From positions 186,001-250,000 of the forward strand of contig CAJJBP010000009.1 in NCBI GenBank assembly GCA_905182425.1: 64,000 nt of DNA, read 5' to 3'. Positions 1-64,000 of the stretch are shown in pieces. Under the pieces are notes generated by a model. It was not told the origin of the DNA and ran no database searches. It was given only the letters and a program-made list of their open reading frames with translations. The number at the start of each line of letters is the position of its first letter. Position 1 is the first letter of the stretch. Source of the DNA: an uncultured Planktomarina sp. (GTDB taxonomy: Bacteria > Pseudomonadota > Alphaproteobacteria > Rhodobacterales > Rhodobacteraceae). Made by a program: the position numbers and the translations under genes.

Positions 1-26
1 ATGTATGCGTTCAATAAAACAGAAAG

Positions 27-586
27 ATGCACATTGATATACAACAAGCCTATGACTACATCGCTGAAGCATCTGATTTAGCCGATCTTTTATCCGATCG
101 TCCCGATCAAATCTTTAATCTAGAGACCCAGTTCAAATCATGAACAATTAATGATGTAGTTGGTCATTTATATTTGTTTGATCTTGCGGCTTTAAAAACT
201 CTTGAGGACCCATGGGCAAGAGGTTTATGACGCACTTGGCATCATACGCCCTGCAAAAGACAGCATTCGAAATATTTGTCACTTGGGCGGCGCCTTATGT
301 GGATCGAGTTTTCACAATCGTGGCCTAATAGCCCCATAAAAACAGCCCTATGTCCACCTAAAATCCCCCTCAGGTACGATTTGGGAATGGAACAACTCAG
401 AGGCAGAAAGCTGGGTGTGGGAACGCTCTAGCCTTTGCACAAGTTTTCACACAGGTGCGGAGTATCGATGACACTACACTTAAAGTTAAAGGCGCTGCAG
501 CCCACAAGTGGATGTCCATTACACAATGCTTTGCCAGCACCCTTGAAAACCCACCCATAAAAGGAACAAAACTTGTTCGAAGTTAG
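27..586 (+). pseudogene. decayed TIGR03084-type putative metal-binding protein
   Basis: I recognise pieces of a TIGR03084-family protein (DinB/maleylpyruvate-isomerase-like fold, function unknown). From the ATG at 27 an N-terminal stretch reads well until TGA at 141, where the family has Trp (FKS*TINDVVGHLYLFD), and again to a TGA at 228. The middle resumes in another frame (VYDALGIIRPAKDSIRNI), so part of the domain has been deleted. The C-terminal part returns near 330-586 with PSGTIWEW and, after another shift, DDTTLKVKGAAAHKWMSI. The combination of internal deletion, stops and several shifts is more damage than the single-base errors seen elsewhere in the window, so I call it a true pseudogene. 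It lies just outside the distal end of the integrative element. Confidence 0.6.
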
Positions 587-714
587 CAACATCACCAATG
601 ATAGTTTAGATAATACTAATCTCAAATTATTCCCAGCTGCCTCGGATAGTATGTTATGATCTTATTATCGTTAACTATGCTTATGTAGCGTTACTAAATG
701 AAGGACCTCTTTCT

Positions 715-975
715 TTGAACACCACACCCAAATCACTAAACAAAGACAAATTTAGAGCGCTTGGAGTAAAGCATAACTTTAAAAATTGTATGGGTAATAC
801 TACAAAGTGCTATGGCAATTCTGACCAAGACGCTGATTACTATGAGCTTTTTGTGGGTAAAGAACAAGAAGGGATTTTGGAGAACCCTGATAAACTAGGT
901 TGGGCCGAAGTTACTGAATTTTTGAAAAAACAACCGGATGATTGGTCTGAAGTATTTGGTATTAAATCAAAATAA
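715..975 (+). CDS. hypothetical protein, 86 residues
   Basis: Short open frame with a TTG start at 715, preceded by an AAGGA-like sequence near 700. The product is hydrophilic, has no signal peptide or membrane segment, carries two Cys, and has a central YYELFVGKE stretch followed by an amphipathic acidic C-terminal third. I do not recognise the family. It lies between the TIGR03084 relic and the distal attachment repeat, so it is outside the element as I define it but inside an accessory zone. Its start is uncertain and it could be a fragment of something larger. Confidence 0.4.
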   Translation: MNTTPKSLNKDKFRALGVKHNFKNCMGNTTKCYGNSDQDADYYELFVGKEQEGILENPDKLGWAEVTEFLKKQPDDWSEVFGIKSK

Positions 976-1125
976 ACCTCAGTGAGGCAAAAACTAAAAA
1001 ACTGCGGTCGGAAACTTAAATTTTTTCTCGATTAAAAAGTTAAAAAAAATAAGCTTATAAATAACTCAAATGATAATTAGCTTAATAATAATTATTATAC
1101 CGTTATATTTGAAATAGCAGATTTT

Positions 1126-1155
1126 TAATGGTGGGTCGTGAGAGGCTCGAACTCC
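1126..1155. repeat. distal attachment site (30-bp direct repeat)
   Basis: Thirty bases identical to 10721-10750, covering the CCA end, acceptor strand and part of the T arm of tRNA-Val. After one extra T the match continues for four more bases (CGAC) and then stops, and the bases just left of it also differ. No other tRNA parts are present, as expected for the distal att copy left by site-specific integration. Confidence 0.85.
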
Positions 1156-1312
1156 TCGACTTTCTAATATAATTAAAGCTTTATGTTAATTAATATACTG
1201 ATATATATGCATTTTTATACTATTACTTCATTTAATCTTAATCACTTAATCTGTAAAAGTAATGTCTATAGTAATGTCCATAGTACTTGCATTCTGTTTA
1301 GATACTTGGCAG

Positions 1313-2929
1313 TTATTTTTTGTACTTCTTGTACTTCTTAGGCATTAATATCTCATCTGGCGTGTACTGCACAGACGTTGATTTACTAGGTTTAACATTG
1401 AAGAACTTGTTGTGTTTATTCAGTCTGTTTAGATACCCAGTAGTTCTAATCTGGGCTTTAGGTAGATCAGCCATACGATCTAAATAGAAAACATAATCTA
1501 AGTGTCTCCACGCAACAGCGTCTTGATACATAGGCATGTTCTGTTTGTATTTAGTCACATCCTGCCCTGTGATGGAAACCCAAGCATCTTTCATAGCAGT
1601 TGAAAGTTTATCACGTTGGCTAGTTTGAACTATGAAACTGTCGTGGACAGAAAGCACAGGCGTATTACTCAGTAAGAAACGCTTGATTACAAACTCAACA
1701 ATCTTTCCATCTAAGTTCATTAGCTTCGTACCAGCACCAGTAGCTATCTGATCTGCGATAATGCTGTGCCTTGCTTTGATGCTATCAAGTATTTTACTCA
1801 GCACAGGGTTAGTAAAACTGAACTCTTCGTCCAATAAAGAGTAATCAAACTCTGATCTAAATGCTTTAAACAACGAAGCTTCATCACGAGCATTTAACGC
1901 TAAAAGAAGTAGTTTCTTAACAATCTCCCTAGCAACTTTACTGTCATCAATTCCAGCAACAGCAATGTCATATGGCCCTACTTGGTTTTCTTTCCAGTAA
2001 TCCACACCAGCATTGGCGTAGGCTAGAACTGGATGCAGACTTGAGAAGTCTAGCTCACGTGTCTCTTCATCATTAATCAGTATCTTCTTACGGTGATCCT
2101 CGCCTATCCGTTGCCAGAAGCCAACTAATGACCTTCCAGAATTTGTAAAAGAAGAGTTATTAAATATACGCCTAGTCCACTTAGACTTGTGAGTAATATG
2201 AACATGATGAGGCTTATCAGGGTCTTTACTACCCGCCCTCTTCTCAATCGTTAAAACAGGCGTTTCAGCCTCACCTATATCAATAAAAGTACGTTCTAAT
2301 AATTCATTGTATTCTTGGACAATCAAACGTTGAGATTGAGTTTCTTCTGTCTCATCATAACCAACAGGTTTAGCCTTAACTTTCTTCTTCCCTTTTATCT
2401 TTTCAACAGGTCCATGTAATACGATTACTTCTCTCTCATCTTCATTCCATATCATAAGCTCATGGAAAGCAGCCTTTTCAAACATAGAAACAAGTAAAGG
2501 TTCAGCCCATATACGAGAAACAAAACCATGAACGAAGCCCTCTTCAGCTTCCTTACCTTTAACGTAACCAATCAAACCGTTTTCACGTAAAGTATGAACA
2601 ACACCAATAGTTTTAGCGGAGATATTTAATTCATTGTAACGAGAGTCATTAGTACCAAAACTTTTACTGTAGAAGTCTCGTGTCATAGTAACTGAAACGT
2701 TTAAATCAGGATCAGTTATCCAAGCAACATATAAGTCCAATAAAACTAATTTAATATGACGTTTACTAACACTTTTCTTTCCATTCTGACTACTAAAGTA
2801 AGCGTCATAGATTAAAGAAACGAAGTCATTTACTTCTTTGTAATTAGACCAAACATGAACATCCAAAACTCTTGAATAGTTTAAATCTCTTGGAGCGTTA
2901 TTACTAATATTTGTATTTTCTGTAGTCAT
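1313..2929 (-). CDS. polymerase palm-motif protein of an integrative element
   Basis: 538-residue protein, no signal peptide. Residues about 79-125 (TMTRDFYSKSFG to ENGLIGYVKG) look like a winged helix. The C-terminal half carries motifs resembling single-subunit polymerase palms: RELDFSSLHPVLAYANAG at 291-308, with Asp294 in the place of motif A; a helix rich in R/K (VAREIVKKLLLLALNARDE, about 332-350) where a nucleotide-binding helix would lie; and PVLSVHDSFIV at 424-434, with His429-Asp430 like motif C of family A DNA polymerases and T7-type RNA polymerases. I recall this as a conserved, mostly unannotated proteobacterial family, often near integrases. A role in replicating the element is inference. 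It stands alone on the minus strand at the distal end, and the tail is Lys/Tyr-rich (KKYKKYKK). Confidence 0.75.
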   Translation of the reverse strand: MTTENTNISNNAPRDLNYSRVLDVHVWSNYKEVNDFVSLIYDAYFSSQNGKKSVSKRHIKLVLLDLYVAWITDPDLNVSVTMTRDFYSKSFGTNDSRYNELNISAKTIGVVHTLRENGLIGYVKGKEAEEGFVHGFVSRIWAEPLLVSMFEKAAFHELMIWNEDEREVIVLHGPVEKIKGKKKVKAKPVGYDETEETQSQRLIVQEYNELLERTFIDIGEAETPVLTIEKRAGSKDPDKPHHVHITHKSKWTRRIFNNSSFTNSGRSLVGFWQRIGEDHRKKILINDEETRELDFSSLHPVLAYANAGVDYWKENQVGPYDIAVAGIDDSKVAREIVKKLLLLALNARDEASLFKAFRSEFDYSLLDEEFSFTNPVLSKILDSIKARHSIIADQIATGAGTKLMNLDGKIVEFVIKRFLLSNTPVLSVHDSFIVQTSQRDKLSTAMKDAWVSITGQDVTKYKQNMPMYQDAVAWRHLDYVFYLDRMADLPKAQIRTTGYLNRLNKHNKFFNVKPSKSTSVQYTPDEILMPKKYKKYKK

Positions 2930-3192
2930 AATAAAATAATAAATAGAAATAACTTATATCTACAATACTTAAATATTCTTAACTTTATCTTAACTCTATT
3001 CCATTACCCAGACTTTTCCATATCTAAGTTTTAAAGATAGTATAAATACTTATATAAAGCAGTTAGTTAAGGAGACTAAGCCCTTAACAAAGGTCCTGTT
3101 TTAGTGTATAACTTATCCATATTAAAAGGCTACTCAGAGCTACAGCTTTGACCCCTTTTCACCCCCCATAAAATTAGAAAGGTACTCATATT

Positions 3193-3354
3193 ATGGACTC
3201 AGAATCTAATCAAAAGTTCTCACATTACCTCGTAATGAAAAGAACTAATCCAAACCAATACTGGACTAAAAGAACACACGAACAAATGACCAAAGCCTAC
3301 AAGCATCAGGGCAAAGCGTTCTTCGATATATACAATAGGGAGCTTAATCCGTGA
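3193..3354 (+). CDS. small hypothetical protein, 53 residues
   Basis: ATG at 3193 is preceded by AGAAAGG about 10 bases upstream. The 53-residue product is basic and polar (HYLVMKRTNPNQYWTKRTHE in its first half) with no membrane segment. Its stop codon overlaps the GTG start of the next gene by four bases (GTGA, 3351-3354), a translational-coupling arrangement that supports both genes being real. Family not recognised. Confidence 0.5.
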   Translation: MDSESNQKFSHYLVMKRTNPNQYWTKRTHEQMTKAYKHQGKAFFDIYNRELNP

Positions 3355-3749
3355 ACATATTCTCATTATTACAAAAGGCAGAAAAACGGCTGCGAACAAA
3401 TGATCCACTTTACCATGATCAAGCTGACACACTGTTAGGAGTATTACGATCATTTGGGATTCTGCCTTACAAACGATCAAGTCTAAATGGAAGTCTGCAT
3501 AAACTGGTAGCAGCGACTATCGTGGAGGCATTTGATGCAGATACCACTTTAGACATTGGAACACGCAGAGCAGGAACATTTCATCGTTACGGTTTTAGTA
3601 CAAAGATAATCTCATACTATGACAAGATGGTATCTGAAGGATTACTCGTATCACGCACTGGTAAAGCTTCTGGAGCATTAGTTATTGGTGAACTAATTGA
3701 TGCCTTACCTAGACGATGCAAAACACGCACTAGTGTAATAATATTTTAA
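3351..3749 (+). CDS. hypothetical protein, 132 residues
   Basis: GTG start at 3351 overlaps the preceding small gene by four bases. The product is basic and looks soluble. Residues about 70-118 (RRAGTFHRYGFSTKIISYYDKM to VSRTGKASGALVIGELID) alternate helix and strand in a way that could form a small DNA-binding or winged domain, but I do not recognise the family. Position just downstream of the divergent gap to the palm-motif gene would suit an element regulator or replication accessory; that is inference only. Confidence 0.5.
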   Translation: MNIFSLLQKAEKRLRTNDPLYHDQADTLLGVLRSFGILPYKRSSLNGSLHKLVAATIVEAFDADTTLDIGTRRAGTFHRYGFSTKIISYYDKMVSEGLLVSRTGKASGALVIGELIDALPRRCKTRTSVIIF

Positions 3750-3950
3750 ACGTAAATAGTTGTAAACAATTACAATAAAAATGTAGTTGAAACAATACCC
3801 TAACTATACTTCACACTCCGTCAACACGCTGGTTTTTATAGTAACAGATACTGTTAAACCTCAGTTGCTGACTTTCCAAAAAGTACAATGACAAAACTCT
3901 TGGAAACTGTGTGAGATCAAACCGCCCTATAGATAAAAAAGGAATTAAAT

Positions 3951-4472
3951 ATGGCAGGATTAATGAATCAGACCAACACCAAAAGTGAATTACTCACGGC
4001 AATTAGAACAGCTTTTGGCCCACCATCAGGTGGAGCACAGAGCCTACAGCAACGCATTGAAGCACTGACACAGAGCCAACTGCAAACGGTACTCACGTAT
4101 GCTCAACTAGTAAAAATGGCTCAGAGTTATAGCTTTGGTAATGCTCAAACATACAAGCAGCTAGTGGACAGCATGTATCCTAATATGCAGTTCAGTCTAC
4201 GGAGCATCGTAGCAGACCTCTTACAGGATGCAGAGCCAATAGAAGTAGTTTCACCAGTAGAGCCAGAGCCTACGCCACGTGAACTATCAAAGGAGTTCTA
4301 TGATAATCTCACACCGCTGCCAGCACTTAAGCCAGCCAAGCGTTACCCTGAGACAGACGCAGAGATCTCAGAATTACTTACTAATTTAATGAGGGAGGCT
4401 TACGGTGATGAACGGAACCGACAAAGCCAGTGTTGGACTAAAGCCAAAAGCAAATGCTCCATTCAAAGATAA
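3951..4472 (+). CDS. hypothetical phage-like protein, 173 residues
   Basis: ATG at 3951 follows an AAAAAGGAATTAAAT ribosome site. The product is soluble, Gln/Leu-rich and helical in its first 80 residues, then has an acidic Pro-rich linker (VSPVEPEPTPREL) and a last helical part. Its final 68 bases overlap the next gene in another frame, and the last 20 residues are basic with two Cys, unlike the rest, so the natural end may be earlier. Family not recognised. It heads a tightly packed run of plus-strand genes that includes a lysin, so a phage-like structural or packaging accessory role is possible but unproven. Confidence 0.5.
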   Translation: MAGLMNQTNTKSELLTAIRTAFGPPSGGAQSLQQRIEALTQSQLQTVLTYAQLVKMAQSYSFGNAQTYKQLVDSMYPNMQFSLRSIVADLLQDAEPIEVVSPVEPEPTPRELSKEFYDNLTPLPALKPAKRYPETDAEISELLTNLMREAYGDERNRQSQCWTKAKSKCSIQR

Positions 4473-4914
4473 GGCGGCATTCCTAGCAGCTATGAACACC
4501 AGTGGCGAAGGAAGTTGCATGCCGATCTGTGGAATCTCACACAAGATAATCTTAGCTCAGGCGGCTTTAGAAAGTTCATGGGGTAAAGCTGCTTCAGGTT
4601 CCAACAACCTAATGGGTATCAAGAGTCATGGCTTAGCTGGTGGTAAGGCTGTCGCTACAACGGAGGTCATAGACGGTAAAACCGTAAAACTTACTGACAA
4701 CTTCCGTCAATATAATAGTCCAGAAGATAGCATCAGGGGATATGGTAGTTTTCTAAAGAGCAATAAACGCTACCGTCACTTTCTCAATGCTGGAGCAGAT
4801 AACGAGGACGCTCAACTTACTGCTTTGCAACAAAGCGGATATGCTACCGACCCTAAGTACGCTCAGAAGCTAAAGTCTATTATCAAGGGTTTGCCTAGCG
4901 GTGATGACGCATGA
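4405..4914 (+). CDS. GH73-type N-acetylglucosaminidase (lysin, FlgJ-like domain)
   Basis: 169-residue protein with a glucosaminidase domain over most of its length. ALESSWGKAASGSNNLMGIKS (first half at 54-60 with the presumed catalytic Glu56; NLMGIK after it) and FRQYNSPEDSIRGYGSFL are signatures of the GH73/FlgJ C-terminal family, which cleaves peptidoglycan glycan strands. There is no signal peptide, so export would need a holin or another route. Start is GTG 4405 or ATG 4408; a strong GAGGGAGG at 4391-4398 supports either. It overlaps the previous gene by 68 bases and the next by four (ATGA). In this context it is best read as an element-encoded endolysin or a remnant tail-associated muramidase. 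Confidence 0.8.
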   Translation: MMNGTDKASVGLKPKANAPFKDKAAFLAAMNTSGEGSCMPICGISHKIILAQAALESSWGKAASGSNNLMGIKSHGLAGGKAVATTEVIDGKTVKLTDNFRQYNSPEDSIRGYGSFLKSNKRYRHFLNAGADNEDAQLTALQQSGYATDPKYAQKLKSIIKGLPSGDDA

Positions 4915-5189
4915 TCCACACATCAATAACCCTTCCAGAGCATCACGCAGACTATCCCAAACTTTGGCAATCCACATGTAAGAAGTTTCGTATCATCCGT
5001 TGCTGTGATGACATCCAATATATCTTTCAAAGTTTCCGTAAACCTAAATGGAGATCACTGAGTTTTCACATGTACTACGAAAGTTTACTATACCGCTGGC
5101 ATAGTATGCCCGAACTACCTGCAGAGCCTCCATATAAGGTGGTCTGTAGAGGGGTTTCACGTTCTCTGGACCTTGTGGTGAGGGTCTAG
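4911..5189 (+). CDS. small hypothetical protein downstream of lysin, 92 residues
   Basis: ATG at 4911 overlaps the lysin stop by four bases (ATGA), indicating coupled translation. The 92-residue product is basic and aromatic-rich (FRIIRCCDDIQYIFQSFRK; HMYYESLLYRW) without an obvious membrane span. Family not recognised. Its position right behind a lysin would suit a lysis or structural accessory gene, but it lacks the transmembrane segment expected of a holin. Confidence 0.5.
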   Translation: MIHTSITLPEHHADYPKLWQSTCKKFRIIRCCDDIQYIFQSFRKPKWRSLSFHMYYESLLYRWHSMPELPAEPPYKVVCRGVSRSLDLVVRV

Positions 5190-5203
5190 CACAGGAGGGG
5201 GAA

Positions 5204-5332
5204 ATGATTATTGAGATGACTGCCAAGGACATTGAGGAGCAGCCAGAGATGTCATCTGATGAGATTATCAAAGGCGAAGTAGAATGCTCACAGTGGCAGG
5301 AAAGGGATGACATATGGTGGGCGAGTAGGTAA
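5204..5332 (+). CDS. very small acidic protein, 42 residues
   Basis: ATG at 5204 lies just after a very strong ribosome site (AGGAGGGGG, 5193-5201). The product is acidic in its first two thirds (MIIEMTAKDIEEQPEMSSDE) and ends with a Trp-rich DDIWWASR. It is too short to classify. The strong ribosome site 14 bases after the preceding gene's stop, in a compact run of coupled genes, is the main reason to believe it. Confidence 0.45.
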   Translation: MIIEMTAKDIEEQPEMSSDEIIKGEVECSQWQERDDIWWASR

Positions 5333-5443
5333 GTTTGCTCAACAAGCTGCTTGAAGTAGGTAGAGTGTGTATCGGACTTTGAGCTGAACTATTGAATGGT
5401 ATTGAGTAGCGTTGAACTGCTATGAACGGATTGAAAATATCAG

Positions 5444-6517
5444 ATGACTAAACCTATAACAACAAATCGTCTTCACGGTTTAGACCTTGCTCGTTTTTTG
5501 GCGTATGTTGGAATGGTTATCGTTAATTTTAGTGTGGTGATGGGTGCTGACGATGCTGGTGGATTGTTTGGCTCAATGATTACTTCTTTTCAAGGGCGTG
5601 CGGCAGCGACTTTCGTTGTTCTTGCGGGTGTAGGATTAGGGTTATCTCTGGCTCCAAAATCTAGCAATGACTCAACGACATTTTTGACTAAAGGCGTTTG
5701 GCTAACGACTAAGCGTGCTGGCTTTTTATTGGTTGCTGGTTTGCTCAATATGTTAGTGTTTAGTGCTGATATTCTTCACTACTACTCTTTCTATTTCTTT
5801 TTTGGTGCCTTGTTGGCATCTAACTCAAAGACTAAGTTGATTGGTTTCATTGTGCTGCTTAATGTTGTTAGCGTATTTTTACTGCTAACTTTAGATTTTG
5901 ATAAGGGGTGGGATTACAGCACTTTAGAGTATGCTGGGTTTTGGACGCCTGAAGGCTTTATAAGAAACCTTTTCTTTAATGGCTGGCATCCAGTTATTCC
6001 TTGGCTTGGTTTTCTGCTATACGGAATAATTATCAGTAGGATAAATCTACACAGCAGGGTTTCGCAAAAGCGATTGATAATTTGGGGATTACTAGTGTTT
6101 GTACTGACTGAAATGTTAAGCAAATTAATGTTGCGACTAGCTAGCGATGAACTTACGCAAATATTATTTGCTACTGATTCAATACCTGCGATGCCGCTTT
6201 ATAGTCTCGCTGGTATGAGTGTGGCAAGTGTAATAGTTGGTATATGTTTGATGTTTGGTGATAGGTTCGCAAACAGCAGAATGCTGAGATTATTAGGCGC
6301 CCCAGGAAAGCAAACATTAACGCTTTATATTGCTCACATATTAATAGGTATGAGTATATTGGATGAATTGGGTATGATTGGCGTGGCTCAACCTCCTGCT
6401 CTTGTGTTGGCAGTGGCATTGTCCTTTGTCGCAGTAATGTTGATTTATGCGAATATATGGCAAGCCTATTTCAAGCGAGGACCTTTGGAGGCATTAATGA
6501 GGAAGGTGACTGGCTAG
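5444..6517 (+). CDS. DUF418/HGSNAT-like polytopic membrane protein
   Basis: 357-residue integral membrane protein with about nine or ten hydrophobic segments. The start NRLHGLDLARFLAYVGMVIVNF matches the first helix of the heparan-alpha-glucosaminide N-acetyltransferase/DUF1624 and DUF418 (YeiB-like) families (first part RLHGLDLARFLAYVGMV), and GAPGKQTLTLYIAHILIG near residue 285 matches the DUF418 helix. Members are presumed acyl transfer or transport proteins of the cytoplasmic membrane; the substrate is unknown. The ribosome site is weak. It lies between the phage-like run and the relic strip, with no adjacent partner gene, so it is best read as cargo. The assignment rests on these two motifs. 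Confidence 0.65.
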   Translation: MTKPITTNRLHGLDLARFLAYVGMVIVNFSVVMGADDAGGLFGSMITSFQGRAAATFVVLAGVGLGLSLAPKSSNDSTTFLTKGVWLTTKRAGFLLVAGLLNMLVFSADILHYYSFYFFFGALLASNSKTKLIGFIVLLNVVSVFLLLTLDFDKGWDYSTLEYAGFWTPEGFIRNLFFNGWHPVIPWLGFLLYGIIISRINLHSRVSQKRLIIWGLLVFVLTEMLSKLMLRLASDELTQILFATDSIPAMPLYSLAGMSVASVIVGICLMFGDRFANSRMLRLLGAPGKQTLTLYIAHILIGMSILDELGMIGVAQPPALVLAVALSFVAVMLIYANIWQAYFKRGPLEALMRKVTG

Positions 6518-6589
6518 TGACTTCCCTGTACGTTTCTGTTCGCTCTCTTGCTTGATACAAACGAACAGAAACCTCAACGTAATAAGGGA

Positions 6590-6855
6590 TGATGGTGGCT
6601 TCTTGGGCTTTGCAGCTTTGATTGCATCCTTAGGGCTGAGTGTAGCTTGGCTCGGACTATTCAAGGCAAGACTGGGGCAAAGCATAGAGCTATTCTTGCA
6701 TCATTCTTGATACTATCATCACTTGGTCAGGTGGAACTACAAGCCAAGACACTACAGGCTTCAGCTTCTTCCCTGCGTCTGGTGCGTTAACTATCAAAGC
6801 AGTTAGAGCTAAGCTAGTTCAAGCAAGCTATCTGACTGAGTTTGACGAAATGTAA
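6590..6855 (+). pseudogene. fragmented phage-like ORF
   Basis: No single frame is open, but three consecutive pieces read like one protein through shifts: GGFLGFAALIASL (about 6594-6635), LARTIQGKTGAKHRAILASF (about 6650-6710) and WSGGTTSQDTTGFSFFPASG continuing to YLTEFDEM and a TAA at 6853-6855. The last piece resembles the C-terminal part of a phage structural or recombinase-associated protein, but I cannot name the family. It merges into the serine recombinase fragment that follows. At least two indels are needed, so this is probably a relic. Confidence 0.35.
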
Positions 6856-7085
6856 TGTCCTCAGTAGCTCAGTTTGAAAGAGAAATGATGCTGGAACGCC
6901 AACGGGAAGGTATTGCTAAGGCTAAGTCTGAAGGGAAATACAAAGGTAGAAAGCCAACTGCACGTGCCAAGACTGACATGGTTAAGCTTGCGTTGGCTCA
7001 AGGAGTAAGCAAGGCTCAGGTGTGTCGGGATTTAGATATTAGTAAGACTAGTTTGTATCGCATCATTGGTGAGTTGAAGGGGTAG
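6855..7085 (+). pseudogene. C-terminal fragment of a serine recombinase (resolvase/invertase)
   Basis: 76 codons matching the end of a resolvase/invertase: SSVAQFEREMMLERQREGIA is the end of the catalytic domain and E helix, GKYKGRKPTARA is the hinge, and VSKAQVCRDLDISKTSLYRI is the C-terminal helix-turn-helix. The N-terminal catalytic domain with the active serine is missing; upstream sequence belongs to the unrelated fragment before it. Without the catalytic domain it cannot recombine DNA, though the HTH could still bind. I read it as the remains of an earlier mobile element nested in the island. Confidence 0.75.
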
Positions 7086-7093
7086 AAAACTAT

Positions 7094-7258
7094 TTGCAAA
7101 AGCATAGCAATCTAGCTGAACGGATGCGCTATAAGATTGGGGTGGAGCCATTACGCAATGTATTGGGTTTCATTTATCAAGGGTATTGCTCTGACTTGTT
7201 TGGTTCTCTGGCTGATGTGCTGAGTGAGAGCAAACACCGCGGTGACCAAAGGAGATAA
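7094..7258 (+). CDS. possible small ORF after the recombinase fragment
   Basis: An open frame of 54 codons from a TTG at 7094 to TAA at 7258, product with mixed charge (SNLAERMRYKIGVEPLRNVL). There is no clear ribosome site, and the frame is open without interruption from within the recombinase fragment. It may be a fragment of a larger gene whose start was lost. Family not recognised. Confidence 0.25.
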   Translation: MQKHSNLAERMRYKIGVEPLRNVLGFIYQGYCSDLFGSLADVLSESKHRGDQRR

Positions 7259-7267
7259 ACGCACTGT

Positions 7268-7585
7268 TTGGTATGTTTAAGAAAAAGGCTGGCAAGCGAA
7301 GATGATAGCTTCGGCTCGAATGGTGAAATTTTATCTAATGGTCCTCACTTCAAGTGGAATCTTGTCGCTATTTCCGGATTGGTCGTAGCGATTATAGGTT
7401 TGAATTTATGGCTTATTCCTGTTTACGGATTAGATGGTGCTGGATTTACTTTGGTTATAGCCTATGCAATTTTCAACACCACCAAGGCCATTTATTTATG
7501 GCATAAAGAGCGCATTCAACCTTTTGGCACTGCGCAATACAGAATATGTACCAAATGTGTCCACGACGATTTATTATTTGATTAA
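7268..7585 (+). pseudogene. C-terminal fragment of a polysaccharide flippase (Wzx/MATE-like)
   Basis: Up to 105 codons from a TTG at 7268. From about residue 34 the product has two hydrophobic helices (NLVAISGLVVAIIGLNLWL and FTLVIAYAIFNTTKAIYLW) separated by IPVYGLDGAG. This loop and helix pair is typical of the C-terminal end of polysaccharide-biosynthesis (Wzx, MVF superfamily) flippases, in which IP.YG..GAA...... is recurrent. The other ten or so helices are absent and the first 30 residues do not fit. It ends four bases into the convergent metallopeptidase gene. I read it as the tail of a transferred surface-polysaccharide gene. Confidence 0.55.
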
Positions 7586-8841
7586 TACTTTGGTAATATA
7601 GTCATGGCAGTTAATGGGTTTTTCTTCAGAAATTCTGCAAACTCTGAATAGAATGCGTCAGATGACTTCTGAAAAGATTTCTGAAATGCCCCTTCCCAAC
7701 CTAAACTCTCTAAATTCGGATAAAATGTTTTTAGCAAAATATCTGGATTAGTTTGATCTATCAGGTATGCAATTGCCCAAGCTCCACCGTCGTAGAAAAA
7801 ATTCCTACATGGCCCATCGTAGTTAGTATTCGCCATCTGCGATATGCAATCATTTTGATAATTGTCTTTTTTTGCTTGTTCAAACTTTCGTTTCATTGCT
7901 TTTTTGAAATCATATTTGTTACGGCCATTATTAATCCGTTTTAGTTTTTTCTCAGAAACTAATTTGGTATGCGTGGCAGAAGCCATATACTCTGCACCTC
8001 CTTCCATGAACCAAACAGGACCTAGCAGCACATTTCTTGCAAATTTTATAGACCGGACGTGAGCGTGTTGAATTGCATGAAAATACTCATGCATTATAAC
8101 TTTTTGATCATCAGCCCCAGAATTACCCAATTTATTTTCAAGACCAAGTGGAAGAGAACTTGAGAAATTATGTATGCCCCAATCAAAACCGCCATTATGT
8201 CCAGCATCCATACGTGAGTTTCTGCTTGAAAGCGCATTCGCTCCAATTTCCCAGTAGGACATGAGATTATGGTTACTTGCAATTTGAGTATGACGACTAA
8301 AGCAAGATCTATAATACAGGTCTTTTCTCTCAGCTCGACGCTTACAGTATTTCTCAATTAATTTTGTTGCTGCAGCTTTATCTGCTCCCATAACCCAATA
8401 CTCTACTGGACCATAATTCCCCCACTCAGCAGCCGCAGCGTCTAAAGTGGCCTCAATTGTTGACTTTGTGCTGGCTCTTAGGTCACTGGCAACAAATACT
8501 TCAGCTGGGCATTTAATAGGTTTGCTCCACGTCGAAGCCAATTTGCCACCATTGCGTTTGTGAGGTTTAGCTGAACATCGTTTTATGTTTATGCCCAAAA
8601 GCTTAAACTCATTACTATCTAATAATCCATCAAATTTAAGTCCTTTGGTAGATAGATATTCAATCACCGCATTTTTAGTACTGTTACCCCAAATACCATC
8701 AGCAGCTCCTGCATTAAAACCCAGTTCATTTAGTTTCTTTTGAGTGGCGAGGACATTGTCAGAGGCTAGAATTATTGAAGGTATCAAAAAAGTTATAATC
8801 AAAACAATGATTGAAACTAGGTGATTAACTTTAGTGATCAT
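7582..8841 (-). CDS. secreted protein with peptidoglycan-binding domain and HExxH metallopeptidase domain
   Basis: 419 residues. An N-terminal hydrophobic segment (about 8-26) ending in LASD looks like a signal peptide. Residues 31-65 (LATQKKLNELGF to DGIWGNSTKNAVIEY) form a PG_binding_1 repeat. The rest contains HEYFHAIQH at 251-259, a zinc-binding HExxH, followed by WFMEGGAEYMA with a glutamate (280 or 284) in place for a gluzincin third ligand. Four to six Cys suggest an extracytoplasmic oxidised protein. It should act in the periplasm or outside on peptidoglycan-associated protein or peptide substrates; the substrate is unknown. It lies just downstream of the integrase on the same strand, as typical element cargo. 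Confidence 0.75.
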   Translation of the reverse strand: MITKVNHLVSIIVLIITFLIPSIILASDNVLATQKKLNELGFNAGAADGIWGNSTKNAVIEYLSTKGLKFDGLLDSNEFKLLGINIKRCSAKPHKRNGGKLASTWSKPIKCPAEVFVASDLRASTKSTIEATLDAAAAEWGNYGPVEYWVMGADKAAATKLIEKYCKRRAERKDLYYRSCFSRHTQIASNHNLMSYWEIGANALSSRNSRMDAGHNGGFDWGIHNFSSSLPLGLENKLGNSGADDQKVIMHEYFHAIQHAHVRSIKFARNVLLGPVWFMEGGAEYMASATHTKLVSEKKLKRINNGRNKYDFKKAMKRKFEQAKKDNYQNDCISQMANTNYDGPCRNFFYDGGAWAIAYLIDQTNPDILLKTFYPNLESLGWEGAFQKSFQKSSDAFYSEFAEFLKKNPLTAMTILPKY

Positions 8842-8901
8842 AATGACTTACCTCAATTTAAGTTTGTAGGAATATTTCTACAAAAAAGTCCAATAAAAAA
8901 G

Positions 8902-10619
8902 CTAACGTAGGTTTTCACTACCTAGAAAAGATATGTCTAGCTTTGAAATAGCCTCAAACCATTGCTTGAAACCACCCCCACCATAGTTGCTACGACTAGC
9001 CGTTTTATTCTCTCCATGACCTGTAATGGCATCATGCACTTCCTCGTTAACGCCTAGATCACGCATCATAACCTTAAACGTTCTACGAAAACTCCTGATA
9101 GATTTTATATGGGTGTGGAACAAGCTCATGCAGTGTTGGGTTCACTACGTAATTAATATCCGTTGAACACCTGCCTACATCGTCTTTAACGTAATCAAAC
9201 AGCCTACCAGTAGATTTCTCTGGCAATACTAGGTCAGGATGCAACGGCACTTGGCGTTTAGATGACAAATTCTTTACCTGCACCTGCTCCGTTTCAGTAT
9301 CTAATGTAGTGAAGAACCTGATGCCTTTATGTTCTGTGTCGTTAAACCTTTCCCATGTCATGTTCCCCGCCTCTGATGGGCGCATACCTGTTGTGGCAAG
9401 TATAGACAGCAACAACCTTTCCTGTGGCTTCCAATCATATGTGAAAATAGTTCTTAGTTCTTCCATACTATATGGGTATGTTTCCTTTGGCTTCTCTCCA
9501 TAATTCCTAAGATCAAGATCACGAAATGGGTTTATATTAATATAGCCCATCTCAACGCAGAATTTTAAAAGGTTCTGCACCCCCCACAAATAGTCCTTTA
9601 ATGTCTTGTTTGACCTATCTGGATGTTCTTCCAATACATTACGGATGTATTCGTATCCGTGTTTGGGTTTGATCTCATCAAGCTCCATATCACCCATTAC
9701 ATTTACAAACTGTTTAGCCCATCTCGTCAGCTTACGCTGAGTGTCTAAACTATCCTGTTTAAGACGCATATCTGCAAGGTAGTCTTCCATTACCGAACTG
9801 ACTGTTACTACGCCTTTTGGGACCACACGTGCTGGGCGGCTAATAGACTCAAACTTTTTAGTTATTTCTGGGCTGCGGGTTATATGTAAGTCAGGCACTA
9901 TCTTACCATCCGCTAGTATCATGGCATCGTGTGGCCCCTGTACAAATGGTTCTATTCTTGGCTCAGGTAGCCCCTGCTCTCTTGCAGCCGTAATAAGCAA
10001 GTCTGACCAAAAGTTATGGACTATTTCTGTTCTATAACGCCCAGCATACCCTCTTTGTTTTGGTGTATATTGAGAACCCATTTGTGCAGCTTTAGTTTTG
10101 GCTACGACAACCTCCAGTTTGTTAGGTTTCCCTGTCTCAGCCGTAAGTAACTTGGAAAAGTGGGTTCCTAATGCAGTGAGGGTTGCTAGTGTATTTAACT
10201 CTTCTTTAGTACCAGCGTTCATTACCTGATCAGAATAAACATCACAGTAATTCTTGAAGTTTAGTAGCTGCTGATAATTAGTGGAAGGTTTCAGATCAGG
10301 AATGTCCTTATGCTTAAACTCTGTAGCCAACCCATAAATAGTAGCCAAAGCAAATGCTGTCTGTAGTTGTATTATGTTTTGCAGCAGCGTCATCTCTTGC
10401 CGCATCAAACTTATCATATATCTGCTGAGCAAGGTCATGTTGCTTTCGCTGTGCCGCCTTAAGGTCAGTTGTACCAGTAGATAATTTTATGTCTCTCCTA
10501 TTACTAAAGAGATGCCGCATGTGGGCAGGAACACTGATTGTCACATACCACTTACCTTTGACCATTCTCACACTTGATGCAGGATACTGATAATAAGGAT
10601 TATTGGCGTTTCTGAACAT
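8902..10619 (-). CDS. int: tyrosine recombinase/integrase of the island (two single-base frameshifts)
   Basis: Phage-type integrase reading away from tRNA-Val. The N-terminal arm/core-binding part (10619 to about 10370) has YPASSVRMVKGKWYVTISVP. The catalytic part has Arg in ATTGMRPSEAG, Lys in SSKRQVPLHP, Arg in SFRRTF, His in AITGHGE and the presumed nucleophile Tyr in SNYGGG. Two shifts break the frame: one extra base near 10370 (DS-FALATIYG joins after correction) and one in the AAAA run at 9103-9106. Removing two bases leaves exactly 572 codons, so an intact 571-residue enzyme with sequence errors is as likely as a pseudogene. The first His of the usual HxxR is not evident. It presumably excises and inserts the element at the 30-bp repeat. 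Confidence 0.85.
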
Positions 10620-10720
10620 AGTTATTACGATAGGTATTACCTAAAGTAATGTCCATAGTACTGTCCAATAGCACTATAAAGACTAGTAAATTAAGGATAT
10701 CAGTGTAATATATGGGAATA

Positions 10721-10799
<79 letters not shown>

Positions 10800-10809
10800 G
10801 GTGCTGGCG

Positions 10810-10838
10810 ATATAATTCGGGTTACGGGGTGGATGCAA
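10810..10838 (-). promoter_or_regulatory. probable tRNA-Val promoter
   Basis: On the minus strand, TTGCAT (10833-10838) and TTATAT (10810-10815) are separated by 17 bp, ending 11 bases before the tRNA 5' end. Sequence match and spacing fit a housekeeping sigma promoter. Confidence 0.5.
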
Positions 10839-10856
10839 GTGCTTTTTTAGGCTTTT

Positions 10857-11447
10857 TCAAACCAGAGTATGTTTCAGTTGTTTAACACGGTAGATTACCC
10901 CCTGCCCACCAGGTAATTCCCAGACGTTAGCAACTGATTTTTTCATTGCGTTCAGACGCAAACAACGCGAAATAACACCATGCGTGACAAGGATCGATGG
11001 TCCTTCCAAGCGCTTTAAAAACTTCGCACATCGGTTATAAAGGCCATTTAGCCCCTCCCCAGACGGTAAGCTATTATAGAGAACCTCATGCGTTAAATCA
11101 GTAGCCTGCACCCCTATTTCACTAGCAATTTCTTCTCTGTATCGACCAGACCAGGCACCCAAATCAATTTCGGTGAGGTCAGGTGACGTCTCCGTAACTA
11201 ATCCCAGCCCATCTAAAGCGATACGTGCTGTATGTTGCGCACGTAGGTGCGGACTACAAAACACACGAAAACCAGAAAGATCACAGGTTTTTAGGGTTTT
11301 ATTTTGAATTTGGGCTTGCCTTAATCCCAGTCTGGTCAAAGGACTATCAAAATTTCCCTGCAATCGACCTTTCACATTCCATTCGGTTTGCCCGTGACGT
11401 AGTACAAGAATTTCAGGAATACTTAGCTGTAGTTTTGAACAAGTCAT
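10857..11447 (-). CDS. histidine phosphatase family protein
   Basis: 196-residue member of the phosphoglycerate-mutase-like histidine phosphatases. The LRHGQTEWN motif at about 16-24 carries the phospho-accepting His. Further motifs are FCSPHLRAQHTA, an acid residue in LTEIDLGAWSG, and the second His in VTHGVISR. The substrate cannot be read from sequence; broad-specificity phosphatases of this size act on sugar phosphates or nucleotides. It lies downstream of lon on the same strand, separated by the lon terminator, so it probably has its own promoter. Confidence 0.85.
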   Translation of the reverse strand: MTCSKLQLSIPEILVLRHGQTEWNVKGRLQGNFDSPLTRLGLRQAQIQNKTLKTCDLSGFRVFCSPHLRAQHTARIALDGLGLVTETSPDLTEIDLGAWSGRYREEIASEIGVQATDLTHEVLYNSLPSGEGLNGLYNRCAKFLKRLEGPSILVTHGVISRCLRLNAMKKSVANVWELPGGQGVIYRVKQLKHTLV

Positions 11448-11521
11448 TCAATTACACACCTACTATTTTTGCTCTATTCGAACATAGAACACATTTTATC
11501 AGGAATACTAATTTATCATTC

Positions 11522-11559
11522 CAAAAAAAACAGAGCGCCTGCACATTGAAGTGCAGGCG
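11522..11559 (-). terminator. rho-independent terminator of lon
   Basis: On the minus strand a perfect 9-bp stem CGCCTGCAC/GTGCAGGCG (11536-11544 with 11551-11559) with a 6-nt loop is followed within five bases by eight U (A-run at 11523-11530). It lies just downstream of the lon stop codon. Confidence 0.85.
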
Positions 11560-11571
11560 AAACGCTATTTT

Positions 11572-13980
11572 TTAATGTGCGGTGGCGCCTACGATGAGGC
11601 CCTGCTTTGCAGCCAGCGCAGCCGCGGCCGCTTCCTCAGCAACCTCATCCCACTCTATAGCTTCAGGGGCAGCAATCAAAGCGTGCTTAAGCACTTCCGA
11701 AACATGACTGACGGGGATGATTTCCAACCCATTCAAAACACTGTTCGGTAGGTCACGCAGATCTTTTTCATTTTCTTTAGGAATAAGGACCGTTTTAATC
11801 CCACCACGTAAAGCTGCTAGTAGCTTTTCTTTCAATCCACCAATGGGTAGAGCATTTCCACGCAACGTAACTTCTCCTGTCATAGCAAGATCTTTTCGCA
11901 CAGGAATATTGGTAAGCACTGACACGATCGACGTCACCATCGCCAATCCAGCCGAAGGTCCATCTTTTGGTGTTGCTCCTTCAGGTACGTGAACATGTAT
12001 GTCCATTTTGTCAAAACGAGGCGGCTTAACTCCTATAGAAGGAGAGATCGACCGCACATAGGAGTTAGCAGCGTCAATACTTTCCTTCATGACATCGCCT
12101 AACGTGCCTGTAGTTTTCATGCGACCTTTACCTGGAAGCCGCAACGCCTCTATGTGTAGCAAATCGCCGCCAACACTAGTATAGGCTAGGCCTGTGACTA
12201 CTCCGATTTGGTGATCATCTTCCGCCAGACCGTATCTGTATTTGGGAACACCCAGAAAATCATCAAGGTTTTCGAGATTCACATCGATAGATTTTACTTC
12301 TTTTTTTACGATTTTGGTAACAGCTTTTCGCGCCACCTTACTAATTTCTCGCTCTAAATTACGAACTCCAGCCTCACGCGTATACGTCCGGATCATCTCT
12401 TGCACTGCTTCAGGTGCAAGTGAAAACTCATCTGCTTTCAAGCCATGATTGGCGACCTGTTTTGGCACCAAGTGACGATGAGCAATTTCAGCTTTCTCTT
12501 CTTCCGTATACCCAGCCAATGGAATAATTTCCATCCGATCGAGTAAAGGACCAGGCATGTTGTAGGTGTTAGAGGTGGTGAGAAACATCACATCAGATAG
12601 GTCATATTCAACTTCCAAATAGTGATCTGTGAACGTTGAGTTTTGCTCTGGATCTAAAACTTCAAGCATGGCCGATGCTGGATCACCACGGAAATCTTGC
12701 CCCATTTTATCAATTTCATCAAGTAAAATAAGAGGATTAGTAGTTTTAGCTTTTTTCAATGCCTGGATGATCTTGCCCGGCATAGACCCAATGTAGGTAC
12801 GACGGTGCCCACGAATTTCGCTTTCATCACGCACCCCGCCAAGCGAAATCCTAATAAATTCGCGACCTGTTGCTTTTGCCACGGATTTACCCAGTGAAGT
12901 TTTGCCCACGCCTGGAGGGCCAACCAAACACATGATAGGTCCTTTAAGCTTTCGCGAGCGCTGACCCACAGCCAAATACTCTACAATGCGTTCTTTGACC
13001 TTTTCCAATCCATAATGATCATCGTCCAAGGTTTTTTGAGCCTTATTAAGATCTTTCTTGACCTTACTGCGTATCCCCCACGGGATGGATAACATCCAAT
13101 CAAGGTAGTTTCGCACCACTGTTGCCTCAGCAGACATTGGGGACATATTCTTGAGCTTTTTCAATTCAGCATCAGCTTTTTCTTGTGCCTCTTTGCTAAA
13201 TTTTGTTTCTGCAATTCTGGCTTCAAGTTCAGCCAATTCACCCTCACCCTCTTCACCGTCCCCTAATTCTTTTTGAATGGCTTTCATTTGCTCATTCAAA
13301 TAATACTCACGTTGGGTTTTCTCCATTTGAGATTTGACCCGTGTTTTGATTTTGCGTTCTACTTTCATTACAGAGACTTCACCCTGCATTAGTCCGTAAA
13401 CCAGCTCGAGGCGTTCTGTGATAGAGAGGGTCTCTAAAAGCTCTTGTTTCTGTTTGACTTCAATTCCAAGGTGACCTGCGGCTAGGTCAGCGAGTTTCGA
13501 TGCGCTTCGGGTTTCGCTGATCGACGCCAAAGCTTCCTCTGGGACGTTCTTTTTTATTTTTGCATAATTTTCAAAGCCGGATGAAACTGATCGAACCAGT
13601 GCCTCAACGGTTTCAGCGTCGCCCTCGATCACATCCAAAATAGAGGCTTTCGCCTCAAAAAATGCTTCGTTTTCGATAAACTCGTCGATTCTTACACGAG
13701 CTCGCCCCTCTACTAGAACCTTTACTGTTCCATCGGGGAGTTTCAGAAGCTGCAGAACATTAGCCAACACGCCCACACTGAAGATCCCGTCTGACGTTGG
13801 ATCATCCTCACCAGGATCGCGCTGCGACGACAGCAAAATTTGCTTATCTTCATTCATTACCTGCTCAAGGGCACGCACAGATTTATCGCGGCCAACAAAA
13901 AGTGGTACAATCATGTGGGGAAAAACTACAATGTCGCGCAGAGGCAACACTGGATAGCTCGCAGATAGCTTTAAAGTCAT
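11572..13980 (-). CDS. lon: ATP-dependent Lon protease
   Basis: 802-residue LonA, full length. The N-terminal substrate-binding domain starts with [20 protein letters not shown], followed by a coiled coil to about residue 280. Walker A is GPPGVGKTS (354-362), Walker B is [11 protein letters not shown], and the protease domain has the catalytic Ser in [12 protein letters not shown] and Lys in [10 protein letters not shown]. It degrades misfolded and regulatory proteins in the cytoplasm as a hexamer. The gene has a GGAAT ribosome site, a heat-shock-type promoter upstream and a strong terminator downstream, so it is monocistronic. The Ala/Glu-rich C-terminal tail is ordinary for this order. Confidence 0.97.
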
Positions 13981-14053
13981 TCTAATTCCTTATTATGGCA
14001 AGCCGAGGCTAAACCCCGTTATCGGCAATTCTACCGGCCCTTTCATACACATC

Positions 14054-14082
14054 ATTTGGGGCAGTGCTGTTTGGTTTTCAAG
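14054..14082 (-). promoter_or_regulatory. sigma32 (RpoH)-type heat-shock promoter of lon
   Basis: On the minus strand CTTGAAA (14076-14082), 14 bp, then CCCCAAAT (14054-14061). This matches the E. coli sigma32 consensus CTTGAAA-N(11-16)-CCCCATnT almost completely. It ends about 74 bases before the lon start, and lon is a classical RpoH target. Confidence 0.7.
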
Positions 14083-14174
14083 GCCTGTGTTAATTTGCAT
14101 TCAGTTTTATAAAGTTGCAAGCTTTGTAGACGTCTCAAAATTGCTAGTATAAGTTTAACCAAGGTGTAACAGAT

Positions 14175-14726
14175 TTGTTAATTAAATATGTAAACAGCAA
14201 TGAGTTTCCCACTCCTCAAGCAAGACAAGAAATACTATTAATACCAATAATTTTAGCTCTTTCTTTGGCACTTTTAGGATGCACTCCCAAGTTGCCCCTA
14301 TTTCCTTTAACTATTGACGCGACCAATCCGAACGCGACGCATCAAAAAACAATAAGCCGATTTGATACAATCGAATTTCGCAGCTTTGTTAATGGTACGA
14401 ACCATGAAATCAAAGGGCTAAGATGCACGGTCACGACACCAGACGGAGCAGTTTTGGTCGAGTTCAATCCGCCAGCTATGGTGAGATTTCCAATATTTAA
14501 GGGTCAAACCACCATAATTGATGGAAAATGCACGTCAGTGCTTACGGGCCAATTCAGAACCGCAGAATTCCAAATCAAACCGAAAAACCTAAGCTCTCCA
14601 AAAAACGAAGGTATAACGCTCAGCCTTGGTAAATATGGCAGAAGCGTAACCGGCGTTTTTAGTATCCGAGATAGGACTCAAGATCTATTCAAATACCCCA
14701 CTCGTGTTCAAATTTTGGCGCGGTAA
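14175..14726 (+). CDS. hypothetical lipoprotein
   Basis: 183-residue product with a TTG start preceded by AAGGTG. After a polar lead of about 20 residues, a hydrophobic segment (IPIILALSLALLGC) ends in a lipobox whose Cys is near residue 36, so a lipid-anchored periplasmic protein is likely. The unusually long n-region suggests a later real start. The mature part is beta-rich and mentions RCTVTTPDGAVLVEF and VTGVFSIRDRTQDLF. Family not recognised. It stands alone between the divergent lon gene and convergent tgt; its stop is 11 bases from the tgt stop. Confidence 0.6.
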   Translation: MLIKYVNSNEFPTPQARQEILLIPIILALSLALLGCTPKLPLFPLTIDATNPNATHQKTISRFDTIEFRSFVNGTNHEIKGLRCTVTTPDGAVLVEFNPPAMVRFPIFKGQTTIIDGKCTSVLTGQFRTAEFQIKPKNLSSPKNEGITLSLGKYGRSVTGVFSIRDRTQDLFKYPTRVQILAR

Positions 14727-14736
14727 ACAGCACTAA

Positions 14737-15867
14737 TTATAACTGTTCGATGTCGCCTATTTTTTTTTGGCTATGAAAACTTGCTTCAAAATCAGCAAAT
14801 GAATTAACCTCAATCGCATCCCGCATATTCTGCATAAGGTCCTGAAAGTAATGTAAGTTATGCCAGGTCAGCAACATTGAACTAATTATTTCTTGGCTTC
14901 TAAACACATGGTGCAGATAGGCACGGGAATAGTTACTACACGTTGGGCAGTTGCAAGTGTCATCCAATGGTCGCGGATCATCTTGGTGTCGTGCATTTTT
15001 AATGTTCACTACACCGCGATTAGTGAACACCTGGCCTGTGCGACCAGACCTGCTTGGAAGAACACAGTCCATCATGTCAATTCCACGCGCAACGGCACCC
15101 ACAATATCATCAGGCTTGCCAACTCCCATCAGATAACGTGGTTTGTCTTTTGGCAATTGATCCGGGGCAAAGTTTAGGACTTCAAACATAGCCTTTTGAC
15201 CTTCGCCGACAGCTAAACCGCCAACAGCATAACCTTGAAATCCAATTTTACAGAGCTTTTCAGCGCTCTCAGCACGTAATTCTTTATCCAACCCACCCTG
15301 CTGAATTCCAAACAAGGCGTGACCCGGCCGGTCTCCAAAAGCACTATGAGACCTTTCAGCCCATCGCATTGACATCCGCATGCTGGAAGCGATTTGAGTT
15401 GGCGAAGCGGGAAGCGCAGGACATTCATCAAAACACATAACAATATCGCTTCCGAGCAATTTTTGAATATGTATTGATCGCTCAGGTGTCAAATGATGTT
15501 TTGAGCCATCAATATGGGATTTAAATGTAACACCGTCTTCGCTCATCTTGACGTAAACCTGACAGCTCATAACTTGAAACCCACCAGAATCGGTTAAGAT
15601 TGGGCGTTCCCAATTCATAAACTTGTGCAAGCCACCAAAGCGTCAATCCGGTCGGCAGTCTGGGCGCAGCATTAGGTGATAGTATTACCCAAAATGATTG
15701 TGCACCCGTTTGCGCGCACAGCTTCCGGTGTCATTGCTTTTACCGTAGCCTGCAGTGCCAACCGGCATGAACGCTGGAGTGCGAATTTCGCCTCGCGGAG
15801 TGCTAATTGTGCCACGACGCGCCTTGCCAGAAATCGCATCGAGCTGAAAAGAGAATTGCTGTTTCAT
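14737..15867 (-). CDS. tgt: queuine/preQ1 tRNA-guanine transglycosylase (frame broken by indels)
   Basis: Exchanges guanine 34 for preQ1 in GUN-anticodon tRNAs. The N-terminus [20 protein letters not shown] and [11 protein letters not shown] are in one frame. After about 15745 the frame breaks and resumes at [20 protein letters not shown]. The catalytic pocket ([15 protein letters not shown]), [19 protein letters not shown] and nucleophile-bearing [12 protein letters not shown] are intact, as is the zinc site CNCPTC with the distal His region. I count about six one-base indels between 15541 and 15760 (extra G, missing T, extra G, missing G, and a compensating missing/extra C pair at 15541-15570); net length is exactly 377 codons, normal for Tgt. 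I treat it as a real gene in poor-quality sequence. Confidence 0.9.
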
Positions 15868-16138
15868 TGATCCCACATGCGCGAAGAAAACCGTAGTATC
15901 AAGTCGATGAGGCGATTTTTGTTAAATGAAATTCAAAATTTAAACGGATATTTGAGAATTGGGAGGGTTAGGAGAAACAAAAAGATTAGCACATGAACAT
16001 TAAAAAGCTGCATACAAAGCGCTTTTAAAACTTCAACCAAAACTGATCCACAGTATTAAAATCTGTTCAATCAAAAGGTGACCTTTACCCCACCGACTTG
16101 CAGGACTATGTCTTATAGAAAGACTCAAGGATTAGACA

Positions 16139-16498
16139 ATGTCGGATGAAGCTCCAGTAGAAGGCACACCAATGATTGCGCCTTCCAGTACAAACCACCC
16201 TCTGTACGAAAGTATCGTGGATGGGATCCGCACCGTTTATGATCCCGAAATTCCAGTAAACATTTACGACTTGGGTTTGATTTATACCATTGAGATCAAC
16301 GAGGAATCAGAAGTTCTTGTTATTATGACGCTTACCGCTCCTGGGTGCCCGGTTGCGGGGGAAATGCCAGGGTGGGTTGCGGAGGCAATTGAGCCAATGC
16401 CGGGGGTCAAACAAGTCGCTGTTGAGTTAACATGGGAGCCGCCCTGGGGCATGGACATGATGTCAGATGAAGCACGTCTGGAGCTTGGCTTTATGTGA
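16139..16498 (+). CDS. sufT: SufT-type Fe-S cluster assembly protein (DUF59/MIP18 family)
   Basis: 119 residues, a single DUF59 domain. YESIVDGIRTVYDPEIPVNI and DLGLIYTIEI open the domain, and MTLTAPGCPVAGEMPG holds the conserved Cys. LTWEPPWGMDMMSDEARLELG is the usual C-terminus (first part WEPPWGMDMMS). Proteins of this family help mature Fe-S enzymes in the cytoplasm and usually sit at the end of suf operons. The next gene, a SufA-type carrier, follows after about 100 bp. The rest of a suf operon is not in this window. Confidence 0.85.
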   Translation: MSDEAPVEGTPMIAPSSTNHPLYESIVDGIRTVYDPEIPVNIYDLGLIYTIEINEESEVLVIMTLTAPGCPVAGEMPGWVAEAIEPMPGVKQVAVELTWEPPWGMDMMSDEARLELGFM

Positions 16499-16597
16499 AA
16501 TACAAGCGGTTAATAGTGTTATTTGTACACAGTTCCCCGCCTCTTGCACCAAACCAATTAGATGCTTAGATTGAGACTATAGCGCAAAGGATCCACG

Positions 16598-16963
16598 ATG
16601 TTTGGCATTCCGGGTAAACAAGCAGTCACTTTGACAACAGCCGCGGCGCGGCAAATAATCAAGTTGATGGAAAAAGATAACCACCAAGGTCTGCGCATCG
16701 GCCTCAAGAAAGGTGGATGCGCTGGTATGGAATATACCATGGAGTTTGTTGATGAAATTGCACCTAATGATGAAGTGATAGAAACAGAAGGTGCGCGTAT
16801 CATGATCGCTCCAATGGCTCAGATGTTTCTTTTTGGCACAGAAATTGATTACGAAGTCAGTCTGTTGGAATCCGGCTTCAAATTCAGTAACCCAAATGTG
16901 GTTGACGCTTGCGGGTGCGGCGAAAGTATCAAATTTGATGAATCTCTTTTTGTTAAATCATGA
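16598..16963 (+). CDS. sufA: A-type Fe-S carrier protein (SufA/IscA/HesB family)
   Basis: 121 residues. The three family cysteines are present: one in KKGGCAGMEYTM and two in VDACGCGESIKF near the C-terminus. Other family features are VTLTTAAARQIIKLM at the N-terminus and FKFSNPNVVD. The protein carries or delivers Fe-S clusters in the cytoplasm. It lies 99 bp after sufT on the same strand, consistent with joint function. The name sufA is by family and context; iscA/erpA-type naming is possible. Confidence 0.85.
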   Translation: MFGIPGKQAVTLTTAAARQIIKLMEKDNHQGLRIGLKKGGCAGMEYTMEFVDEIAPNDEVIETEGARIMIAPMAQMFLFGTEIDYEVSLLESGFKFSNPNVVDACGCGESIKFDESLFVKS

Positions 16964-17301
16964 GCGTAGTCCCCTGATACGATTAAAATTTAACAGTAAT
17001 CGCTCCTTATAGCTCAAACTAACTTTTTTAAGCAAAATTTTGATTTATAAATCGTTGCATTTAGCACGGCCTTAATTGCTATTAGGGTCTCTGGTATTCA
17101 CATCTTGAAAGTAAACGTTGATTTGCAAGATGGTTTTGGAGTCAACCAATATTTAAATGCAAAGTGTATGACTGGACTGTTCTGTTCTGTTGAACCTTGC
17201 GAGATGGTTCGATAGACATTTATAGATGCAATAAGATTTGCCAGCTAAAAACTTATTAAAATAAATAAACTAAACACAAACACTTTAGGCAAGGACACAA
17301 T
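16964..17301. other. intergenic region upstream of tpiA
   Basis: 338 bp without a credible ORF on either strand. The AT-rich part directly before tpiA (17260-17300) ends in AAGGACACAAT, the ribosome site. No repeat, RNA gene or convincing terminator was seen. Confidence 0.5.
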
Positions 17302-18033
17302 ATGCCCGCTAAAATTGTCGCAGGAAACTGGAAAATGAATGGTCTGCACGGCTCATTAAACGAGCTAATAGCTATATCTATTGCCGCAAAGAATTTAAAT
17401 TGTACGACAGTTATCTGTCCCCCAGCAACTTTGGTCTGGGCCGCTGCGCAAACCCAAGATATAATTTCAGTTGGGGGACAAGACTGTCACGATAAAGCTA
17501 TCGGTGCTTATACTGGCGAAATTTCTGCAGGTATGTTGGCAGATTCTGGCGCAAAATATGTTATTGTAGGCCACTCTGAACGCCGTAGCGAATATGGTGA
17601 AACTAACTCATTGGTAAAGCGTAAGGCCACAATTGCACAAGCATCCGATTTAACTCCGATCATCTGTGTTGGCGAAACCTTAGATGAGCGTAAGGCGGGT
17701 CGCGCAATTGAAATTGTTTTACGCGATCTCACTGCATCAGTACCAGGAGTTTCGGACTTTATAGTAGCTTATGAACCCATCTGGGCCATTGGAACGGGCT
17801 TGATACCAAGCATCCATGACATCACAGAGATCCATGATGCATTACGCAACTTACTAACAGATCGCTTTAACCTCGCGGGAGAGAAAATATCTTTGCTGTA
17901 TGGTGGCTCTGTAAAAAGTTCAAACGCAACAGAGATATTCGCTTGCATTAATGTCAACGGAGCCCTCGTCGGTGGCGCAAGCCTAACGGCCAGGGATTTT
18001 ATCCCTATTATGCATTCGTTATCAAATAGTTAA
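17302..18033 (+). CDS. tpiA: triose-phosphate isomerase
   Basis: 243-residue TIM-barrel enzyme interconverting glyceraldehyde-3-phosphate and dihydroxyacetone phosphate. Catalytic Lys lies in AGNWKMNG, electrophile His in IVGHSERR, general-base Glu in AYEPIWAIGTG, and the phosphate grip in YGGSVKSSN and VGGASL. Start ATG at 17302 follows AAGGACACAAT. Its stop overlaps the end of the convergent transporter gene by four bases. Length is slightly below the usual 250 but all key motifs are present. Confidence 0.95.
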   Translation: MPAKIVAGNWKMNGLHGSLNELIAISIAAKNLNCTTVICPPATLVWAAAQTQDIISVGGQDCHDKAIGAYTGEISAGMLADSGAKYVIVGHSERRSEYGETNSLVKRKATIAQASDLTPIICVGETLDERKAGRAIEIVLRDLTASVPGVSDFIVAYEPIWAIGTGLIPSIHDITEIHDALRNLLTDRFNLAGEKISLLYGGSVKSSNATEIFACINVNGALVGGASLTARDFIPIMHSLSNS

Positions 18034-19913
18034 AAAACTATATTCATCATAACCATTGACACTACTAAGAATAAGACGGTCATGATAGAACCACATCTCA
18101 TGAAATCAATCACTCGATAGCCCCCTGGCCCCATGATAAGAGCGTTGACCTGATGTGTTGGGATGAAAAATGAGTTCGAGGTTGAAATTGCAACCGTAAG
18201 TGCAAAGATAGCTGGGTTGCCACCAGCGGCAACCGCAATTGAGATGGCCAATGGAACCAACAACACCGTGGCTCCAACGTTTGACATGACTAATGTGAAG
18301 ATTGTAGCCAAGACCGCAACGCATACCTGTAATGACCAAATCGGCCAACCATCCAATAGGATCAAGACCTGCTGCGCGATCCATGAAGCTGTACCTGTGG
18401 CTTGAACTGCTATCCCTAAAGGAATTAGGCTCGCTAGAAGAAATACAGTATTCCAGCCTATGGCTGCGTAAGCCTCATCGACAGACAAAACGCGCGTCAC
18501 AATCATGCCGCAAGCCCCAGTCAGTAAGCAAAGCGAAAGCCTCACATCCGAGAATAAGATCATACCAATCGCAATCCCGAAGAATACCAAAGCCCATCCA
18601 ACTTTTTGCGGCCGAACCTCTCCTCTCGGATATCCAGACGTAACAATAACATAGTCCCTGTTTTCACTGAGGCGTGTTAGAGATACCCATTTAGTGTGAA
18701 CGACCAGAGTATCTCCAGCTAGCAAGGGGACGTCCGTGAGTTGTGTCGCAGCATGCTCGGGGGTTTCAACATGGCTTAATGTTTCTTCGCCTCGGTGTAT
18801 TGCTAACAATGATAAGCCGTGGGCAGCACGGTAGCGCACTTCTCCTGGAGTTTTGCCAATAACCGATGATCCAGGCGGGACAACAATTTCAGCCACACCG
18901 GCTTGTGTAGTCGCAAAGTCATCTGAAAAGTTCTGAAGGCTTGGCAGGATCTCCAAGCCATAATCGTCTGTAAATTCTTGAACAATCCTTTTTAGCCCCA
19001 AAATCGCTAATCTGCAGGGGGCCTCAATTTTTGTAGAAGCCATTGGCGCTACCGTGCGTTTACCGCGATAATCTGTACCTATTATGTAGATATGGTGAGC
19101 ATCCATAACGTTTGCCAGAGAATGACCAATCAAAATACTGCCGGCAGGTACGCTAATTTCAAAAATATCCGCTTTAAGTCCGTAAGTACTTTTAACAAAA
19201 TTACGCATGGATTGCGCAGATACACCTGAATCGTTGCTTGCTTTATTAGGCAATACCCAACTGCCAAATATTACAAAGTATAAAATACCAGTGATAACCA
19301 AACAAAAACCAATTGGTGTGACATCAAAAAGACCAAAAGGTTGCATCTGTTGCTGGTTAGGCAGTCCAGAATTTGCGACTCCGATGAGATCGTTCAATAA
19401 AATAAGAGGAGAGGACCCAACCATGGTAATCGTTCCCCCCAAAATCGCACAAAAACCCATCGGCATCAGCAATCGGGACATAGGCAATTCTGTGCGAACT
19501 GAAATTCGGCTCACCACCGGCAAAAACAACGCCGCGGCTCCAACATTTTGCATGAAAGACGAAATAATTCCAACCGAACCGGCAATAATAGGTATGATTT
19601 TTTTTTCCGTATTACCACCAACCTTTAATATATACCCAGCAATGATCGACATTAATCCAGTCTTATCAAGGCCCGCTCCAATTATCATGACCGCAATAAT
19701 TGAAATCACCGCATTGGAAGCAAACCCATCAAACAAACGGGATGTATCTGCAAGATTGGAAAGGCCCGGAATTTGACTAAGAAGCCCGAGGGATACCATA
19801 GTGATAATGGCCGTCAAATCGATACGAAATACCTCTGTCACGAACAACATTACAGTAACTGCTAGCACTACTAATACTACACTCATTTCAGTGTTCAGCG
19901 CTATCAATTCCAT
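18030..19913 (-). CDS. SLC13-family anion permease with RCK_C (TrkA-C) domains
   Basis: 627 residues from the ATG at 19913, which follows AAGGA at good distance; an upstream TTG would add seven residues. An N-terminal set of helices with NVGAAALFLPV and a C-terminal set with SNVGATVLLVPLA frame a cytoplasmic middle of about 200 residues. The middle has two TrkA-C-like modules (FEISVPAGSILIGHSLANV and EIVVPPGSSVIGKTPGEV). This is the CitT/ArsB-like transporter layout with regulatory ligand domains. Substrates in the family include dicarboxylates and sulfate; which one applies cannot be told here. Convergent with tpiA. Confidence 0.85.
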   Translation of the reverse strand: MELIALNTEMSVVLVVLAVTVMLFVTEVFRIDLTAIITMVSLGLLSQIPGLSNLADTSRLFDGFASNAVISIIAVMIIGAGLDKTGLMSIIAGYILKVGGNTEKKIIPIIAGSVGIISSFMQNVGAAALFLPVVSRISVRTELPMSRLLMPMGFCAILGGTITMVGSSPLILLNDLIGVANSGLPNQQQMQPFGLFDVTPIGFCLVITGILYFVIFGSWVLPNKASNDSGVSAQSMRNFVKSTYGLKADIFEISVPAGSILIGHSLANVMDAHHIYIIGTDYRGKRTVAPMASTKIEAPCRLAILGLKRIVQEFTDDYGLEILPSLQNFSDDFATTQAGVAEIVVPPGSSVIGKTPGEVRYRAAHGLSLLAIHRGEETLSHVETPEHAATQLTDVPLLAGDTLVVHTKWVSLTRLSENRDYVIVTSGYPRGEVRPQKVGWALVFFGIAIGMILFSDVRLSLCLLTGACGMIVTRVLSVDEAYAAIGWNTVFLLASLIPLGIAVQATGTASWIAQQVLILLDGWPIWSLQVCVAVLATIFTLVMSNVGATVLLVPLAISIAVAAGGNPAIFALTVAISTSNSFFIPTHQVNALIMGPGGYRVIDFMRCGSIMTVLFLVVSMVMMNIVF

Positions 19914-20129
19914 AGTTAAGTCCTTATTTTGCAAAAGGTTATCTCAGCATGATGACCGCAACCTTAGTTTTTTCTATTAATTAATTAATTCTTGCCCCAT
20001 CGTAGCATGCGGCAAAACCGTAGAAATCCAAGATATATAGATTACAAGTATAAGGAAAAAATATAAATTGAAATATACGACTTAAAATTGGCTCTTGTTA
20101 GAGCCTCATAAAATCAGCACTATTCGATA

Positions 20130-21288
20130 ATGCATATATTTAATCAATCCATCCGTGATCAAAATTTTGTCCAAGATCCCTACCCTTTCTACGATCGTGC
20201 GCGCAATTTGGCGGATGTTGTTTGGTGGGAAGATTTTAAGATGCCCGCCGCAATGAGTCATCGCGCAGTGCGTATGCTTTTGTCCAGTCGTGACTTAGGT
20301 CGTGAGCCTTTAAAAACGCCTGTTTGTCCAGCGCACATTGCCGAATGGCAAGCAAATGAAACAAACTCGATGTTGGAATTGGAACCCCCTCGTCACAACC
20401 GACTTCGTGGATTGGTTCTACGGGCTTTTACCGGCCGTAAAGTCGCGGCGACCGAACCACAAACAACAGCATTATGTCACAGTTTAATAGATCAGTTTCC
20501 ATCCCAACCTTTTAATATCTTAAATGCTTTTGCAAGACCCCTACCTGTGAATGTCATAGCCTCTCTTTTAGGAGTACCTAATGATCGATGTGATGATCTT
20601 TTAATGTGGTCAAATGCAATGGTGGCTATGTACCAATCTGGGCGTACCAAACAAACCGAGATTGAAGCAAACACGTCCACTATCGAGTTCACTGAGTTTT
20701 TGGAAAGCTATATTTCACATCGCCGTATGAATCCCAAAACCGACCTACTTTCAGATTTAATTGCAGCGGAGGAAGAAGGTGAAAAACTTACTGGTGCCGA
20801 GCTAATATCTACATGTATCCTATTGCTGAATGCGGGTCATGAGGCCACAGTTCATACAATTGGAAATGCACTCAAGACTTTACTGCCAACACGCCATCGT
20901 GACGTAACCACAGATCTGATTGAAGAGGTTCTGCGTTTTGATCCTCCTCTGCATGTTTTCACCCGTTTTGCGTATAAGGACATTGATTGCTTCGGAACCA
21001 AGATTAAAAAGGGCCAAGAAGTGGCGTGCGTTCTCGCAGCAGCAAACCGAGACCCCGCGTTTGTAGAAAACCCCAATATCTTCGATCCTCTGCGCAAGCC
21101 AAAGCAGCATCAATCTTTTGGTGCAGGAATTCACTTTTGTGTTGGTGCACCTCTCGCACGATTGGAAATTTTAATTGGCTTAAAAACACTTTTTGGACGT
21201 TGCCCAAATCTGCATATCGTAGAGACCCCCAAAATACGCAGATAGCTACCATTTTCACGGCCTTAAAAATCTGCTGCTATCTGTCTGA
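20130..21288 (+). CDS. cytochrome P450 (one-base frameshift near the C-terminus)
   Basis: Bacterial class P450 monooxygenase. The I-helix oxygen-activation motif is LLNAGHEATVH, the K-helix ExxR is EEVLRFDPP, and the heme loop is SFGAGIHFCVGAPLAR with the axial Cys. In the raw frame it stops at 21245 after PKIRR; removing one A from the AAAA at 21231-21234 continues it with YADSYHFHGLKNLL to TGA at 21286-21288, the usual P450 ending, giving 385 residues. Substrate unknown. A ferredoxin-NADP reductase lies 300 bp downstream, a plausible electron donor through a ferredoxin not seen here. The last 26 bases overlap a minus-strand gene. Confidence 0.9.
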
Positions 21289-21558
21289 AACTTAGGTCAT
21301 CAATTTTGAGCTGTAGCTCGCCACCAAGGTTTAATCTTTTCATACTCTGCAAAGCCATCACATTAAAAACCTGCACCAATGAGATAACAGCTTCGTAAAA
21401 AATATCACAGGCCTGGGCTTTGGGTCCCAGTATTTTTATTATGTAGCCTATATTAACGGCGAGCAGTGGCCTTCAAAAACTTCTCGGCGATTGTTCAAGG
21501 CGACTAAAACAGTTTGCGTGGCACCGTTGCCATAAATATCTGACCATTCAATTGAAAT
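21263..21558 (-). CDS. uncharacterised protein hidden by a frameshift, about 98 residues
   Basis: Two open pieces on the minus strand join through one missing base near 21445-21465. The first reads IEWSDIYGNGATQTVLVALN and REVFEGHCSPLI; the second reads YIIKILGPKAQACDIFYEAV, then SLVQVFNVMALQSMKRL and ends IAADF with TAA at 21263-21265. Adding one base gives a whole number of codons (99). The composition is protein-like throughout (helical, balanced), which neighbouring frames are not. No ATG/GTG/TTG is in frame at the 5' end, where a stop precedes residue 1, so another indel or an unusual start may be present. Family not recognised. It is divergent from fpr and convergent with the P450 gene. 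Confidence 0.45.
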
Positions 21559-21595
21559 TTAGTTACTCGGGGCTTAAACAGCAAAGTGAAACAAC

Positions 21596-22429
21596 ATGAC
21601 CGAGCATCACACAGTGACTATTGATACTGCAAAACCTTTAATCCTCCCTGACGCCCAAACGGTAACCGAGGTAGAACATTATACCGACAAACTTTTTCGC
21701 TTTTGCGTAACTCGGCCGGCTTCGATGCGCTTTAGATCTGGCGAATTTGTGATGATTGGCCTTATGGGCGACCCACACCCCAAAACTGGCAGGCAAAAAC
21801 CTCTTTTGCGGGCCTACTCAATTGCCTCACCGGCTTGGGATGAAACATTACAGTTTTATTCGATTAAAGTTGAGGATGGCCCACTTACCAGCAAACTGCA
21901 ATACATTAAAGTTGGAGATCAAGTGATTTTGCGTCCCAAACCTGTTGGAACACTGGTTCATGACGCGTTGACCCCCGCAAAACGGCTTTGGTTTTTTTCA
22001 ACTGGAACAGGGATTGCGCCATTCGCATCTCTTCTGCGTGAACCTGAAACCTATGAGCGCTTTGACCAAATTATTCTCACGCATACTTGTCGCAACGTTG
22101 CAGATTTAAAATTTGGAGAAGAGTTAATCACAGAGACCTTGCGCGACCCGTTAGTTGGCGAGGACGCCAAAGAGAAATTGCGCTATTACCCAACAACCAC
22201 TCAGGAAAAGTCAGATAAGATGGGACGAATTACCAACCTCTTGGAAGATGGCACATTATTTTTAGATTTGGACATTATCGATTTTAATCCAGCCAACGAC
22301 CGAGCAATGGTTTGTGGATCTATGGGCTTAAACACAGATATCAAACGAGTTCTAGGTGCGCATGGTTTGACGGAAGGTTCCAACTCTAATCCCGGTGAAT
22401 TTGTTGTTGAAAAAGCTTTTGTAGGATAA
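21596..22429 (+). CDS. fpr: ferredoxin--NADP reductase
   Basis: 277 residues, FNR family. The FAD-binding beta barrel has PLLRAYSIASPAWDETLQFY (RAYSIAS is the flavin motif) and the NADP domain has FFSTGTGIAPFASLLREP and DRAMVCGSMGLNTD. The C-terminal EFVVEKAFVG is typical of the proteobacterial Fpr subclass. It passes electrons between NADPH and ferredoxin or flavodoxin, supporting Fe-S, oxidative-stress and P450 reactions. Start ATG at 21596. Its stop lies two bases from the stop of the convergent small gene. Confidence 0.93.
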   Translation: MTEHHTVTIDTAKPLILPDAQTVTEVEHYTDKLFRFCVTRPASMRFRSGEFVMIGLMGDPHPKTGRQKPLLRAYSIASPAWDETLQFYSIKVEDGPLTSKLQYIKVGDQVILRPKPVGTLVHDALTPAKRLWFFSTGTGIAPFASLLREPETYERFDQIILTHTCRNVADLKFGEELITETLRDPLVGEDAKEKLRYYPTTTQEKSDKMGRITNLLEDGTLFLDLDIIDFNPANDRAMVCGSMGLNTDIKRVLGAHGLTEGSNSNPGEFVVEKAFVG

Positions 22430-22431
22430 AT

Positions 22432-22627
22432 TCATTTAGTGCGATAACTTCTCCCCTTTCGCCGCGACGCTCTATTAGGTTTTACTGCCTTTCCAGGAGC
22501 ATTTGAGGGTGCGTTAGAAACTTCGTTTATAAGTGATCGCTTTAATAATTGTTCCCTCAACCCTTGCTTTATCCTCGACGGCAGCTTGAAATATAATATC
22601 TCGGCGCCAATCCTTAACTTTTTCCAT
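22432..22627 (-). CDS. small basic protein hidden by a frameshift, 64 residues
   Basis: ATG at 22627 opens MEKVKDWRRDIIFQAAVEDK. After removal of one G from the GGG corresponding to 22561-22563 the frame runs on as ARLREQLLKRSLINEV and ends KAVKPNRASRRKGRSYRTK with TGA at 22432-22434, giving exactly 65 codons. The protein is helical then strongly basic at its C-terminus, suggesting nucleic-acid or ribosome contact; the family is not recognised. It is convergent with fpr (two bases between stops). The clean reconstruction and protein-like composition make it more likely real than chance. Confidence 0.5.
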
Positions 22628-22980
22628 TATTTTAAAACAGCTTCACTCTTTATTGCCATAAAGTATTTTCGACGGATACAGGAGAAACTGCAACCACGGT
22701 CTCTTCCTTCTCAACCCAATTTGCTATTTTAAAGACGTTAAAATATACGTAACGTCTTGATCAAATGCGGCTACTATTACTTAGTTTTAAAAGCAATTTT
22801 AGTTTTAATTTTTAACTTTATTTCCCTTATAATAGGCCCCTACACTTAATTAATCATTTTTTTACCATATATCTAAAAGAAAAAATATAAATAAACCTAC
22901 TGTCGAAAATTCGCCTTGAAACTGCGCCTGTAGACGGCTAAGCAGAGTCAGTAAATTTTTACTACAAAAGGACGACAGCC
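22628..22980. other. leader region between the small gene and infC
   Basis: 353 bp, very AT-rich, no credible ORF. It contains an imperfectly placed inverted repeat AGACGTT/AACGTCT (22733-22739 with 22751-22757) and, at its end, the infC ribosome site AAAAGGA (22966-22972). Long untranslated leaders before infC are common, but I see no recognisable RNA motif. Confidence 0.4.
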
Positions 22981-23526
22981 ATAGCCCGCAGACCTCATAA
23001 TGCGCCTCCACAGCGCGAGACCGGACCCCGCGTAAATGATCGCATTCGTAGCCCAGAACTCCGTTTAATCGATGAAGAAGGCGAAAATGTTGGTGTTGTA
23101 ACTCCTGCACGAGCCATGATTATGGCAGAGGATGCTGGTTTAGATTTAGTAGAAATCTCACCAAACGCCAACCCACCTGTTTGTAAAATCATGGATTTTG
23201 GAAAGTTCAAATACGAAACCCAGAAAAAAGAAGCTGAAGCTCGGAAAAAACAAAAAGTTATTGAGATCAAAGAGGTAAAGTTCCGTCCAAACACTGACAA
23301 AAATGACTATGAAGTCAAAATGCGGAATGTGTTTAAGTTTCTTGAAAATGGTGACAAAACAAAAATAACTTTACGGTTTCGTGGCCGTGAGATGGCGCAC
23401 CAAGAATTAGGTCGTGATTTGCTACTTCGTGTAGCGGAAGACACAAAAGAAATAGGTAAAGTGGAAAACATGCCGAAAATGGAGGGCCGCCAAATGATTA
23501 TGCTAATTGGCCCCGTTCCAAAGTAA
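22981..23526 (+). CDS. infC: translation initiation factor IF-3, ATA start
   Basis: 181 residues when read from ATA at 22981: (M)[19 protein letters not shown], then [20 protein letters not shown]. The first in-frame ATG is at 23116 and would remove the N-terminal third of the protein, including conserved IF-3 sequence. A ribosome site AAAAGGA lies eight bases before the ATA. The rest has [32 protein letters not shown] and the C-domain [17 protein letters not shown]-3 binds the 30S subunit and rejects non-AUG starts, so a rare start codon gives feedback on its own synthesis, as known for AUU in E. coli infC. A terminator follows, so it is monocistronic. Confidence 0.93.
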
Positions 23527-23549
23527 AAAGGCAACATGTGAGAAGAACT

Positions 23550-23576
23550 GCTCAAGGATATTGCTTGAGCTTTTTT
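23550..23576 (+). terminator. rho-independent terminator of infC
   Basis: 7-bp stem GCTCAAG/CTTGAGC (23550-23556 with 23564-23570), 7-nt loop, then TTTTTT (23571-23576). It lies 24 bases after the infC stop. Confidence 0.85.
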
Positions 23577-23676
23577 GTTTGGTACAGATTAATCAAACCT
23601 TAGGCTGGGTCAAAGAGTTGCGCTTCTACCACCTAAGATACTCAATAAATTAAAATAAGACAAAAGGTGAGATGAT

Positions 23677-24877
23677 ATGGCTGAGCTGAAACCACAACTT
23701 TCAGATTTCCAATGGCAAGACCCCTTCTTACTTGATCGCCAGCTAGGCGAAGACGATCGGATGCTGCGGGATGCTGCGGCCCAATTTGCACAAACTGAAC
23801 TGCAACCTCTCGTTATTGAAGCCTACAGGGAAGAGCATATTAGCCCAGAGTTATTCCCCAAAAATGGGTCAAGCTGGCCTTTTAGGGGCCACTATTCCCG
23901 AAGAATACGGTGGAATTGGTGCAAGCTATACAGCTTACGGGCTCATTGCCCGTGAGATAGAGCGTGTGGATAGTGGATATCGTTCAATGATGTCCGTACA
24001 ATCTTCTTTGGTCATATACCCAATCCACGCTTACGGCACTGAAGAGCAGCGTAGAAAATTCCTTCCTAAGCTTTGTTCTGGAGAGTTAATTGGGTGCTTT
24101 GGTTTGACCGAACCAGACGCAGGGTCAGACCCTGCTGGAATGAAAACGCGTGCCGAAAAAACTACTACAGGTTATCGGCTAATTGGTTCCAAAATGTGGA
24201 TATCTAACGCACCTATCGCAGATGTTTTCGTCGTTTGGGCAAAATCTGAAGCTCATGGTGGAAAAATTCGTGGATTTGTACTTGAGAAAGGCATGAAAGG
24301 CTTAAGCGCTCCTAAAATCGGAGGAAAGCTGTCATTACGTGCGTCTGTAACTGGAGAAATAGTTATGGATTCTGTCGAAGTAGGTGAAGAAGCGCTTCTT
24401 CCAAATGTCCAGGGTCTTAAAGGTCCGTTTGGATGCTTAAACCGAGCTCGTTTTGGTATTTCTTGGGGTGTGATGGGCGCCGCAGAGTTCTGCTGGAAAT
24501 CAGCATTGCAATATGGGTTAGATCGCAAACAGTTCGGGAAGCCTTTAGCCCAAACACAACTTTTTCAGAAAAAACTTGCTGACATGCAGACAGAAATCTC
24601 CTTAGGTTTGCAGTCTGTTCTGAGGCTAGGGCAAATGATGGATGATGGCACAGCTAGCCCTGAACTCATTAGCATGATGAAGCGAAATAATTGTGGTAAA
24701 GCCTTAGATATTGCGCGGATTAGCCGAGATATGCACGGTGGTAATGGTATCTCAGAAGACTTCCAAATTATGCGTCATGCTGCAAACTTGGAAACCGTAA
24801 ATACCTATGAGGGGACCCATGATGTGCACGCTTTAATTCTTGGCCGAGCACAAACCAATTTGCAGGCTTTTTTCTGA
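23677..24877 (+). CDS. gcdH: glutaryl-CoA dehydrogenase (one-base frameshift)
   Basis: Acyl-CoA dehydrogenase family flavoenzyme, best fit glutaryl-CoA dehydrogenase (lysine/tryptophan breakdown to crotonyl-CoA). [13 protein letters not shown] starts the protein, [20 protein letters not shown] and [18 protein letters not shown] are the flavin/substrate regions, and [17 protein letters not shown] near the end contains the catalytic-Glu signature used by this subfamily. The frame breaks in the AAAAA at 23860-23864: removing one A joins [20 protein letters not shown] and leaves exactly 400 codons. I treat it as a sequence error rather than a dead gene. It stands alone between infC and sucC. Confidence 0.9.
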
Positions 24878-24941
24878 GTCTCAGTCACAGATTTAATGTT
24901 GGCGCTAATATCTGTGATTAGGGTTATAATTTATTAACTTA

Positions 24942-24972
24942 TGTGATCACAAATTTTTTTTGCGTGATCACA
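24942..24972. promoter_or_regulatory. paired TGTGATCACA palindromes upstream of sucC
   Basis: TGTGATCACA at 24942-24951 is a perfect palindrome. A second copy, CGTGATCACA at 24963-24972, shares the GTGATCACAAAT core and lies 21 bp away centre to centre, two helical turns on the same face. The same perfect palindrome lies in front of the GntR-family gene at the end of the operon (34528-34537). Likely operator pair; the regulator is inferred. Confidence 0.55.
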
Positions 24973-25067
24973 AATGTACGATTTTTAGCCTTTGAGTTAA
25001 AAACTACTATAAAAGATGGTTGAATAGTACGTATACTTTTATCAGAACTTTTAGCAGGAAAATTTCT

Positions 25068-26261
25068 ATGAACATCCATGAATATCAAGCCAAAGCCCTA
25101 CTACGTAGCTATGGTGCACCGGTGAGTGATGGGCGTGTTGTCTTGAAAGCGGATGAAGCCAAAACCGCTGCCAGTGAAATGGACGGCCCTTTGTGGGTTG
25201 TAAAAGCGCAAATTCATGCAGGTGGACGCGGTAAGGGTAGTTTTTTAGAAGCAGATGCCGGTAATGCTGGCGGAATCCGCCTGGCGCACTCTGTTGTCGA
25301 CGCAGAAAAAGAAGCCAAAGCGATGCTTGGCAGAACTTTGGTCACCAAGCAGACGGGCCCTGTCGGCAAGAAAGTTAATCGCATTTATATCGAAGACGGC
25401 TCAGGCATAGAAAAAGAATTTTATTTCGCAATTCTAGTCGACCGCCAATCAAGCAGAGTATCTTTTGTGGCCTCTACAGAGGGCGGCATGGATATAGAAG
25501 AAGTGGCAGAAACTACTCCTGAGAAAATCCTCTCCTTTTCGATTGATCCTACCACAGGGTACCAAGGATACCATGGTCGTCGCATCGCGTTTAACCTGGG
25601 CCTTGCGGGCAAACAAGTGAAACAATGTGTAACCCTCTTGGGTAATCTTTATCGCCTGTTTGTAGACAAAGATATGGAAATGCTAGAAATAAACCCACTG
25701 ATCACCTCAGACAGCGGCGATCTTAAGTGCCTTGACGCCAAAATGAGCTTCGACGGCAACGCTTTGTACAGAAATTCGGATATAGCCGAGTTGCGCGATA
25801 CTACTGAAGAAGATCCAAAAGAACTTGAGGCAAGTAAATACGATCTTAACTACATAGCATTAAACGGTGAAATTGGCTGTATGGTCAACGGCGCAGGCCT
25901 TGCAATGGCAACAATGGATATCATCAAGCTTTACGGAGCAGAACCTGCTAACTTCTTAGATGTGGGTGGTGGCGCAACTAAAGAGAAGGTGACTGAGGCT
26001 TTTAAAATTATAACTTCTGATCCGCAAGTTAAGGGTATTTTAGTTAATATCTTTGGTGGCATCATGCGCTGTGATGTTATAGCTCAAGGGGTAGTAGCCG
26101 CCGTAAAAGAAGTTGGCTTGAAGGTCCCATTGGTTGTACGACTTGAGGGAACAAATGTCGATGAAGGCAAACGAATTATCAACACATCCGGACTAGACGT
26201 CATAGCGGCAGAAGATCTTAAAGATGGTGCACAAAAAATAGTATCGGCAGTTAAAGGCTAA
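25068..26261 (+). CDS. sucC: succinyl-CoA ligase, beta subunit
   Basis: 397 residues from the ATG at 25068, which has AGGAAAA upstream and starts [19 protein letters not shown] as in the family; the open frame extends 48 bases further up. ATP-grasp domain with [11 protein letters not shown] and MLEINPL, CoA/ligase domain with [14 protein letters not shown] and [14 protein letters not shown]. With SucD it interconverts succinyl-CoA and succinate with nucleotide phosphorylation in the TCA cycle. First gene of the sucCDAB-lpd operon; upstream lies the palindrome pair. Confidence 0.96.
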
Positions 26262-26420
26262 TGCAAAAGCAAGCAATGATTGAGCTACATATTAGGATCT
26301 TGGATTTTGCAATGCTCCACAATTCTATTTCACAGATGTATTTAACAATTGGAAAACCGTATCAGGACTAACATTTCTATGCGGAAAAGTTTCTGAAACA
26401 AACTAATTAGGAGCGACCAA

Positions 26421-27302
26421 ATGGCCGTACTCATCGACGAAAACACCAAGGTGATCTGCCAAGGCTTTACTGGCAGCCAAGGCACTTTCCATTCCGAGCA
26501 GGCCATTGCTTATGGAACAAAGATGGTTGGAGGCGTGACACCAGGCAAAGGTGGTCAATCTCACCTGAACCTTCCCGTGTTCAATTCGGTGCATGAAGCA
26601 AAAGCAATTACAAAAGCAAATGCAACTGTAATATACGTGCCACCCCCTTTCGCAGCAGACTCCATCCTCGAAGCAATCGATGCTGCGATGGAAGTTATTG
26701 TAGCGATCACCGAGGGTATTCCTGTTCTTGACATGATGCGCGTCAAACGTGCTCTGGAAGGATCTTCGAGCCGCCTTATTGGCCCCAATTGCCCGGGGGT
26801 TATCACACCAAATGCCTGCAAAATTGGTATAATGCCTGGCCATATCCACCGCCGCGGTTCAGTTGGTGTTGTGTCACGCTCAGGCACTTTGACTTATGAA
26901 GCTGTAAAACAGACGTCCGATGTTGGCCTCGGACAATCTACCTGTGTCGGCATTGGTGGCGATCCTATCAAAGGCACTGAGCACTTAGACGTCTTGGAAT
27001 GGTTCTTGGCTGACGATGAAACACAAAGCATAATTATGATTGGTGAAATTGGTGGTTCAGCAGAAGAAGACGCCGCCCAATTTCTTGCCGATGAAAAGAA
27101 AAAAGGACGTTGGAAGCCAACTGCTGGTTTTATTGCCGGCCTTACGGCTCCGCCTGGCCGTCGTATGGGGCACGCAGGTGCAATTGTTGCAGGTGGCGTG
27201 GGCGGTGCGGATGATAAAATTGAGGCCATGAAATTGGCAGGTATTGTTGTTGCTGAAAGCCCTGCTGGGCTTGGCGAAGCAGTTCTCGCAGCTATTGGAT
27301 AA
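26421..27302 (+). CDS. sucD: succinyl-CoA ligase, alpha subunit
   Basis: 293 residues. CoA-binding motif [19 protein letters not shown] at the N-terminus, INPNC-type site [20 protein letters not shown], and the phosphorylated His in [13 protein letters not shown]. Partner of SucC. ATG at 26421 follows AGGAGCGACC. The 159-bp gap after sucC and 222-bp gap before sucA contain no convincing gene, though all genes are in the same direction and likely cotranscribed. Confidence 0.96.
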
Positions 27303-27524
27303 AACAATGAAAATCTATAGCGCTTTTCGAATTGTTTTTAAAAAAATGAGCTTTTTACTTCGCGAGATCATCTTGCAGATTAAATGTTCTTTAGCATCAC
27401 GTACAACGATGGAACACAGGCGTTTAATTTACATTACGAGCTACGATAGACCCGCGCAACAAGTTCAAAACCAATTTCTTATCCGTCTTGATCAGAACAA
27501 AATATTTTACCGAGGTTACCAACG

Positions 27525-30482
27525 ATGAGTGACCAACCTACAAATGAAGAATTTCACGCGTCTAGCTTTATGCAGGGGCACAACGCGGAATATTTAGAAC
27601 AATTGCAGGCTAAATACGCCTCAAATCCATCGTCAGTTGGTGTACATTGGGCCAGCTTCTTTTCAGATTTAGGCGATGAAAGCAAGGACTTGGAGGCCGA
27701 AGCTGCCGGTCCATCTTGGTCGAGAAACGACTGGCCAATAGATCCAATGGATGATCTTACCTCGGCGCTGACTGGTGAATACCCAGATTTTGTTACAGCA
27801 AGGGCTACCGGTAAGAAAATTACTGATGCGGCACAAAACGTTGGCGCTTCTATTAGCGATGAGCAATTGAAACGCTCTGTTCTGGACAGTCTTCGCGCGC
27901 TAATGTTGATCCGGGCTTACAGAATTCGTGGTCACTTGTCTGCAGACCTCGACCCACTTGGCATGCACAACATTGACGCACGACCTGAACTGGAGCCTGC
28001 AAACTATGGCTTCGAAGCACCGGACATGGATCGTCCAATCTTCCTGGACAATGTACTGGGCCTCAAATTCGCCTCGATGAGGGAAATTTTAGATATCGTG
28101 CGACGCACCTATTGTGGCACGTTTGCACTTCAATACATGCACATCTCAGATCCAGAACAATCGGCTTGGCTTAAAGAACGTATCGAGGGCTACGGCAAAG
28201 AAATCATCTTCACCCGAAAGGGTCGCAAAGCCATACTTAAAAAACTGGTTGAAGCGGAAGGCTTTGAAAAGTTTCTCCACGTCAAATACATGGGGACTAA
28301 GCGCTTTGGACTTGACGGTGGAGAAAGCTTGATCCCTGCGATGGAACAAATTATCAAACGTGGCGGCGCTTTAGGAGTAAAAGATGTCATCATTGGCATG
28401 CCTCATAGAGGCCGTTTAACGGTCTTGGCCAATGTCATGAACAAGCCATACCGAGCAATTTTCAATGAATTTCATGGTGGTTCATCAAAGCCTGATGATG
28501 TGGATGGGTCCGGTGATGTTAAGTATCATCTGGGCGCATCGTCTGACCGAGAATTTGATGGCAACATTGTGCACTTATCGCTAACGGCAAACCCAAGTCA
28601 CCTAGAAGCAGTTAATCCAGTCGTTTTGGGAAAAGCGCGCGCAAAACAAGACCAAAATAATGACACCGAGCGTACCAGTGTTCTACCAATATTGATGCAT
28701 GGTGATGCAGCTTTTGCGGGCCAAGGTGTTGTTGCTGAGGGATTTGGTCTATCTGGCTTAAAGGGCCACAAAACAGGCGGCACAATGCATATCGTTGTTA
28801 ACAACCAAATTGGTTTCACAACAGCACCCCATTTCAGCCGGTCTTCACCCTACCCAACCGACATCGCACTGATGGTTGAGGCACCCATTTTCCATGTAAA
28901 TGGCGATGATCCTGAAGCGGTGGTACACGCCGCACGTGTAGCAACTGAATTTCGCCAAAAGTTTAAAAAAGACGTAGTTCTTGACATTATTTGTTATCGT
29001 AGGTTCGGTCACAATGAGGGCGATGAACCAATGTTCACAAACCCCCTAATGTACAAAAAAATTAAAACGCAGAAGACAACGCTGACACTCTACACAGAGC
29101 GTTTGGTGCGTGACGGCCTAATCCCCGAAGGCGAGATCGAGGACATGAAGGCAACATTCCAAGCCAATCTAAACGATGAATTTGAGGCTGGTAAGGACTA
29201 TAAACCTAACAAAGCTGATTGGCTTGATGGACGTTGGTCTAAAATGAATCGCCGAGATAAAGACTATCAACGTGGTGCCACAGCAATACCAGATGATACA
29301 TACGATGCTGTAGCCAAATCGCTGACAGCAGCCCCAGAGGGTTTTCCTTTGCATAAAACAGTGCAGCGGATGTTGGACACCAAATCAACTATGTTGAAAA
29401 CTGGCGAAGGCATCGACTGGGCGACTGGCGAAGCCCTAGCCTTCGGATCTCTTTTATCTGAAGGTCACCCAGTCCGCCTTTCAGGTCAAGATAGCACCCG
29501 TGGCACATTCAGCCACCGCCATTCAGGTTTGATCAACCAAGAGACCGAAGAGCGCTACTTCCCTCTCAACAACATCCACGAGGACCAAGGGCATTATGAA
29601 GTCATCGACTCGATGCTTTCTGAATATGCTGTTCTAGGTTTTGAATATGGATACTCCCTGGCAGAACCCAACGCCTTGGTAATGTGGGAAGCTCAATTCG
29701 GTGATTTTTCAAACGGCGCCCAAATAATGTTTGACCAGTTTATCTCAAGTGGGGAAAGCAAATGGTTGCGTATGTCGGGACTAACAATGCTGCTGCCCCA
29801 CGGATTTGAAGGCCAAGGCCCTGAGCACAGTTCAGCGCGTCTTGAGCGGTTTTTACAGATGTGTGGTCAAGAAAATTGGATCGTAGCTAATTGTACAACA
29901 CCGGCGAACTACTTCCACATTTTGCGTCGACAAATACATCGCACATTCCGTAAGCCCCTGGTCTTAATGACACCCAAATCTCTACTGCGCCACAAAATGG
30001 CAGTATCCAAGCGTGAGGAATTCACATCAGGCTCAAGCTTTCACCGGGTGCTCTGGGATGATGCGCAATATGGAAATTCCAAGACTAAGCTTGTCTCAGA
30101 TAAGAAAATGAAACGCATAGTGATCTGCTCAGGTAAAGTCTATTTTGATCTTCTTGAAGAAAGAGATGCCCGCGGGATTGATGATATCTACCTCATGAGG
30201 CTCGAGCAGTTTTATCCTTTCCCAGCCATCTCTATGGTTGGGGAATTAGGTCGGTTCAAACAGGCTGAAATCGTTTGGTGCCAAGAAGAGCCAAAAAATC
30301 AAGGTGCTTGGAGCTTTATTGAACCAAACATCGAATGGGTTTTGACCCGGATCGGTGCAAAACATGCACGTCCAACCTATATGGGTCGTGCCACATCAGC
30401 ATCGCCGGCCACCGGCTTGGCTTCGATCCATAAATCACAACAAGCCGCGTTAATTGATGATGCGCTTACGTTAAAAGGATAA
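27525..30482 (+). CDS. sucA: 2-oxoglutarate dehydrogenase E1 component
   Basis: 985 residues, full length. N-terminal docking segment [18 protein letters not shown], thiamine-diphosphate region with [27 protein letters not shown], the GDG-equivalent [15 protein letters not shown] and VNNQIGFTT; transketolase-like part with [13 protein letters not shown] and [14 protein letters not shown]. It decarboxylates 2-oxoglutarate and passes the succinyl group to the lipoyl arm of SucB. Four bases separate its stop from sucB. Confidence 0.97.
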
Positions 30483-30486
30483 AAAT

Positions 30487-31953
30487 ATGTCCACTGAAGT
30501 TCGTGTACCAACTTTGGGCGAATCTGTTTCTGAGGCCACAATTGCTACTTGGTTCAAAAAATCTGGAGACCAGGTGGAAGTCGATGAAATGCTTTGTGAA
30601 CTTGAAACTGATAAAGTTACAGTCGAAGTTCCGAGCCCCGTTGCCGGTACAATTGCAGAAATAATCGCTCCCGAAGGAAGCATTGTCAGTGTAGAAGCCC
30701 TTTTGGCCCTCATCACCGAAGGTGCGGTAACTGCTTCCGTAACCTCTCAGGCGGCAGCTGCGGCTCCTGCCTCTAATCCAGTAATGGTTCCAACTTTGGG
30801 CGAAAGCGTAAGCGAAGCAACTGTTTCCATTTGGTATAAAAAATTGGGTGATATGGTAATGCAAGACGAGATGCTCTGCGAACTTGAAACAGATAAAGTC
30901 AGCGTAGAAGTGCCAGCCCCCGTTGCTGGAGTTTTAAGTGAAATTTTTGCAATAGAAGGTAGCATCGTGAAGGCCGGCGGACAATTGGCAGTTATCGGCA
31001 GTGATGTTGCATCCTCTGCTCCTGTCAAAGACGTATCTGTTCCTACAGCTTCTAGAAAAGACGTAGAAAACGCACCATCCGCAAAAAAACTGATGGCAGA
31101 AGAAAATTTAATCGATGGTTCAGTGGTTGGGACCGGTAAAGGTGGACGGGTTATGAAAGAAGATGTAATCAAAACCTTAAAGTCCGCACCTGTAATAAAA
31201 GAACCATCAAAGCAAGAAGTATCCATGCGGGCGCCTGTGCCAGCCGATGATGCGAGCCGCGAAGAGCGTGTCAAAATGAGCCGCTTGCGTCAAACTATTG
31301 CGCGCCGTTTGAAGGACAGCCAGAATACTGCGGCAATGCTCACAACTTTTAATGAAGTTGATATGACTGAAGTCATGGCTTTGCGCCATGAATATAAAGA
31401 TTTATTTTTAAAAAAACATGGTGTTAAACTAGGCTTTATGTCGTTTTTTACCAAAGCATGCTGTCACGCGTTACGAGAGGTTCCAGAGGTTAATGCTGAA
31501 ATCGATGGAACTGATATCGTCTTTAAAAACTTTGTACACATGGGTATCGCCGCCGGTACGCCAACTGGTCTCGTCGTTCCAGTTCTACGCGATGTTGACG
31601 CATTATCATTTGCAGATATTGAAAAAACAATAGCTGAAAAAGGAGCACGTGCACGCGATGGAAAACTATCAATGGCAGAAATGCAGGGCGGTACTTTCAC
31701 CATCTCAAATGGTGGTGTGTATGGCTCTTTAATGTCTGCTCCTATTTTGAACCCACCGCAATCTGGTATTTTGGGGATGCATAAAATTCAAGACCGTCCA
31801 ATGGCAATCAATGGCCAGGTTGTGATCCGTCCAATGATGTACCTTGCCTTGAGTTATGATCATAGAATTGTCGATGGGAAAGGAGCTGTAACTTTCCTTG
31901 TTCGTGTAAAAGAAGCGTTAGAAGATCCACGCCGCTTGCTGATGGACCTTTAG
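30487..31953 (+). CDS. sucB: dihydrolipoamide succinyltransferase E2, two lipoyl domains
   Basis: 488 residues. Two near-identical biotinyl-lipoyl domains at about 5-75 and 100-172, each with a lipoylated Lys in [11 protein letters not shown] and [11 protein letters not shown] and separated by an Ala-rich linker. Then a peripheral subunit-binding domain ([14 protein letters not shown] with [13 protein letters not shown]), and a C-terminal catalytic core with [12 protein letters not shown] carrying the catalytic His. E. coli SucB has one lipoyl domain, so the duplication is a lineage trait I recall from Rhodobacterales. It forms the core of the 2-oxoglutarate dehydrogenase complex with SucA and Lpd. 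Confidence 0.96.
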
Positions 31954-31964
31954 GAAGCTTGCCA

Positions 31965-32375
31965 ATGTCCCACGAACTAACTGCACTTACCTTGGCAGGA
32001 CTTCTTCAAGTGTCCCAATACGTCGCAATGTCAATTCCCGCCAATATTGAGTTAGGCATAGGCAAAACAATAAGCCCACGCGATCCAGCGCGCTTAGTAA
32101 AACCGCTTGTTGATCAGATGAGCCAAAAAACAGGGCGACTTTACAGAGCCTTAAACAATCATTTCGAGGGGCTAGTTTTATTTACCCTGGCTGTTTTTGT
32201 AATAACACTTAGTGAAAAATCAAACATTGTAACTGTATCCGCGTCTTACATCTATTTATGCGCACGTGTGCTTTACGTACCAGCTTATTACTTCGGCTTA
32301 AAACCTTGGCGTACGCTAATCTGGTTGTTTGGCTTTTTTGCTACAACTACTATACTCATAACCGCACTAATTTGA
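31965..32375 (+). CDS. MAPEG-family membrane protein
   Basis: 136 residues from the ATG at 31965; an in-frame TTG two codons earlier is an alternative. Four hydrophobic helices, with the family-like RLYRALNNHFEGLVLFTLAV (Arg, Asn-His and Glu-rich loop) and YLCARVLYVPAYYFGLKPWR. MAPEG proteins in bacteria are small four-helix membrane proteins, some acting as glutathione transferases; no catalytic role can be assigned here. It lies 11 bases after sucB and 96 bases before lpd, so it is embedded in the operon. Nothing else in the operon is membrane-bound. Confidence 0.75.
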   Translation: MSHELTALTLAGLLQVSQYVAMSIPANIELGIGKTISPRDPARLVKPLVDQMSQKTGRLYRALNNHFEGLVLFTLAVFVITLSEKSNIVTVSASYIYLCARVLYVPAYYFGLKPWRTLIWLFGFFATTTILITALI

Positions 32376-32471
32376 TTTTTGCCTAGCTCTCCATTTTTCC
32401 AGGTTTTGGGGCTGCGTCGAGATCTAACCCTCACCACTAGGTAAAACTTGTATAAAAAAAGGATCTCTACC

Positions 32472-33860
32472 ATGGCTTCTTACGACGTAATTGTAATTGG
32501 GTCCGGCCCAGGCGGCTATGTGTGTGCAATTCGTTGCGCACAACTAGGCCTAAAAACAGCTTGCGTCGAAGGACGCGAAACTTTGGGTGGAACTTGCTTA
32601 AACGTTGGCTGCATACCATCCAAAGCACTACTGCACGCCAGCCATCAATTGCACGAAGCACAACATAACTTTGTTAAAATGGGCCTCATTGCAGAAAATC
32701 CAATAGTGGATTGGACCAAAATGCAAAACTATAAAAAAGATGTTATCGAAGGAAACACTAAGGGCATCGAATTTCTCTTTAAAAAGAACAAAATTGACTG
32801 GTTAAAAGGTTGGGGATCTATCCCAGCTCTTGGTAAAGTCGAAGTTGCAGGCGAATTGCATATCGCGAAACACATTATTATTGCGAGTGGCTCCGAGCCC
32901 TCAAGTTTACCGGGCATCAAAATAGACGAAAAAATAGTTGTGAGCTCGACGGGTGCTTTAGAATTAGATAAAATACCAACAAAAATGGTTGTTATTGGTG
33001 CAGGCGTGATTGGGCTGGAACTAGGGTCTGTTTACGCACGCTTGGGCGTTGATGTGGAAGTTATTGAATTTTTGGATCAAATTACCCCTGGAATGGATGG
33101 CGAAGTACAAAAAACGTTTCAACGCATTCTCAAAAAACAAGGACTTAAATTTACCATGGGTGCTGCTGTTCAATCAGTGTCTACAAAAAATAAAACTGCT
33201 ACAGTTACCTATGTAAAGCGCAAGAAAGAGACTGAGCACCAGGTTGAGGCAGACGTTGTGTTGGTGGCAACAGGCCGAAAACCTTATGCGGCTGGCTTAG
33301 GACTTGAGGCCTTGGGCATTGAAATGACAAAAAGTGGTCAGATCCAAACAGATGCAAACTATGCGACAAGTGCTTCGGGCGTTTACGCCATCGGAGACGC
33401 AATCGAAGGCCCTATGCTTGCACATAAAGCTGAAGACGAAGGCATGGCCATTGCAGAAATTCTGGCTGGAAAGGCTGGGCATGTTAATTACAATGTCATC
33501 CCTGGCGTGATCTATACCCATCCGGAGGTCTCCAGCGTTGGAAACACGGAGGATCAACTTAAAGAACAAGGTCGCGATTATAAGGTTGGAAAATTTTCCT
33601 TCGTGGGCAATGGGCGTGCCAAAGCGAACTTTGCCAGCGAAGGTTTTGTGAAAATACTTGCGGATAAAAATACTGATCGAATTTTAGGTGCTCATATCAT
33701 CGGCCCCATGGCAGGTGATTTGATCCATGAAATCTGCGTAGCAATGGAATTTGGAGCCGCTGCTGAAGATCTAGCAAGAACATGCCACGCACACCCAACC
33801 TACTCAGAAGCAGTGCGCGAAGCAGCACTGGCTTGTGGAAATGGAGCAATTCACAGCTAA
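32472..33860 (+). CDS. lpd: dihydrolipoyl dehydrogenase (E3)
   Basis: 462 residues from the ATG at 32472 ([17 protein letters not shown]), which follows AAAAAGGATCTCTACC; an upstream TTG would add eight residues. FAD motif GSGPGG, redox-active disulfide in [21 protein letters not shown] motif [20 protein letters not shown], and the His-Glu pair in [16 protein letters not shown]. It reoxidises the dihydrolipoyl arm of SucB. A short GC stem (CTGGCC/GGCCAG, 33870-33887) lies between it and the convergent GntR gene without a U-tract. Confidence 0.96.
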
Positions 33861-33875
33861 ATAAGCGCACTGGCC

Positions 33876-34520
33876 TTAACGGGCCAGCATTCGTAACCCT
33901 TGCGTCACATCAGCACGGACCGCCACCCGTAAACTGGGTTCATCGCCTGCTTTCAACGCGGCGAGAATTAATCTATGATTGACCGGCGGATCTTTGCGCT
34001 GCAACTTACCATAAAGTGCGCGCATCGTTGGCCCCAATTGTAGCCAAACAGTCTCCACAGTAGCTAACATAGCCGGCGCTTGCGCCCGTAAATAAAGCGT
34101 TCTGTGAAATTCAAGATTAGTACGAATGTACGTCACCGCATCAGCCTTAACAACGGCAACTGAAATCGAATTGTTTATTACCTGCAACCTCTCAACCAAA
34201 GCCATATGTGCACGTGGAAGTGCGCGAGATGCCAATTCAACCTCAATTAGAGCGCGGAGAGATGCGAGTTCCTCGATACGGTCACTCGAAAGTTCTGGCG
34301 TTTGAAATCGCCCTGTTGCCGAAATACTTAAGGCACCCTCTGCGGCTAATCGCTTAAGCGCTTCTCTTACTGGGGTTGTGGAAACACCAAACTCAGCTGC
34401 AATTCCACGCAAAGTAAAGGCCTGGCCTGGCCTAATCTCGCCATACATAATTCGCATTCTTAGAGTACGATAGAGCCGATCATGTGCTGCTACGTAACTT
34501 TCTTGAGAACGCTCTTTCAT
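33876..34520 (-). CDS. GntR-family (FCD/FadR subfamily) transcriptional regulator
   Basis: 214 residues. N-terminal winged helix with MRIMYGEIRPGQAFTLRGIA then FGVSTTPVREALKRLAAEGA, the GntR signature. The C-terminal all-helical FCD domain has ELASLRALIEVELASRAL, YIRTNLEFHRTLYLRA (metal/ligand His) and HRLILAALKAGD. Ligands of this subfamily are usually organic acids. It is convergent with lpd, and its own start is preceded by the palindrome TGTGATCACA, also found twice before sucC. I infer that it is autoregulated and controls the sucCDAB-lpd operon in response to a TCA-cycle or related acid. Confidence 0.88.
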   Translation of the reverse strand: MKERSQESYVAAHDRLYRTLRMRIMYGEIRPGQAFTLRGIAAEFGVSTTPVREALKRLAAEGALSISATGRFQTPELSSDRIEELASLRALIEVELASRALPRAHMALVERLQVINNSISVAVVKADAVTYIRTNLEFHRTLYLRAQAPAMLATVETVWLQLGPTMRALYGKLQRKDPPVNHRLILAALKAGDEPSLRVAVRADVTQGLRMLAR

Positions 34521-34527
34521 ACCTGCT

Positions 34528-34537
34528 TGTGATCACA
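34528..34537. promoter_or_regulatory. TGTGATCACA palindrome at the GntR gene start
   Basis: Perfect 10-bp palindrome 8 bases upstream of the regulator's ATG. It lies downstream of a TTGACA hexamer on the minus strand (34549-34554), so a bound repressor would block the promoter or early elongation. Same sequence as the pair before sucC. Confidence 0.5.
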
Positions 34538-34563
34538 TTTTATCGACCTGTCAAATACGAAAT

Positions 34564-35274
34564 TCAAAACTTTATCAAATGCAACTCTCCACCATTTTGG
34601 CGCAGCCAAATTCTCTGTGCATCATAATCGGGATAGAGCCTTCCGACCACTGCCCAAAAGCGATCCGAATGGTTCATTTCTACCAAATGCGCAACCTCAT
34701 GTGCCGCTACGTATTCAAGTACGGCCTGAGGTGCCATGATTAAGCGCCAGGAATAATTTATATTTCCAATGTTGGAACAGGAACCCCAACGAGAAGTGGT
34801 ATCTCTTACAGTTAGGCTCTTGTAGTCTTGTCCCACTGCGGCTGCATACTTATCAGTGGCCTCGATCAATGCATGCCGTGCTTGAAGCTTAAGAAAGGCC
34901 TTAGTTCGAGGCGCAACCATATGGTCAGGGCCTGGAACCATTAATGCTTCTCCTATTCGCTTAACTTGACGCCCAGAACCCACCTTGAGAGCAATTCTCT
35001 TTCCTTGAAATAAAATTTGGCATCCAATTTGTACATAGGTGACCTCTGGCAAATTTTCTAAATGCGAGCGCACCCACTTTTCTTTTTCAAAAATAAAACT
35101 TCGGGCTTGGGATATTGGGCACGACACCGGCAAACTCAGAATTACCTCCCCTTTATGGCGGGAAATTCGAAGCGACATACGCCGCGCACGCATTGATCGC
35201 CTCATTATAATTTTAATTTCGGGCGCTCCCGGCAGGATAATATGCTGCAAAACCGCTTTTGAGGAAGGATTCAT
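34564..35274 (-). CDS. YgjP-like zinc metallopeptidase domain protein (DUF45)
   Basis: 236 residues from the ATG at 35274; the open frame continues upstream to 35421, overlapping the promoter side of the next gene, and GTG codons near 35304-35313 with GAAGGGGAAG before them are alternative starts. Family features are RRMSLRISRHKGEVILSLP, WGSCSNIGNINYSWRLIMAP and the zinc site YVAAHEVAHLVEMNHSDRFW (HExxH with a later His). Members are thought to be M48-like cytoplasmic metalloproteases of unknown target. Divergent from the TIGR02300 gene. Confidence 0.85.
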   Translation of the reverse strand: MNPSSKAVLQHIILPGAPEIKIIMRRSMRARRMSLRISRHKGEVILSLPVSCPISQARSFIFEKEKWVRSHLENLPEVTYVQIGCQILFQGKRIALKVGSGRQVKRIGEALMVPGPDHMVAPRTKAFLKLQARHALIEATDKYAAAVGQDYKSLTVRDTTSRWGSCSNIGNINYSWRLIMAPQAVLEYVAAHEVAHLVEMNHSDRFWAVVGRLYPDYDAQRIWLRQNGGELHLIKF

Positions 35275-35371
35275 CCAAGCCATCCAAGAATTATTAGATT
35301 TCACCTTTGACACTTCCCCTTCTCTATGACAATCGGGATAGATTGTCACCGTTTGTAAAAAGGGGAAACCC

Positions 35372-35698
35372 ATGCCCAAAGAAGAATGGGGTACGAAACG
35401 TATTTGTCCGACTACCGGCAAACGTTTTTATGACCTTAACAAAGACCCGATTGTTAGCCCGTATACGGGAGAGAAAGTTGCGATTGATGCAAATAAAGGC
35501 CGAACAATGGTGGCCGATGCAGAAGATGCGCAATCTAAAAAACTGCAAGATGAAGAGACTGACACAGATGAAGTGGTGTTGGATGAGGAAGAGGATATTG
35601 ACGTAGATTTGGGCGATGATGTGCTCGAAGATGACGATGAGGACACTGTGCCTCTCGAAGAGATTGCAGACGTCGCAGCAAACGACGACGACGATTAA
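35372..35698 (+). CDS. TIGR02300 family protein
   Basis: 108 residues. The N-terminal half EEWGTKRICPTTGKRFYDLN and KDPIVSPYTGEKV is diagnostic of TIGR02300, an alphaproteobacterial family with a degenerate zinc-ribbon-like CP.TG motif. The second half is extremely acidic (DEEEDIDVDLGDD; EDDDED). The function is unknown. ATG at 35372 follows AAAAGGGG. Followed by tRNA-Ala. Confidence 0.9.
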   Translation: MPKEEWGTKRICPTTGKRFYDLNKDPIVSPYTGEKVAIDANKGRTMVADAEDAQSKKLQDEETDTDEVVLDEEEDIDVDLGDDVLEDDDEDTVPLEEIADVAANDDDD

Positions 35699-35726
35699 GA
35701 TCTTACCTTGGCGCGTGGATTAACTC

Positions 35727-35755
35727 TTGATCCCGCGTCAAGCGTTGCCTACATA
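35727..35755 (+). promoter_or_regulatory. probable tRNA-Ala promoter
   Basis: TTGATC (35727-35732), 17-bp spacer, TACATA (35750-35755), ending 13 bases before the tRNA 5' end. Spacing and sequence fit a housekeeping promoter. Confidence 0.45.
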
Positions 35756-35768
35756 CCTAAAACTAAGG

Positions 35769-35844
35769 GGGCCCTTAGCTCAGCTGGGAGAGCGCCTGCA
35801 TGGCATGCAGGAGGTCAGCGGTTCGATCCCGCTAGGGTCCACCA
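35769..35844 (+). tRNA. tRNA-Ala (anticodon GGC)
   Basis: 76-nt cloverleaf with encoded CCA. Acceptor GGGCCCT/AGGGTCC (one G-U), D arm TAGCTCAGCTGGGAGAGC, anticodon stem CTGCA/TGCAG around loop TGGCA giving GGC, T arm with GTTCGATCC. Confidence 0.95.
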
Positions 35845-36184
35845 TTTTAAAAGTAAAAAAGCGCTTAGCTGCTGCTGAGGGCAGTTTTTGAACTCTTTTG
35901 CAAAATTCACTAAATCAGCCAAAAGATGAGATTGGCTACTTAAGAGATTTATAGTTTTAGTTTACAGAATAGCGCGGAAAGCAGAATTCTGCTGTACAGA
36001 TATATTTTGGCTATGCCGCCTAATTAGGTAAAAAAAGTCTTTTTCTACCAAACATGAAATGCCGTCTCTATCCAAACCAAATATTGCTATGTATTAAAGA
36101 GATAAAAGTCTTCCGAGCGGCCAAGTTACCGAACATAGTAATTTATATTAATACCTTGCTACACCAACTTTGAGATATCCCAAT
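35845..36184. other. intergenic region after tRNA-Ala
   Basis: 340 bp, AT-rich, no credible ORF, RNA gene or repeat. No strong hairpin with a U-tract was seen for the tRNA or for glpK reading in from the right. Confidence 0.45.
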
Positions 36185-37672
36185 TTATTTAGAACGCTTT
36201 GACAATGTGCGACGAACCGCATCCTTCCACCCAGCATAGAGCGTGTCGCGTTCCTCTTCTATCATGTTAGCGTCAAAGCGCTGCTCCAGCGCCCAAGTTT
36301 TAGCAAATGTCTCCTGATCAGGATAAACACCTGCCCGCATTCCGGCCAACCATGCGGCGCCAAGCGCTGTTGTCTCCAGAACTTGCGGTCGATCAACGGG
36401 CATTCCCAAAATATCTGCTAAAAACTGCATCGACCAATCACTAGCGGCCATGCCTCCATCGACACGTAGCACGGCATTCTTGGAACTGCCCATATCTTTT
36501 TGCATTGCCGCAAGTAAGTCGCGAGTTTGATATCCGACACTTTGCAATGCAGCCTTCGCAAGTTCATTCGGTCCAGAATTTCGTGATAAACCAAAGATAG
36601 CACCACGACACTCAGCATCCCAATAAGGAGCCCCAAGACCTGTAAACGCCGGCACAATATATAAAGACTGGGTTTTATCAGCGGCTTCCGCCATAGCGGC
36701 AGTCTCGTGGGCTTCCGAAATCAAACCCAAGCCATCACGCAACCATTGAACTACTGCTCCCGCAATGAAAATGGAACCTTCCAACGCATATGTGGTTTGT
36801 CCATTAAGTTGATAGGCTATAGTTCCAAGCAACCTATTTTTTGACTTAACAAGGGTCTTACCCGTGTTCAGAAGCGCAAAACATCCCGTACCGTAAGTAG
36901 ACTTGAGCATACCAGTCTCGAAACAGGCCTGCCCAATAGTAGCGGCTTGTTGGTCACCCGCTACGCCAGAAATTGGTATCTGCCCGCCAAAAATAGCAGT
37001 CACGCCAAAATCAGCCGAACAATCTAAAACCTGAGGTAACATTTTTATTGGAACATTCAAAAGGTCACAAATTTGCGCATCCCATTGTCCCTTAGAAATA
37101 TCATAAAGCATCGTACGGGCTGCGTTTGTGGCATCGGTTAAATGAGATTTTCCATCCGTCATTTTCCAAATTAAATAACTGTCGATGGTTCCAAAAAGAA
37201 GTTCACCTCGATCTGCTTTAGTCCGCGTGCCCTCAACGTTTTGCAAAATCCAATTTACTTTTGTACCCGAAAAATAGGCATCAATCATCAGGCCAGTTTT
37301 TGTGATCACCATCTCAGTATGGCCAGCCAATCGCAGCTCATCACAAAACGGCGCTGTTCGTCGATCTTGCCACACAATTGCATTGTGGACAGGCTTGCCT
37401 GTCGCCTTATCCCAAATCAAAGTGGTTTCCCGCTGATTCGTAATGCCAACGGAGGCAATATCAGCAGGGCCACAGTCAGCTTTTTTCATAACGTCTCGTA
37501 CGGTTGTCAAAACCGAAACCCATATTTCCTCAGCATCATGCTCAACCCACCCCGACTGAGGGAAATGTTGCGTAATTTCTTGCTGACTGACAAAGGCTGG
37601 ACGCATTCGAGCATCAAATAGGATTGCCCTACTTGAGGTAGTGCCCTGATCGATCGCAAGTACAAAGGTCAT
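36185..37672 (-). CDS. glpK: glycerol kinase
   Basis: 495 residues from the ATG at 37672 ([20 protein letters not shown]); the open frame extends further but without family similarity. FGGY-family kinase with the phosphate motif DQGTTSSRA, the substrate region [45 protein letters not shown] and [12 protein letters not shown]. It phosphorylates glycerol to glycerol-3-phosphate in the cytoplasm. No glpD, glpF or transporter lies nearby in the window, so it is a stand-alone gene here. Confidence 0.95.
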
Positions 37673-37898
37673 GATATTCCCATTAGATTGGCCGCAACTA
37701 TCGTCACGGTAACAAAGTTTATTTATCGCTAATATGTTTTCTGTTAGTATAGAACCTAAGTTTGCGAAGGCACCAAACAATATTTATAGCAGCCCTGTGA
37801 GCTCATTCCTTATTAGTTAGACAACTCCTGCCCGCCCCAAAAAAGATCATATTTATCGCCAATCTCTTGAATATCTCAGGTATGTGTTTGACATTCTG

Positions 37899-38609
37899 TT
37901 AACCCCTAAATCCGGTAGCAACAACAAACTTTTCAGAAGAAGAAGCTCGAGAGGATGGCGGTTTTACATTATTAACTTTAGTAAAATTTTTTTTCAATAA
38001 AGCTTGAAGTTCACCTTCTGCACCACCAGCTAGGACCTTCGCGATGAAAGTGCCATTAGGCGCCAAAACATCAAAAGCCAGATAGGCTGCAACCTCACAA
38101 AGCGAAATAATTCTAAGATGATCCGTTTGCTTGTGGCCCGATGACGCTGCTGCCATATCCGACATAACCACATCCGCCTGCCCACTGAGCCATTCTTTAA
38201 CCTGGTCATCAGCACCCTCATCCAAAAAATCGAGAACATGAATTTTGGCACCTGGAATGGGTTCAACCTCTTGCAAATCTATGCCCAGTATGGTGCCTTT
38301 TCTTTTACCAGTATGCACACCAAGTGCGTTAATGCGCTTAACCGCCACTTGGCACCACCCCCCCGGTGCGCAGCCCAAGTCAACAACCCGTGCACCCGGT
38401 ACGAGAAAACGGAATTTATCATCTAGCTCTAATATTTTGAAAGCAGCACGGCCTCGATATCCCTCAACCTGCGCGCGCTTGACGTAGGGGTCATTCAATT
38501 GACGTTGCAACCAGAGTGTAGACGATAACTTACGGCCACGCGCCGATTTCACCCGTACACGTAGCTCACGTTGGCCACGTCCACTATTGTTTGTTGGGTT
38601 CTTAGCCAT
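37899..38609 (-). CDS. rlmE: 23S rRNA (uridine-2'-O-)-methyltransferase RlmE/FtsJ
   Basis: 236 residues. The SAM-binding loop is [18 protein letters not shown]; catalytic K-D-K-E elements are Lys in [12 protein letters not shown], Asp in [18 protein letters not shown], Lys in [15 protein letters not shown] and a late Glu in [13 protein letters not shown] basic N-terminal extension of about 35 residues ([18 protein letters not shown]) is usual in alphaproteobacteria. It methylates U2552 of 23S rRNA during 50S maturation. It follows ppx/gppA by five bases on the same strand. Confidence 0.95.
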
Positions 38610-38614
38610 AGCGT

Positions 38615-39730
38615 TTAGATCTTTCGTTCTCGCAATACGCCGTCTGCGCTCATTTGGGCATACAGTAAACCCTCTCTGAGACCGCGATCAGCTACTGATA
38701 GCTTATGCGTCGGCCAACTGCGTAGCAAAGCTTGTAAAATTGCGGCACCGGACATTATCAAAGCTTGCCTATCACGTCCAATCCGAGGATCTTGCTGACG
38801 CCCAGCGGGGCCCATTCTTAAGTAATCATGAATTATGGCTTCGATCTCTATTGAAGACATGGATAAACCATCAACTTTATTACGATCATACCGCTTCAAA
38901 CCTAAATAACTTGCCGCAACAGTTGTGACTGTTCCACTTGTACCAATAATCTGAAAATGGTCTTTTTTGTAGTCTCTTTCATAAGGTATAAACTGCTCAA
39001 GCTTTTCCTCAAACATCAAGCTCATAAGAGCAAAGCGGCCTGCATCGTCATCCACATCATTAAATTGATCTCGTAAAGTAGCAACACCAAGAGGAACAGA
39101 AATCCAGTCAATGACTTTTGCACCATAGCGATTTGGTTTCTCACCAGATCTAAATCCATTGTGCATGTGCATAATAGCACGGCTACGCGTTTCAGGGGCA
39201 ACATCTACCAAATCTATCCAAACCAGTTCTGTTGAACCACCTCCGATATCCACAACCAAAAGCTGATCTGTATCGGGTGCTACTAAAGGTGCGCAGGAGA
39301 CAACTGCCAACTGAGCTTCCTCCTCTGCCTTGATTATTTCCAACTTAAGACCCGTTTCATTACGCACTTGGCGTATTAAAGCGTCCCCATTTTCCGCACG
39401 TCTGCATGCTTCCGTTGCTACAAGACGCATTTTTTTAATACGGTATTGTTTAAGTTTTTGGGCACAAATTCGGAGCGCTTGAAGTGTTCTGTTCATGGAG
39501 GAGCGACTTAGTCGTCCGGTTCCCTCTAAACCCATGCCGAGTTGGACAGCTTTCGAAAAGCTATCCACAACTTTGAATTGCGCACCATCAGGCTGCGCAA
39601 TCAACATTCGGCACGAATTTGTGCCCAAGTCCAGCGCCGCGTAAAGGGGGCCGGATTTGGCTTTTTTGCCTGCGGTGGGTTCTACCGCTTTGGGAATCGC
39701 GACCGCAGACCGTGGACGCTTTGGCGTCAT
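38615..39730 (-). CDS. Ppx/GppA-family phosphatase (exopolyphosphatase / pppGpp hydrolase)
   Basis: 371 residues from the ATG at 39730 ([14 protein letters not shown]); the frame is open a further 60 bases upstream. ASKHA-fold motifs are [46 protein letters not shown] and [18 protein letters not shown]. Such enzymes remove phosphate from polyphosphate or from pppGpp, linking to the stringent response; which activity applies cannot be decided here. It is short, lacking the C-terminal HD-like domain of E. coli Ppx. Operon with rlmE. Confidence 0.9.
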
Positions 39731-39917
39731 AAATACGCCTTTCGGATATCGAGTTGATTCTAGACTATGTCCAACAGCGCGCTCATGCAATCGTTCATAA
39801 ATAATTTACAAAAATATCTACTTTCCAGAGCATTTATTCAAGTATTCAATTTGACATTGCATCTACGTCGCTTGCACCCATTCAATTGTCGAAAATCGAC
39901 CGCGAATATTAGAAGTA

Positions 39918-39934
39918 ACGACTTATGAAGTCGT
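39918..39934. promoter_or_regulatory. inverted repeat upstream of the metF cluster
   Basis: Perfect ACGACTT-ATG-AAGTCGT, 7-bp arms, 22 bases before the first gene of the one-carbon cluster. It could be an operator half-site pair or an RNA hairpin near the ribosome site. No known riboswitch class was recognised. Confidence 0.3.
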
Positions 39935-39955
39935 AAAAGAGAAGTAAGGAAGCAG

Positions 39956-40255
39956 ATGCCAAACGTAATAATTGTGTACTGGCGTGATATCCCAGCACAA
40001 GTAATTGTTGGAAAAGGGCGCCAAGCTGCAAAAGTACAATTGCCTGAGCGGTTTGAGCAGGCCATTGACCGTGCAGCAATGAAAATTGGTGCAGAAGATA
40101 CAGACGCCTATTTAGCAGAATGGCGAAAAGGCACTTCTTACCAGGTTGAAGGGGATCAAACGGACATCGCAAAGTCAGAAGCTACACGAATCGAAACTGA
40201 ATATGATCAAGATAAAATTAAAAAACTTATCGCCAATGATGGCTGGGCCCAGTAA
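39956..40255 (+). CDS. virulence factor domain (PF13769-type) protein
   Basis: 99 residues. VIIVYWRDIPAQVIVGKGRQ, LPERFEQAIDRAAMKIGAED and YLAEWRKG match the small 'virulence factor' family found next to methylene-THF reductase and methyl-THF methyltransferase genes in alphaproteobacteria. The name is historical; no biochemical role is established. ATG at 39956 follows AGTAAGGAAGC. It heads a three-gene run with metF (27 bases) and the methyltransferase. Confidence 0.75.
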   Translation: MPNVIIVYWRDIPAQVIVGKGRQAAKVQLPERFEQAIDRAAMKIGAEDTDAYLAEWRKGTSYQVEGDQTDIAKSEATRIETEYDQDKIKKLIANDGWAQ

Positions 40256-40282
40256 AAATTATGACCTACAAAGGAATGGCCT

Positions 40283-41209
40283 ATGGCTTTGCTAAATTTT
40301 GTTTTAAAAGAGAAAAATGTTTCTGTTGTAAATCCACAAATTGAATCCTTCCTGAAGGGCTTTTCAATTGAAGTAATGCCAAGGACAGTAGAAAAAATTG
40401 ATAATTTATGCGATCTTTTGCCAAGAGACACGAGGGTTTACATCGCCCACATCGAGGGAACGACAATTCAAGACATGGTTGCTACAGCAAAGCGCATTGC
40501 CGGCGAAGGCTATGAAGTCATGCCACATTTTCCAGCACGCATCATCAAAGACGAAGCAACTCTGCGCGAGTGGATTGCAATGTATCAAGGTGAAGCTGGT
40601 GTAGACCAAGCTCTCTTGCTTGCAGGTGGCGTGACGGCGCCGCATGGGGATTATGAAAGTTCAATGCAGCTGCTAGAATCGGACGCATTTGGCGACACGG
40701 GTTTCAAAAGATTACACGTAGCGGGTCACCCGGAAGGCAACAAAGATATCGATCCTGACGGAAGTGTAACAAATGTGGGCGCTGCGCTGCGCTGGAAACA
40801 AGCCTTTAGTGAGACATCCAACGCCAAAATGGCCATTGCAACGCAATTTTGCTTCGAGGCAAATCCTGTAATTGAGTGGGCTCATTCTTTGGCTAAAAAT
40901 GGAATCAGTCTACCAATTCATATTGGAGTTGCAGGCCCTGCAAAATTGCAAACGCTTATTAAATTCTCTATTGCTTGCGGTGTTGGCGCATCACTCCGCG
41001 TGCTTCAAAGGCGGGCAAAAGACCTTACAAAATTACTTTTACCCTTTACACCAGATGAGTTTTTGGCGGATCTGGCCGCCCATAAAGCTTTAAATCCAGA
41101 TTTCAATATCGTTAAAGTGCACTTCTTCCCACTGGGTGGTATCAAAACCAATGCCAAATGGGCCGTCGAAAACGGTGGATCTTCCGCCATTCCTCTTTCT
41201 CAATCCTAA
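40283..41209 (+). CDS. metF: methylenetetrahydrofolate reductase family protein
   Basis: 308-residue TIM-barrel flavoprotein. The region FSIEVMPRTVEKIDNLCDLL corresponds to the start with the conserved Glu, and ALLLAGGVTAPHGDYESS, HVAGHPEGNKDI and MAIATQFCFEA follow as in MetF-like proteins. It should reduce methylene-THF to methyl-THF. The sequence is divergent from E. coli MetF, as is usual for this alphaproteobacterial type. The downstream corrinoid methyltransferase starts 12 bases later, so one supplies the methyl-THF the other uses or accepts. Confidence 0.85.
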   Translation: MALLNFVLKEKNVSVVNPQIESFLKGFSIEVMPRTVEKIDNLCDLLPRDTRVYIAHIEGTTIQDMVATAKRIAGEGYEVMPHFPARIIKDEATLREWIAMYQGEAGVDQALLLAGGVTAPHGDYESSMQLLESDAFGDTGFKRLHVAGHPEGNKDIDPDGSVTNVGAALRWKQAFSETSNAKMAIATQFCFEANPVIEWAHSLAKNGISLPIHIGVAGPAKLQTLIKFSIACGVGASLRVLQRRAKDLTKLLLPFTPDEFLADLAAHKALNPDFNIVKVHFFPLGGIKTNAKWAVENGGSSAIPLSQS

Positions 41210-41220
41210 GGATCCAACTG

Positions 41221-42285
41221 ATGACCCGAACCGTTGTCGAGTCCAAAACAAAAACAACCATTATCGGTTTTGATGAGCCGTTCTGCGTTATCGGGGAGCG
41301 GATCAATCCGACTGGCCGCAAAATCTTGAATGCTGAATTGGAATCAGGGGATTTCTCACGCGTGGAAGCTGACGCCATTGCGCAAGCCGCTGCTGGAGCT
41401 AACATTCTGGATATCAATTCAGGAGCAGTTTTCTCTAATAAGATGGCAGAAGATCCACGCTATGCAGACAATAACTTTGTTGAACCAACTTTGATGCGTG
41501 AATTAGTCGAGCGCGTTCAGGCGGTTGTAGACACTCCCCTCTGCATCGACAGCTCCGTTCCAGGAGCTTTAGAAAATGGATTAGCCGCCGCAGAAGGCCG
41601 CCCACTTTTGAACTCAGTCACAGGCGAAGAAGACCGTATGGAATTAGTTTTACCATTAGTTAAAAAGTATAACGTCCCAGTTGTTGCGATTTCTAATGAT
41701 GACACAGGTATCTCTGAGGACCCAGATGTACGTTTTGCAGTGGCAAAAACAATTGTTGAAAGGGCCGCCGACTATGGCATTCCTCCTCACGATATTGTGG
41801 TTGACCCATTAGTCATGCCAGTAGGTGCCATGGGGACGGCAGGGTTGCAGGTGTTCACATTGGTCCGTCGTTTGCGAGAGGAACTTGGTGTTAACACGAC
41901 ATGTGGTGCGTCAAACATCTCATTTGGCTTGCCAAACCGTCATGGCATTAACAATGCTTTCCTGCCTATGGCAATGGCAGCAGGCATGACATCTGCAATT
42001 ATGAACCCCGTTGCATTGCCAGTAAACCAAAAGAAAATAGCAGAGAAGAAGGCCGCCATTACTGAGGCAGGCATAACCCTACCAGAAGATATCGATGATG
42101 AGACTTTTGTATCTCTGTTTGGCATGGGTTCTATGTCTGCACGTGCAGGCAAAGAAATGGAGGCCATTCGGGCAGCAAACTTCTTGATGGACAGTGACCC
42201 AAGCGGATCTAATTGGATTAAGTTCAACAAAATTCCGGGTGCAGATGCCGGAGGCCGTGGAGGCCGCCGCCGTCGCCGTGGCTAA
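41221..42285 (+). CDS. methyltetrahydrofolate:corrinoid methyltransferase (DHPS-like domain)
   Basis: 354 residues from the ATG at 41221. Pterin-binding domain with FCVIGERINPTGRKIL, AAAGANILDINSGAV, PLCIDSSVPGALENGL and TTCGASNISFGLPNRHGIN. It resembles the methyl-THF-binding module of MetH and of AcsE/MtgA-type methyltransferases and should move methyl groups between methyl-THF and a corrinoid protein. The C-terminus is a glycine/arginine tail (AGGRGGRRRRRG). No corrinoid protein is encoded nearby. Third gene of the one-carbon run. Confidence 0.88.
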   Translation: MTRTVVESKTKTTIIGFDEPFCVIGERINPTGRKILNAELESGDFSRVEADAIAQAAAGANILDINSGAVFSNKMAEDPRYADNNFVEPTLMRELVERVQAVVDTPLCIDSSVPGALENGLAAAEGRPLLNSVTGEEDRMELVLPLVKKYNVPVVAISNDDTGISEDPDVRFAVAKTIVERAADYGIPPHDIVVDPLVMPVGAMGTAGLQVFTLVRRLREELGVNTTCGASNISFGLPNRHGINNAFLPMAMAAGMTSAIMNPVALPVNQKKIAEKKAAITEAGITLPEDIDDETFVSLFGMGSMSARAGKEMEAIRAANFLMDSDPSGSNWIKFNKIPGADAGGRGGRRRRRG

Positions 42286-42337
42286 AAGCTAAAAGCTAAA
42301 AAATCAAACAGAAGTACAGGTTTAATAACGTGTCTCT

Positions 42338-43108
42338 TTATAACCTCCGCATCTCAGCAATTATATTCTGAAAAGTAGCCTGCAAACTAGTGACGTCAGC
42401 GGCAACTCCCAAAAACTTGCCGCCCTGAGCTAAAAACCTTTTTTGTTCAACTTCTGAAAATGCGATCGTCCCAGCAACCATCCCGGCAGCTACGATTTCA
42501 GTCATGCCCTTCTCAATTACTGTCAACACATCAGGATGAGCGAGATTACCCAAATGCCCCATGTCTGCACTTAAATCAGCTGGTCCAATAAATACACAGT
42601 CAACGCCGGGCACACAGGCAATTTCTGGAATATTTCGCATCGCGGACATAGTCTCTACCTGCACAATTACGCAAATTTCATCATTCGCAGTTTCAGCATA
42701 ATCAGTAGTCGCATTATAGCCACTAGCACGAGCCAAAGCGTAGCCTACCCCACGTCGCCCTGCTGGTGCATATCTACAAGCTGCAACAACCTCCTTTGCC
42801 TGTTCTGCGGTTTCAACCATAGGAATTAGAACCGTCTGCACCCCTAGGTCCAACACTTGCTTTAAGATCCAATCATCACCTTGCGGAACCCGCACAATTG
42901 CACTTGCCGATTTTCCGGCTATTGCCCGCAATTGTGCCTCAATACGCGGAATATCATTTGGACCATGCTCAGCATCAATCAAACACCAATCAAAGCCCGC
43001 CGATCCAGCCATCTCAGCTACACCTGGGCTAGCCAGGCAGAGCCAAATACCTTTTTGCACTTCACCTGCCAACATGGCAGCCTTAAGCTTATTTTTCGGC
43101 GCTGGCAT
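42338..43108 (-). CDS. HpcH/HpaI-family class II aldolase
   Basis: 256 residues from the ATG at 43108 (MPAPKNKLKAAMLAGEVQKG). FDWCLIDAEHGPNDIPRIEA contains the catalytic His region, QVETMSAMRNIPEIACVPGV the metal Glu, and VFIGPADLSADMG the metal Asp. Family members cleave 4-hydroxy-2-oxoheptanedioate or 2-keto-3-deoxy sugar acids to pyruvate and an aldehyde. With the dehydratase and FAH-family genes across the following 4 kb, a 2-keto-3-deoxy sugar-acid aldolase is the most sensible reading. Divergent from glk. Confidence 0.85.
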   Translation of the reverse strand: MPAPKNKLKAAMLAGEVQKGIWLCLASPGVAEMAGSAGFDWCLIDAEHGPNDIPRIEAQLRAIAGKSASAIVRVPQGDDWILKQVLDLGVQTVLIPMVETAEQAKEVVAACRYAPAGRRGVGYALARASGYNATTDYAETANDEICVIVQVETMSAMRNIPEIACVPGVDCVFIGPADLSADMGHLGNLAHPDVLTVIEKGMTEIVAAGMVAGTIAFSEVEQKRFLAQGGKFLGVAADVTSLQATFQNIIAEMRRL

Positions 43109-43267
43109 AAAACCTCCAATAGAAAACAATGCTTAAATAGCCCACATTTTGACAAAGATAACAAGTGATTTTTAATATTTAACATGCCGCCTCCACCTCC
43201 ACTTGCACCAGTCCTAAAACTTCCGATAAGCAGAGAGGAATACTAACCTGCCTGAGAGTCTGCCAAA

Positions 43268-44216
43268 ATGACCAAAAAATATTTGATTGCAGACGTCGGT
43301 GGAACAAATACACGCGTGGCTATCGCCACCGATGGCTACCTTCAACGATCCACTATCAAACGGTTTAGGAATGCTGAACAATCTGGCATAACGGATATCT
43401 TGCAATCCTATTTGCAGGAGTATCACCCTGACTTAAGACCAGACGCCGTGTGCATCGACATTGCAGGTCCTGTAGAGGGAGACCAAGGCTCTCTAACTAA
43501 CTTATCTTGGCATGTTAGCACGCAACAGCTTTGCAAGAAAACTGGCGCCTCTTATGGATCTGTTATCAATGATATGCAGGCTCAAGGCCTTGCCTTATCG
43601 CAACTCTCCAAAAACTCTTTCTTTCCAATTATAGACGCAAACTCTTCCAAAGGAGCCCGTTTGGTTGTGAATGTGGGTACCGGCTTTAACTCGGCATTAG
43701 TTTTGGGAACTGGACAAACCTTGCAAGTACCGGGAAGTGAAACTGGACACATTGATTTGCCAGCCCCAACTGAACAACTTTTTGGCCTGCACCGCTTTCT
43801 AACCATGAAGTTTGGCTTTGCTTCAGTAGAAGAAGTTTTGTCTGGCCGTGGTTTAGGCCATGTTTATGAGTATTTAACTGGTGGAAGGAGTACTACTTCA
43901 AAGCATATCTTAACCAATTTGGAACACAGACCCACAGGCCAAAGAGGCTTTAGGATTGTTTATGAACGCATTTGGATTGGTGTGTGGCAACTTAGCGTTG
44001 ACGCATCTCCCCGTTGGAGGCATTTTTCTGGTCGGTGGAATGGCCCAAGCACTGATAGATCATTATGCAGACAGTTTATTCACACAATCTCTTCAGTCAA
44101 AAGGCCGTTTTTCAGATTTCATGAAACAATTTTCGGTATATCTAGTTTGCGACGACCATGCTGCGCTTCAAGGGTGCATCGCACAACTTCAACTTGTATC
44201 TGATGGCTCCGCCTAA
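43268..44216 (+). CDS. glk: glucokinase (one-base frameshift)
   Basis: Hexokinase-like ROK-unrelated glucokinase. Phosphate motif IADVGGTNTRVAIATDG, CIDIAGPVEGDQGSLTNLSW, INDMQAQGLALS with the catalytic Asp region, VVNVGTGFNSALVLG and GSETGHIDLPAP. The frame shifts within about 43890-43935; corrected sequence continues DPQAKEALGLFMNAFGLVCG and THLPVGGIFLVGGMAQ. Removing one base gives exactly 316 codons (315 residues), normal for Glk. It makes glucose-6-phosphate from glucose with ATP. It starts the sugar catabolic group and is read as intact in reality. Confidence 0.88.
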
Positions 44217-44377
44217 AACAATCTCTAACCGTTTAACAGGGTAAAATTGAATACATTTATGCAAAAGTTTTAGCAGACCACAAATAAAAACTTTTTTTGA
44301 CCTAACACTTAAAATTAAAAACAGTTTGATCTTGCCCTTGCAGTTTATCCAGGTTCAGACGAAACTGCCCTAGTCCG

Positions 44378-44397
44378 TTATTCACCGAAGTGAATAA
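44378..44397. promoter_or_regulatory. 20-bp inverted repeat upstream of the sugar-acid dehydratase
   Basis: TTATTCAC-CGAA-GTGAATAA, perfect 8-bp arms, about 50 bases before the GTG start of the dehydratase. Length and symmetry fit an operator for a LacI- or GntR-type sugar regulator; no such regulator is encoded beside it. A short RNA hairpin is the alternative. Confidence 0.45.
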
Positions 44398-44446
44398 TTG
44401 GGAGTGGGCAAACTAAGTTCACAAAAAAAATACGAGGATAAGAAGA

Positions 44447-46234
44447 GTGTCAAATTCTAAACAAAAATTGCGATCTCAGCTGTGGTTCAATAATCCCGAT
44501 AACCAAGAAATGACCGCACTTTATTTAGAACGCTATTTAAATTACGGCCTTACCCGCAAAGAGCTTCAATCAGGTAAACCAATCATTGGTATAGCTCAAA
44601 CCGGGAGCGACTTAAGTCCATGTAATCGTCACCATATCGAGTTGACCAAGAGGGTACGAGACGGGGTAATCGCCTCAGGCGGTACTGTGATCGAAATTCC
44701 TGTACATCCCATCCAAGAGACCGGAAAACGCCCAACCGCGATGCTGGATCGCAATCTGGCCTATCTATCTTTGGTAGAGACGCTGTTTGGCTATCCCATT
44801 GATGGTGTTGTGCTGAATATCGGTTGCGACAAAACCACCCCAGCCCTGCTGATGGCAGCAGCCACTGTGAATATTCCTGCAATCGCTTTATCTGTAGGTC
44901 CAATGTTGAACGGGTGGTTCCAAGGCAAGCGCACCGGATCGGGAACAATTGTATGGAAAGCCCGTGAAATGCAAGCGGCGGGCGAGATTGACGATGACGG
45001 ATTTATGGAGATGGTAGCTTCTTCGACACCATCAGTAGGCTTCTGCAACACAATGGGCACTGCCACCACTATGAACTCATTAGCTGAGGGTTTGGGCATG
45101 CAATTACCCGGCGCAGCCGCTATTCCCGCCCCCTACCGAGAACGTGGTCAAATTAGCTATGAAACAGGATTAAGAATCGTCGATATGGTGCATGAAGATT
45201 TACGCCCGAACACCATCATGACACGCGAGGCTTTTGAAAATGCCATCGTAATAAATTCAGCAATTGGGGGCTCGACCAATGCGCCTATTCACCTCAACGG
45301 TATTGCCAAACATCTAGGCGTTGCTTTGAACAATGATGATTGGCAAAGCTATGGCCATAAGGTGCCACTTCTGGTCAACTTACAGCCGGCAGGCGAATAC
45401 CTTGGGGAAGATTATCACCGGGCAGGCGGCGTACCCGCGGTGATTGGCGAATTATTGGCTGCGGACCTGTTGCCTCATCCGAACGCTATGACAGCAAATG
45501 GTAAGACTATTTTTGAAAACTGTGCCCACCACCGCAGCTCCAACACAGATGTGATCAAAAGAGCAACAGCACCAATGGTACAAGCCGCTGGCTTCATTAA
45601 CTTAAAAGGTAACTTGTTTGATAGTGCTATTATGAAAACATCGGTAATTTCATCAGAATTTCGCGACCGCTATCTCTCTAACCCAGACAGCCCCAACGCC
45701 TTTGAAGGTCGCGCAATTGTATTTGATGGGCCAGAAGAATTCCATCATACTATTGATGATAAAACCCTTAATATAGACGAGAATTGCGTATTGATAATGC
45801 GCGGCGCCGGACCCATTGGCTATCCTGGCGGGGCGGAAGTTGTAAATATGCGCCCTCCATCTTATTTGATCACCCAAGGTATTACCTCACTCCCCTGTCT
45901 AGGTGATGGGCGACAGTCCGGCACCTCTGGCTCTCCTTCCATTCTTAACGCCTCCCCGGAGGCGGCTGATGGCGGGGGCCTGGGTTTAGTTATGACCGGT
46001 GATACTATCCGAATTGATTTGAACGCATGCACCGCCAATATGTTGGTCGATGACGCAGAGTTGGAACGCCGTAAAAGGGCTATTGGTCCGCGCCCTTTCA
46101 CTCCAGACAGCCAAACCCCTTGGCAAGAGCTATTTCGCGAAAAAGTTCAACCATTCTCAGAAGGCATGACACTCGAAGGTGCTCATGAATATCAAGACAT
46201 CGCACGCAAACATATGCCGCGCGACAATCACTAG
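44447..46234 (+). CDS. IlvD/Edd-family sugar-acid dehydratase
   Basis: 595 residues, GTG start after GAGGATAAGAAGA. The Fe-S cysteines lie in [34 protein letters not shown] and [31 protein letters not shown] and [16 protein letters not shown] complete the fold. Length and motifs fit the pentonate/hexonate dehydratase branch (arabinonate, xylonate, galactonate type) more than branched-chain-acid IlvD or phosphogluconate Edd. It would make a 2-keto-3-deoxy acid for the FAH-family enzyme nine bases downstream and/or the HpcH-type aldolase nearby. The exact sugar is not readable. Confidence 0.88.
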
Positions 46235-46243
46235 GAGCATCAA

Positions 46244-47101
46244 ATGAAGTTAGTTCGCTATGGCAATGAAGGCGCAGTGCGCCCTGGGCTGATCGATGTA
46301 AATGGAGTTTTGCGTGACTTATCAAAGCATGTTGAAGACATCGACGGTCGTGTTTTGAATGATCAAGCTCTTGATAAGATTAGGGCTTTGGATCAAACAA
46401 ACCTTCCTGTGGTTACGGGCACGCCACGCTTTGCACCTATTGTAGGAAATATTGGAAAATTTTTATGTATTGGTCTAAATTACTCCGATCACGCGATGGA
46501 AACAGGCGCCACAATCCCAGAGCATCCAATCTTATTTTTTAAGGCGAACTCTGCAATTGTCGGTGCTAATGACGATGTCATCATGCCGCGCGGGTCAACG
46601 CACACTGATTGGGAAGTGGAATTAGGTGTAATTATTGGTAGCTCCGCTAAGTATATAGATAAGAAAGACGCTCTGAACTATGTTGCTGGATACTGTATAG
46701 TAAACGATGTCTCAGAGAGGCACTTCCAAAACAACCTTACAGGCCAATGGACAAAGGGAAAAAGCTGCGACACTTTCGGCCCTACGGGACCTTGGCTGGT
46801 TACTCGAGATGAAATCCCCGATCCTCAAGCATTGAACATGAGCCTGGATGTAAACGGTGAACGCAGGCAGACCGGCAACACATCTACAATGATCTTCAGC
46901 GTAGCAGAAATTATAAGCCACCTTTCACAATTAATGACATTACTTCCGGGCGATATTATTACAACTGGAACTCCTCCAGGTGTTGGTGCTGCGATGAAGC
47001 CAAATCCTATCTTTTTAAAGTCAGGTGATGTAATGGAGCTACATATTGAAGGCTTAGGCCATCAAATACAAACCGTTGGTCAAGATGAATATCAAGCTTA
47101 A
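46244..47101 (+). CDS. fumarylacetoacetate hydrolase (FAH) family protein
   Basis: 285 residues. KFLCIGLNYSDHAMETGATI, ILFFKANSAIVG, WEVELGVIIGSSAKYI (metal Glu residues) and DVSERHFQ, with ITTGTPPGVGAAMKP near the end. The family includes 2,4-didehydro-3-deoxy-rhamnonate hydrolases, 2-keto-3-deoxy sugar-acid enzymes and FAH-type C-C hydrolases. Its coupling to the dehydratase (nine-base gap, AGGAG ribosome site) favours a sugar-acid pathway step. Confidence 0.88.
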   Translation: MKLVRYGNEGAVRPGLIDVNGVLRDLSKHVEDIDGRVLNDQALDKIRALDQTNLPVVTGTPRFAPIVGNIGKFLCIGLNYSDHAMETGATIPEHPILFFKANSAIVGANDDVIMPRGSTHTDWEVELGVIIGSSAKYIDKKDALNYVAGYCIVNDVSERHFQNNLTGQWTKGKSCDTFGPTGPWLVTRDEIPDPQALNMSLDVNGERRQTGNTSTMIFSVAEIISHLSQLMTLLPGDIITTGTPPGVGAAMKPNPIFLKSGDVMELHIEGLGHQIQTVGQDEYQA

Positions 47102-47163
47102 AGCAAGGCCTTCTTAAAAATATCACTGCGTTTAAACCTCTGCACAATTATCATATAGCTTCG

Positions 47164-47194
47164 AAAAAGCCAGTTTAATTTTTGATAAAACTGG
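47164..47194 (-). terminator. probable terminator downstream of ndk
   Basis: On the minus strand a 7-bp stem CCAGTTT/AAACTGG (arms at 47188-47194 and 47170-47176), 11-nt loop, then CUUUUUC (A-run at 47164-47168). It lies 75 bases beyond the reconstructed ndk stop. The stem is AT-rich, so strength is uncertain. Confidence 0.5.
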
Positions 47195-47269
47195 GAACCT
47201 CAAAACCAACAATTAAAAAAGCCAATCTAAAATCTCAGACCAGCATTTTTTAAAAGCTTTACTTAAAAC

Positions 47270-47691
47270 TTAACCAACCAACTCGAGGCCAGAGAAGAAA
47301 TATGCAATCTCGGTCGCCGCTGTTTCCGGCGCGTCAGAACCGTGTACGGAGTTTTCACCTACGATTCTGCGAATTCAGCACGAATTGTTCCAGCTGCTGC
47401 GTCTGCTGGGTTTGTTGCACCCATAACTTCACGGTTTTTGGCGATGGCGCCTTCGCCTTCCAAAACTTGCGCTACGATCGGAGCAGAGGCCATAAATTCA
47501 CACAATTCGCCAAAGAAAGGGCGTTCTTTATGCACAGAGTAAAATTCTCCAGCTTGTTCCATTGTTAGGTGGATCCGCTTTTGAGCAACAACGCGCAAGC
47601 CTGCTTCTTCGAATTTGGCAACTATTTTGCCAGTTAGGTTCCGTCGTGTTGCATCTGGTTTGATAATAGAAAAAGTGCGTTCCAAAGCCAT
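47270..47691 (-). CDS. ndk: nucleoside diphosphate kinase (one-base frameshift)
   Basis: Starts [21 protein letters not shown] at 47691 (ATG; the open frame extends upstream without similarity). The raw frame stops after RAEFAES. Adding one G at TCG-TAG (47364-47370 region) continues [20 protein letters not shown] with the catalytic His in NSVHGSDAP, and ends FFSGLELVG with TAA at 47270-47272. The result is 140 residues, the standard Ndk length. Nucleotide region [11 protein letters not shown] and [14 protein letters not shown] are present. It balances nucleoside triphosphate pools. The true gene end therefore lies 90 bases beyond the apparent stop. Confidence 0.93.
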
Positions 47692-47812
47692 ATGGTTAGT
47701 CCTCTTGATTGACAGGCGAGCCTGATGAATATTCTTGACGCGCGTTAGCATGACACAGGCACGATGAAAAGGTTTGATTGACGCCCAGCCAAAGCTAGGC
47801 CATGGGTGCGCA

Positions 47813-49654
47813 ATGTTAAAAATTCAAGATATCACATATGCCATCGACGGCCGCAGATTGTTTGAAAACGCAAGTGCAACTATCCCCACCGGTCACAAAG
47901 TTGGATTTGTTGGACCGAATGGTACAGGTAAAACCACACTTTTTCGCATAATCCGTGGCGAGCTCGCCCTTGAGGGTGGTGAAATTGAACTACCAAAGCG
48001 CGCCAAAATAGGAGGCGTTGCACAAGAAGCGCCTGCAACGGGCCTTTCTTTGATAGAAACAGTTTTGGCCGCTGACGCCGAAAGAGCTTCTCTCTTAGCG
48101 GATACAAGCGAAGATCCTAACCGAATAGCCGAAGTTCAAACACGGCTCGCAGATATAGATGCTTGGTCCGCAGAAGGTAGGGCAAGCTCCATCCTCAAGG
48201 GTCTCGGTTTCGACGATGCAGCTCAAATGCGACCTTGTGCGGATTTTTCGGGTGGTTGGCGGATGCGCGTAGCCTTAGCTGCAGTCTTATTCTCAGCCCC
48301 TGATATCTTATTACTTGATGAGCCAACCAACTATCTCGATCTTGAAGGTACTATTTGGTTAGAATCTTTTCTCGCCCGCTATCCACACACAGTTGTTGTT
48401 ATAAGTCACGACCGCGATTTACTGAACAGAGCAGTTGGCGGTATTTTACACCTCGAAGACAAGCAATTGACTTTTTATCAGGGCAATTATGATACGTTTG
48501 CTAAAACACGAGCAGCCAAACGGGCAGTTCAAAGTGCAGCTGCAAAAAAGCAAGCGGCACAGCGCGAGCATTTGCAAAGTTTTGTGAACCGTTTCAAGGC
48601 CAAAGCCTCTAAAGCAAAACAAGCTCAGTCGAGGGTCAAAGCATTGGAGCGGATGGAACTTATTACGCCCCCTGAAGAAGCCGCCAAGCGCGTTTTTTCA
48701 TTTCCACAGCCGGAAGAGTTGTCACCACCGATTGTGGCAATTGAAAATGGCGCGGTTGGATACGATGGACCTGATATTTTAGCAGAACTTGAACTGCGAA
48801 TTGACCAAGACGATCGTATAGCTCTGTTGGGCAAGAATGGGGAGGGTAAATCCACGCTATCAAAACTCATCTCCGGCCGTCTCCACAGCTCAAGCGGACG
48901 AACAATCAAACACAACAAACTACGAATTGGCTATTTCGCCCAACACCAGGTAGACGAACTCAACATCGATGAGACGCCCTTGCAACACCTGCAATCAGAG
49001 CGTCCAGATCATAGCCCTGCCCGCCTCAGAGCTATGCTTGCTGGGTTTGGCCTTGGGCCCAATCAAGTTGACACCATTGTAGCGCGGCTTTCCGGTGGAC
49101 AGAAAGCGCGCCTGTCTTTGTTGTTAGCTACACTAGACGCACCACATCTGCTGATATTGGATGAACCGACAAACCACCTCGACATTGAAAGTCGTGAAGC
49201 ATTGGTTCAAGCGCTTACAACGTACTCAGGCGCAGTTATTTTGGTAAGCCACGACATGCATCTGTTGTCGCTGGTAGCTGATCGTCTATGGTTGGTATCA
49301 GATGGCCGAGTAATCCCATTCGATCATGATCTTGCAGAGTATCGCAGGTTCTTGCTAGGAACGCCTGCCCCAAAAAAAGTCACTGAAAAACAAAAGCCAA
49401 ACAAATCTAAACGTGAGCAATTGATCCTGGCGCGCACTGAGGTGCATAAAAATGAAGAACGACTTGAAAAGCTTAACATGATGTATGAGAAACTTCAGGA
49501 AAAATTAGCAGAACCAAAGCTTTACGAAGATCATAATGCGGATGATCTTGCAGTTTGGCAAAAAAAGTTCAGTGAAGTAGAGAAAGCTTTGGAGCGAGCA
49601 GAGGGACTTTGGCTAGCTGCAAGCAGCAAAGTAGAAAAATTAGAAAATGGCTGA
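47813..49654 (+). CDS. ABC-F family ATPase
   Basis: 613 residues from the ATG at 47813 ([20 protein letters not shown]). Two ABC domains without membrane segments: first Walker [11 protein letters not shown], signature [12 protein letters not shown], Walker [13 protein letters not shown]; second Walker [11 protein letters not shown], signature [12 protein letters not shown], Walker [14 protein letters not shown] basic interdomain linker and a C-terminal coiled coil ([20 protein letters not shown]) match the Uup-like subgroup. ABC-F proteins act on ribosomes or, for Uup, affect DNA and translation; which role applies here is not shown. It overlaps marC by eight bases. Confidence 0.93.
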
Positions 49655-50288
49655 CTTAATAGACATAGCAGCGTTGATAACAGCCTTTACAACCTTGTTT
49701 GTTGTAATAGACCCCATTGGTTTAGCCCCAGTTTTTGTTGCTTTAACCCAAGGTATGTCTGCACAGAAGCGTAAAACAATTGGAATCCGCGCATGCCTGA
49801 TCGGCTTTTGCTTGTTAGCGCTCTTTGGCCTATTTGGCGAATCTGTTCTTGGGTTTGCAGGTATTTCCATGCCTGCTTTTCAGATAGCCGGTGGAGCTTT
49901 ACTATTTTTAACAGCTCTAGAAATGGTCTTTGAACGTCGTGGCAAACGCCGTAATGACAAAAGTGGACACGGCGAAGACGATGACCGTGATCCCTCTGTT
50001 TTTCCGTTATCTACTCCGCTCATCGCAGGCCCCGGAGCTATTGCATCAATAATTCTCCTGACCAATGCTGTAGATGATAATTTGTGGCAGTTGGGCGGCG
50101 TATTCTTTGCAATGTTCATTGTCGTTTTAACGGTTTTAGCCTTGTTTATGATGTCTGATTTCTTAGAAAGGCTTTTAAGGAAAACTGGTATTCTAGTGGT
50201 TAGCCGCGTTTTGGGTATGCTTTTAGCCGCCCTGTCAGTACAATTTATTTTAAATGGGCTCACTGGTTTTGGGATTACAGGAGCATAA
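49647..50288 (+). CDS. MarC family integral membrane protein
   Basis: 213 residues with six hydrophobic segments. IAALITAFTTLFVVIDPIGL (ending in the family's DPxG), ALLFLTALEMVFERR, VFPLSTPLIAGPGAIASIIL and MLLAALSVQFILNGL are MarC/UPF0056 hallmarks. The family was once linked to multiple antibiotic resistance, but its function is not established. The start overlaps the ABC-F gene by eight bases, indicating one transcript. Confidence 0.9.
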   Translation: MADLIDIAALITAFTTLFVVIDPIGLAPVFVALTQGMSAQKRKTIGIRACLIGFCLLALFGLFGESVLGFAGISMPAFQIAGGALLFLTALEMVFERRGKRRNDKSGHGEDDDRDPSVFPLSTPLIAGPGAIASIILLTNAVDDNLWQLGGVFFAMFIVVLTVLALFMMSDFLERLLRKTGILVVSRVLGMLLAALSVQFILNGLTGFGITGA

Positions 50289-50322
50289 ATGTCCTCCAAA
50301 TCTAATTTTCAGGAGTTTGTTT

Positions 50323-50898
50323 ATGAGTGACATCATTGCACAACTGACCTATCTAGCCGTTTTAATTGTTGCTATCGGCGGTTGGTTTTTAGCTAGCAAT
50401 CGGTCTTCAATCAGCAAAACCCTGCAAATGGCTCTTGTTTGGGGTATGATTTTTATGGGCGGAATGGCCATCTACGGGCTTTGGACTGATATTATAGAAG
50501 CGGCAGTTCCAAGAATATCACTAAACTCTGAAGGCGGTATTGAGGTACCAAGATCCCGTAATGGGCATTATCATCTTACCGTCGAAATTAACGATGTTGA
50601 TATCAAATTTTTGGTAGATACTGGTGCAACAGATCTATTTTTAACACAAGAAGATGCTAAGCGTGTTGGAATTAATACTAAAAATTTGGCCTATATTGCA
50701 ACGGCATACACTGCAAATGGGCCTGTTAAAATTGCTCATACTAAGCTTAAAAAAGTTAAGCTTGGTGAGTTCGTAGATCTTCAAGTAAACGCTTCAATCA
50801 ATGGTGGAGAAATGCAGCAAAGCCTACTAGGGATGAGCTATCTAAGCAACTTTGATAAAATTGAGATATCTGAAAATACCCTTATTTTATATCGCTAA
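50323..50898 (+). CDS. TIGR02281-type retropepsin-like aspartic protease
   Basis: 191 residues from the ATG at 50323 (MSDIIAQLTYLAVLIV), which has AGGAG at good distance. Two N-terminal membrane helices (about 5-24 and 34-53), then a single retropepsin domain with the catalytic Asp in KFLVDTGATDLFLTQEDA and SLLGMSYLSNFDKIEI. Clan AA enzymes of this type are membrane-anchored with the domain probably in the periplasm; the substrate is unknown. It follows marC by 34 bases. Confidence 0.88.
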   Translation: MSDIIAQLTYLAVLIVAIGGWFLASNRSSISKTLQMALVWGMIFMGGMAIYGLWTDIIEAAVPRISLNSEGGIEVPRSRNGHYHLTVEINDVDIKFLVDTGATDLFLTQEDAKRVGINTKNLAYIATAYTANGPVKIAHTKLKKVKLGEFVDLQVNASINGGEMQQSLLGMSYLSNFDKIEISENTLILYR

Positions 50899-50908
50899 GA
50901 TTGTGCTT

Positions 50909-51370
50909 CTATAGCTTTCTCTCGGATTTCAGTGACCAACTTCCCTGTTCTTGGCTCCAATATTGAGCTGCAGTCCCCGCATCAGTTAACGTCTTCCATT
51001 GCGCTCGTGCTATTTGCATGTCTTCGGCGTTATCATCTTGGAACAAAATGCAGACCCGAGCCGCGTTTTGCGCCTCGTGAAGTGTAACGGTGGCGCCCCC
51101 GATACAAATCAAGCAATCATGAGAAAAAATTTTACCCTCTTGCGCCAACAAAATTGGTTGATCCAGTTCATTTTCAGAACCAGACAGGCCGTGAGGTAGA
51201 AAACTCTCTGCACCTCCATACCAAAGCTTCTCATCTAAATCTTTTATTTGCGCAGTGGTACTCCCACGCAAAAGAACACGCCATTTTTTGCTCAGGCACT
51301 TATCCAATAAGGGCATTAAAGCTTGATCTACGGTTTGACGTGTTAAATGATAAAAATATGCCTCATTCAC
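50909..51370 (-). CDS. holC: DNA polymerase III chi subunit
   Basis: 153 residues. AYFYHLTRQTVDQALMPLLD at the start and WRVLLRGSTTAQIKDLDEKL, ESFLPHG and PILLAQE follow the chi family. Chi links the clamp loader (through psi) to single-stranded-DNA-binding protein in the replisome. Its start overlaps the pepA stop by four bases, the pepA-holC order seen widely in proteobacteria. Confidence 0.92.
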   Translation of the reverse strand: MNEAYFYHLTRQTVDQALMPLLDKCLSKKWRVLLRGSTTAQIKDLDEKLWYGGAESFLPHGLSGSENELDQPILLAQEGKIFSHDCLICIGGATVTLHEAQNAARVCILFQDDNAEDMQIARAQWKTLTDAGTAAQYWSQEQGSWSLKSERKL

Positions 51371-52852
51371 CCTGCCAGTTCCTCTTTAGTTTCGTAGTGG
51401 TCTGCAATCATACGAATGAGCGCACGAACGCCCCAGCCGGTGGCCCCTTTGGGAGAAAATGCACTAGACGCATCAATAGAAGCTACACCCGCGATATCGA
51501 GGTGCGCCCAAGGCATGTCTGATTTAACAAAGCGTTGCAAAAATTGCCCTGCCGTAATGGATCCAGCAGATCGAGTACCCACATTTTTCATATCTGCAAT
51601 TCGGGATTTAAGTTGTTCATCATAAGCAGGAGCAAGCGGCATCCGCCACGCTCCCTCACCCTCCGCTAAGGCAGCATTAATAAAATGCTTTGTAAGGGTA
51701 TCATTGTTTGAAAAAACTCCAGCCATTTCGTGACCCAAGCCTACAATTATTGCTCCCGTTAACGTTGCGAGATCTATAATACCCAGTTGGGTTAAAACGC
51801 TCTTGCGTATACCAAAGAATATCAGCCAAAACCAAACGCCCTTCCGCATCTGTGTTTATAACCTCTATCGTGTCGCCTTTCATGGACTTGACGACATCAC
51901 CGGGTCGGGTTGCGTTTCCAGATGGCATGTTTTCAACAAGACCTACAACTCCGACCACATTGGCTGCAGCATTCCGCAGGGCTAAAGCTTTCATTGTACC
52001 TGCCACAACTCCAGCGCCTCCCATATCCATAGTCATATTCTCCATCCCACCTGCAGGTTTTAAAGAAATGCCACCAGTATCAAATACAACACCTTTGCCA
52101 ACAAGCGCGAAGGGAGCTTCACCACCACCACCATTCCATTGCATGACAACAACTTTAGATGGACTGCTTGACCCTAGACCAACACACAGCAACGCGCGCA
52201 TTTCAAGCCTTTCCAGTTCAGGCTCGTCTAAGACCTGAACGTCGATACCCAGGTCACGTAACGTTATCAACTGATCGGCGAATGTCGTTGTGGTTAAAAC
52301 ATTCGCAGGGGCGTTCACCAAGTCACGAGTGAAAAATACGCCGTCAACTACCGCCATTTTTGCTGCAATAGAGGATGATTGCATTGACACGTTTTTCACC
52401 ATTACAGTCACATCTAGAGGTTTTGGTGTAGCATTGGTTTTTTGATCAAGATACTCGTAATTTCTCAATCCAATACCTTCAACAAGGTCAGCCAGCAGTT
52501 TAAAATTACCGGCGGCCAACAGAAGTTTCACCCCAGCTGCTGATTTGCAAATTTCAACTCCACAGCTGCGCGCTTCAGCTACCGAAGAGTTCAGGCTAAT
52601 CTTTGCAATAAGTAATGATTGTGCAGCTAAGCCTGTTGGAAAGCTCAATGTGTGGACTTTACCATTCCCTAATTTTTCAAATTCTTCAGATCCTAAAAAC
52701 CGTTCCAATGCACCGTTTGTTAAGCTGTTTATTTTGCGACTAACCACATCAAAACTATTACTATCTGCCGCAAAAATAAGTATCTGACCTTCAAATTGAT
52801 CTAATTTTGCAACATCGGTTTCTACAACTGAAAAATTTGTGAGGGGGGTCAT
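51367..52852 (-). CDS. pepA: leucyl aminopeptidase (one-base frameshift)
   Basis: M17 aminopeptidase. Metal and active-site motifs are VGKGVVFDTGGISLKPAGGM (Lys and Asp ligands) and VINTDAEGRLVLADILWY. The frame breaks at the CCC at 51782-51784: removing one base joins QERFNPT to IIDLATLTGAIIVGLGHEMA and on to the C-terminus, leaving exactly 495 codons (494 residues), normal for PepA. It releases N-terminal residues from peptides in the cytoplasm and in some bacteria also binds DNA. Upstream gene of the pepA-holC pair, divergent from lptF. Confidence 0.92.
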
Positions 52853-52973
52853 AAAACTTCCTTTTTTAATATGATGGGCAAAGTCTAACTTGCACTGATA
52901 AATTTGACCAGATTGCTATTTCTGTTTGCCTAATAATCCTTTAGAATAAAAGACAATAAATCTGGGGGGAGAA

Positions 52974-54096
52974 ATGAAGCGGGCCAACGCATATGTTCTG
53001 AAGCAATTACTAACTTTGTTTGGTTTTTTTGCTTTGATTTTAGTGCTAATCTATTGGGTCAATCGTGCTGTCTCTCTTTTTGATCAACTAATTGCAGACG
53101 GACAATCAATTTTTATATTTTTGGAGTTCACCTCTCTGACCCTTCCTTGGATTATTCAGATGGTTACCCCCGCTGCAGGGTTTGCTGCAGTAGTTTATGT
53201 AATTCATAGATTATCCATCGACAGTGAATTGGTAATTTTACAGACCTCAGGTCGCTCCAACTGCCAAATTGCGACGCCAGTTTGGATATTTGCGCTATGC
53301 GTTACGCTGATTACATTAGTGTTGTACAATGTATTAGTTCCAATCAGTCAGAGCCGCCTACAACAGCGTCAAACCGAGGTTGCCGAGAATGTGACCGCGC
53401 GCTTATTAACAGAAGGCGCTTTTTTGAAACCTAACGAAAACATTACATTTTACCTTAAAAGTATAAGTAATGACGGACAGCTGGAAAGTGTTTTTCTGAA
53501 TTCAACAATAGACCCAAAGAGGAACGTGACTTACTCGGCCACAAAAGCGTTTCTAGTACGGTCTGACTTAGGTCCACAGTTGGTTCTGATTGATGGGTTA
53601 GTGCAAAGTTTGGATATAAAAACACAACGTTTAACGGTCACACGGTTTAACGATTTTGTCGTAAACATTGGACGCCTCATCAGTCCAAGCGCCGAAGTTG
53701 GCCTTTAGCGCGTCTAATTTTACCAGCGTCCAACTATTAAAGTTCTTACGAGGTGCTCAGGTTTTGCCAGGAACCATTTCATTACAACAAATTCGACTCG
53801 TTCTACATACCCGTATTACTGCCCCTTTGTTAAGTATATTTGTTGTTTTACTGGGTTACGCCGTACTAATATCAAGCGGCTTCAGCCGTTTCGGGATTTG
53901 GAAACATGTCTTACTCGCAGTTTTAAGCTTGTCGGTATTAAAAATCCTTGAAGGCATCTGCATCGATTATGTAGGGCGTGAAAAAAATGCTGTATGGATA
54001 CTTTATATGCCTTTGCTATTTGGTTTTCTGTTCACCTACGCGATATTGTTCACCGGAGATAAACCTTGGCGAACTTCTGAAGGCTCTACTATATGA
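52974..54096 (+). CDS. lptF: LPS export ABC transporter permease LptF (one-base frameshift)
   Basis: YjgP/YjgQ-family permease: N-terminal helices (YVLKQLLTLFGFFALILVLI), a periplasmic beta-jellyroll region (LLTEGAFLKPNENITFYLKS) and C-terminal helices (LLSIFVVLLGYAVLISSGF). The frame breaks around 53700 (GG at 53700-53701); removing one base joins SPSAEV to AFSASNFTSVQLLKFLRG and gives exactly 374 codons. With LptG and the ATPase LptB it extracts lipopolysaccharide from the inner membrane. Its stop overlaps lptG by four bases. Confidence 0.9.
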
Positions 54097-55190
54097 TTTT
54101 ACATGCATATTTTGCACGTCGCTTCGCGACGACATTTCTGATTGTAGCAAGCGCTTTCGCCGTTTTAGTAATACTACTCGACTTCATCGAACACCTTCGG
54201 AGGTTTGGCGAGGGAGAAGCCGGTATTGGTAAAATTTTGCAATTAGTTGCCCTAAATGTTCCTGCAAGCCTCTACCAAACGCTTCCTTTAATTATGGTAA
54301 TTTGTAGTATCATGCTGTTTCTAAACCTTGCGCGCAGTAGTGAATTAGTTGTCACACGCGCTTCTGGTAGATCTGCCGTGCGCTCTCTGTTTGGGCCACT
54401 TCTCACAGCATTTGCCATTGGATTAATATCAGTGACTGTGCTCAATCCTATCGTTGCGGCAACTGAAAATAAACATGAGAAATTAGCCGCCAAACTTTTA
54501 GGTCAGCAAGTCAACTCCCTTTCTTTTTCAGAAAATGGACTTTGGTTGCGACAGGGCAATGAAACCTTTCAAACCGTTATTCACGCAAAACGAGCAAATT
54601 TAGACGGTACACAACTTTTCGATGTCGCCCTTTATGAATTTGACCTGACGGGGAAAGCTACAAAGCGGATGACTGCAAAATCAGCTCTTTTGATCGATGG
54701 CTATTGGAGCCTGAAAGGCGTTAAAGAATGGTTACTGAAATTGGGTGGAAATCCTGAGGCAAAAGCAATCGAAAAAACTTCTTATAACATAAAAACAAGT
54801 CTGACTAAGGATCACATTCAAGATAGCTTTGGTATACCTGCGTCCATCCCAATCTGGCAACTTCCATCATTTATTAAAAAGCTTAAAAAGGCAGGTTTTT
54901 CTGCGAGACGCCATGTCGTTTGGTTCCACATGGAACTAGCCTTGCCTTTGTTTTTAGTAGCTATTGTAATGATTGGAGCTGGTTTTACCGTCAAACAAGG
55001 ACGCCAAGTCCGGACTGGCTTGATGGTATTACTCGCCATTCTTTTTGGCTTTGGCCTATATTTTATTCGAAACTTTGCCCGAATACTTGGCGAGAATGGA
55101 CAATTGCCAGAAATTTGGGCAGCTTGGATACCACCTTTGGCAGCTATCGGTTTGACGCTCGCCTTTCTCCTTCACACAGAGGACGGTTAG
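54093..55190 (+). CDS. lptG: LPS export ABC transporter permease LptG
   Basis: 365 residues, same fold as LptF: helices at the N-terminus (FATTFLIVASAFAVLVILLD), the jellyroll (SFSENGLWLRQGNETFQTVI) and C-terminal helices from HVVWFHMELALPLFLVAIVM onward. ATG overlaps the lptF stop (ATGA). The frame is intact. It partners LptF in the inner-membrane part of the LPS bridge. Confidence 0.93.
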   Translation: MILHAYFARRFATTFLIVASAFAVLVILLDFIEHLRRFGEGEAGIGKILQLVALNVPASLYQTLPLIMVICSIMLFLNLARSSELVVTRASGRSAVRSLFGPLLTAFAIGLISVTVLNPIVAATENKHEKLAAKLLGQQVNSLSFSENGLWLRQGNETFQTVIHAKRANLDGTQLFDVALYEFDLTGKATKRMTAKSALLIDGYWSLKGVKEWLLKLGGNPEAKAIEKTSYNIKTSLTKDHIQDSFGIPASIPIWQLPSFIKKLKKAGFSARRHVVWFHMELALPLFLVAIVMIGAGFTVKQGRQVRTGLMVLLAILFGFGLYFIRNFARILGENGQLPEIWAAWIPPLAAIGLTLAFLLHTEDG

Positions 55191-57322
55191 ATGCGTATCT
55201 TATTATCGATTTACTTTTTTCTATTCTCCGTCGGTATGGCTGCAGCACAAAATCCCATAAACCTTATTGCCGACCAAATAATAATTACACCAAACGGAGC
55301 TTTAATTGCTAAAGGAAATGTAGTCATTTGGCAGAAAAACACCAAAATAAAAGCCCACGAAGTCAGCTATAATGACGGAACTGGTGAACTCACATTAATT
55401 GGCCAAATCATAATCCAAAATGGAAGCTCAGAAGTAATTTTTGCAGACCAAGCCACACTGTCCAATGACTTGCAAACAGGAATAATTGCCAGCGCTAAAA
55501 TTATTTTAAGTCAACAAGTTCAGATAGTTGCATTACAAGTCTCTCAATCAAACGGCCGATACACTAAAGCAAAGAATATTGCTGCTACATCGTGTCAAGT
55601 CTGTCTAAGAAAAAACACCACTTTGGCAAATCCGCGCCAAAAGTATAGTGCATGATAAAGTGGAAAAACAACTTTACTTTGATCAAGCTCAACTACGCCT
55701 TCTCAATATACCTATTCTTTTAATTCCACAGCTACGACTACCAGATCCCTCACTTAAACGTGCAACAGGCTTTCTTGTTCCTCTATACAAAAATTCATCT
55801 CGCCTAAAATCTGGTCTAAAAACTCCATATTTTATAAGTCTTAGCGACCATAAAGATTTAACAATGACACCTTTTTACTCTCCAAAGACAAGAACCCTCG
55901 AGTTTGAATATCGACAAGCTTATCAATCAGGCTGGTTAAATTTTAAAGGTGCAGTATCCAACGACAGTTTGTTGCCAGATACCGGACGCGGGTATATTTT
56001 TGGAACGGGGTCTTTCGATCTTGGGCGACACTTTAAACTAGGAGTCCAAGTCCAAGCTGTTCGCGATAAAACATATCTTTTCGATTACGATTATGCGGAA
56101 TTGGACAGGTTAAATTCTAATATCGACCTGACCCGTGCAAGCCGTGAAGAAACCATAGAAATGCGGCTTTCAAGCTTCAACTCTTTGCGCTCCTCCGACG
56201 ACAATTCAACAGAACCGACTATTGTGGCGGAAATGGTACAGCAATTTCGTTATTTTCCAAATCTGATTGGTGGAGAATCTGGTTTGAAGGCCAGCGCACT
56301 TGGAAGCTATCGCTATTCCGATGCAAACATATGATTTTGATAGTGATAGAGAGGTTGATGGATATGATACCTTACGTCTCTCATTAGATACTGATTGGCA
56401 AAGAAATTGGACTTTTCAAAACGGTTTTATTTTTGACTTAGATACGGAATTGGGTTTGTCCTATTATAATATTCAACAACATTTCAGCGCAAAATCTGAT
56501 ATCTTAGTAAATTCTAGTGCTGCTTCTGCGGGCTTGCGCTGGCCGCTAATTCGAAAAAATAATGGTGGTTCAACAGCTATTTTGGAGCCACATATTCAAT
56601 TTGCATCCGTTTCCATAAATGGTTCAGACGTTCCTAACCAAGACAGCACACGAGTAGAGTTTGATGAAGGGAACTTGTTCAAATTTAATCGGGCCCCTGG
56701 TTACGACTTAACCGAGAACGGGTTTCGTATTAACATTGGCTTGAAGGGCGAAAGCTATGACGTAAATGGAGGTCAAATAGGATGGGAAATTGGCAAAGTA
56801 ATGCGGGCGAAAGATACAAGTTTCAGCTATAGCTCCGGTTTATCTGGCAAATCTTCTGATTGGTTAATAGCTACTAATATTGACCACTTCTCCGGTATTG
56901 AACTTATTGGACGCGCAATGATTACGGATGAAGGCAGACTTGGCAAAACTGAAACCCTTCTAAATTGGCGAGACTTACGCAATGATATTTCTGCTCAATA
57001 CGCATGGTTAGCGAAAGATACGAACGAAGAAAGGGAGAAAAGCCTCAGCGGCTTATCCTTAAGTTGGCAATCCGATATTACGCAAAATTGGATTACGGAG
57101 ACAGCTGTAAAGTTTGACACGAGCCGTGGAGAGGCAACGGATTTGGATTTTGGCTTAAAATTCGCAAATGAATGTTTAAATATTGGCTTTTCCGCCTCGC
57201 GTCGCTTTTCGACTTCGTCTACTCTTCAGCCCAGTACTGACTACAACTTCAAAGTTGAGTTAACTGGCTTTTCGACTGGGTTGGAAAACCCACCTAAACA
57301 ACAAAGATGTCGCTCAATTTAA
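55191..57322 (+). CDS. lptD: LPS assembly outer-membrane protein LptD (two one-base frameshifts)
   Basis: Signal peptide (ILLSIYFFLFSVGMAAAQ), then an OstA/LptA-like jellyroll (LIADQIIITPNGALIAKGNV), a linker with ATSCQVC, and the large beta-barrel (RLPDPSLKRATGFLVP to the end). Two shifts: one extra A in the six-A run at 55610-55615, after which RKTPLWQIRAKSIVHDKVEK reads through; and one extra base near 56327-56331, joining SYRYSDAN to YDFDSDREVDGYDTLRL. Removing both leaves exactly 710 codons (709 residues), in the range for the family. LptD with LptE inserts LPS into the outer leaflet. Directly abuts lptG. Confidence 0.9.
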
Positions 57323-57334
57323 ATCGAGGATCAC

Positions 57335-58531
57335 ATGCTCTTTTCAACCATTAAAAAAACCCTTTTGGCTTTTCTTTTTAATGGAACACTTGTTGGAATT
57401 GTCACTGCACAAAGTTTGTTTGACCCAGTGGTTTCGATCAATGGCGCCGTAATCACGGAATATGAGTTGGGCCAACGGGTCCGATTCAATCATTTCCTTG
57501 AGCAAACAGGAAAAAATATAGGAAAAGCCCGTGAAGATTTAATTAATGATCGCTTGAAGGTTTCAGCTGGGCGACGCGTCGGCATTGAACTAAGCCAAGA
57601 TAATTTAGAACAGTCTATGGTTGATTTTGCGAACAACTCGAGCCGAAGCTTAGAGGAACTTTTGAGCCTCATTGCTCAAAATGGTGTCGATGCACAAACA
57701 TTTCGCGATTTTGTTGAATCTGGCGTGGTTTGGCGAGAATTAGTTCGCTCTCAATTTGCCGGTCGTGGGGTTCCTTCAGAAGCAGAAATTGATCGAGCAA
57801 CAGCCTCCGTAGGCCCCCAGGGTGGATTGCGTGTTTTAATGTCTGAGATCGTAATTGCAGCATCACCGCAACAGGCGGTTACTGCTAAACGATTAGCTGA
57901 CAAGCTATCAAAAATTACCTCAATTACTGAATTTTCACAAAAAGCTACTGAATTTTCGGCAGCTCCAACCCGAGTAAATGGTGGAAAATTAGAATGGACC
58001 ACTTTGAATGATTTACCAGCAGCGCTTGCGCCGATTGTTGCTGCTCTGCGTCCTGGGCAGGTAACCCCACCTCTTAACATTCCCAATGCGATCGTTTTGC
58101 TTCAATTACGTGCCGTGGAGGAAACTGCAGCAACTGCTAAAATTCTTGTAAAAATTGAATACGCATTCCTTTCTGGACCAACTACATCTATTCAAATAGC
58201 AGCCAAAAACTCCGATACTTGCGATGACCTTTATGGACTAGTAAAAAGTAAGCCCGAGTTGAGGCTATCCATTCAATCTCAAAAGCCTTCAGATATAAAA
58301 CGAGATAAAGCTGTTCGTATTGCTCTTTTGGATAAAGATGAAAAGAGTATTTTGCCGACAGCGGAGGAAAAAACATCAGATATGGTTATGCTGTGCAAGC
58401 GTGTTTATGCAATATCCGAGAACGTTTCTCGCGCAGAAATAACACAGAACTTGAGGCTAGCTCGACTAAATAGCCTTGCAGACGGGTATTTGGCAGAGCT
58501 ACGCGCCAATGCTGATATTGTAGATTACTAA
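57335..58531 (+). CDS. surA: SurA-like periplasmic peptidyl-prolyl isomerase/chaperone
   Basis: 398 residues with a signal peptide (LLAFLFNGTLVGIVTAQ). The SurA N-domain starts FDPVVSINGAVITEYELGQR, and a single parvulin-like domain covers about 165-275 (LMSEIVIAASPQQAVTAKRL, NGGKLEWTTLNDLPAALAPI, RPGQVTPPLNIPNAIVLLQL). The C-terminal helix region is retained. It chaperones outer-membrane proteins such as LptD, encoded 12 bases upstream. One parvulin domain rather than two is usual in this order. Confidence 0.88.
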   Translation: MLFSTIKKTLLAFLFNGTLVGIVTAQSLFDPVVSINGAVITEYELGQRVRFNHFLEQTGKNIGKAREDLINDRLKVSAGRRVGIELSQDNLEQSMVDFANNSSRSLEELLSLIAQNGVDAQTFRDFVESGVVWRELVRSQFAGRGVPSEAEIDRATASVGPQGGLRVLMSEIVIAASPQQAVTAKRLADKLSKITSITEFSQKATEFSAAPTRVNGGKLEWTTLNDLPAALAPIVAALRPGQVTPPLNIPNAIVLLQLRAVEETAATAKILVKIEYAFLSGPTTSIQIAAKNSDTCDDLYGLVKSKPELRLSIQSQKPSDIKRDKAVRIALLDKDEKSILPTAEEKTSDMVMLCKRVYAISENVSRAEITQNLRLARLNSLADGYLAELRANADIVDY

Positions 58532-58566
58532 TGCCACTGCTGCCAGAATGATAAAGGCTCGCCGGA

Positions 58567-59406
58567 ATGCAAATTGATACTCTGCCCCCACTGCGTGAAG
58601 TAATATCAACGCATACGCTAAAAACTAAAAAATCTCTTGGCCAAAATTTTATTTTGGACCTTAATTTAACTGCTAAAATTGCCCGACTTGCAGGCTCTCT
58701 CGATGATCATGATGTTCTTGAAATAGGACCCGGTCCTGGTGGTCTAACGCGTGGCCTCCTTTCGGAAGGCGCAAGACGGGTAGTGGTGCTCGAAAAAGAT
58801 ATACGGTGCATGCCTGCGCTAGAGGAAATTAAAGCAGCATACCGGAACAAAGTACAAATTTTCAATGTGGACGCTTTGGGGTTTGATGCCCAGCGCCATT
58901 TAACGGGCCCTGTGCGCATTGTATCTAATTTACCTTACAACGTCGGTACGGAGCTCCTTATTCGCTGGTTGACCCCAGGAGACTGGCCCCCTTTCTGGGA
59001 AACGCTCACGCTGATGTTTCAAAAAGAGGTGGCAGAACGGATTATAGCAGCACCTGGATCAAAGGCCTATGGCCGCCTTTCTATATTGGCTCAATGGAAA
59101 GCTAATGCAAAGATTGTGATGGCACTTCCCCCTGAAGCATTCTCTCCACCCCCCAAAGTGCATTCTGCCGTTGTGCACCTTACAGCACTAACAGAGCCAA
59201 GATTCCCCGCACCAGCAAGACTTCTTTCTTCAACTGTCGCAATGGCGTTCAACCAGCGACGTAAAATGTTACGCTCTAGCCTTAAAGCTGCATCAAAAGA
59301 TATCGAAATGGTCCTGCGGGATGCTGGCCTTGAGCCAACCGCACGCGCAGAGGAAATTTCACTTGAAGGTTACTGCGCTTTAGCGCGAGGCTTAGACCAG
59401 AGTTAA
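58567..59406 (+). CDS. rsmA: 16S rRNA dimethyladenosine transferase
   Basis: 279 residues, KsgA/Rsm[24 protein letters not shown] motif [16 protein letters not shown], and the catalytic [18 protein letters not shown] (NLPY). It dimethylates two adenosines in helix 45 of 16S rRNA. It starts 35 bases after surA; in related genomes pdxA normally lies between them, but no pdxA is here. Its stop overlaps the convergent DUF4167 gene by four bases. Confidence 0.95.
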
Positions 59407-60077
59407 TTTTCTACTGTGTTTTTTGGAAACTCACTGCTAACAGGCTCAACCCTGTTTTCTTTGACGATTGGCTTAGATGGACGCCGGCGAACACGCGGTT
59501 TTGGATTTATTGCAGGCTGATCCGCTCCACTTTCAGGTGTTAAAACAAGATCTGCGGGTCCAGTTTTCTTATCCATGCTAACCAAATCAGGCTGCGGTTC
59601 ACTACCAAAATCAGTGCCATCTAGTGAAACGGTAGATGTTTTTGTTTCTGAGCGGTTACTATAATCTGCACGCTCTTTATTCTCTGGCCGAGTTTCTAAA
59701 TTCTCTGGCCGAGTTTCTAAGCGGTGCTCCGGGCCATTATCCACACGGTCGGTACGCTCTTGGTCTCTTTGAGCCTGTTTTTCTCGATTCTCCCGATCTT
59801 GCTGTTCGCGCCTAGCATCAATTTCACGCTGCGCTTCGGCCTGGATACGCATGTAATGTTCAGCATGCTGTTGAAAATTTTCAGCAGCGACACGATCCCC
59901 AGATAGCTGAGAGTCTCGTGTCAACTGTTGATATTTTTCAATAATTTGTTGCGGTGTCCCGCGTACCTTGCCCTCAGGGCCGGAACTATCGAACACACGG
60001 TTCATTACATTAACGCCCGAACGATTATTATTATTACGATTATTCTTCGTGCGGGGACGCGATTTTGAAGTTCTCAT
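59403..60077 (-). CDS. DUF4167 domain-containing protein
   Basis: 224 residues from the ATG at 60077. The N-terminus is Arg/Asn-rich ([18 protein letters not shown]), followed by the conserved core [20 protein letters not shown] then [20 protein letters not shown] and AEHYMRI. The remainder is a charged, probably disordered tail with two 7-residue repeats ([14 protein letters not shown]) and basic RRRPSKP. The family is alphaproteobacterial and follows prmC; the basic, low-complexity form suggests RNA binding, but the function is unknown. Confidence 0.88.
59680..59721. repeat. two-copy 21-bp tandem repeat inside the DUF4167 gene
   Basis: The unit TTCTCTGGCCGAGTTTCTAA plus one base occurs twice in succession, in phase with the gene, encoding a doubled ETRPEN segment. 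A likely site of slippage-driven length change. Confidence 0.6.
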
Positions 60078-60249
60078 ATGATGCAAAAAGCCTATTTGGC
60101 GAATGACCTGTTACTCAGTAGATGTAAACAGTCATATTTGGGTTAAGTGTTATGATGGCAAGAGTCCTATCATCAACGAGAACTTATAAAGCATGCTAAG
60201 GACTATTCAGCAAGCAAAAAATATAAAATCTTGCAATAAAAGTAGCTTT

Positions 60250-61089
60250 TTAAGAATTTCGCCTACAGTGTGCTAATCTATCACGTTGATCAAAATCTTG
60301 CATTACTAAGATGTCTTCAAAAAAATACCTCGATAAAACATCTGTAACAGCCACACCTTGGTCAAAGCCAATCTCAAATATTAGACGACCTCCCGGTTTT
60401 AAAAATTTTTCTGCACTCATGGCTATTTTGCGATAGGCGTTCAATCCATCTAAATGATCTGTGAGCGCACATTTAGGCTCATGAAGTACTTCTGGCGAAA
60501 GAGCGCCCATGACATTGGGGTGAATATATGGTGGGTTAGCCACTATAAGGTCAAATTGAAATGCGGGCACATTCGAGAACCAATTTGAAACACGAAATTC
60601 ACAACGCTCTGCCACTCCAATAGCCCGCGCATTTACTTGTGCAATTGCTAGCGCTGCCTCAGACTGGTCTACACCCAACCCGCTTGCGTTAGATTTCTGC
60701 GCCAAAAGTGAGATTAAAATGCAGCCCGAACCAGTACCCAAATCCAAGACTGTAACAAAGTCTTCACGCAAAGCTTCCATAATCAAATGCTCAGTTTCAG
60801 GACGCGGGTCAAGTACATCTGATGTTACTGCAAAACGATGTTCAAAAAAGTCACGATATCCTAAAATGTAAGATACCGGCACTCGCTTGGTACGGCGCAA
60901 AACTGCATTTTCAAACTTCTGCTGTTCAAGATGAGAAATAGTTTCTTGTAGATGAAGTGCTATTCTATCCACTCCAATCTTTAGGACGTAGGCAAGTAAT
61001 TTTCGCGCGTCACGTTGCGGCTCGGGCACCCCAGAAAGTTTCAATTTGTCTATGGCCAGTGACAGTAAACTTTGAACTGTGGAACTCAT
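60250..61089 (-). CDS. prmC: peptide chain release factor N5-glutamine methyltransferase
   Basis: 279 residues. SAM motif [19 protein letters not shown] and the substrate-glutamine motif [15 protein letters not shown] (NPPY). N-terminal helical domain with [20 protein letters not shown] and [20 protein letters not shown]. It methylates the Gln of the GGQ motif in RF1 and RF2. Its start overlaps the prfA stop by four bases (ATGA), so the two are coupled. Confidence 0.95.
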
Positions 61090-62135
61090 CTATTTAATTC
61101 AGCAAGCATTATCGCCTGTGCTTCAGCTGTAAGCGCATCAATAATTTCATTTAGGTCTCCCTGCAAAATTTGATCTAAGCGGTAAAGCGTCAATCCAATT
61201 CTGTGGTCTGTCATTCGCCCCTGGGGAAAATTATAAGTACGAATGCGTTCAGAGCGATCCCCTGTGCCAACCTGTGATTTGCGATCGGCAGAACGTTCTC
61301 CGTCAACCCGTTCACGTTCACGATCATAAAGCCTAGTTTTTAAAACCTGCATCGCTATTTCACGATTTCGGTGCTGTGATTTTTCTGCACTAACAACAAT
61401 TAACCCAGTTGGAAGGTGTGTTATGCGCACAGCTGAATCAGTTGTATTGACATGCTGCCCCCCGGCCCCGCTGGCCCGCATGGTATCAATACGAATATCT
61501 CCCGGATCAATGTGAATATCAACATCTTCAGCCTCTGGCAGAACCGCTACAGTTGCAGCAGAGGTATGAACGCGTCCCCCACTTTCTGTTGTGGGAACAC
61601 GTTGCACACGATGCACACCAGATTCATACTTCAGCTTCGCGAACACTCCCTCACCCTTGATGTGGACAACAAGCTCCTTTACCCCACCCAGCTCAGTAAT
61701 TTGATTTTCAACAATCTCAAATTTCCAACCCTGCATCTCAACATATCTTTGGTACATACGCATCAGATCTGCCGCAAACAAAGCAGCTTCATCGCCACCG
61801 GTTCCAGGACGAATTTCCAAGATTGCTGGGCGCGAGTCCGCGGCATCTTTCGGTAAAAGAGTAAGCTGTAAGTTTTGCTCTGCTTTCGGCAGGGCTGCCC
61901 TTAACGCAGGTAGTTCTTCTTTCGCAAGCTCACGCATCTCTTCGTCTTCCAGCATAACCTCTGCATCATCTATATCCCGCAAGAGTAACTGATAAGCCCG
62001 TACCTCATCTACAACTGGTTTAAGGTCCGAATACTCCTTCGCCAGCTTGGCAATATCATTTGAACCTTCGGACATTTGTGCTTCAAGAAACTCAAATCTT
62101 TGTACGATCTGGGCTAATGTGTCTTCTGCTATCAT
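61086..62135 (-). CDS. prfA: peptide chain release factor 1
   Basis: 349 residues. The peptidyl-hydrolysis motif is [20 protein letters not shown]; the recognition domain lies around [20 protein letters not shown], and [17 protein letters not shown]-type strand sequence precedes the GGQ loop. Other markers are [20 protein letters not shown] and [18 protein letters not shown]. It terminates translation at UAA/UAG. The GGQ glutamine is the substrate of PrmC encoded next to it. Confidence 0.96.
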
Positions 62136-62202
62136 ACTTTTAGGTCACCTATGTAGCTTCAAGGGTCAAGTAGCCAGTTTGAATTTTTCTGTCAAAATCC
62201 CA

Positions 62203-62601
62203 TTATTTCTGAAATTTTGATTGTTCTAACCAACCAAGAATTCGGCGACGGTTTGTACCATAATCACTCCACCCAATGACGAGATTACCTCGCAAGTGGA
62301 CCCCACTATCGCTTTCCCAGATCTCTATCATATCAGGGAAACCCCAAAATGCACTGCGGACAACAGCTACAAACTTAGGGTTTTGCTGCAAAACTTTAAT
62401 TCTTGGGGTAGCCCGTATTAAGGTTTCTATATTAGCTTTAGTAACTTCCTGCGAAATGACATAATAACCTCCCGGTTTAACCAATGACTGCATACCAGCA
62501 GGCATCCCTCCCTCTCGCCATGCTTCGGCCGGCAGCGGCCACATACGAAAAATCAATTGCAAAATAATAAAGGCAGCAACGGCTAAAAAAACTATTTTCA
62601 A
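62203..62601 (-). CDS. DUF1499 domain-containing protein
   Basis: 132 residues with an N-terminal hydrophobic helix (IVFLAVAAFIILQLIF) that could be an anchor or signal. FVAVVRSAFWGFPDMIEIWE and VIGWSDYGTNRRRILGWLEQ match the DUF1499 core and its closing D.G.NRRR. Function unknown. It is transcribed behind the agmatinase gene, 19 bases after it. Confidence 0.8.
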   Translation of the reverse strand: MKIVFLAVAAFIILQLIFRMWPLPAEAWREGGMPAGMQSLVKPGGYYVISQEVTKANIETLIRATPRIKVLQQNPKFVAVVRSAFWGFPDMIEIWESDSGVHLRGNLVIGWSDYGTNRRRILGWLEQSKFQK

Positions 62602-62619
62602 ACTAGGTCACTTCACTTT

Positions 62620-63561
62620 TCAGCGGTATTCCACTCCAGGAAGAATACTCAAAATTTCAAACATCAGGTTTGCAGCAGTTAATGCCGTATTTCCAGAAGT
62701 ATCATACATAGGGCTAACCTCGACCATATCAAAGCCAACAATGTTGAGACCATTCATAGCTCGTATAAGCTCCATCGCTTGCGGTGTCGTCAGGCCACCT
62801 ATTTCAGGCGTTCCAGTTCCCGGTGCATAAGCCGGATCAAGGCTATCAATATCGTAAGTCACGTAGCAGGGGTGGTCCCCAATAGCTTCTCTAATTTCAC
62901 TACCCAACGGTGTAAGTGATTTATGCCATATTTCAGGAGCCGTAATAATATTAAATCCCCAGCCGGCAGCTTCAGAAAAATCTTCAGCCGTGTAACCGGT
63001 GCCGCGTAGGCCGACCTGAAAAACCAAGTCAGGTACTAAAAGTCCTTCCTCATACGCCCTCCTAAAAACAGTTCCGTGGGTTTCGCGCTCTCCAAACATT
63101 TCATCATTAACGTCAGCGTGTGCATCAATATGCACTAAGGCAACAGGCCCATGCTTTTTGGCGATCGAACGCAATATTGGTAAAGTTAGAGAATGATCTC
63201 CTCCCATCGTTGCCGGGAGTACTTTGTATCCATGCAACTTATCATAGGCCGCTTCAATAATTTTAAGACTATCAGCAAGAGAGAAAGTATTAATGGGAAC
63301 ATCTCCTAAATCAGCCATTTGTAAACTATCGAACGGAGCCGCGCCGGTTTGAAGATTATAAGGCCGGATCATAGCGCTTTCTTGACGAATTTGTTTTGGA
63401 CCAAACCTGGTGCCCGACCGCCAACTTGTCCCAATATCCATCGGTATACCCATGAAACAAACGTCTAAACCCTCTGGTGAAGTGGCCTCAGGCAGGCGCA
63501 TGAAGGTTTGAGGACCAGCAAAGCGTGCTAAATCATTTCCTGAAATAGGTTGGTTTGGCAT
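62620..63561 (-). CDS. speB: agmatinase / guanidino-acid ureohydrolase
   Basis: 313 residues from the ATG at 63561; an ATG six bases upstream leaves too little room after GAAGGAA. Binuclear manganese motifs: TMGGDHSLTLPI, LVHIDAHADVND and TYDIDSLDPAYAPGTGTPE. The ureohydrolase family hydrolyses agmatine, guanidinobutyrate or similar guanidino compounds to an amine and urea. Without biochemical data the substrate is open; the second paralogue next door suggests two substrates. The open frame runs upstream into the neighbouring gene's coding strand but that part has no similarity. Confidence 0.88.
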   Translation of the reverse strand: MPNQPISGNDLARFAGPQTFMRLPEATSPEGLDVCFMGIPMDIGTSWRSGTRFGPKQIRQESAMIRPYNLQTGAAPFDSLQMADLGDVPINTFSLADSLKIIEAAYDKLHGYKVLPATMGGDHSLTLPILRSIAKKHGPVALVHIDAHADVNDEMFGERETHGTVFRRAYEEGLLVPDLVFQVGLRGTGYTAEDFSEAAGWGFNIITAPEIWHKSLTPLGSEIREAIGDHPCYVTYDIDSLDPAYAPGTGTPEIGGLTTPQAMELIRAMNGLNIVGFDMVEVSPMYDTSGNTALTAANLMFEILSILPGVEYR

Positions 63562-63589
63562 TTGCATTTCCTTCTTTTTGAATTTAGTT

Positions 63590-64000
63590 TTAAGCGTTTT
63601 TGGCGCGTAAGTTCCAACAATAAAGGCACACCAATTCCATAGCAGCATGCGCACCTGCCACGGCTGTCGCGCCTGAGGTATCATATTGAGGTGACACCTC
63701 GACCACATCGCCTCCAACCATATTAATTCCTCGAATATTGCGCAATATTGCCGCGGCCTGCGCCGATGACAGACCTCCCCAAACAGGCGTCCCCGTGCCT
63801 GGAGCAAAAGCTGGATCAAGACAGTCGATGTCAAACGTCAAATATACTGGATGATCGCCAACAATATTTTTGATTTGTATGGCGGTCTCGTCTGGCGTTT
63901 GACGATGAACCAAAGGCGCATCAATTACGTGTACGCCCGCATCATAGTCATTTTGGGTTCTGATACCAATTTGAACAGATTTTTCTGGGATAATTAAACC
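63590..64000 (-). CDS. second agmatinase-family ureohydrolase (partial, cut by window end)
   Basis: The frame is open from the window end (VQIGIRTQNDYDAGVHVIDA at the start of the visible part) to the stop at 63590. TFDIDCLDPAFAPGTGTPVW carries the second half of the metal site, and VVEVSPQYDTSGATAVAGAH follows as in the family. The first metal motifs and the N-terminus lie beyond 64000. It is a diverged tandem paralogue of the gene 28 bases downstream on the same strand. Confidence 0.88.
   Translation of the reverse strand, partial: GLIIPEKSVQIGIRTQNDYDAGVHVIDAPLVHRQTPDETAIQIKNIVGDHPVYLTFDIDCLDPAFAPGTGTPVWGGLSSAQAAAILRNIRGINMVGGDVVEVSPQYDTSGATAVAGAHAAMELVCLYCWNLRAKNA

Follow-up and report, generated by a model that had tools for sequence, protein, structure and literature searches.

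The TV-Pols of mobile elements were defined in 2008 by Iyer, Abhiman and Aravind, who proposed that these proteins combine primase and polymerase activity (PMC2579912). A subset with an N-terminal domain adjoins resolvases, lambda-type integrases or transposases, alphaproteobacterial members were named, and phage Ma-LMM01 was said to carry a TV-Pol element (PMC2579912). CcPol, which is counted as a TV-Pol, primes DNA with an SSB partner (PMC10061031, PMC7581432). Self-priming has been proven for CcPol-MP, an enzyme from a mobile element whose polymerase Iyer and colleagues placed among the TV-Pols (PMC7581432). In 2024, a paper in Virol J introduced the name divPolA2 for polymerases of phages and considered that they might be repair polymerases or RNA polymerases; TV-Pol is mentioned once, in the background (PMC11348598). 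No paper linking divPolA2 to integrative islands was found in the open-licence literature.

The window analysed here, a 64,000-nucleotide stretch of the genome of an uncultured Planktomarina sp., contains a polymerase gene that the initial annotation took to be element-borne. This proved correct, as 30-bp direct repeats, one of them at the 3' end of a tRNA-Val gene, bracket the polymerase gene and delimit an island of 9,625 bp (1126-10750); the integrase occupies the tRNA side, and 160 bp separate the polymerase gene from the opposite repeat (Table 1). The left repeat matches the tRNA-Val region of a same-genus genome at 97% over 34 bp. In the same-genus genome without the island, similarity begins at 10722 and the tRNA-Val locus retains the neighbouring gene (tblastx); neither an integrase nor the polymerase was found in the 15-kb stretch around it, and the left flank of the island showed no match there. 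The segment 1255-1282 matches positions 8045-8072 of locus L032, the source of the closest relative of the polymerase, at 93%, and the L032 site lies between a tRNA-Thr gene and the integrase; no attachment repeat of at least 17 bp was found in the L032 stretch. No iterons (exact direct repeats of at least 10 bp) were detected within 2900-3360, 1126-1330 or 10600-10750, and a single 10-bp palindrome was seen in these segments, at 1174. Judging from its reading frames, the integrase of the window is probably inactive, unless the frameshifts are sequencing errors. A second, decayed copy of the polymerase gene, with 29% identity and interrupted by one TAG and four TAA codons, is found elsewhere in the same genome (G000:C4:54254-55543, locus L002), which may have been visited by such islands more than once.

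Table 1. Features of the tRNA-Val island, in window coordinates
Feature	Position	Strand	Remarks
Distal attachment repeat, island left end	1126-1155		30-bp copy of tRNA-Val 3' end
18-bp direct repeat inside left end	1270-1287		probable integrase arm site
divPolA2/TV-Pol-type polymerase ORF	1313-2929	-	538 aa, ATG start
Predicted polymerase domain layout, N-terminal part			winged-helix-like N-terminal domain ~15-170; conserved arginines R254, R266; palm motif A D294
Predicted polymerase domain layout, C-terminal part			fingers R334, K338, N346; palm motif C H429-D430
92 bp upstream of polymerase gene	2930-3021	-	within L032-similar block; candidate promoter or binding site
Cargo region	3351-8841		ORFs 3351-3749 and 3951-4472 without Pfam match
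Cargo: glucosaminidase	4405-4914
Cargo: DUF418 protein	5444-6517
Cargo: resolvase fragment	6855-7085
Cargo: peptidoglycan-binding domain and collagenase-like (M9) peptidase region	7582-8841
Tyrosine integrase	8902-10619	-	split over three frames, with two frameshifts when compared with the intact L032 integrase (555 aa)
18-bp repeat, second copy	10645-10662		adjoins integrase start; putative function as for first copy
Attachment repeat, island right end	10721-10750		3' end of tRNA-Val
tRNA-Val (tac), integration target	10724-10799	-

The polymerase gene is intact and shows a codon-position pattern of purifying selection. Its product is identical to the L032 protein at 368 of 527 residues, with codon-position identities of 0.748, 0.833 and 0.51, and the similarity at the DNA level (68.9%) covers the block 1323-3021. 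A chance open reading frame was ruled out by this codon-position pattern and by the conservation of residues in 82 sequences. The sole clear library match of the protein is to phrog_4756 ("unknown function"; E 2.1e-50), which is matched by all 82 rows of the family alignment; the NCBIfam search gave no match, and no exonuclease domain was matched in Pfam. The three motifs to which the initial annotation had drawn attention, LDFSSLHP with Asp294, VAREIVKKLLLLALNARDE with R334 and K338, and VLSVHDSFIV with His429-Asp430, are all present in the reading frame. The family profile, built on alignment A3, also matches the divPolA2 representative AUR84708 (E 4.5e-42, positions 25457-26698 of MG592441.1), and the matched stretch overlaps the annotated coding sequence of AUR84708.1 (25469-26761). 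By sequence, divPolA2 and the island proteins are thus one family, and the island protein appears to fit the integrase-linked type of TV-Pol. The suggestion that the locus represents an undescribed system cannot be upheld, since the family is already in print, as TV-Pol (PMC2579912) and through the phage members named divPolA2 (PMC11348598).

The polymerase palm proposed from the motifs was recovered in structure prediction. The AlphaFold2 model, computed with 82 sequences, reached a pLDDT of 89.0 and a pTM of 0.88, and its 37 Foldseek matches in the PDB at E <= 0.001 were family A DNA polymerases and one T7 RNA polymerase. The best was 5dku_B (E 6.0e-05), the apicoplast polymerase, Bst and Taq were among the matches, and T7 RNA polymerase (8dh4_M, E 5.2e-04) ranked 20th; the TM-scores of the PDB matches were low (0.2-0.3), with approximately 260-290 aligned columns in most rows. 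Against predicted viral proteins, matches to proteins of Aeromonas and Rheinheimera phages reached E-values down to 1.7e-23. The sequence profile searched against PDB chains produced chance-level matches only (best E 0.22). A PolB, retron or reverse-transcriptase relative was also considered, and none appeared among the best 50 PDB structure rows. In the model, short strands at 254-256 and 264 suggest a pre-palm hairpin carrying R266, and one long helix (195-212) may be compared with the two-helix coiled-coil thumb of TV-Pol. The N-terminal domain, modelled alone, is predicted to contain helices plus strands (pLDDT 87.4). The winged helix assigned to it initially is plausible and not proven: T7 RNA polymerase came first among its top PDB rows, in which winged-helix proteins (PadR, GntR-type, TFIIE, RTP and AbfR2) were frequent, and no PDB match was better than E 0.20.

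The family alignment A3 comprises the window protein and 81 of the 105 loci obtained from profile scans; the duplicates L001, L025 and L026 and two short pieces had been removed beforehand. The two palm aspartates singled out in the initial annotation are conserved, D294 in 82 and D430 in 81 of the 82 sequences. G265, R266, R280 and E292 are likewise invariant. One sequence departs from the rest at each of K338, H429 and S431 (81 of 82), whereas H299 occurs in 80, N346 in 79 and R334 in 78 sequences; at position 342, 74 sequences have Leu and 4 have Met. The fingers aspartate is present in 69 of the 82; Gly318 takes its place in the window protein. The 24 loci outside the alignment, some of them fragments or near-duplicates and others omitted for no particular reason, were scored afterwards: D294 was found in all 24 (one with a second copy having Val), as were R266 and K338, H299, H429 and D430 in 23 each, and N346 in 22. 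Exceptions to this pattern were also observed. Loci L015, L017 and L019, from three genomes of approximately 1.4 Mb, keep D294 and D430 and are without K338 and H429, in L110 D430 is replaced by E and K338 by Q, and in L105 D430 is replaced by Q; these five are possibly non-catalytic offshoots, as far as their residues indicate.

The motifs could be placed in the register of DNA polymerase I. In hhalign comparisons with a set of 13 alphaproteobacterial PolA proteins and T7 gp5, D294 fell on the motif A aspartate and R334 and K338 on RxxxK; the alignment is weak (E 0.002, probability 13.7%, score 35.6; reversed control 25.4, E 0.044). In this weakly aligned register, His299 faces Klenow Glu710, Leu342 faces Phe762, and Asn346 faces what we take to be Tyr766. 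Five residues after the motif A aspartate (D+5), the PolA set has Glu in all 13 readable rows, and at K+8 of motif B it has Tyr in all 14 readable rows. In four readable sequences out of five T7-type RNA polymerases, these positions, which were left free, are Gly at D+5, Met at K+4 and Tyr at K+8. The family, with His at D+5, Leu at K+4 and Asn at K+8, thus fits neither the PolA nor the T7 RNA polymerase pattern. Glu710 and Phe762 are the residues with which DNA polymerase I rejects ribonucleotides (PMC7581432). Because the equivalents of both are replaced, ribonucleotide tolerance is expected, and the residue pattern suggests relaxed sugar choice for the island family.

The best reading of these features, to which we give about an even chance, is that the island protein is a putative primase-polymerase with which replication of the island begins once it has been excised. 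The same features also bear on another reading, in which the protein would be a T7-like single-subunit RNA polymerase with promoters of its own, recognised by the winged-helix-like domain, from which island or phage genes are transcribed. The DNA-polymerase Glu is lost, K+4 is not Phe (Leu or Met in 78/82; Met in 4/4 readable T7-type enzymes), Pfam RNA_pol gives a match over motif C below the cut-off (E 0.042), T7 RNA polymerase is among the PDB matches at E <= 0.001, and the divPolA2 authors keep the possibility (PMC11348598). However, the K+8 Tyr of the T7-type enzymes is Asn in 79 of 82 sequences, hhalign against the single sequences of T7 RNA polymerase and T7 DNA polymerase gave no convincing alignment, with nothing meaningful for the former, and in Shewanella phage KASIA a T7-type RNA polymerase is already encoded near the gene (PF00940, 7.5e-57). 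We therefore consider an RNA polymerase unlikely.

Relatives of the polymerase occur in phages and in genomes. At E <= 0.01, tblastn found them in 241 of 50,697 phage records (115 Rheinheimera, 98 Vibrio) and in 4 of 72,556 plasmids. Genome matches numbered 20 of 289 in the class (E <= 1e-4, own genome included), 24 of 398 in the phylum sample (own genome included) and 17 of 100 in the family of the window (E <= 1e-5; fragments and own genome included). Single-protein scans of genome contigs and viral contigs gave no relatives; profile scans with alignment A2 gave 79 genome loci (80 of 207 relatives kept) and 26 viral loci. When 97 sequences were placed in a midpoint-rooted tree, one clade comprised 65 genome members (support 0.881) and another 12 viral members (support 0.996), and the remaining viral and cellular sequences were intermixed. 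All four phages tested that carry a relative have a separate PolA match, over the cut-off in three, and none of the four has a PolB match. A role as sole replicase in these phages is thus unlikely, and the separate PolA fits a specialised role for the relative; the genome of the window also has its own PolA besides the island polymerase. In KASIA (L030), the block that includes the gene also encodes a BCS1-like AAA ATPase and a protein annotated as DNA primase, and in Vibrio phage ICP1 (L230, MW794141.1:56119-57423) the relative QVV97268.1, annotated as "hypothetical", matched the KASIA protein with E 1e-5.

The recurrence of such genes near integrases, stated in the initial annotation, was supported by a survey of loci. 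Of 20 genome-hit loci, 16 had a tyrosine integrase, as opposed to one of 20 random stretches of 20 kb (Fisher p 2.2e-6), with the caveat that the integrase model was built from integrases near the polymerase and could overlook integrases of other types in the random set. The hit loci consisted of 19 of the 30 places from the phylum-sample search and one from the family search, chosen mainly for their distance from the ends of contigs. Three of these stretches fall short of 19 kb, and one or more of them duplicate a named locus. The random regions were stretches from polymerase-carrying contigs of the class genomes and of the window's own genome. tRNA genes occurred at 14 of 20 polymerase loci and in 6 of 20 random regions (p 0.026), and 32 of the 34 named loci that measure 18 kb or more had a tyrosine integrase. 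When the 1,728 open reading frames of 111 loci were clustered, the integrase cluster spanned 51 loci and the next one 9. Between polymerase and integrase trees, the Mantel correlation was weak (r 0.137 after removal of two near-identical loci), and 58 of 2000 permutations equalled or exceeded it; among the closest polymerase pairs, the integrases were close in 9 of 11 and not in the other 2. The two genes travel together over short distances and are reshuffled over long ones.

Repeats of tRNA ends bracket the polymerase gene in 27 of the 111 loci, with the integrase inside in 25 of them; this count retains the 17-bp repeats of L064, L076, L077 and L090, among which chance repeats are possible, and leaves out L045, whose repeat does not bracket the gene. 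Small islands hold few further genes, as in the 5.0-kb island of L096, with integrase, polymerase and open reading frames of 80 and 354 aa, and the 5.5-kb island of L103, with polymerase, integrase and open reading frames of 125 and 218 aa. The genes that recur in small islands of this tRNA-targeting kind are these two, polymerase and integrase. A stretch of 2.46 kb in L053 (818-3274) is bounded by a 20-bp tRNA-Ser repeat and contains the polymerase and no integrase; its one further open reading frame of at least 80 aa (147 aa) overlaps the polymerase and has no Pfam match. This stretch is perhaps a non-autonomous island. Genes for Peptidase_C14 (caspase-domain) proteins lie in or near the islands of L096 and L045.

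The position of the gene within the islands invites the question of whether the enzyme fills gaps or processes ends, completing recombination or repair at the attachment sites rather than acting as a replicase. It lies within approximately 510 bp of an attachment repeat in 7 of the 27 bracketed islands, that of the window included, and repair is one suggestion of the divPolA2 authors (PMC11348598); however, the gene lies farther away in the other 20 islands, and no integrase was present in 21 of the 26 viral loci within the stretches examined, which makes this role distinctly unlikely. The content of the islands bears on the remaining proposal of the initial annotation, a polymerase-like enzyme with an antiphage function; a variant of it is a function in phage anti-defence, and reverse-transcriptase defence systems offer a parallel. 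Variable cargo and the presence of relatives in diverse tailed phages would be in keeping with it, but no PADLOC model matched the polymerase at E <= 10, no Pfam or PHROG family, defence or other, recurred in more than five cases among the 146 other island proteins of at least 120 aa from the 27 islands, and the gene is linked to the integrase and not to any cargo family. The proposal found no support, and we regard it as very improbable. No helicase recurred among the same 146 proteins beyond a Dda-like PHROG in two.

Under the preferred reading of a primase-polymerase, we infer the following sequence of events. After excision, the winged-helix-like N-terminal domain would bind the island circle, the palm would start synthesis on it, and the island would thereby be copied and kept while out of the chromosome. 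The enzyme may tolerate ribonucleotides, with His299 and Leu342 in place of Glu710 and Phe762 and Asn346 in place of Tyr. The copy in the window is probably itself immobile because its integrase is frameshifted.

A broader version of this reading, which we hold possible but doubtful, is that divPolA2 and the integrase-linked TV-Pols constitute one ribonucleotide-tolerant primase-polymerase family with the signature D(x4)H, K(x3)L and K(x7)N, which would make, with a tyrosine integrase, a nearly two-gene replicating island, would be exchanged with phages, and would provide PolA-derived priming without DnaG, AEP or an evident SSB partner. The TV-Pol side of the signature was sought in Ma-LMM01. 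A HMMER search gave no match at E <= 10. Among open reading frames of 200-1200 aa compared by hhalign, MAP_030 came first by a small margin (E 0.0022, score 32.3 versus 28.2 for the next). This protein, encoded beside transposases and without a Pfam match, has His at D+5, Leu at K+4 and Asn at K+8 and is without an equivalent of R334; from the adjacent transposases, it is probably the TV-Pol of Ma-LMM01. The shared signature comes from this one protein, which counts against the best explanation, as do Gly318 in the window protein, the members with altered active sites, the lack of a recurrent helicase family, the weak correlation of polymerase and integrase trees and the missing attachment repeat in the L032 stretch.

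Taken together, the island is ordinary in kind and informative in detail, being a well-bounded element that carries a member of a described family. The polymerase family is already published, but two of its traits seem to have received little description, the unusual active site and the wide link to integrases that target tRNA genes; new here are the unity of divPolA2 with the island proteins and an active site in which two ribonucleotide-rejecting residues are replaced. To our knowledge, it is rarely known how small integrative islands persist after excision. If the enzyme does prime or copy the excised circle, a gene annotated as "hypothetical" would be the replication gene of many islands. 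The comparison also ties the names divPolA2 and TV-Pol together and yields a residue-level prediction on sugar selectivity in the PolA superfamily that is directly testable.

Compared with the described enzymes, the island protein has its palm and fingers motifs in register with PolA; it differs from DNA polymerase I in having no exonuclease match, a different N-terminal domain, His at D+5 and Asn at K+8, and the DGSCxG motif A and K+8 Tyr of T7-type RNA polymerases are absent from its family. Like CcPol-MP, it is a family A polymerase on a site-specifically integrating element, with replication of the element probable (PMC10061031, PMC7581432). However, CcPol keeps Glu710 and Phe762, where our family has His (80/82) and Leu or Met (78/82), and uses dNTPs, and is therefore an imperfect model for the island enzyme (PMC7581432); PolA-SSB primases such as CcPol-MP are characterised by a cognate OB-fold SSB and a helicase in the operon, whereas no helicase family recurs near ours among neighbours of at least 120 aa. 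With TV-Pol, the island protein shares a minimal family A core, an N-terminal globular domain and integrase neighbourhoods (PMC2579912), as well as the two palm aspartates (D294, D430) and the pre-palm arginine (R266, 82/82). The fingers Asp and RxxxK of TV-Pol correspond in the island family to an Asp in 69/82 (Gly318 here), R334 in 78/82 and K338 in 81/82. The TV-Pol N-terminal domain was predicted to be all-helical, whereas the island model has helices and strands, and the D5 helicase linked to other TV-Pols is not recurrent in our islands (PMC2579912). With regard to divPolA2, the word "integrase" is absent from the main text of the paper, which deals with phage members, whereas ours lie on tRNA islands, and the divPolA2 N-terminal domain was reported there to be without similarity, whereas ours looks winged-helix-like (PMC11348598, main text). 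In both, nevertheless, the polymerase is an extra one beside a regular DNA polymerase (4/4 phages and the genome of the window), and the island protein is predicted to share with divPolA2 a palm without canonical thumb or exonuclease and an N-terminal domain of its own.
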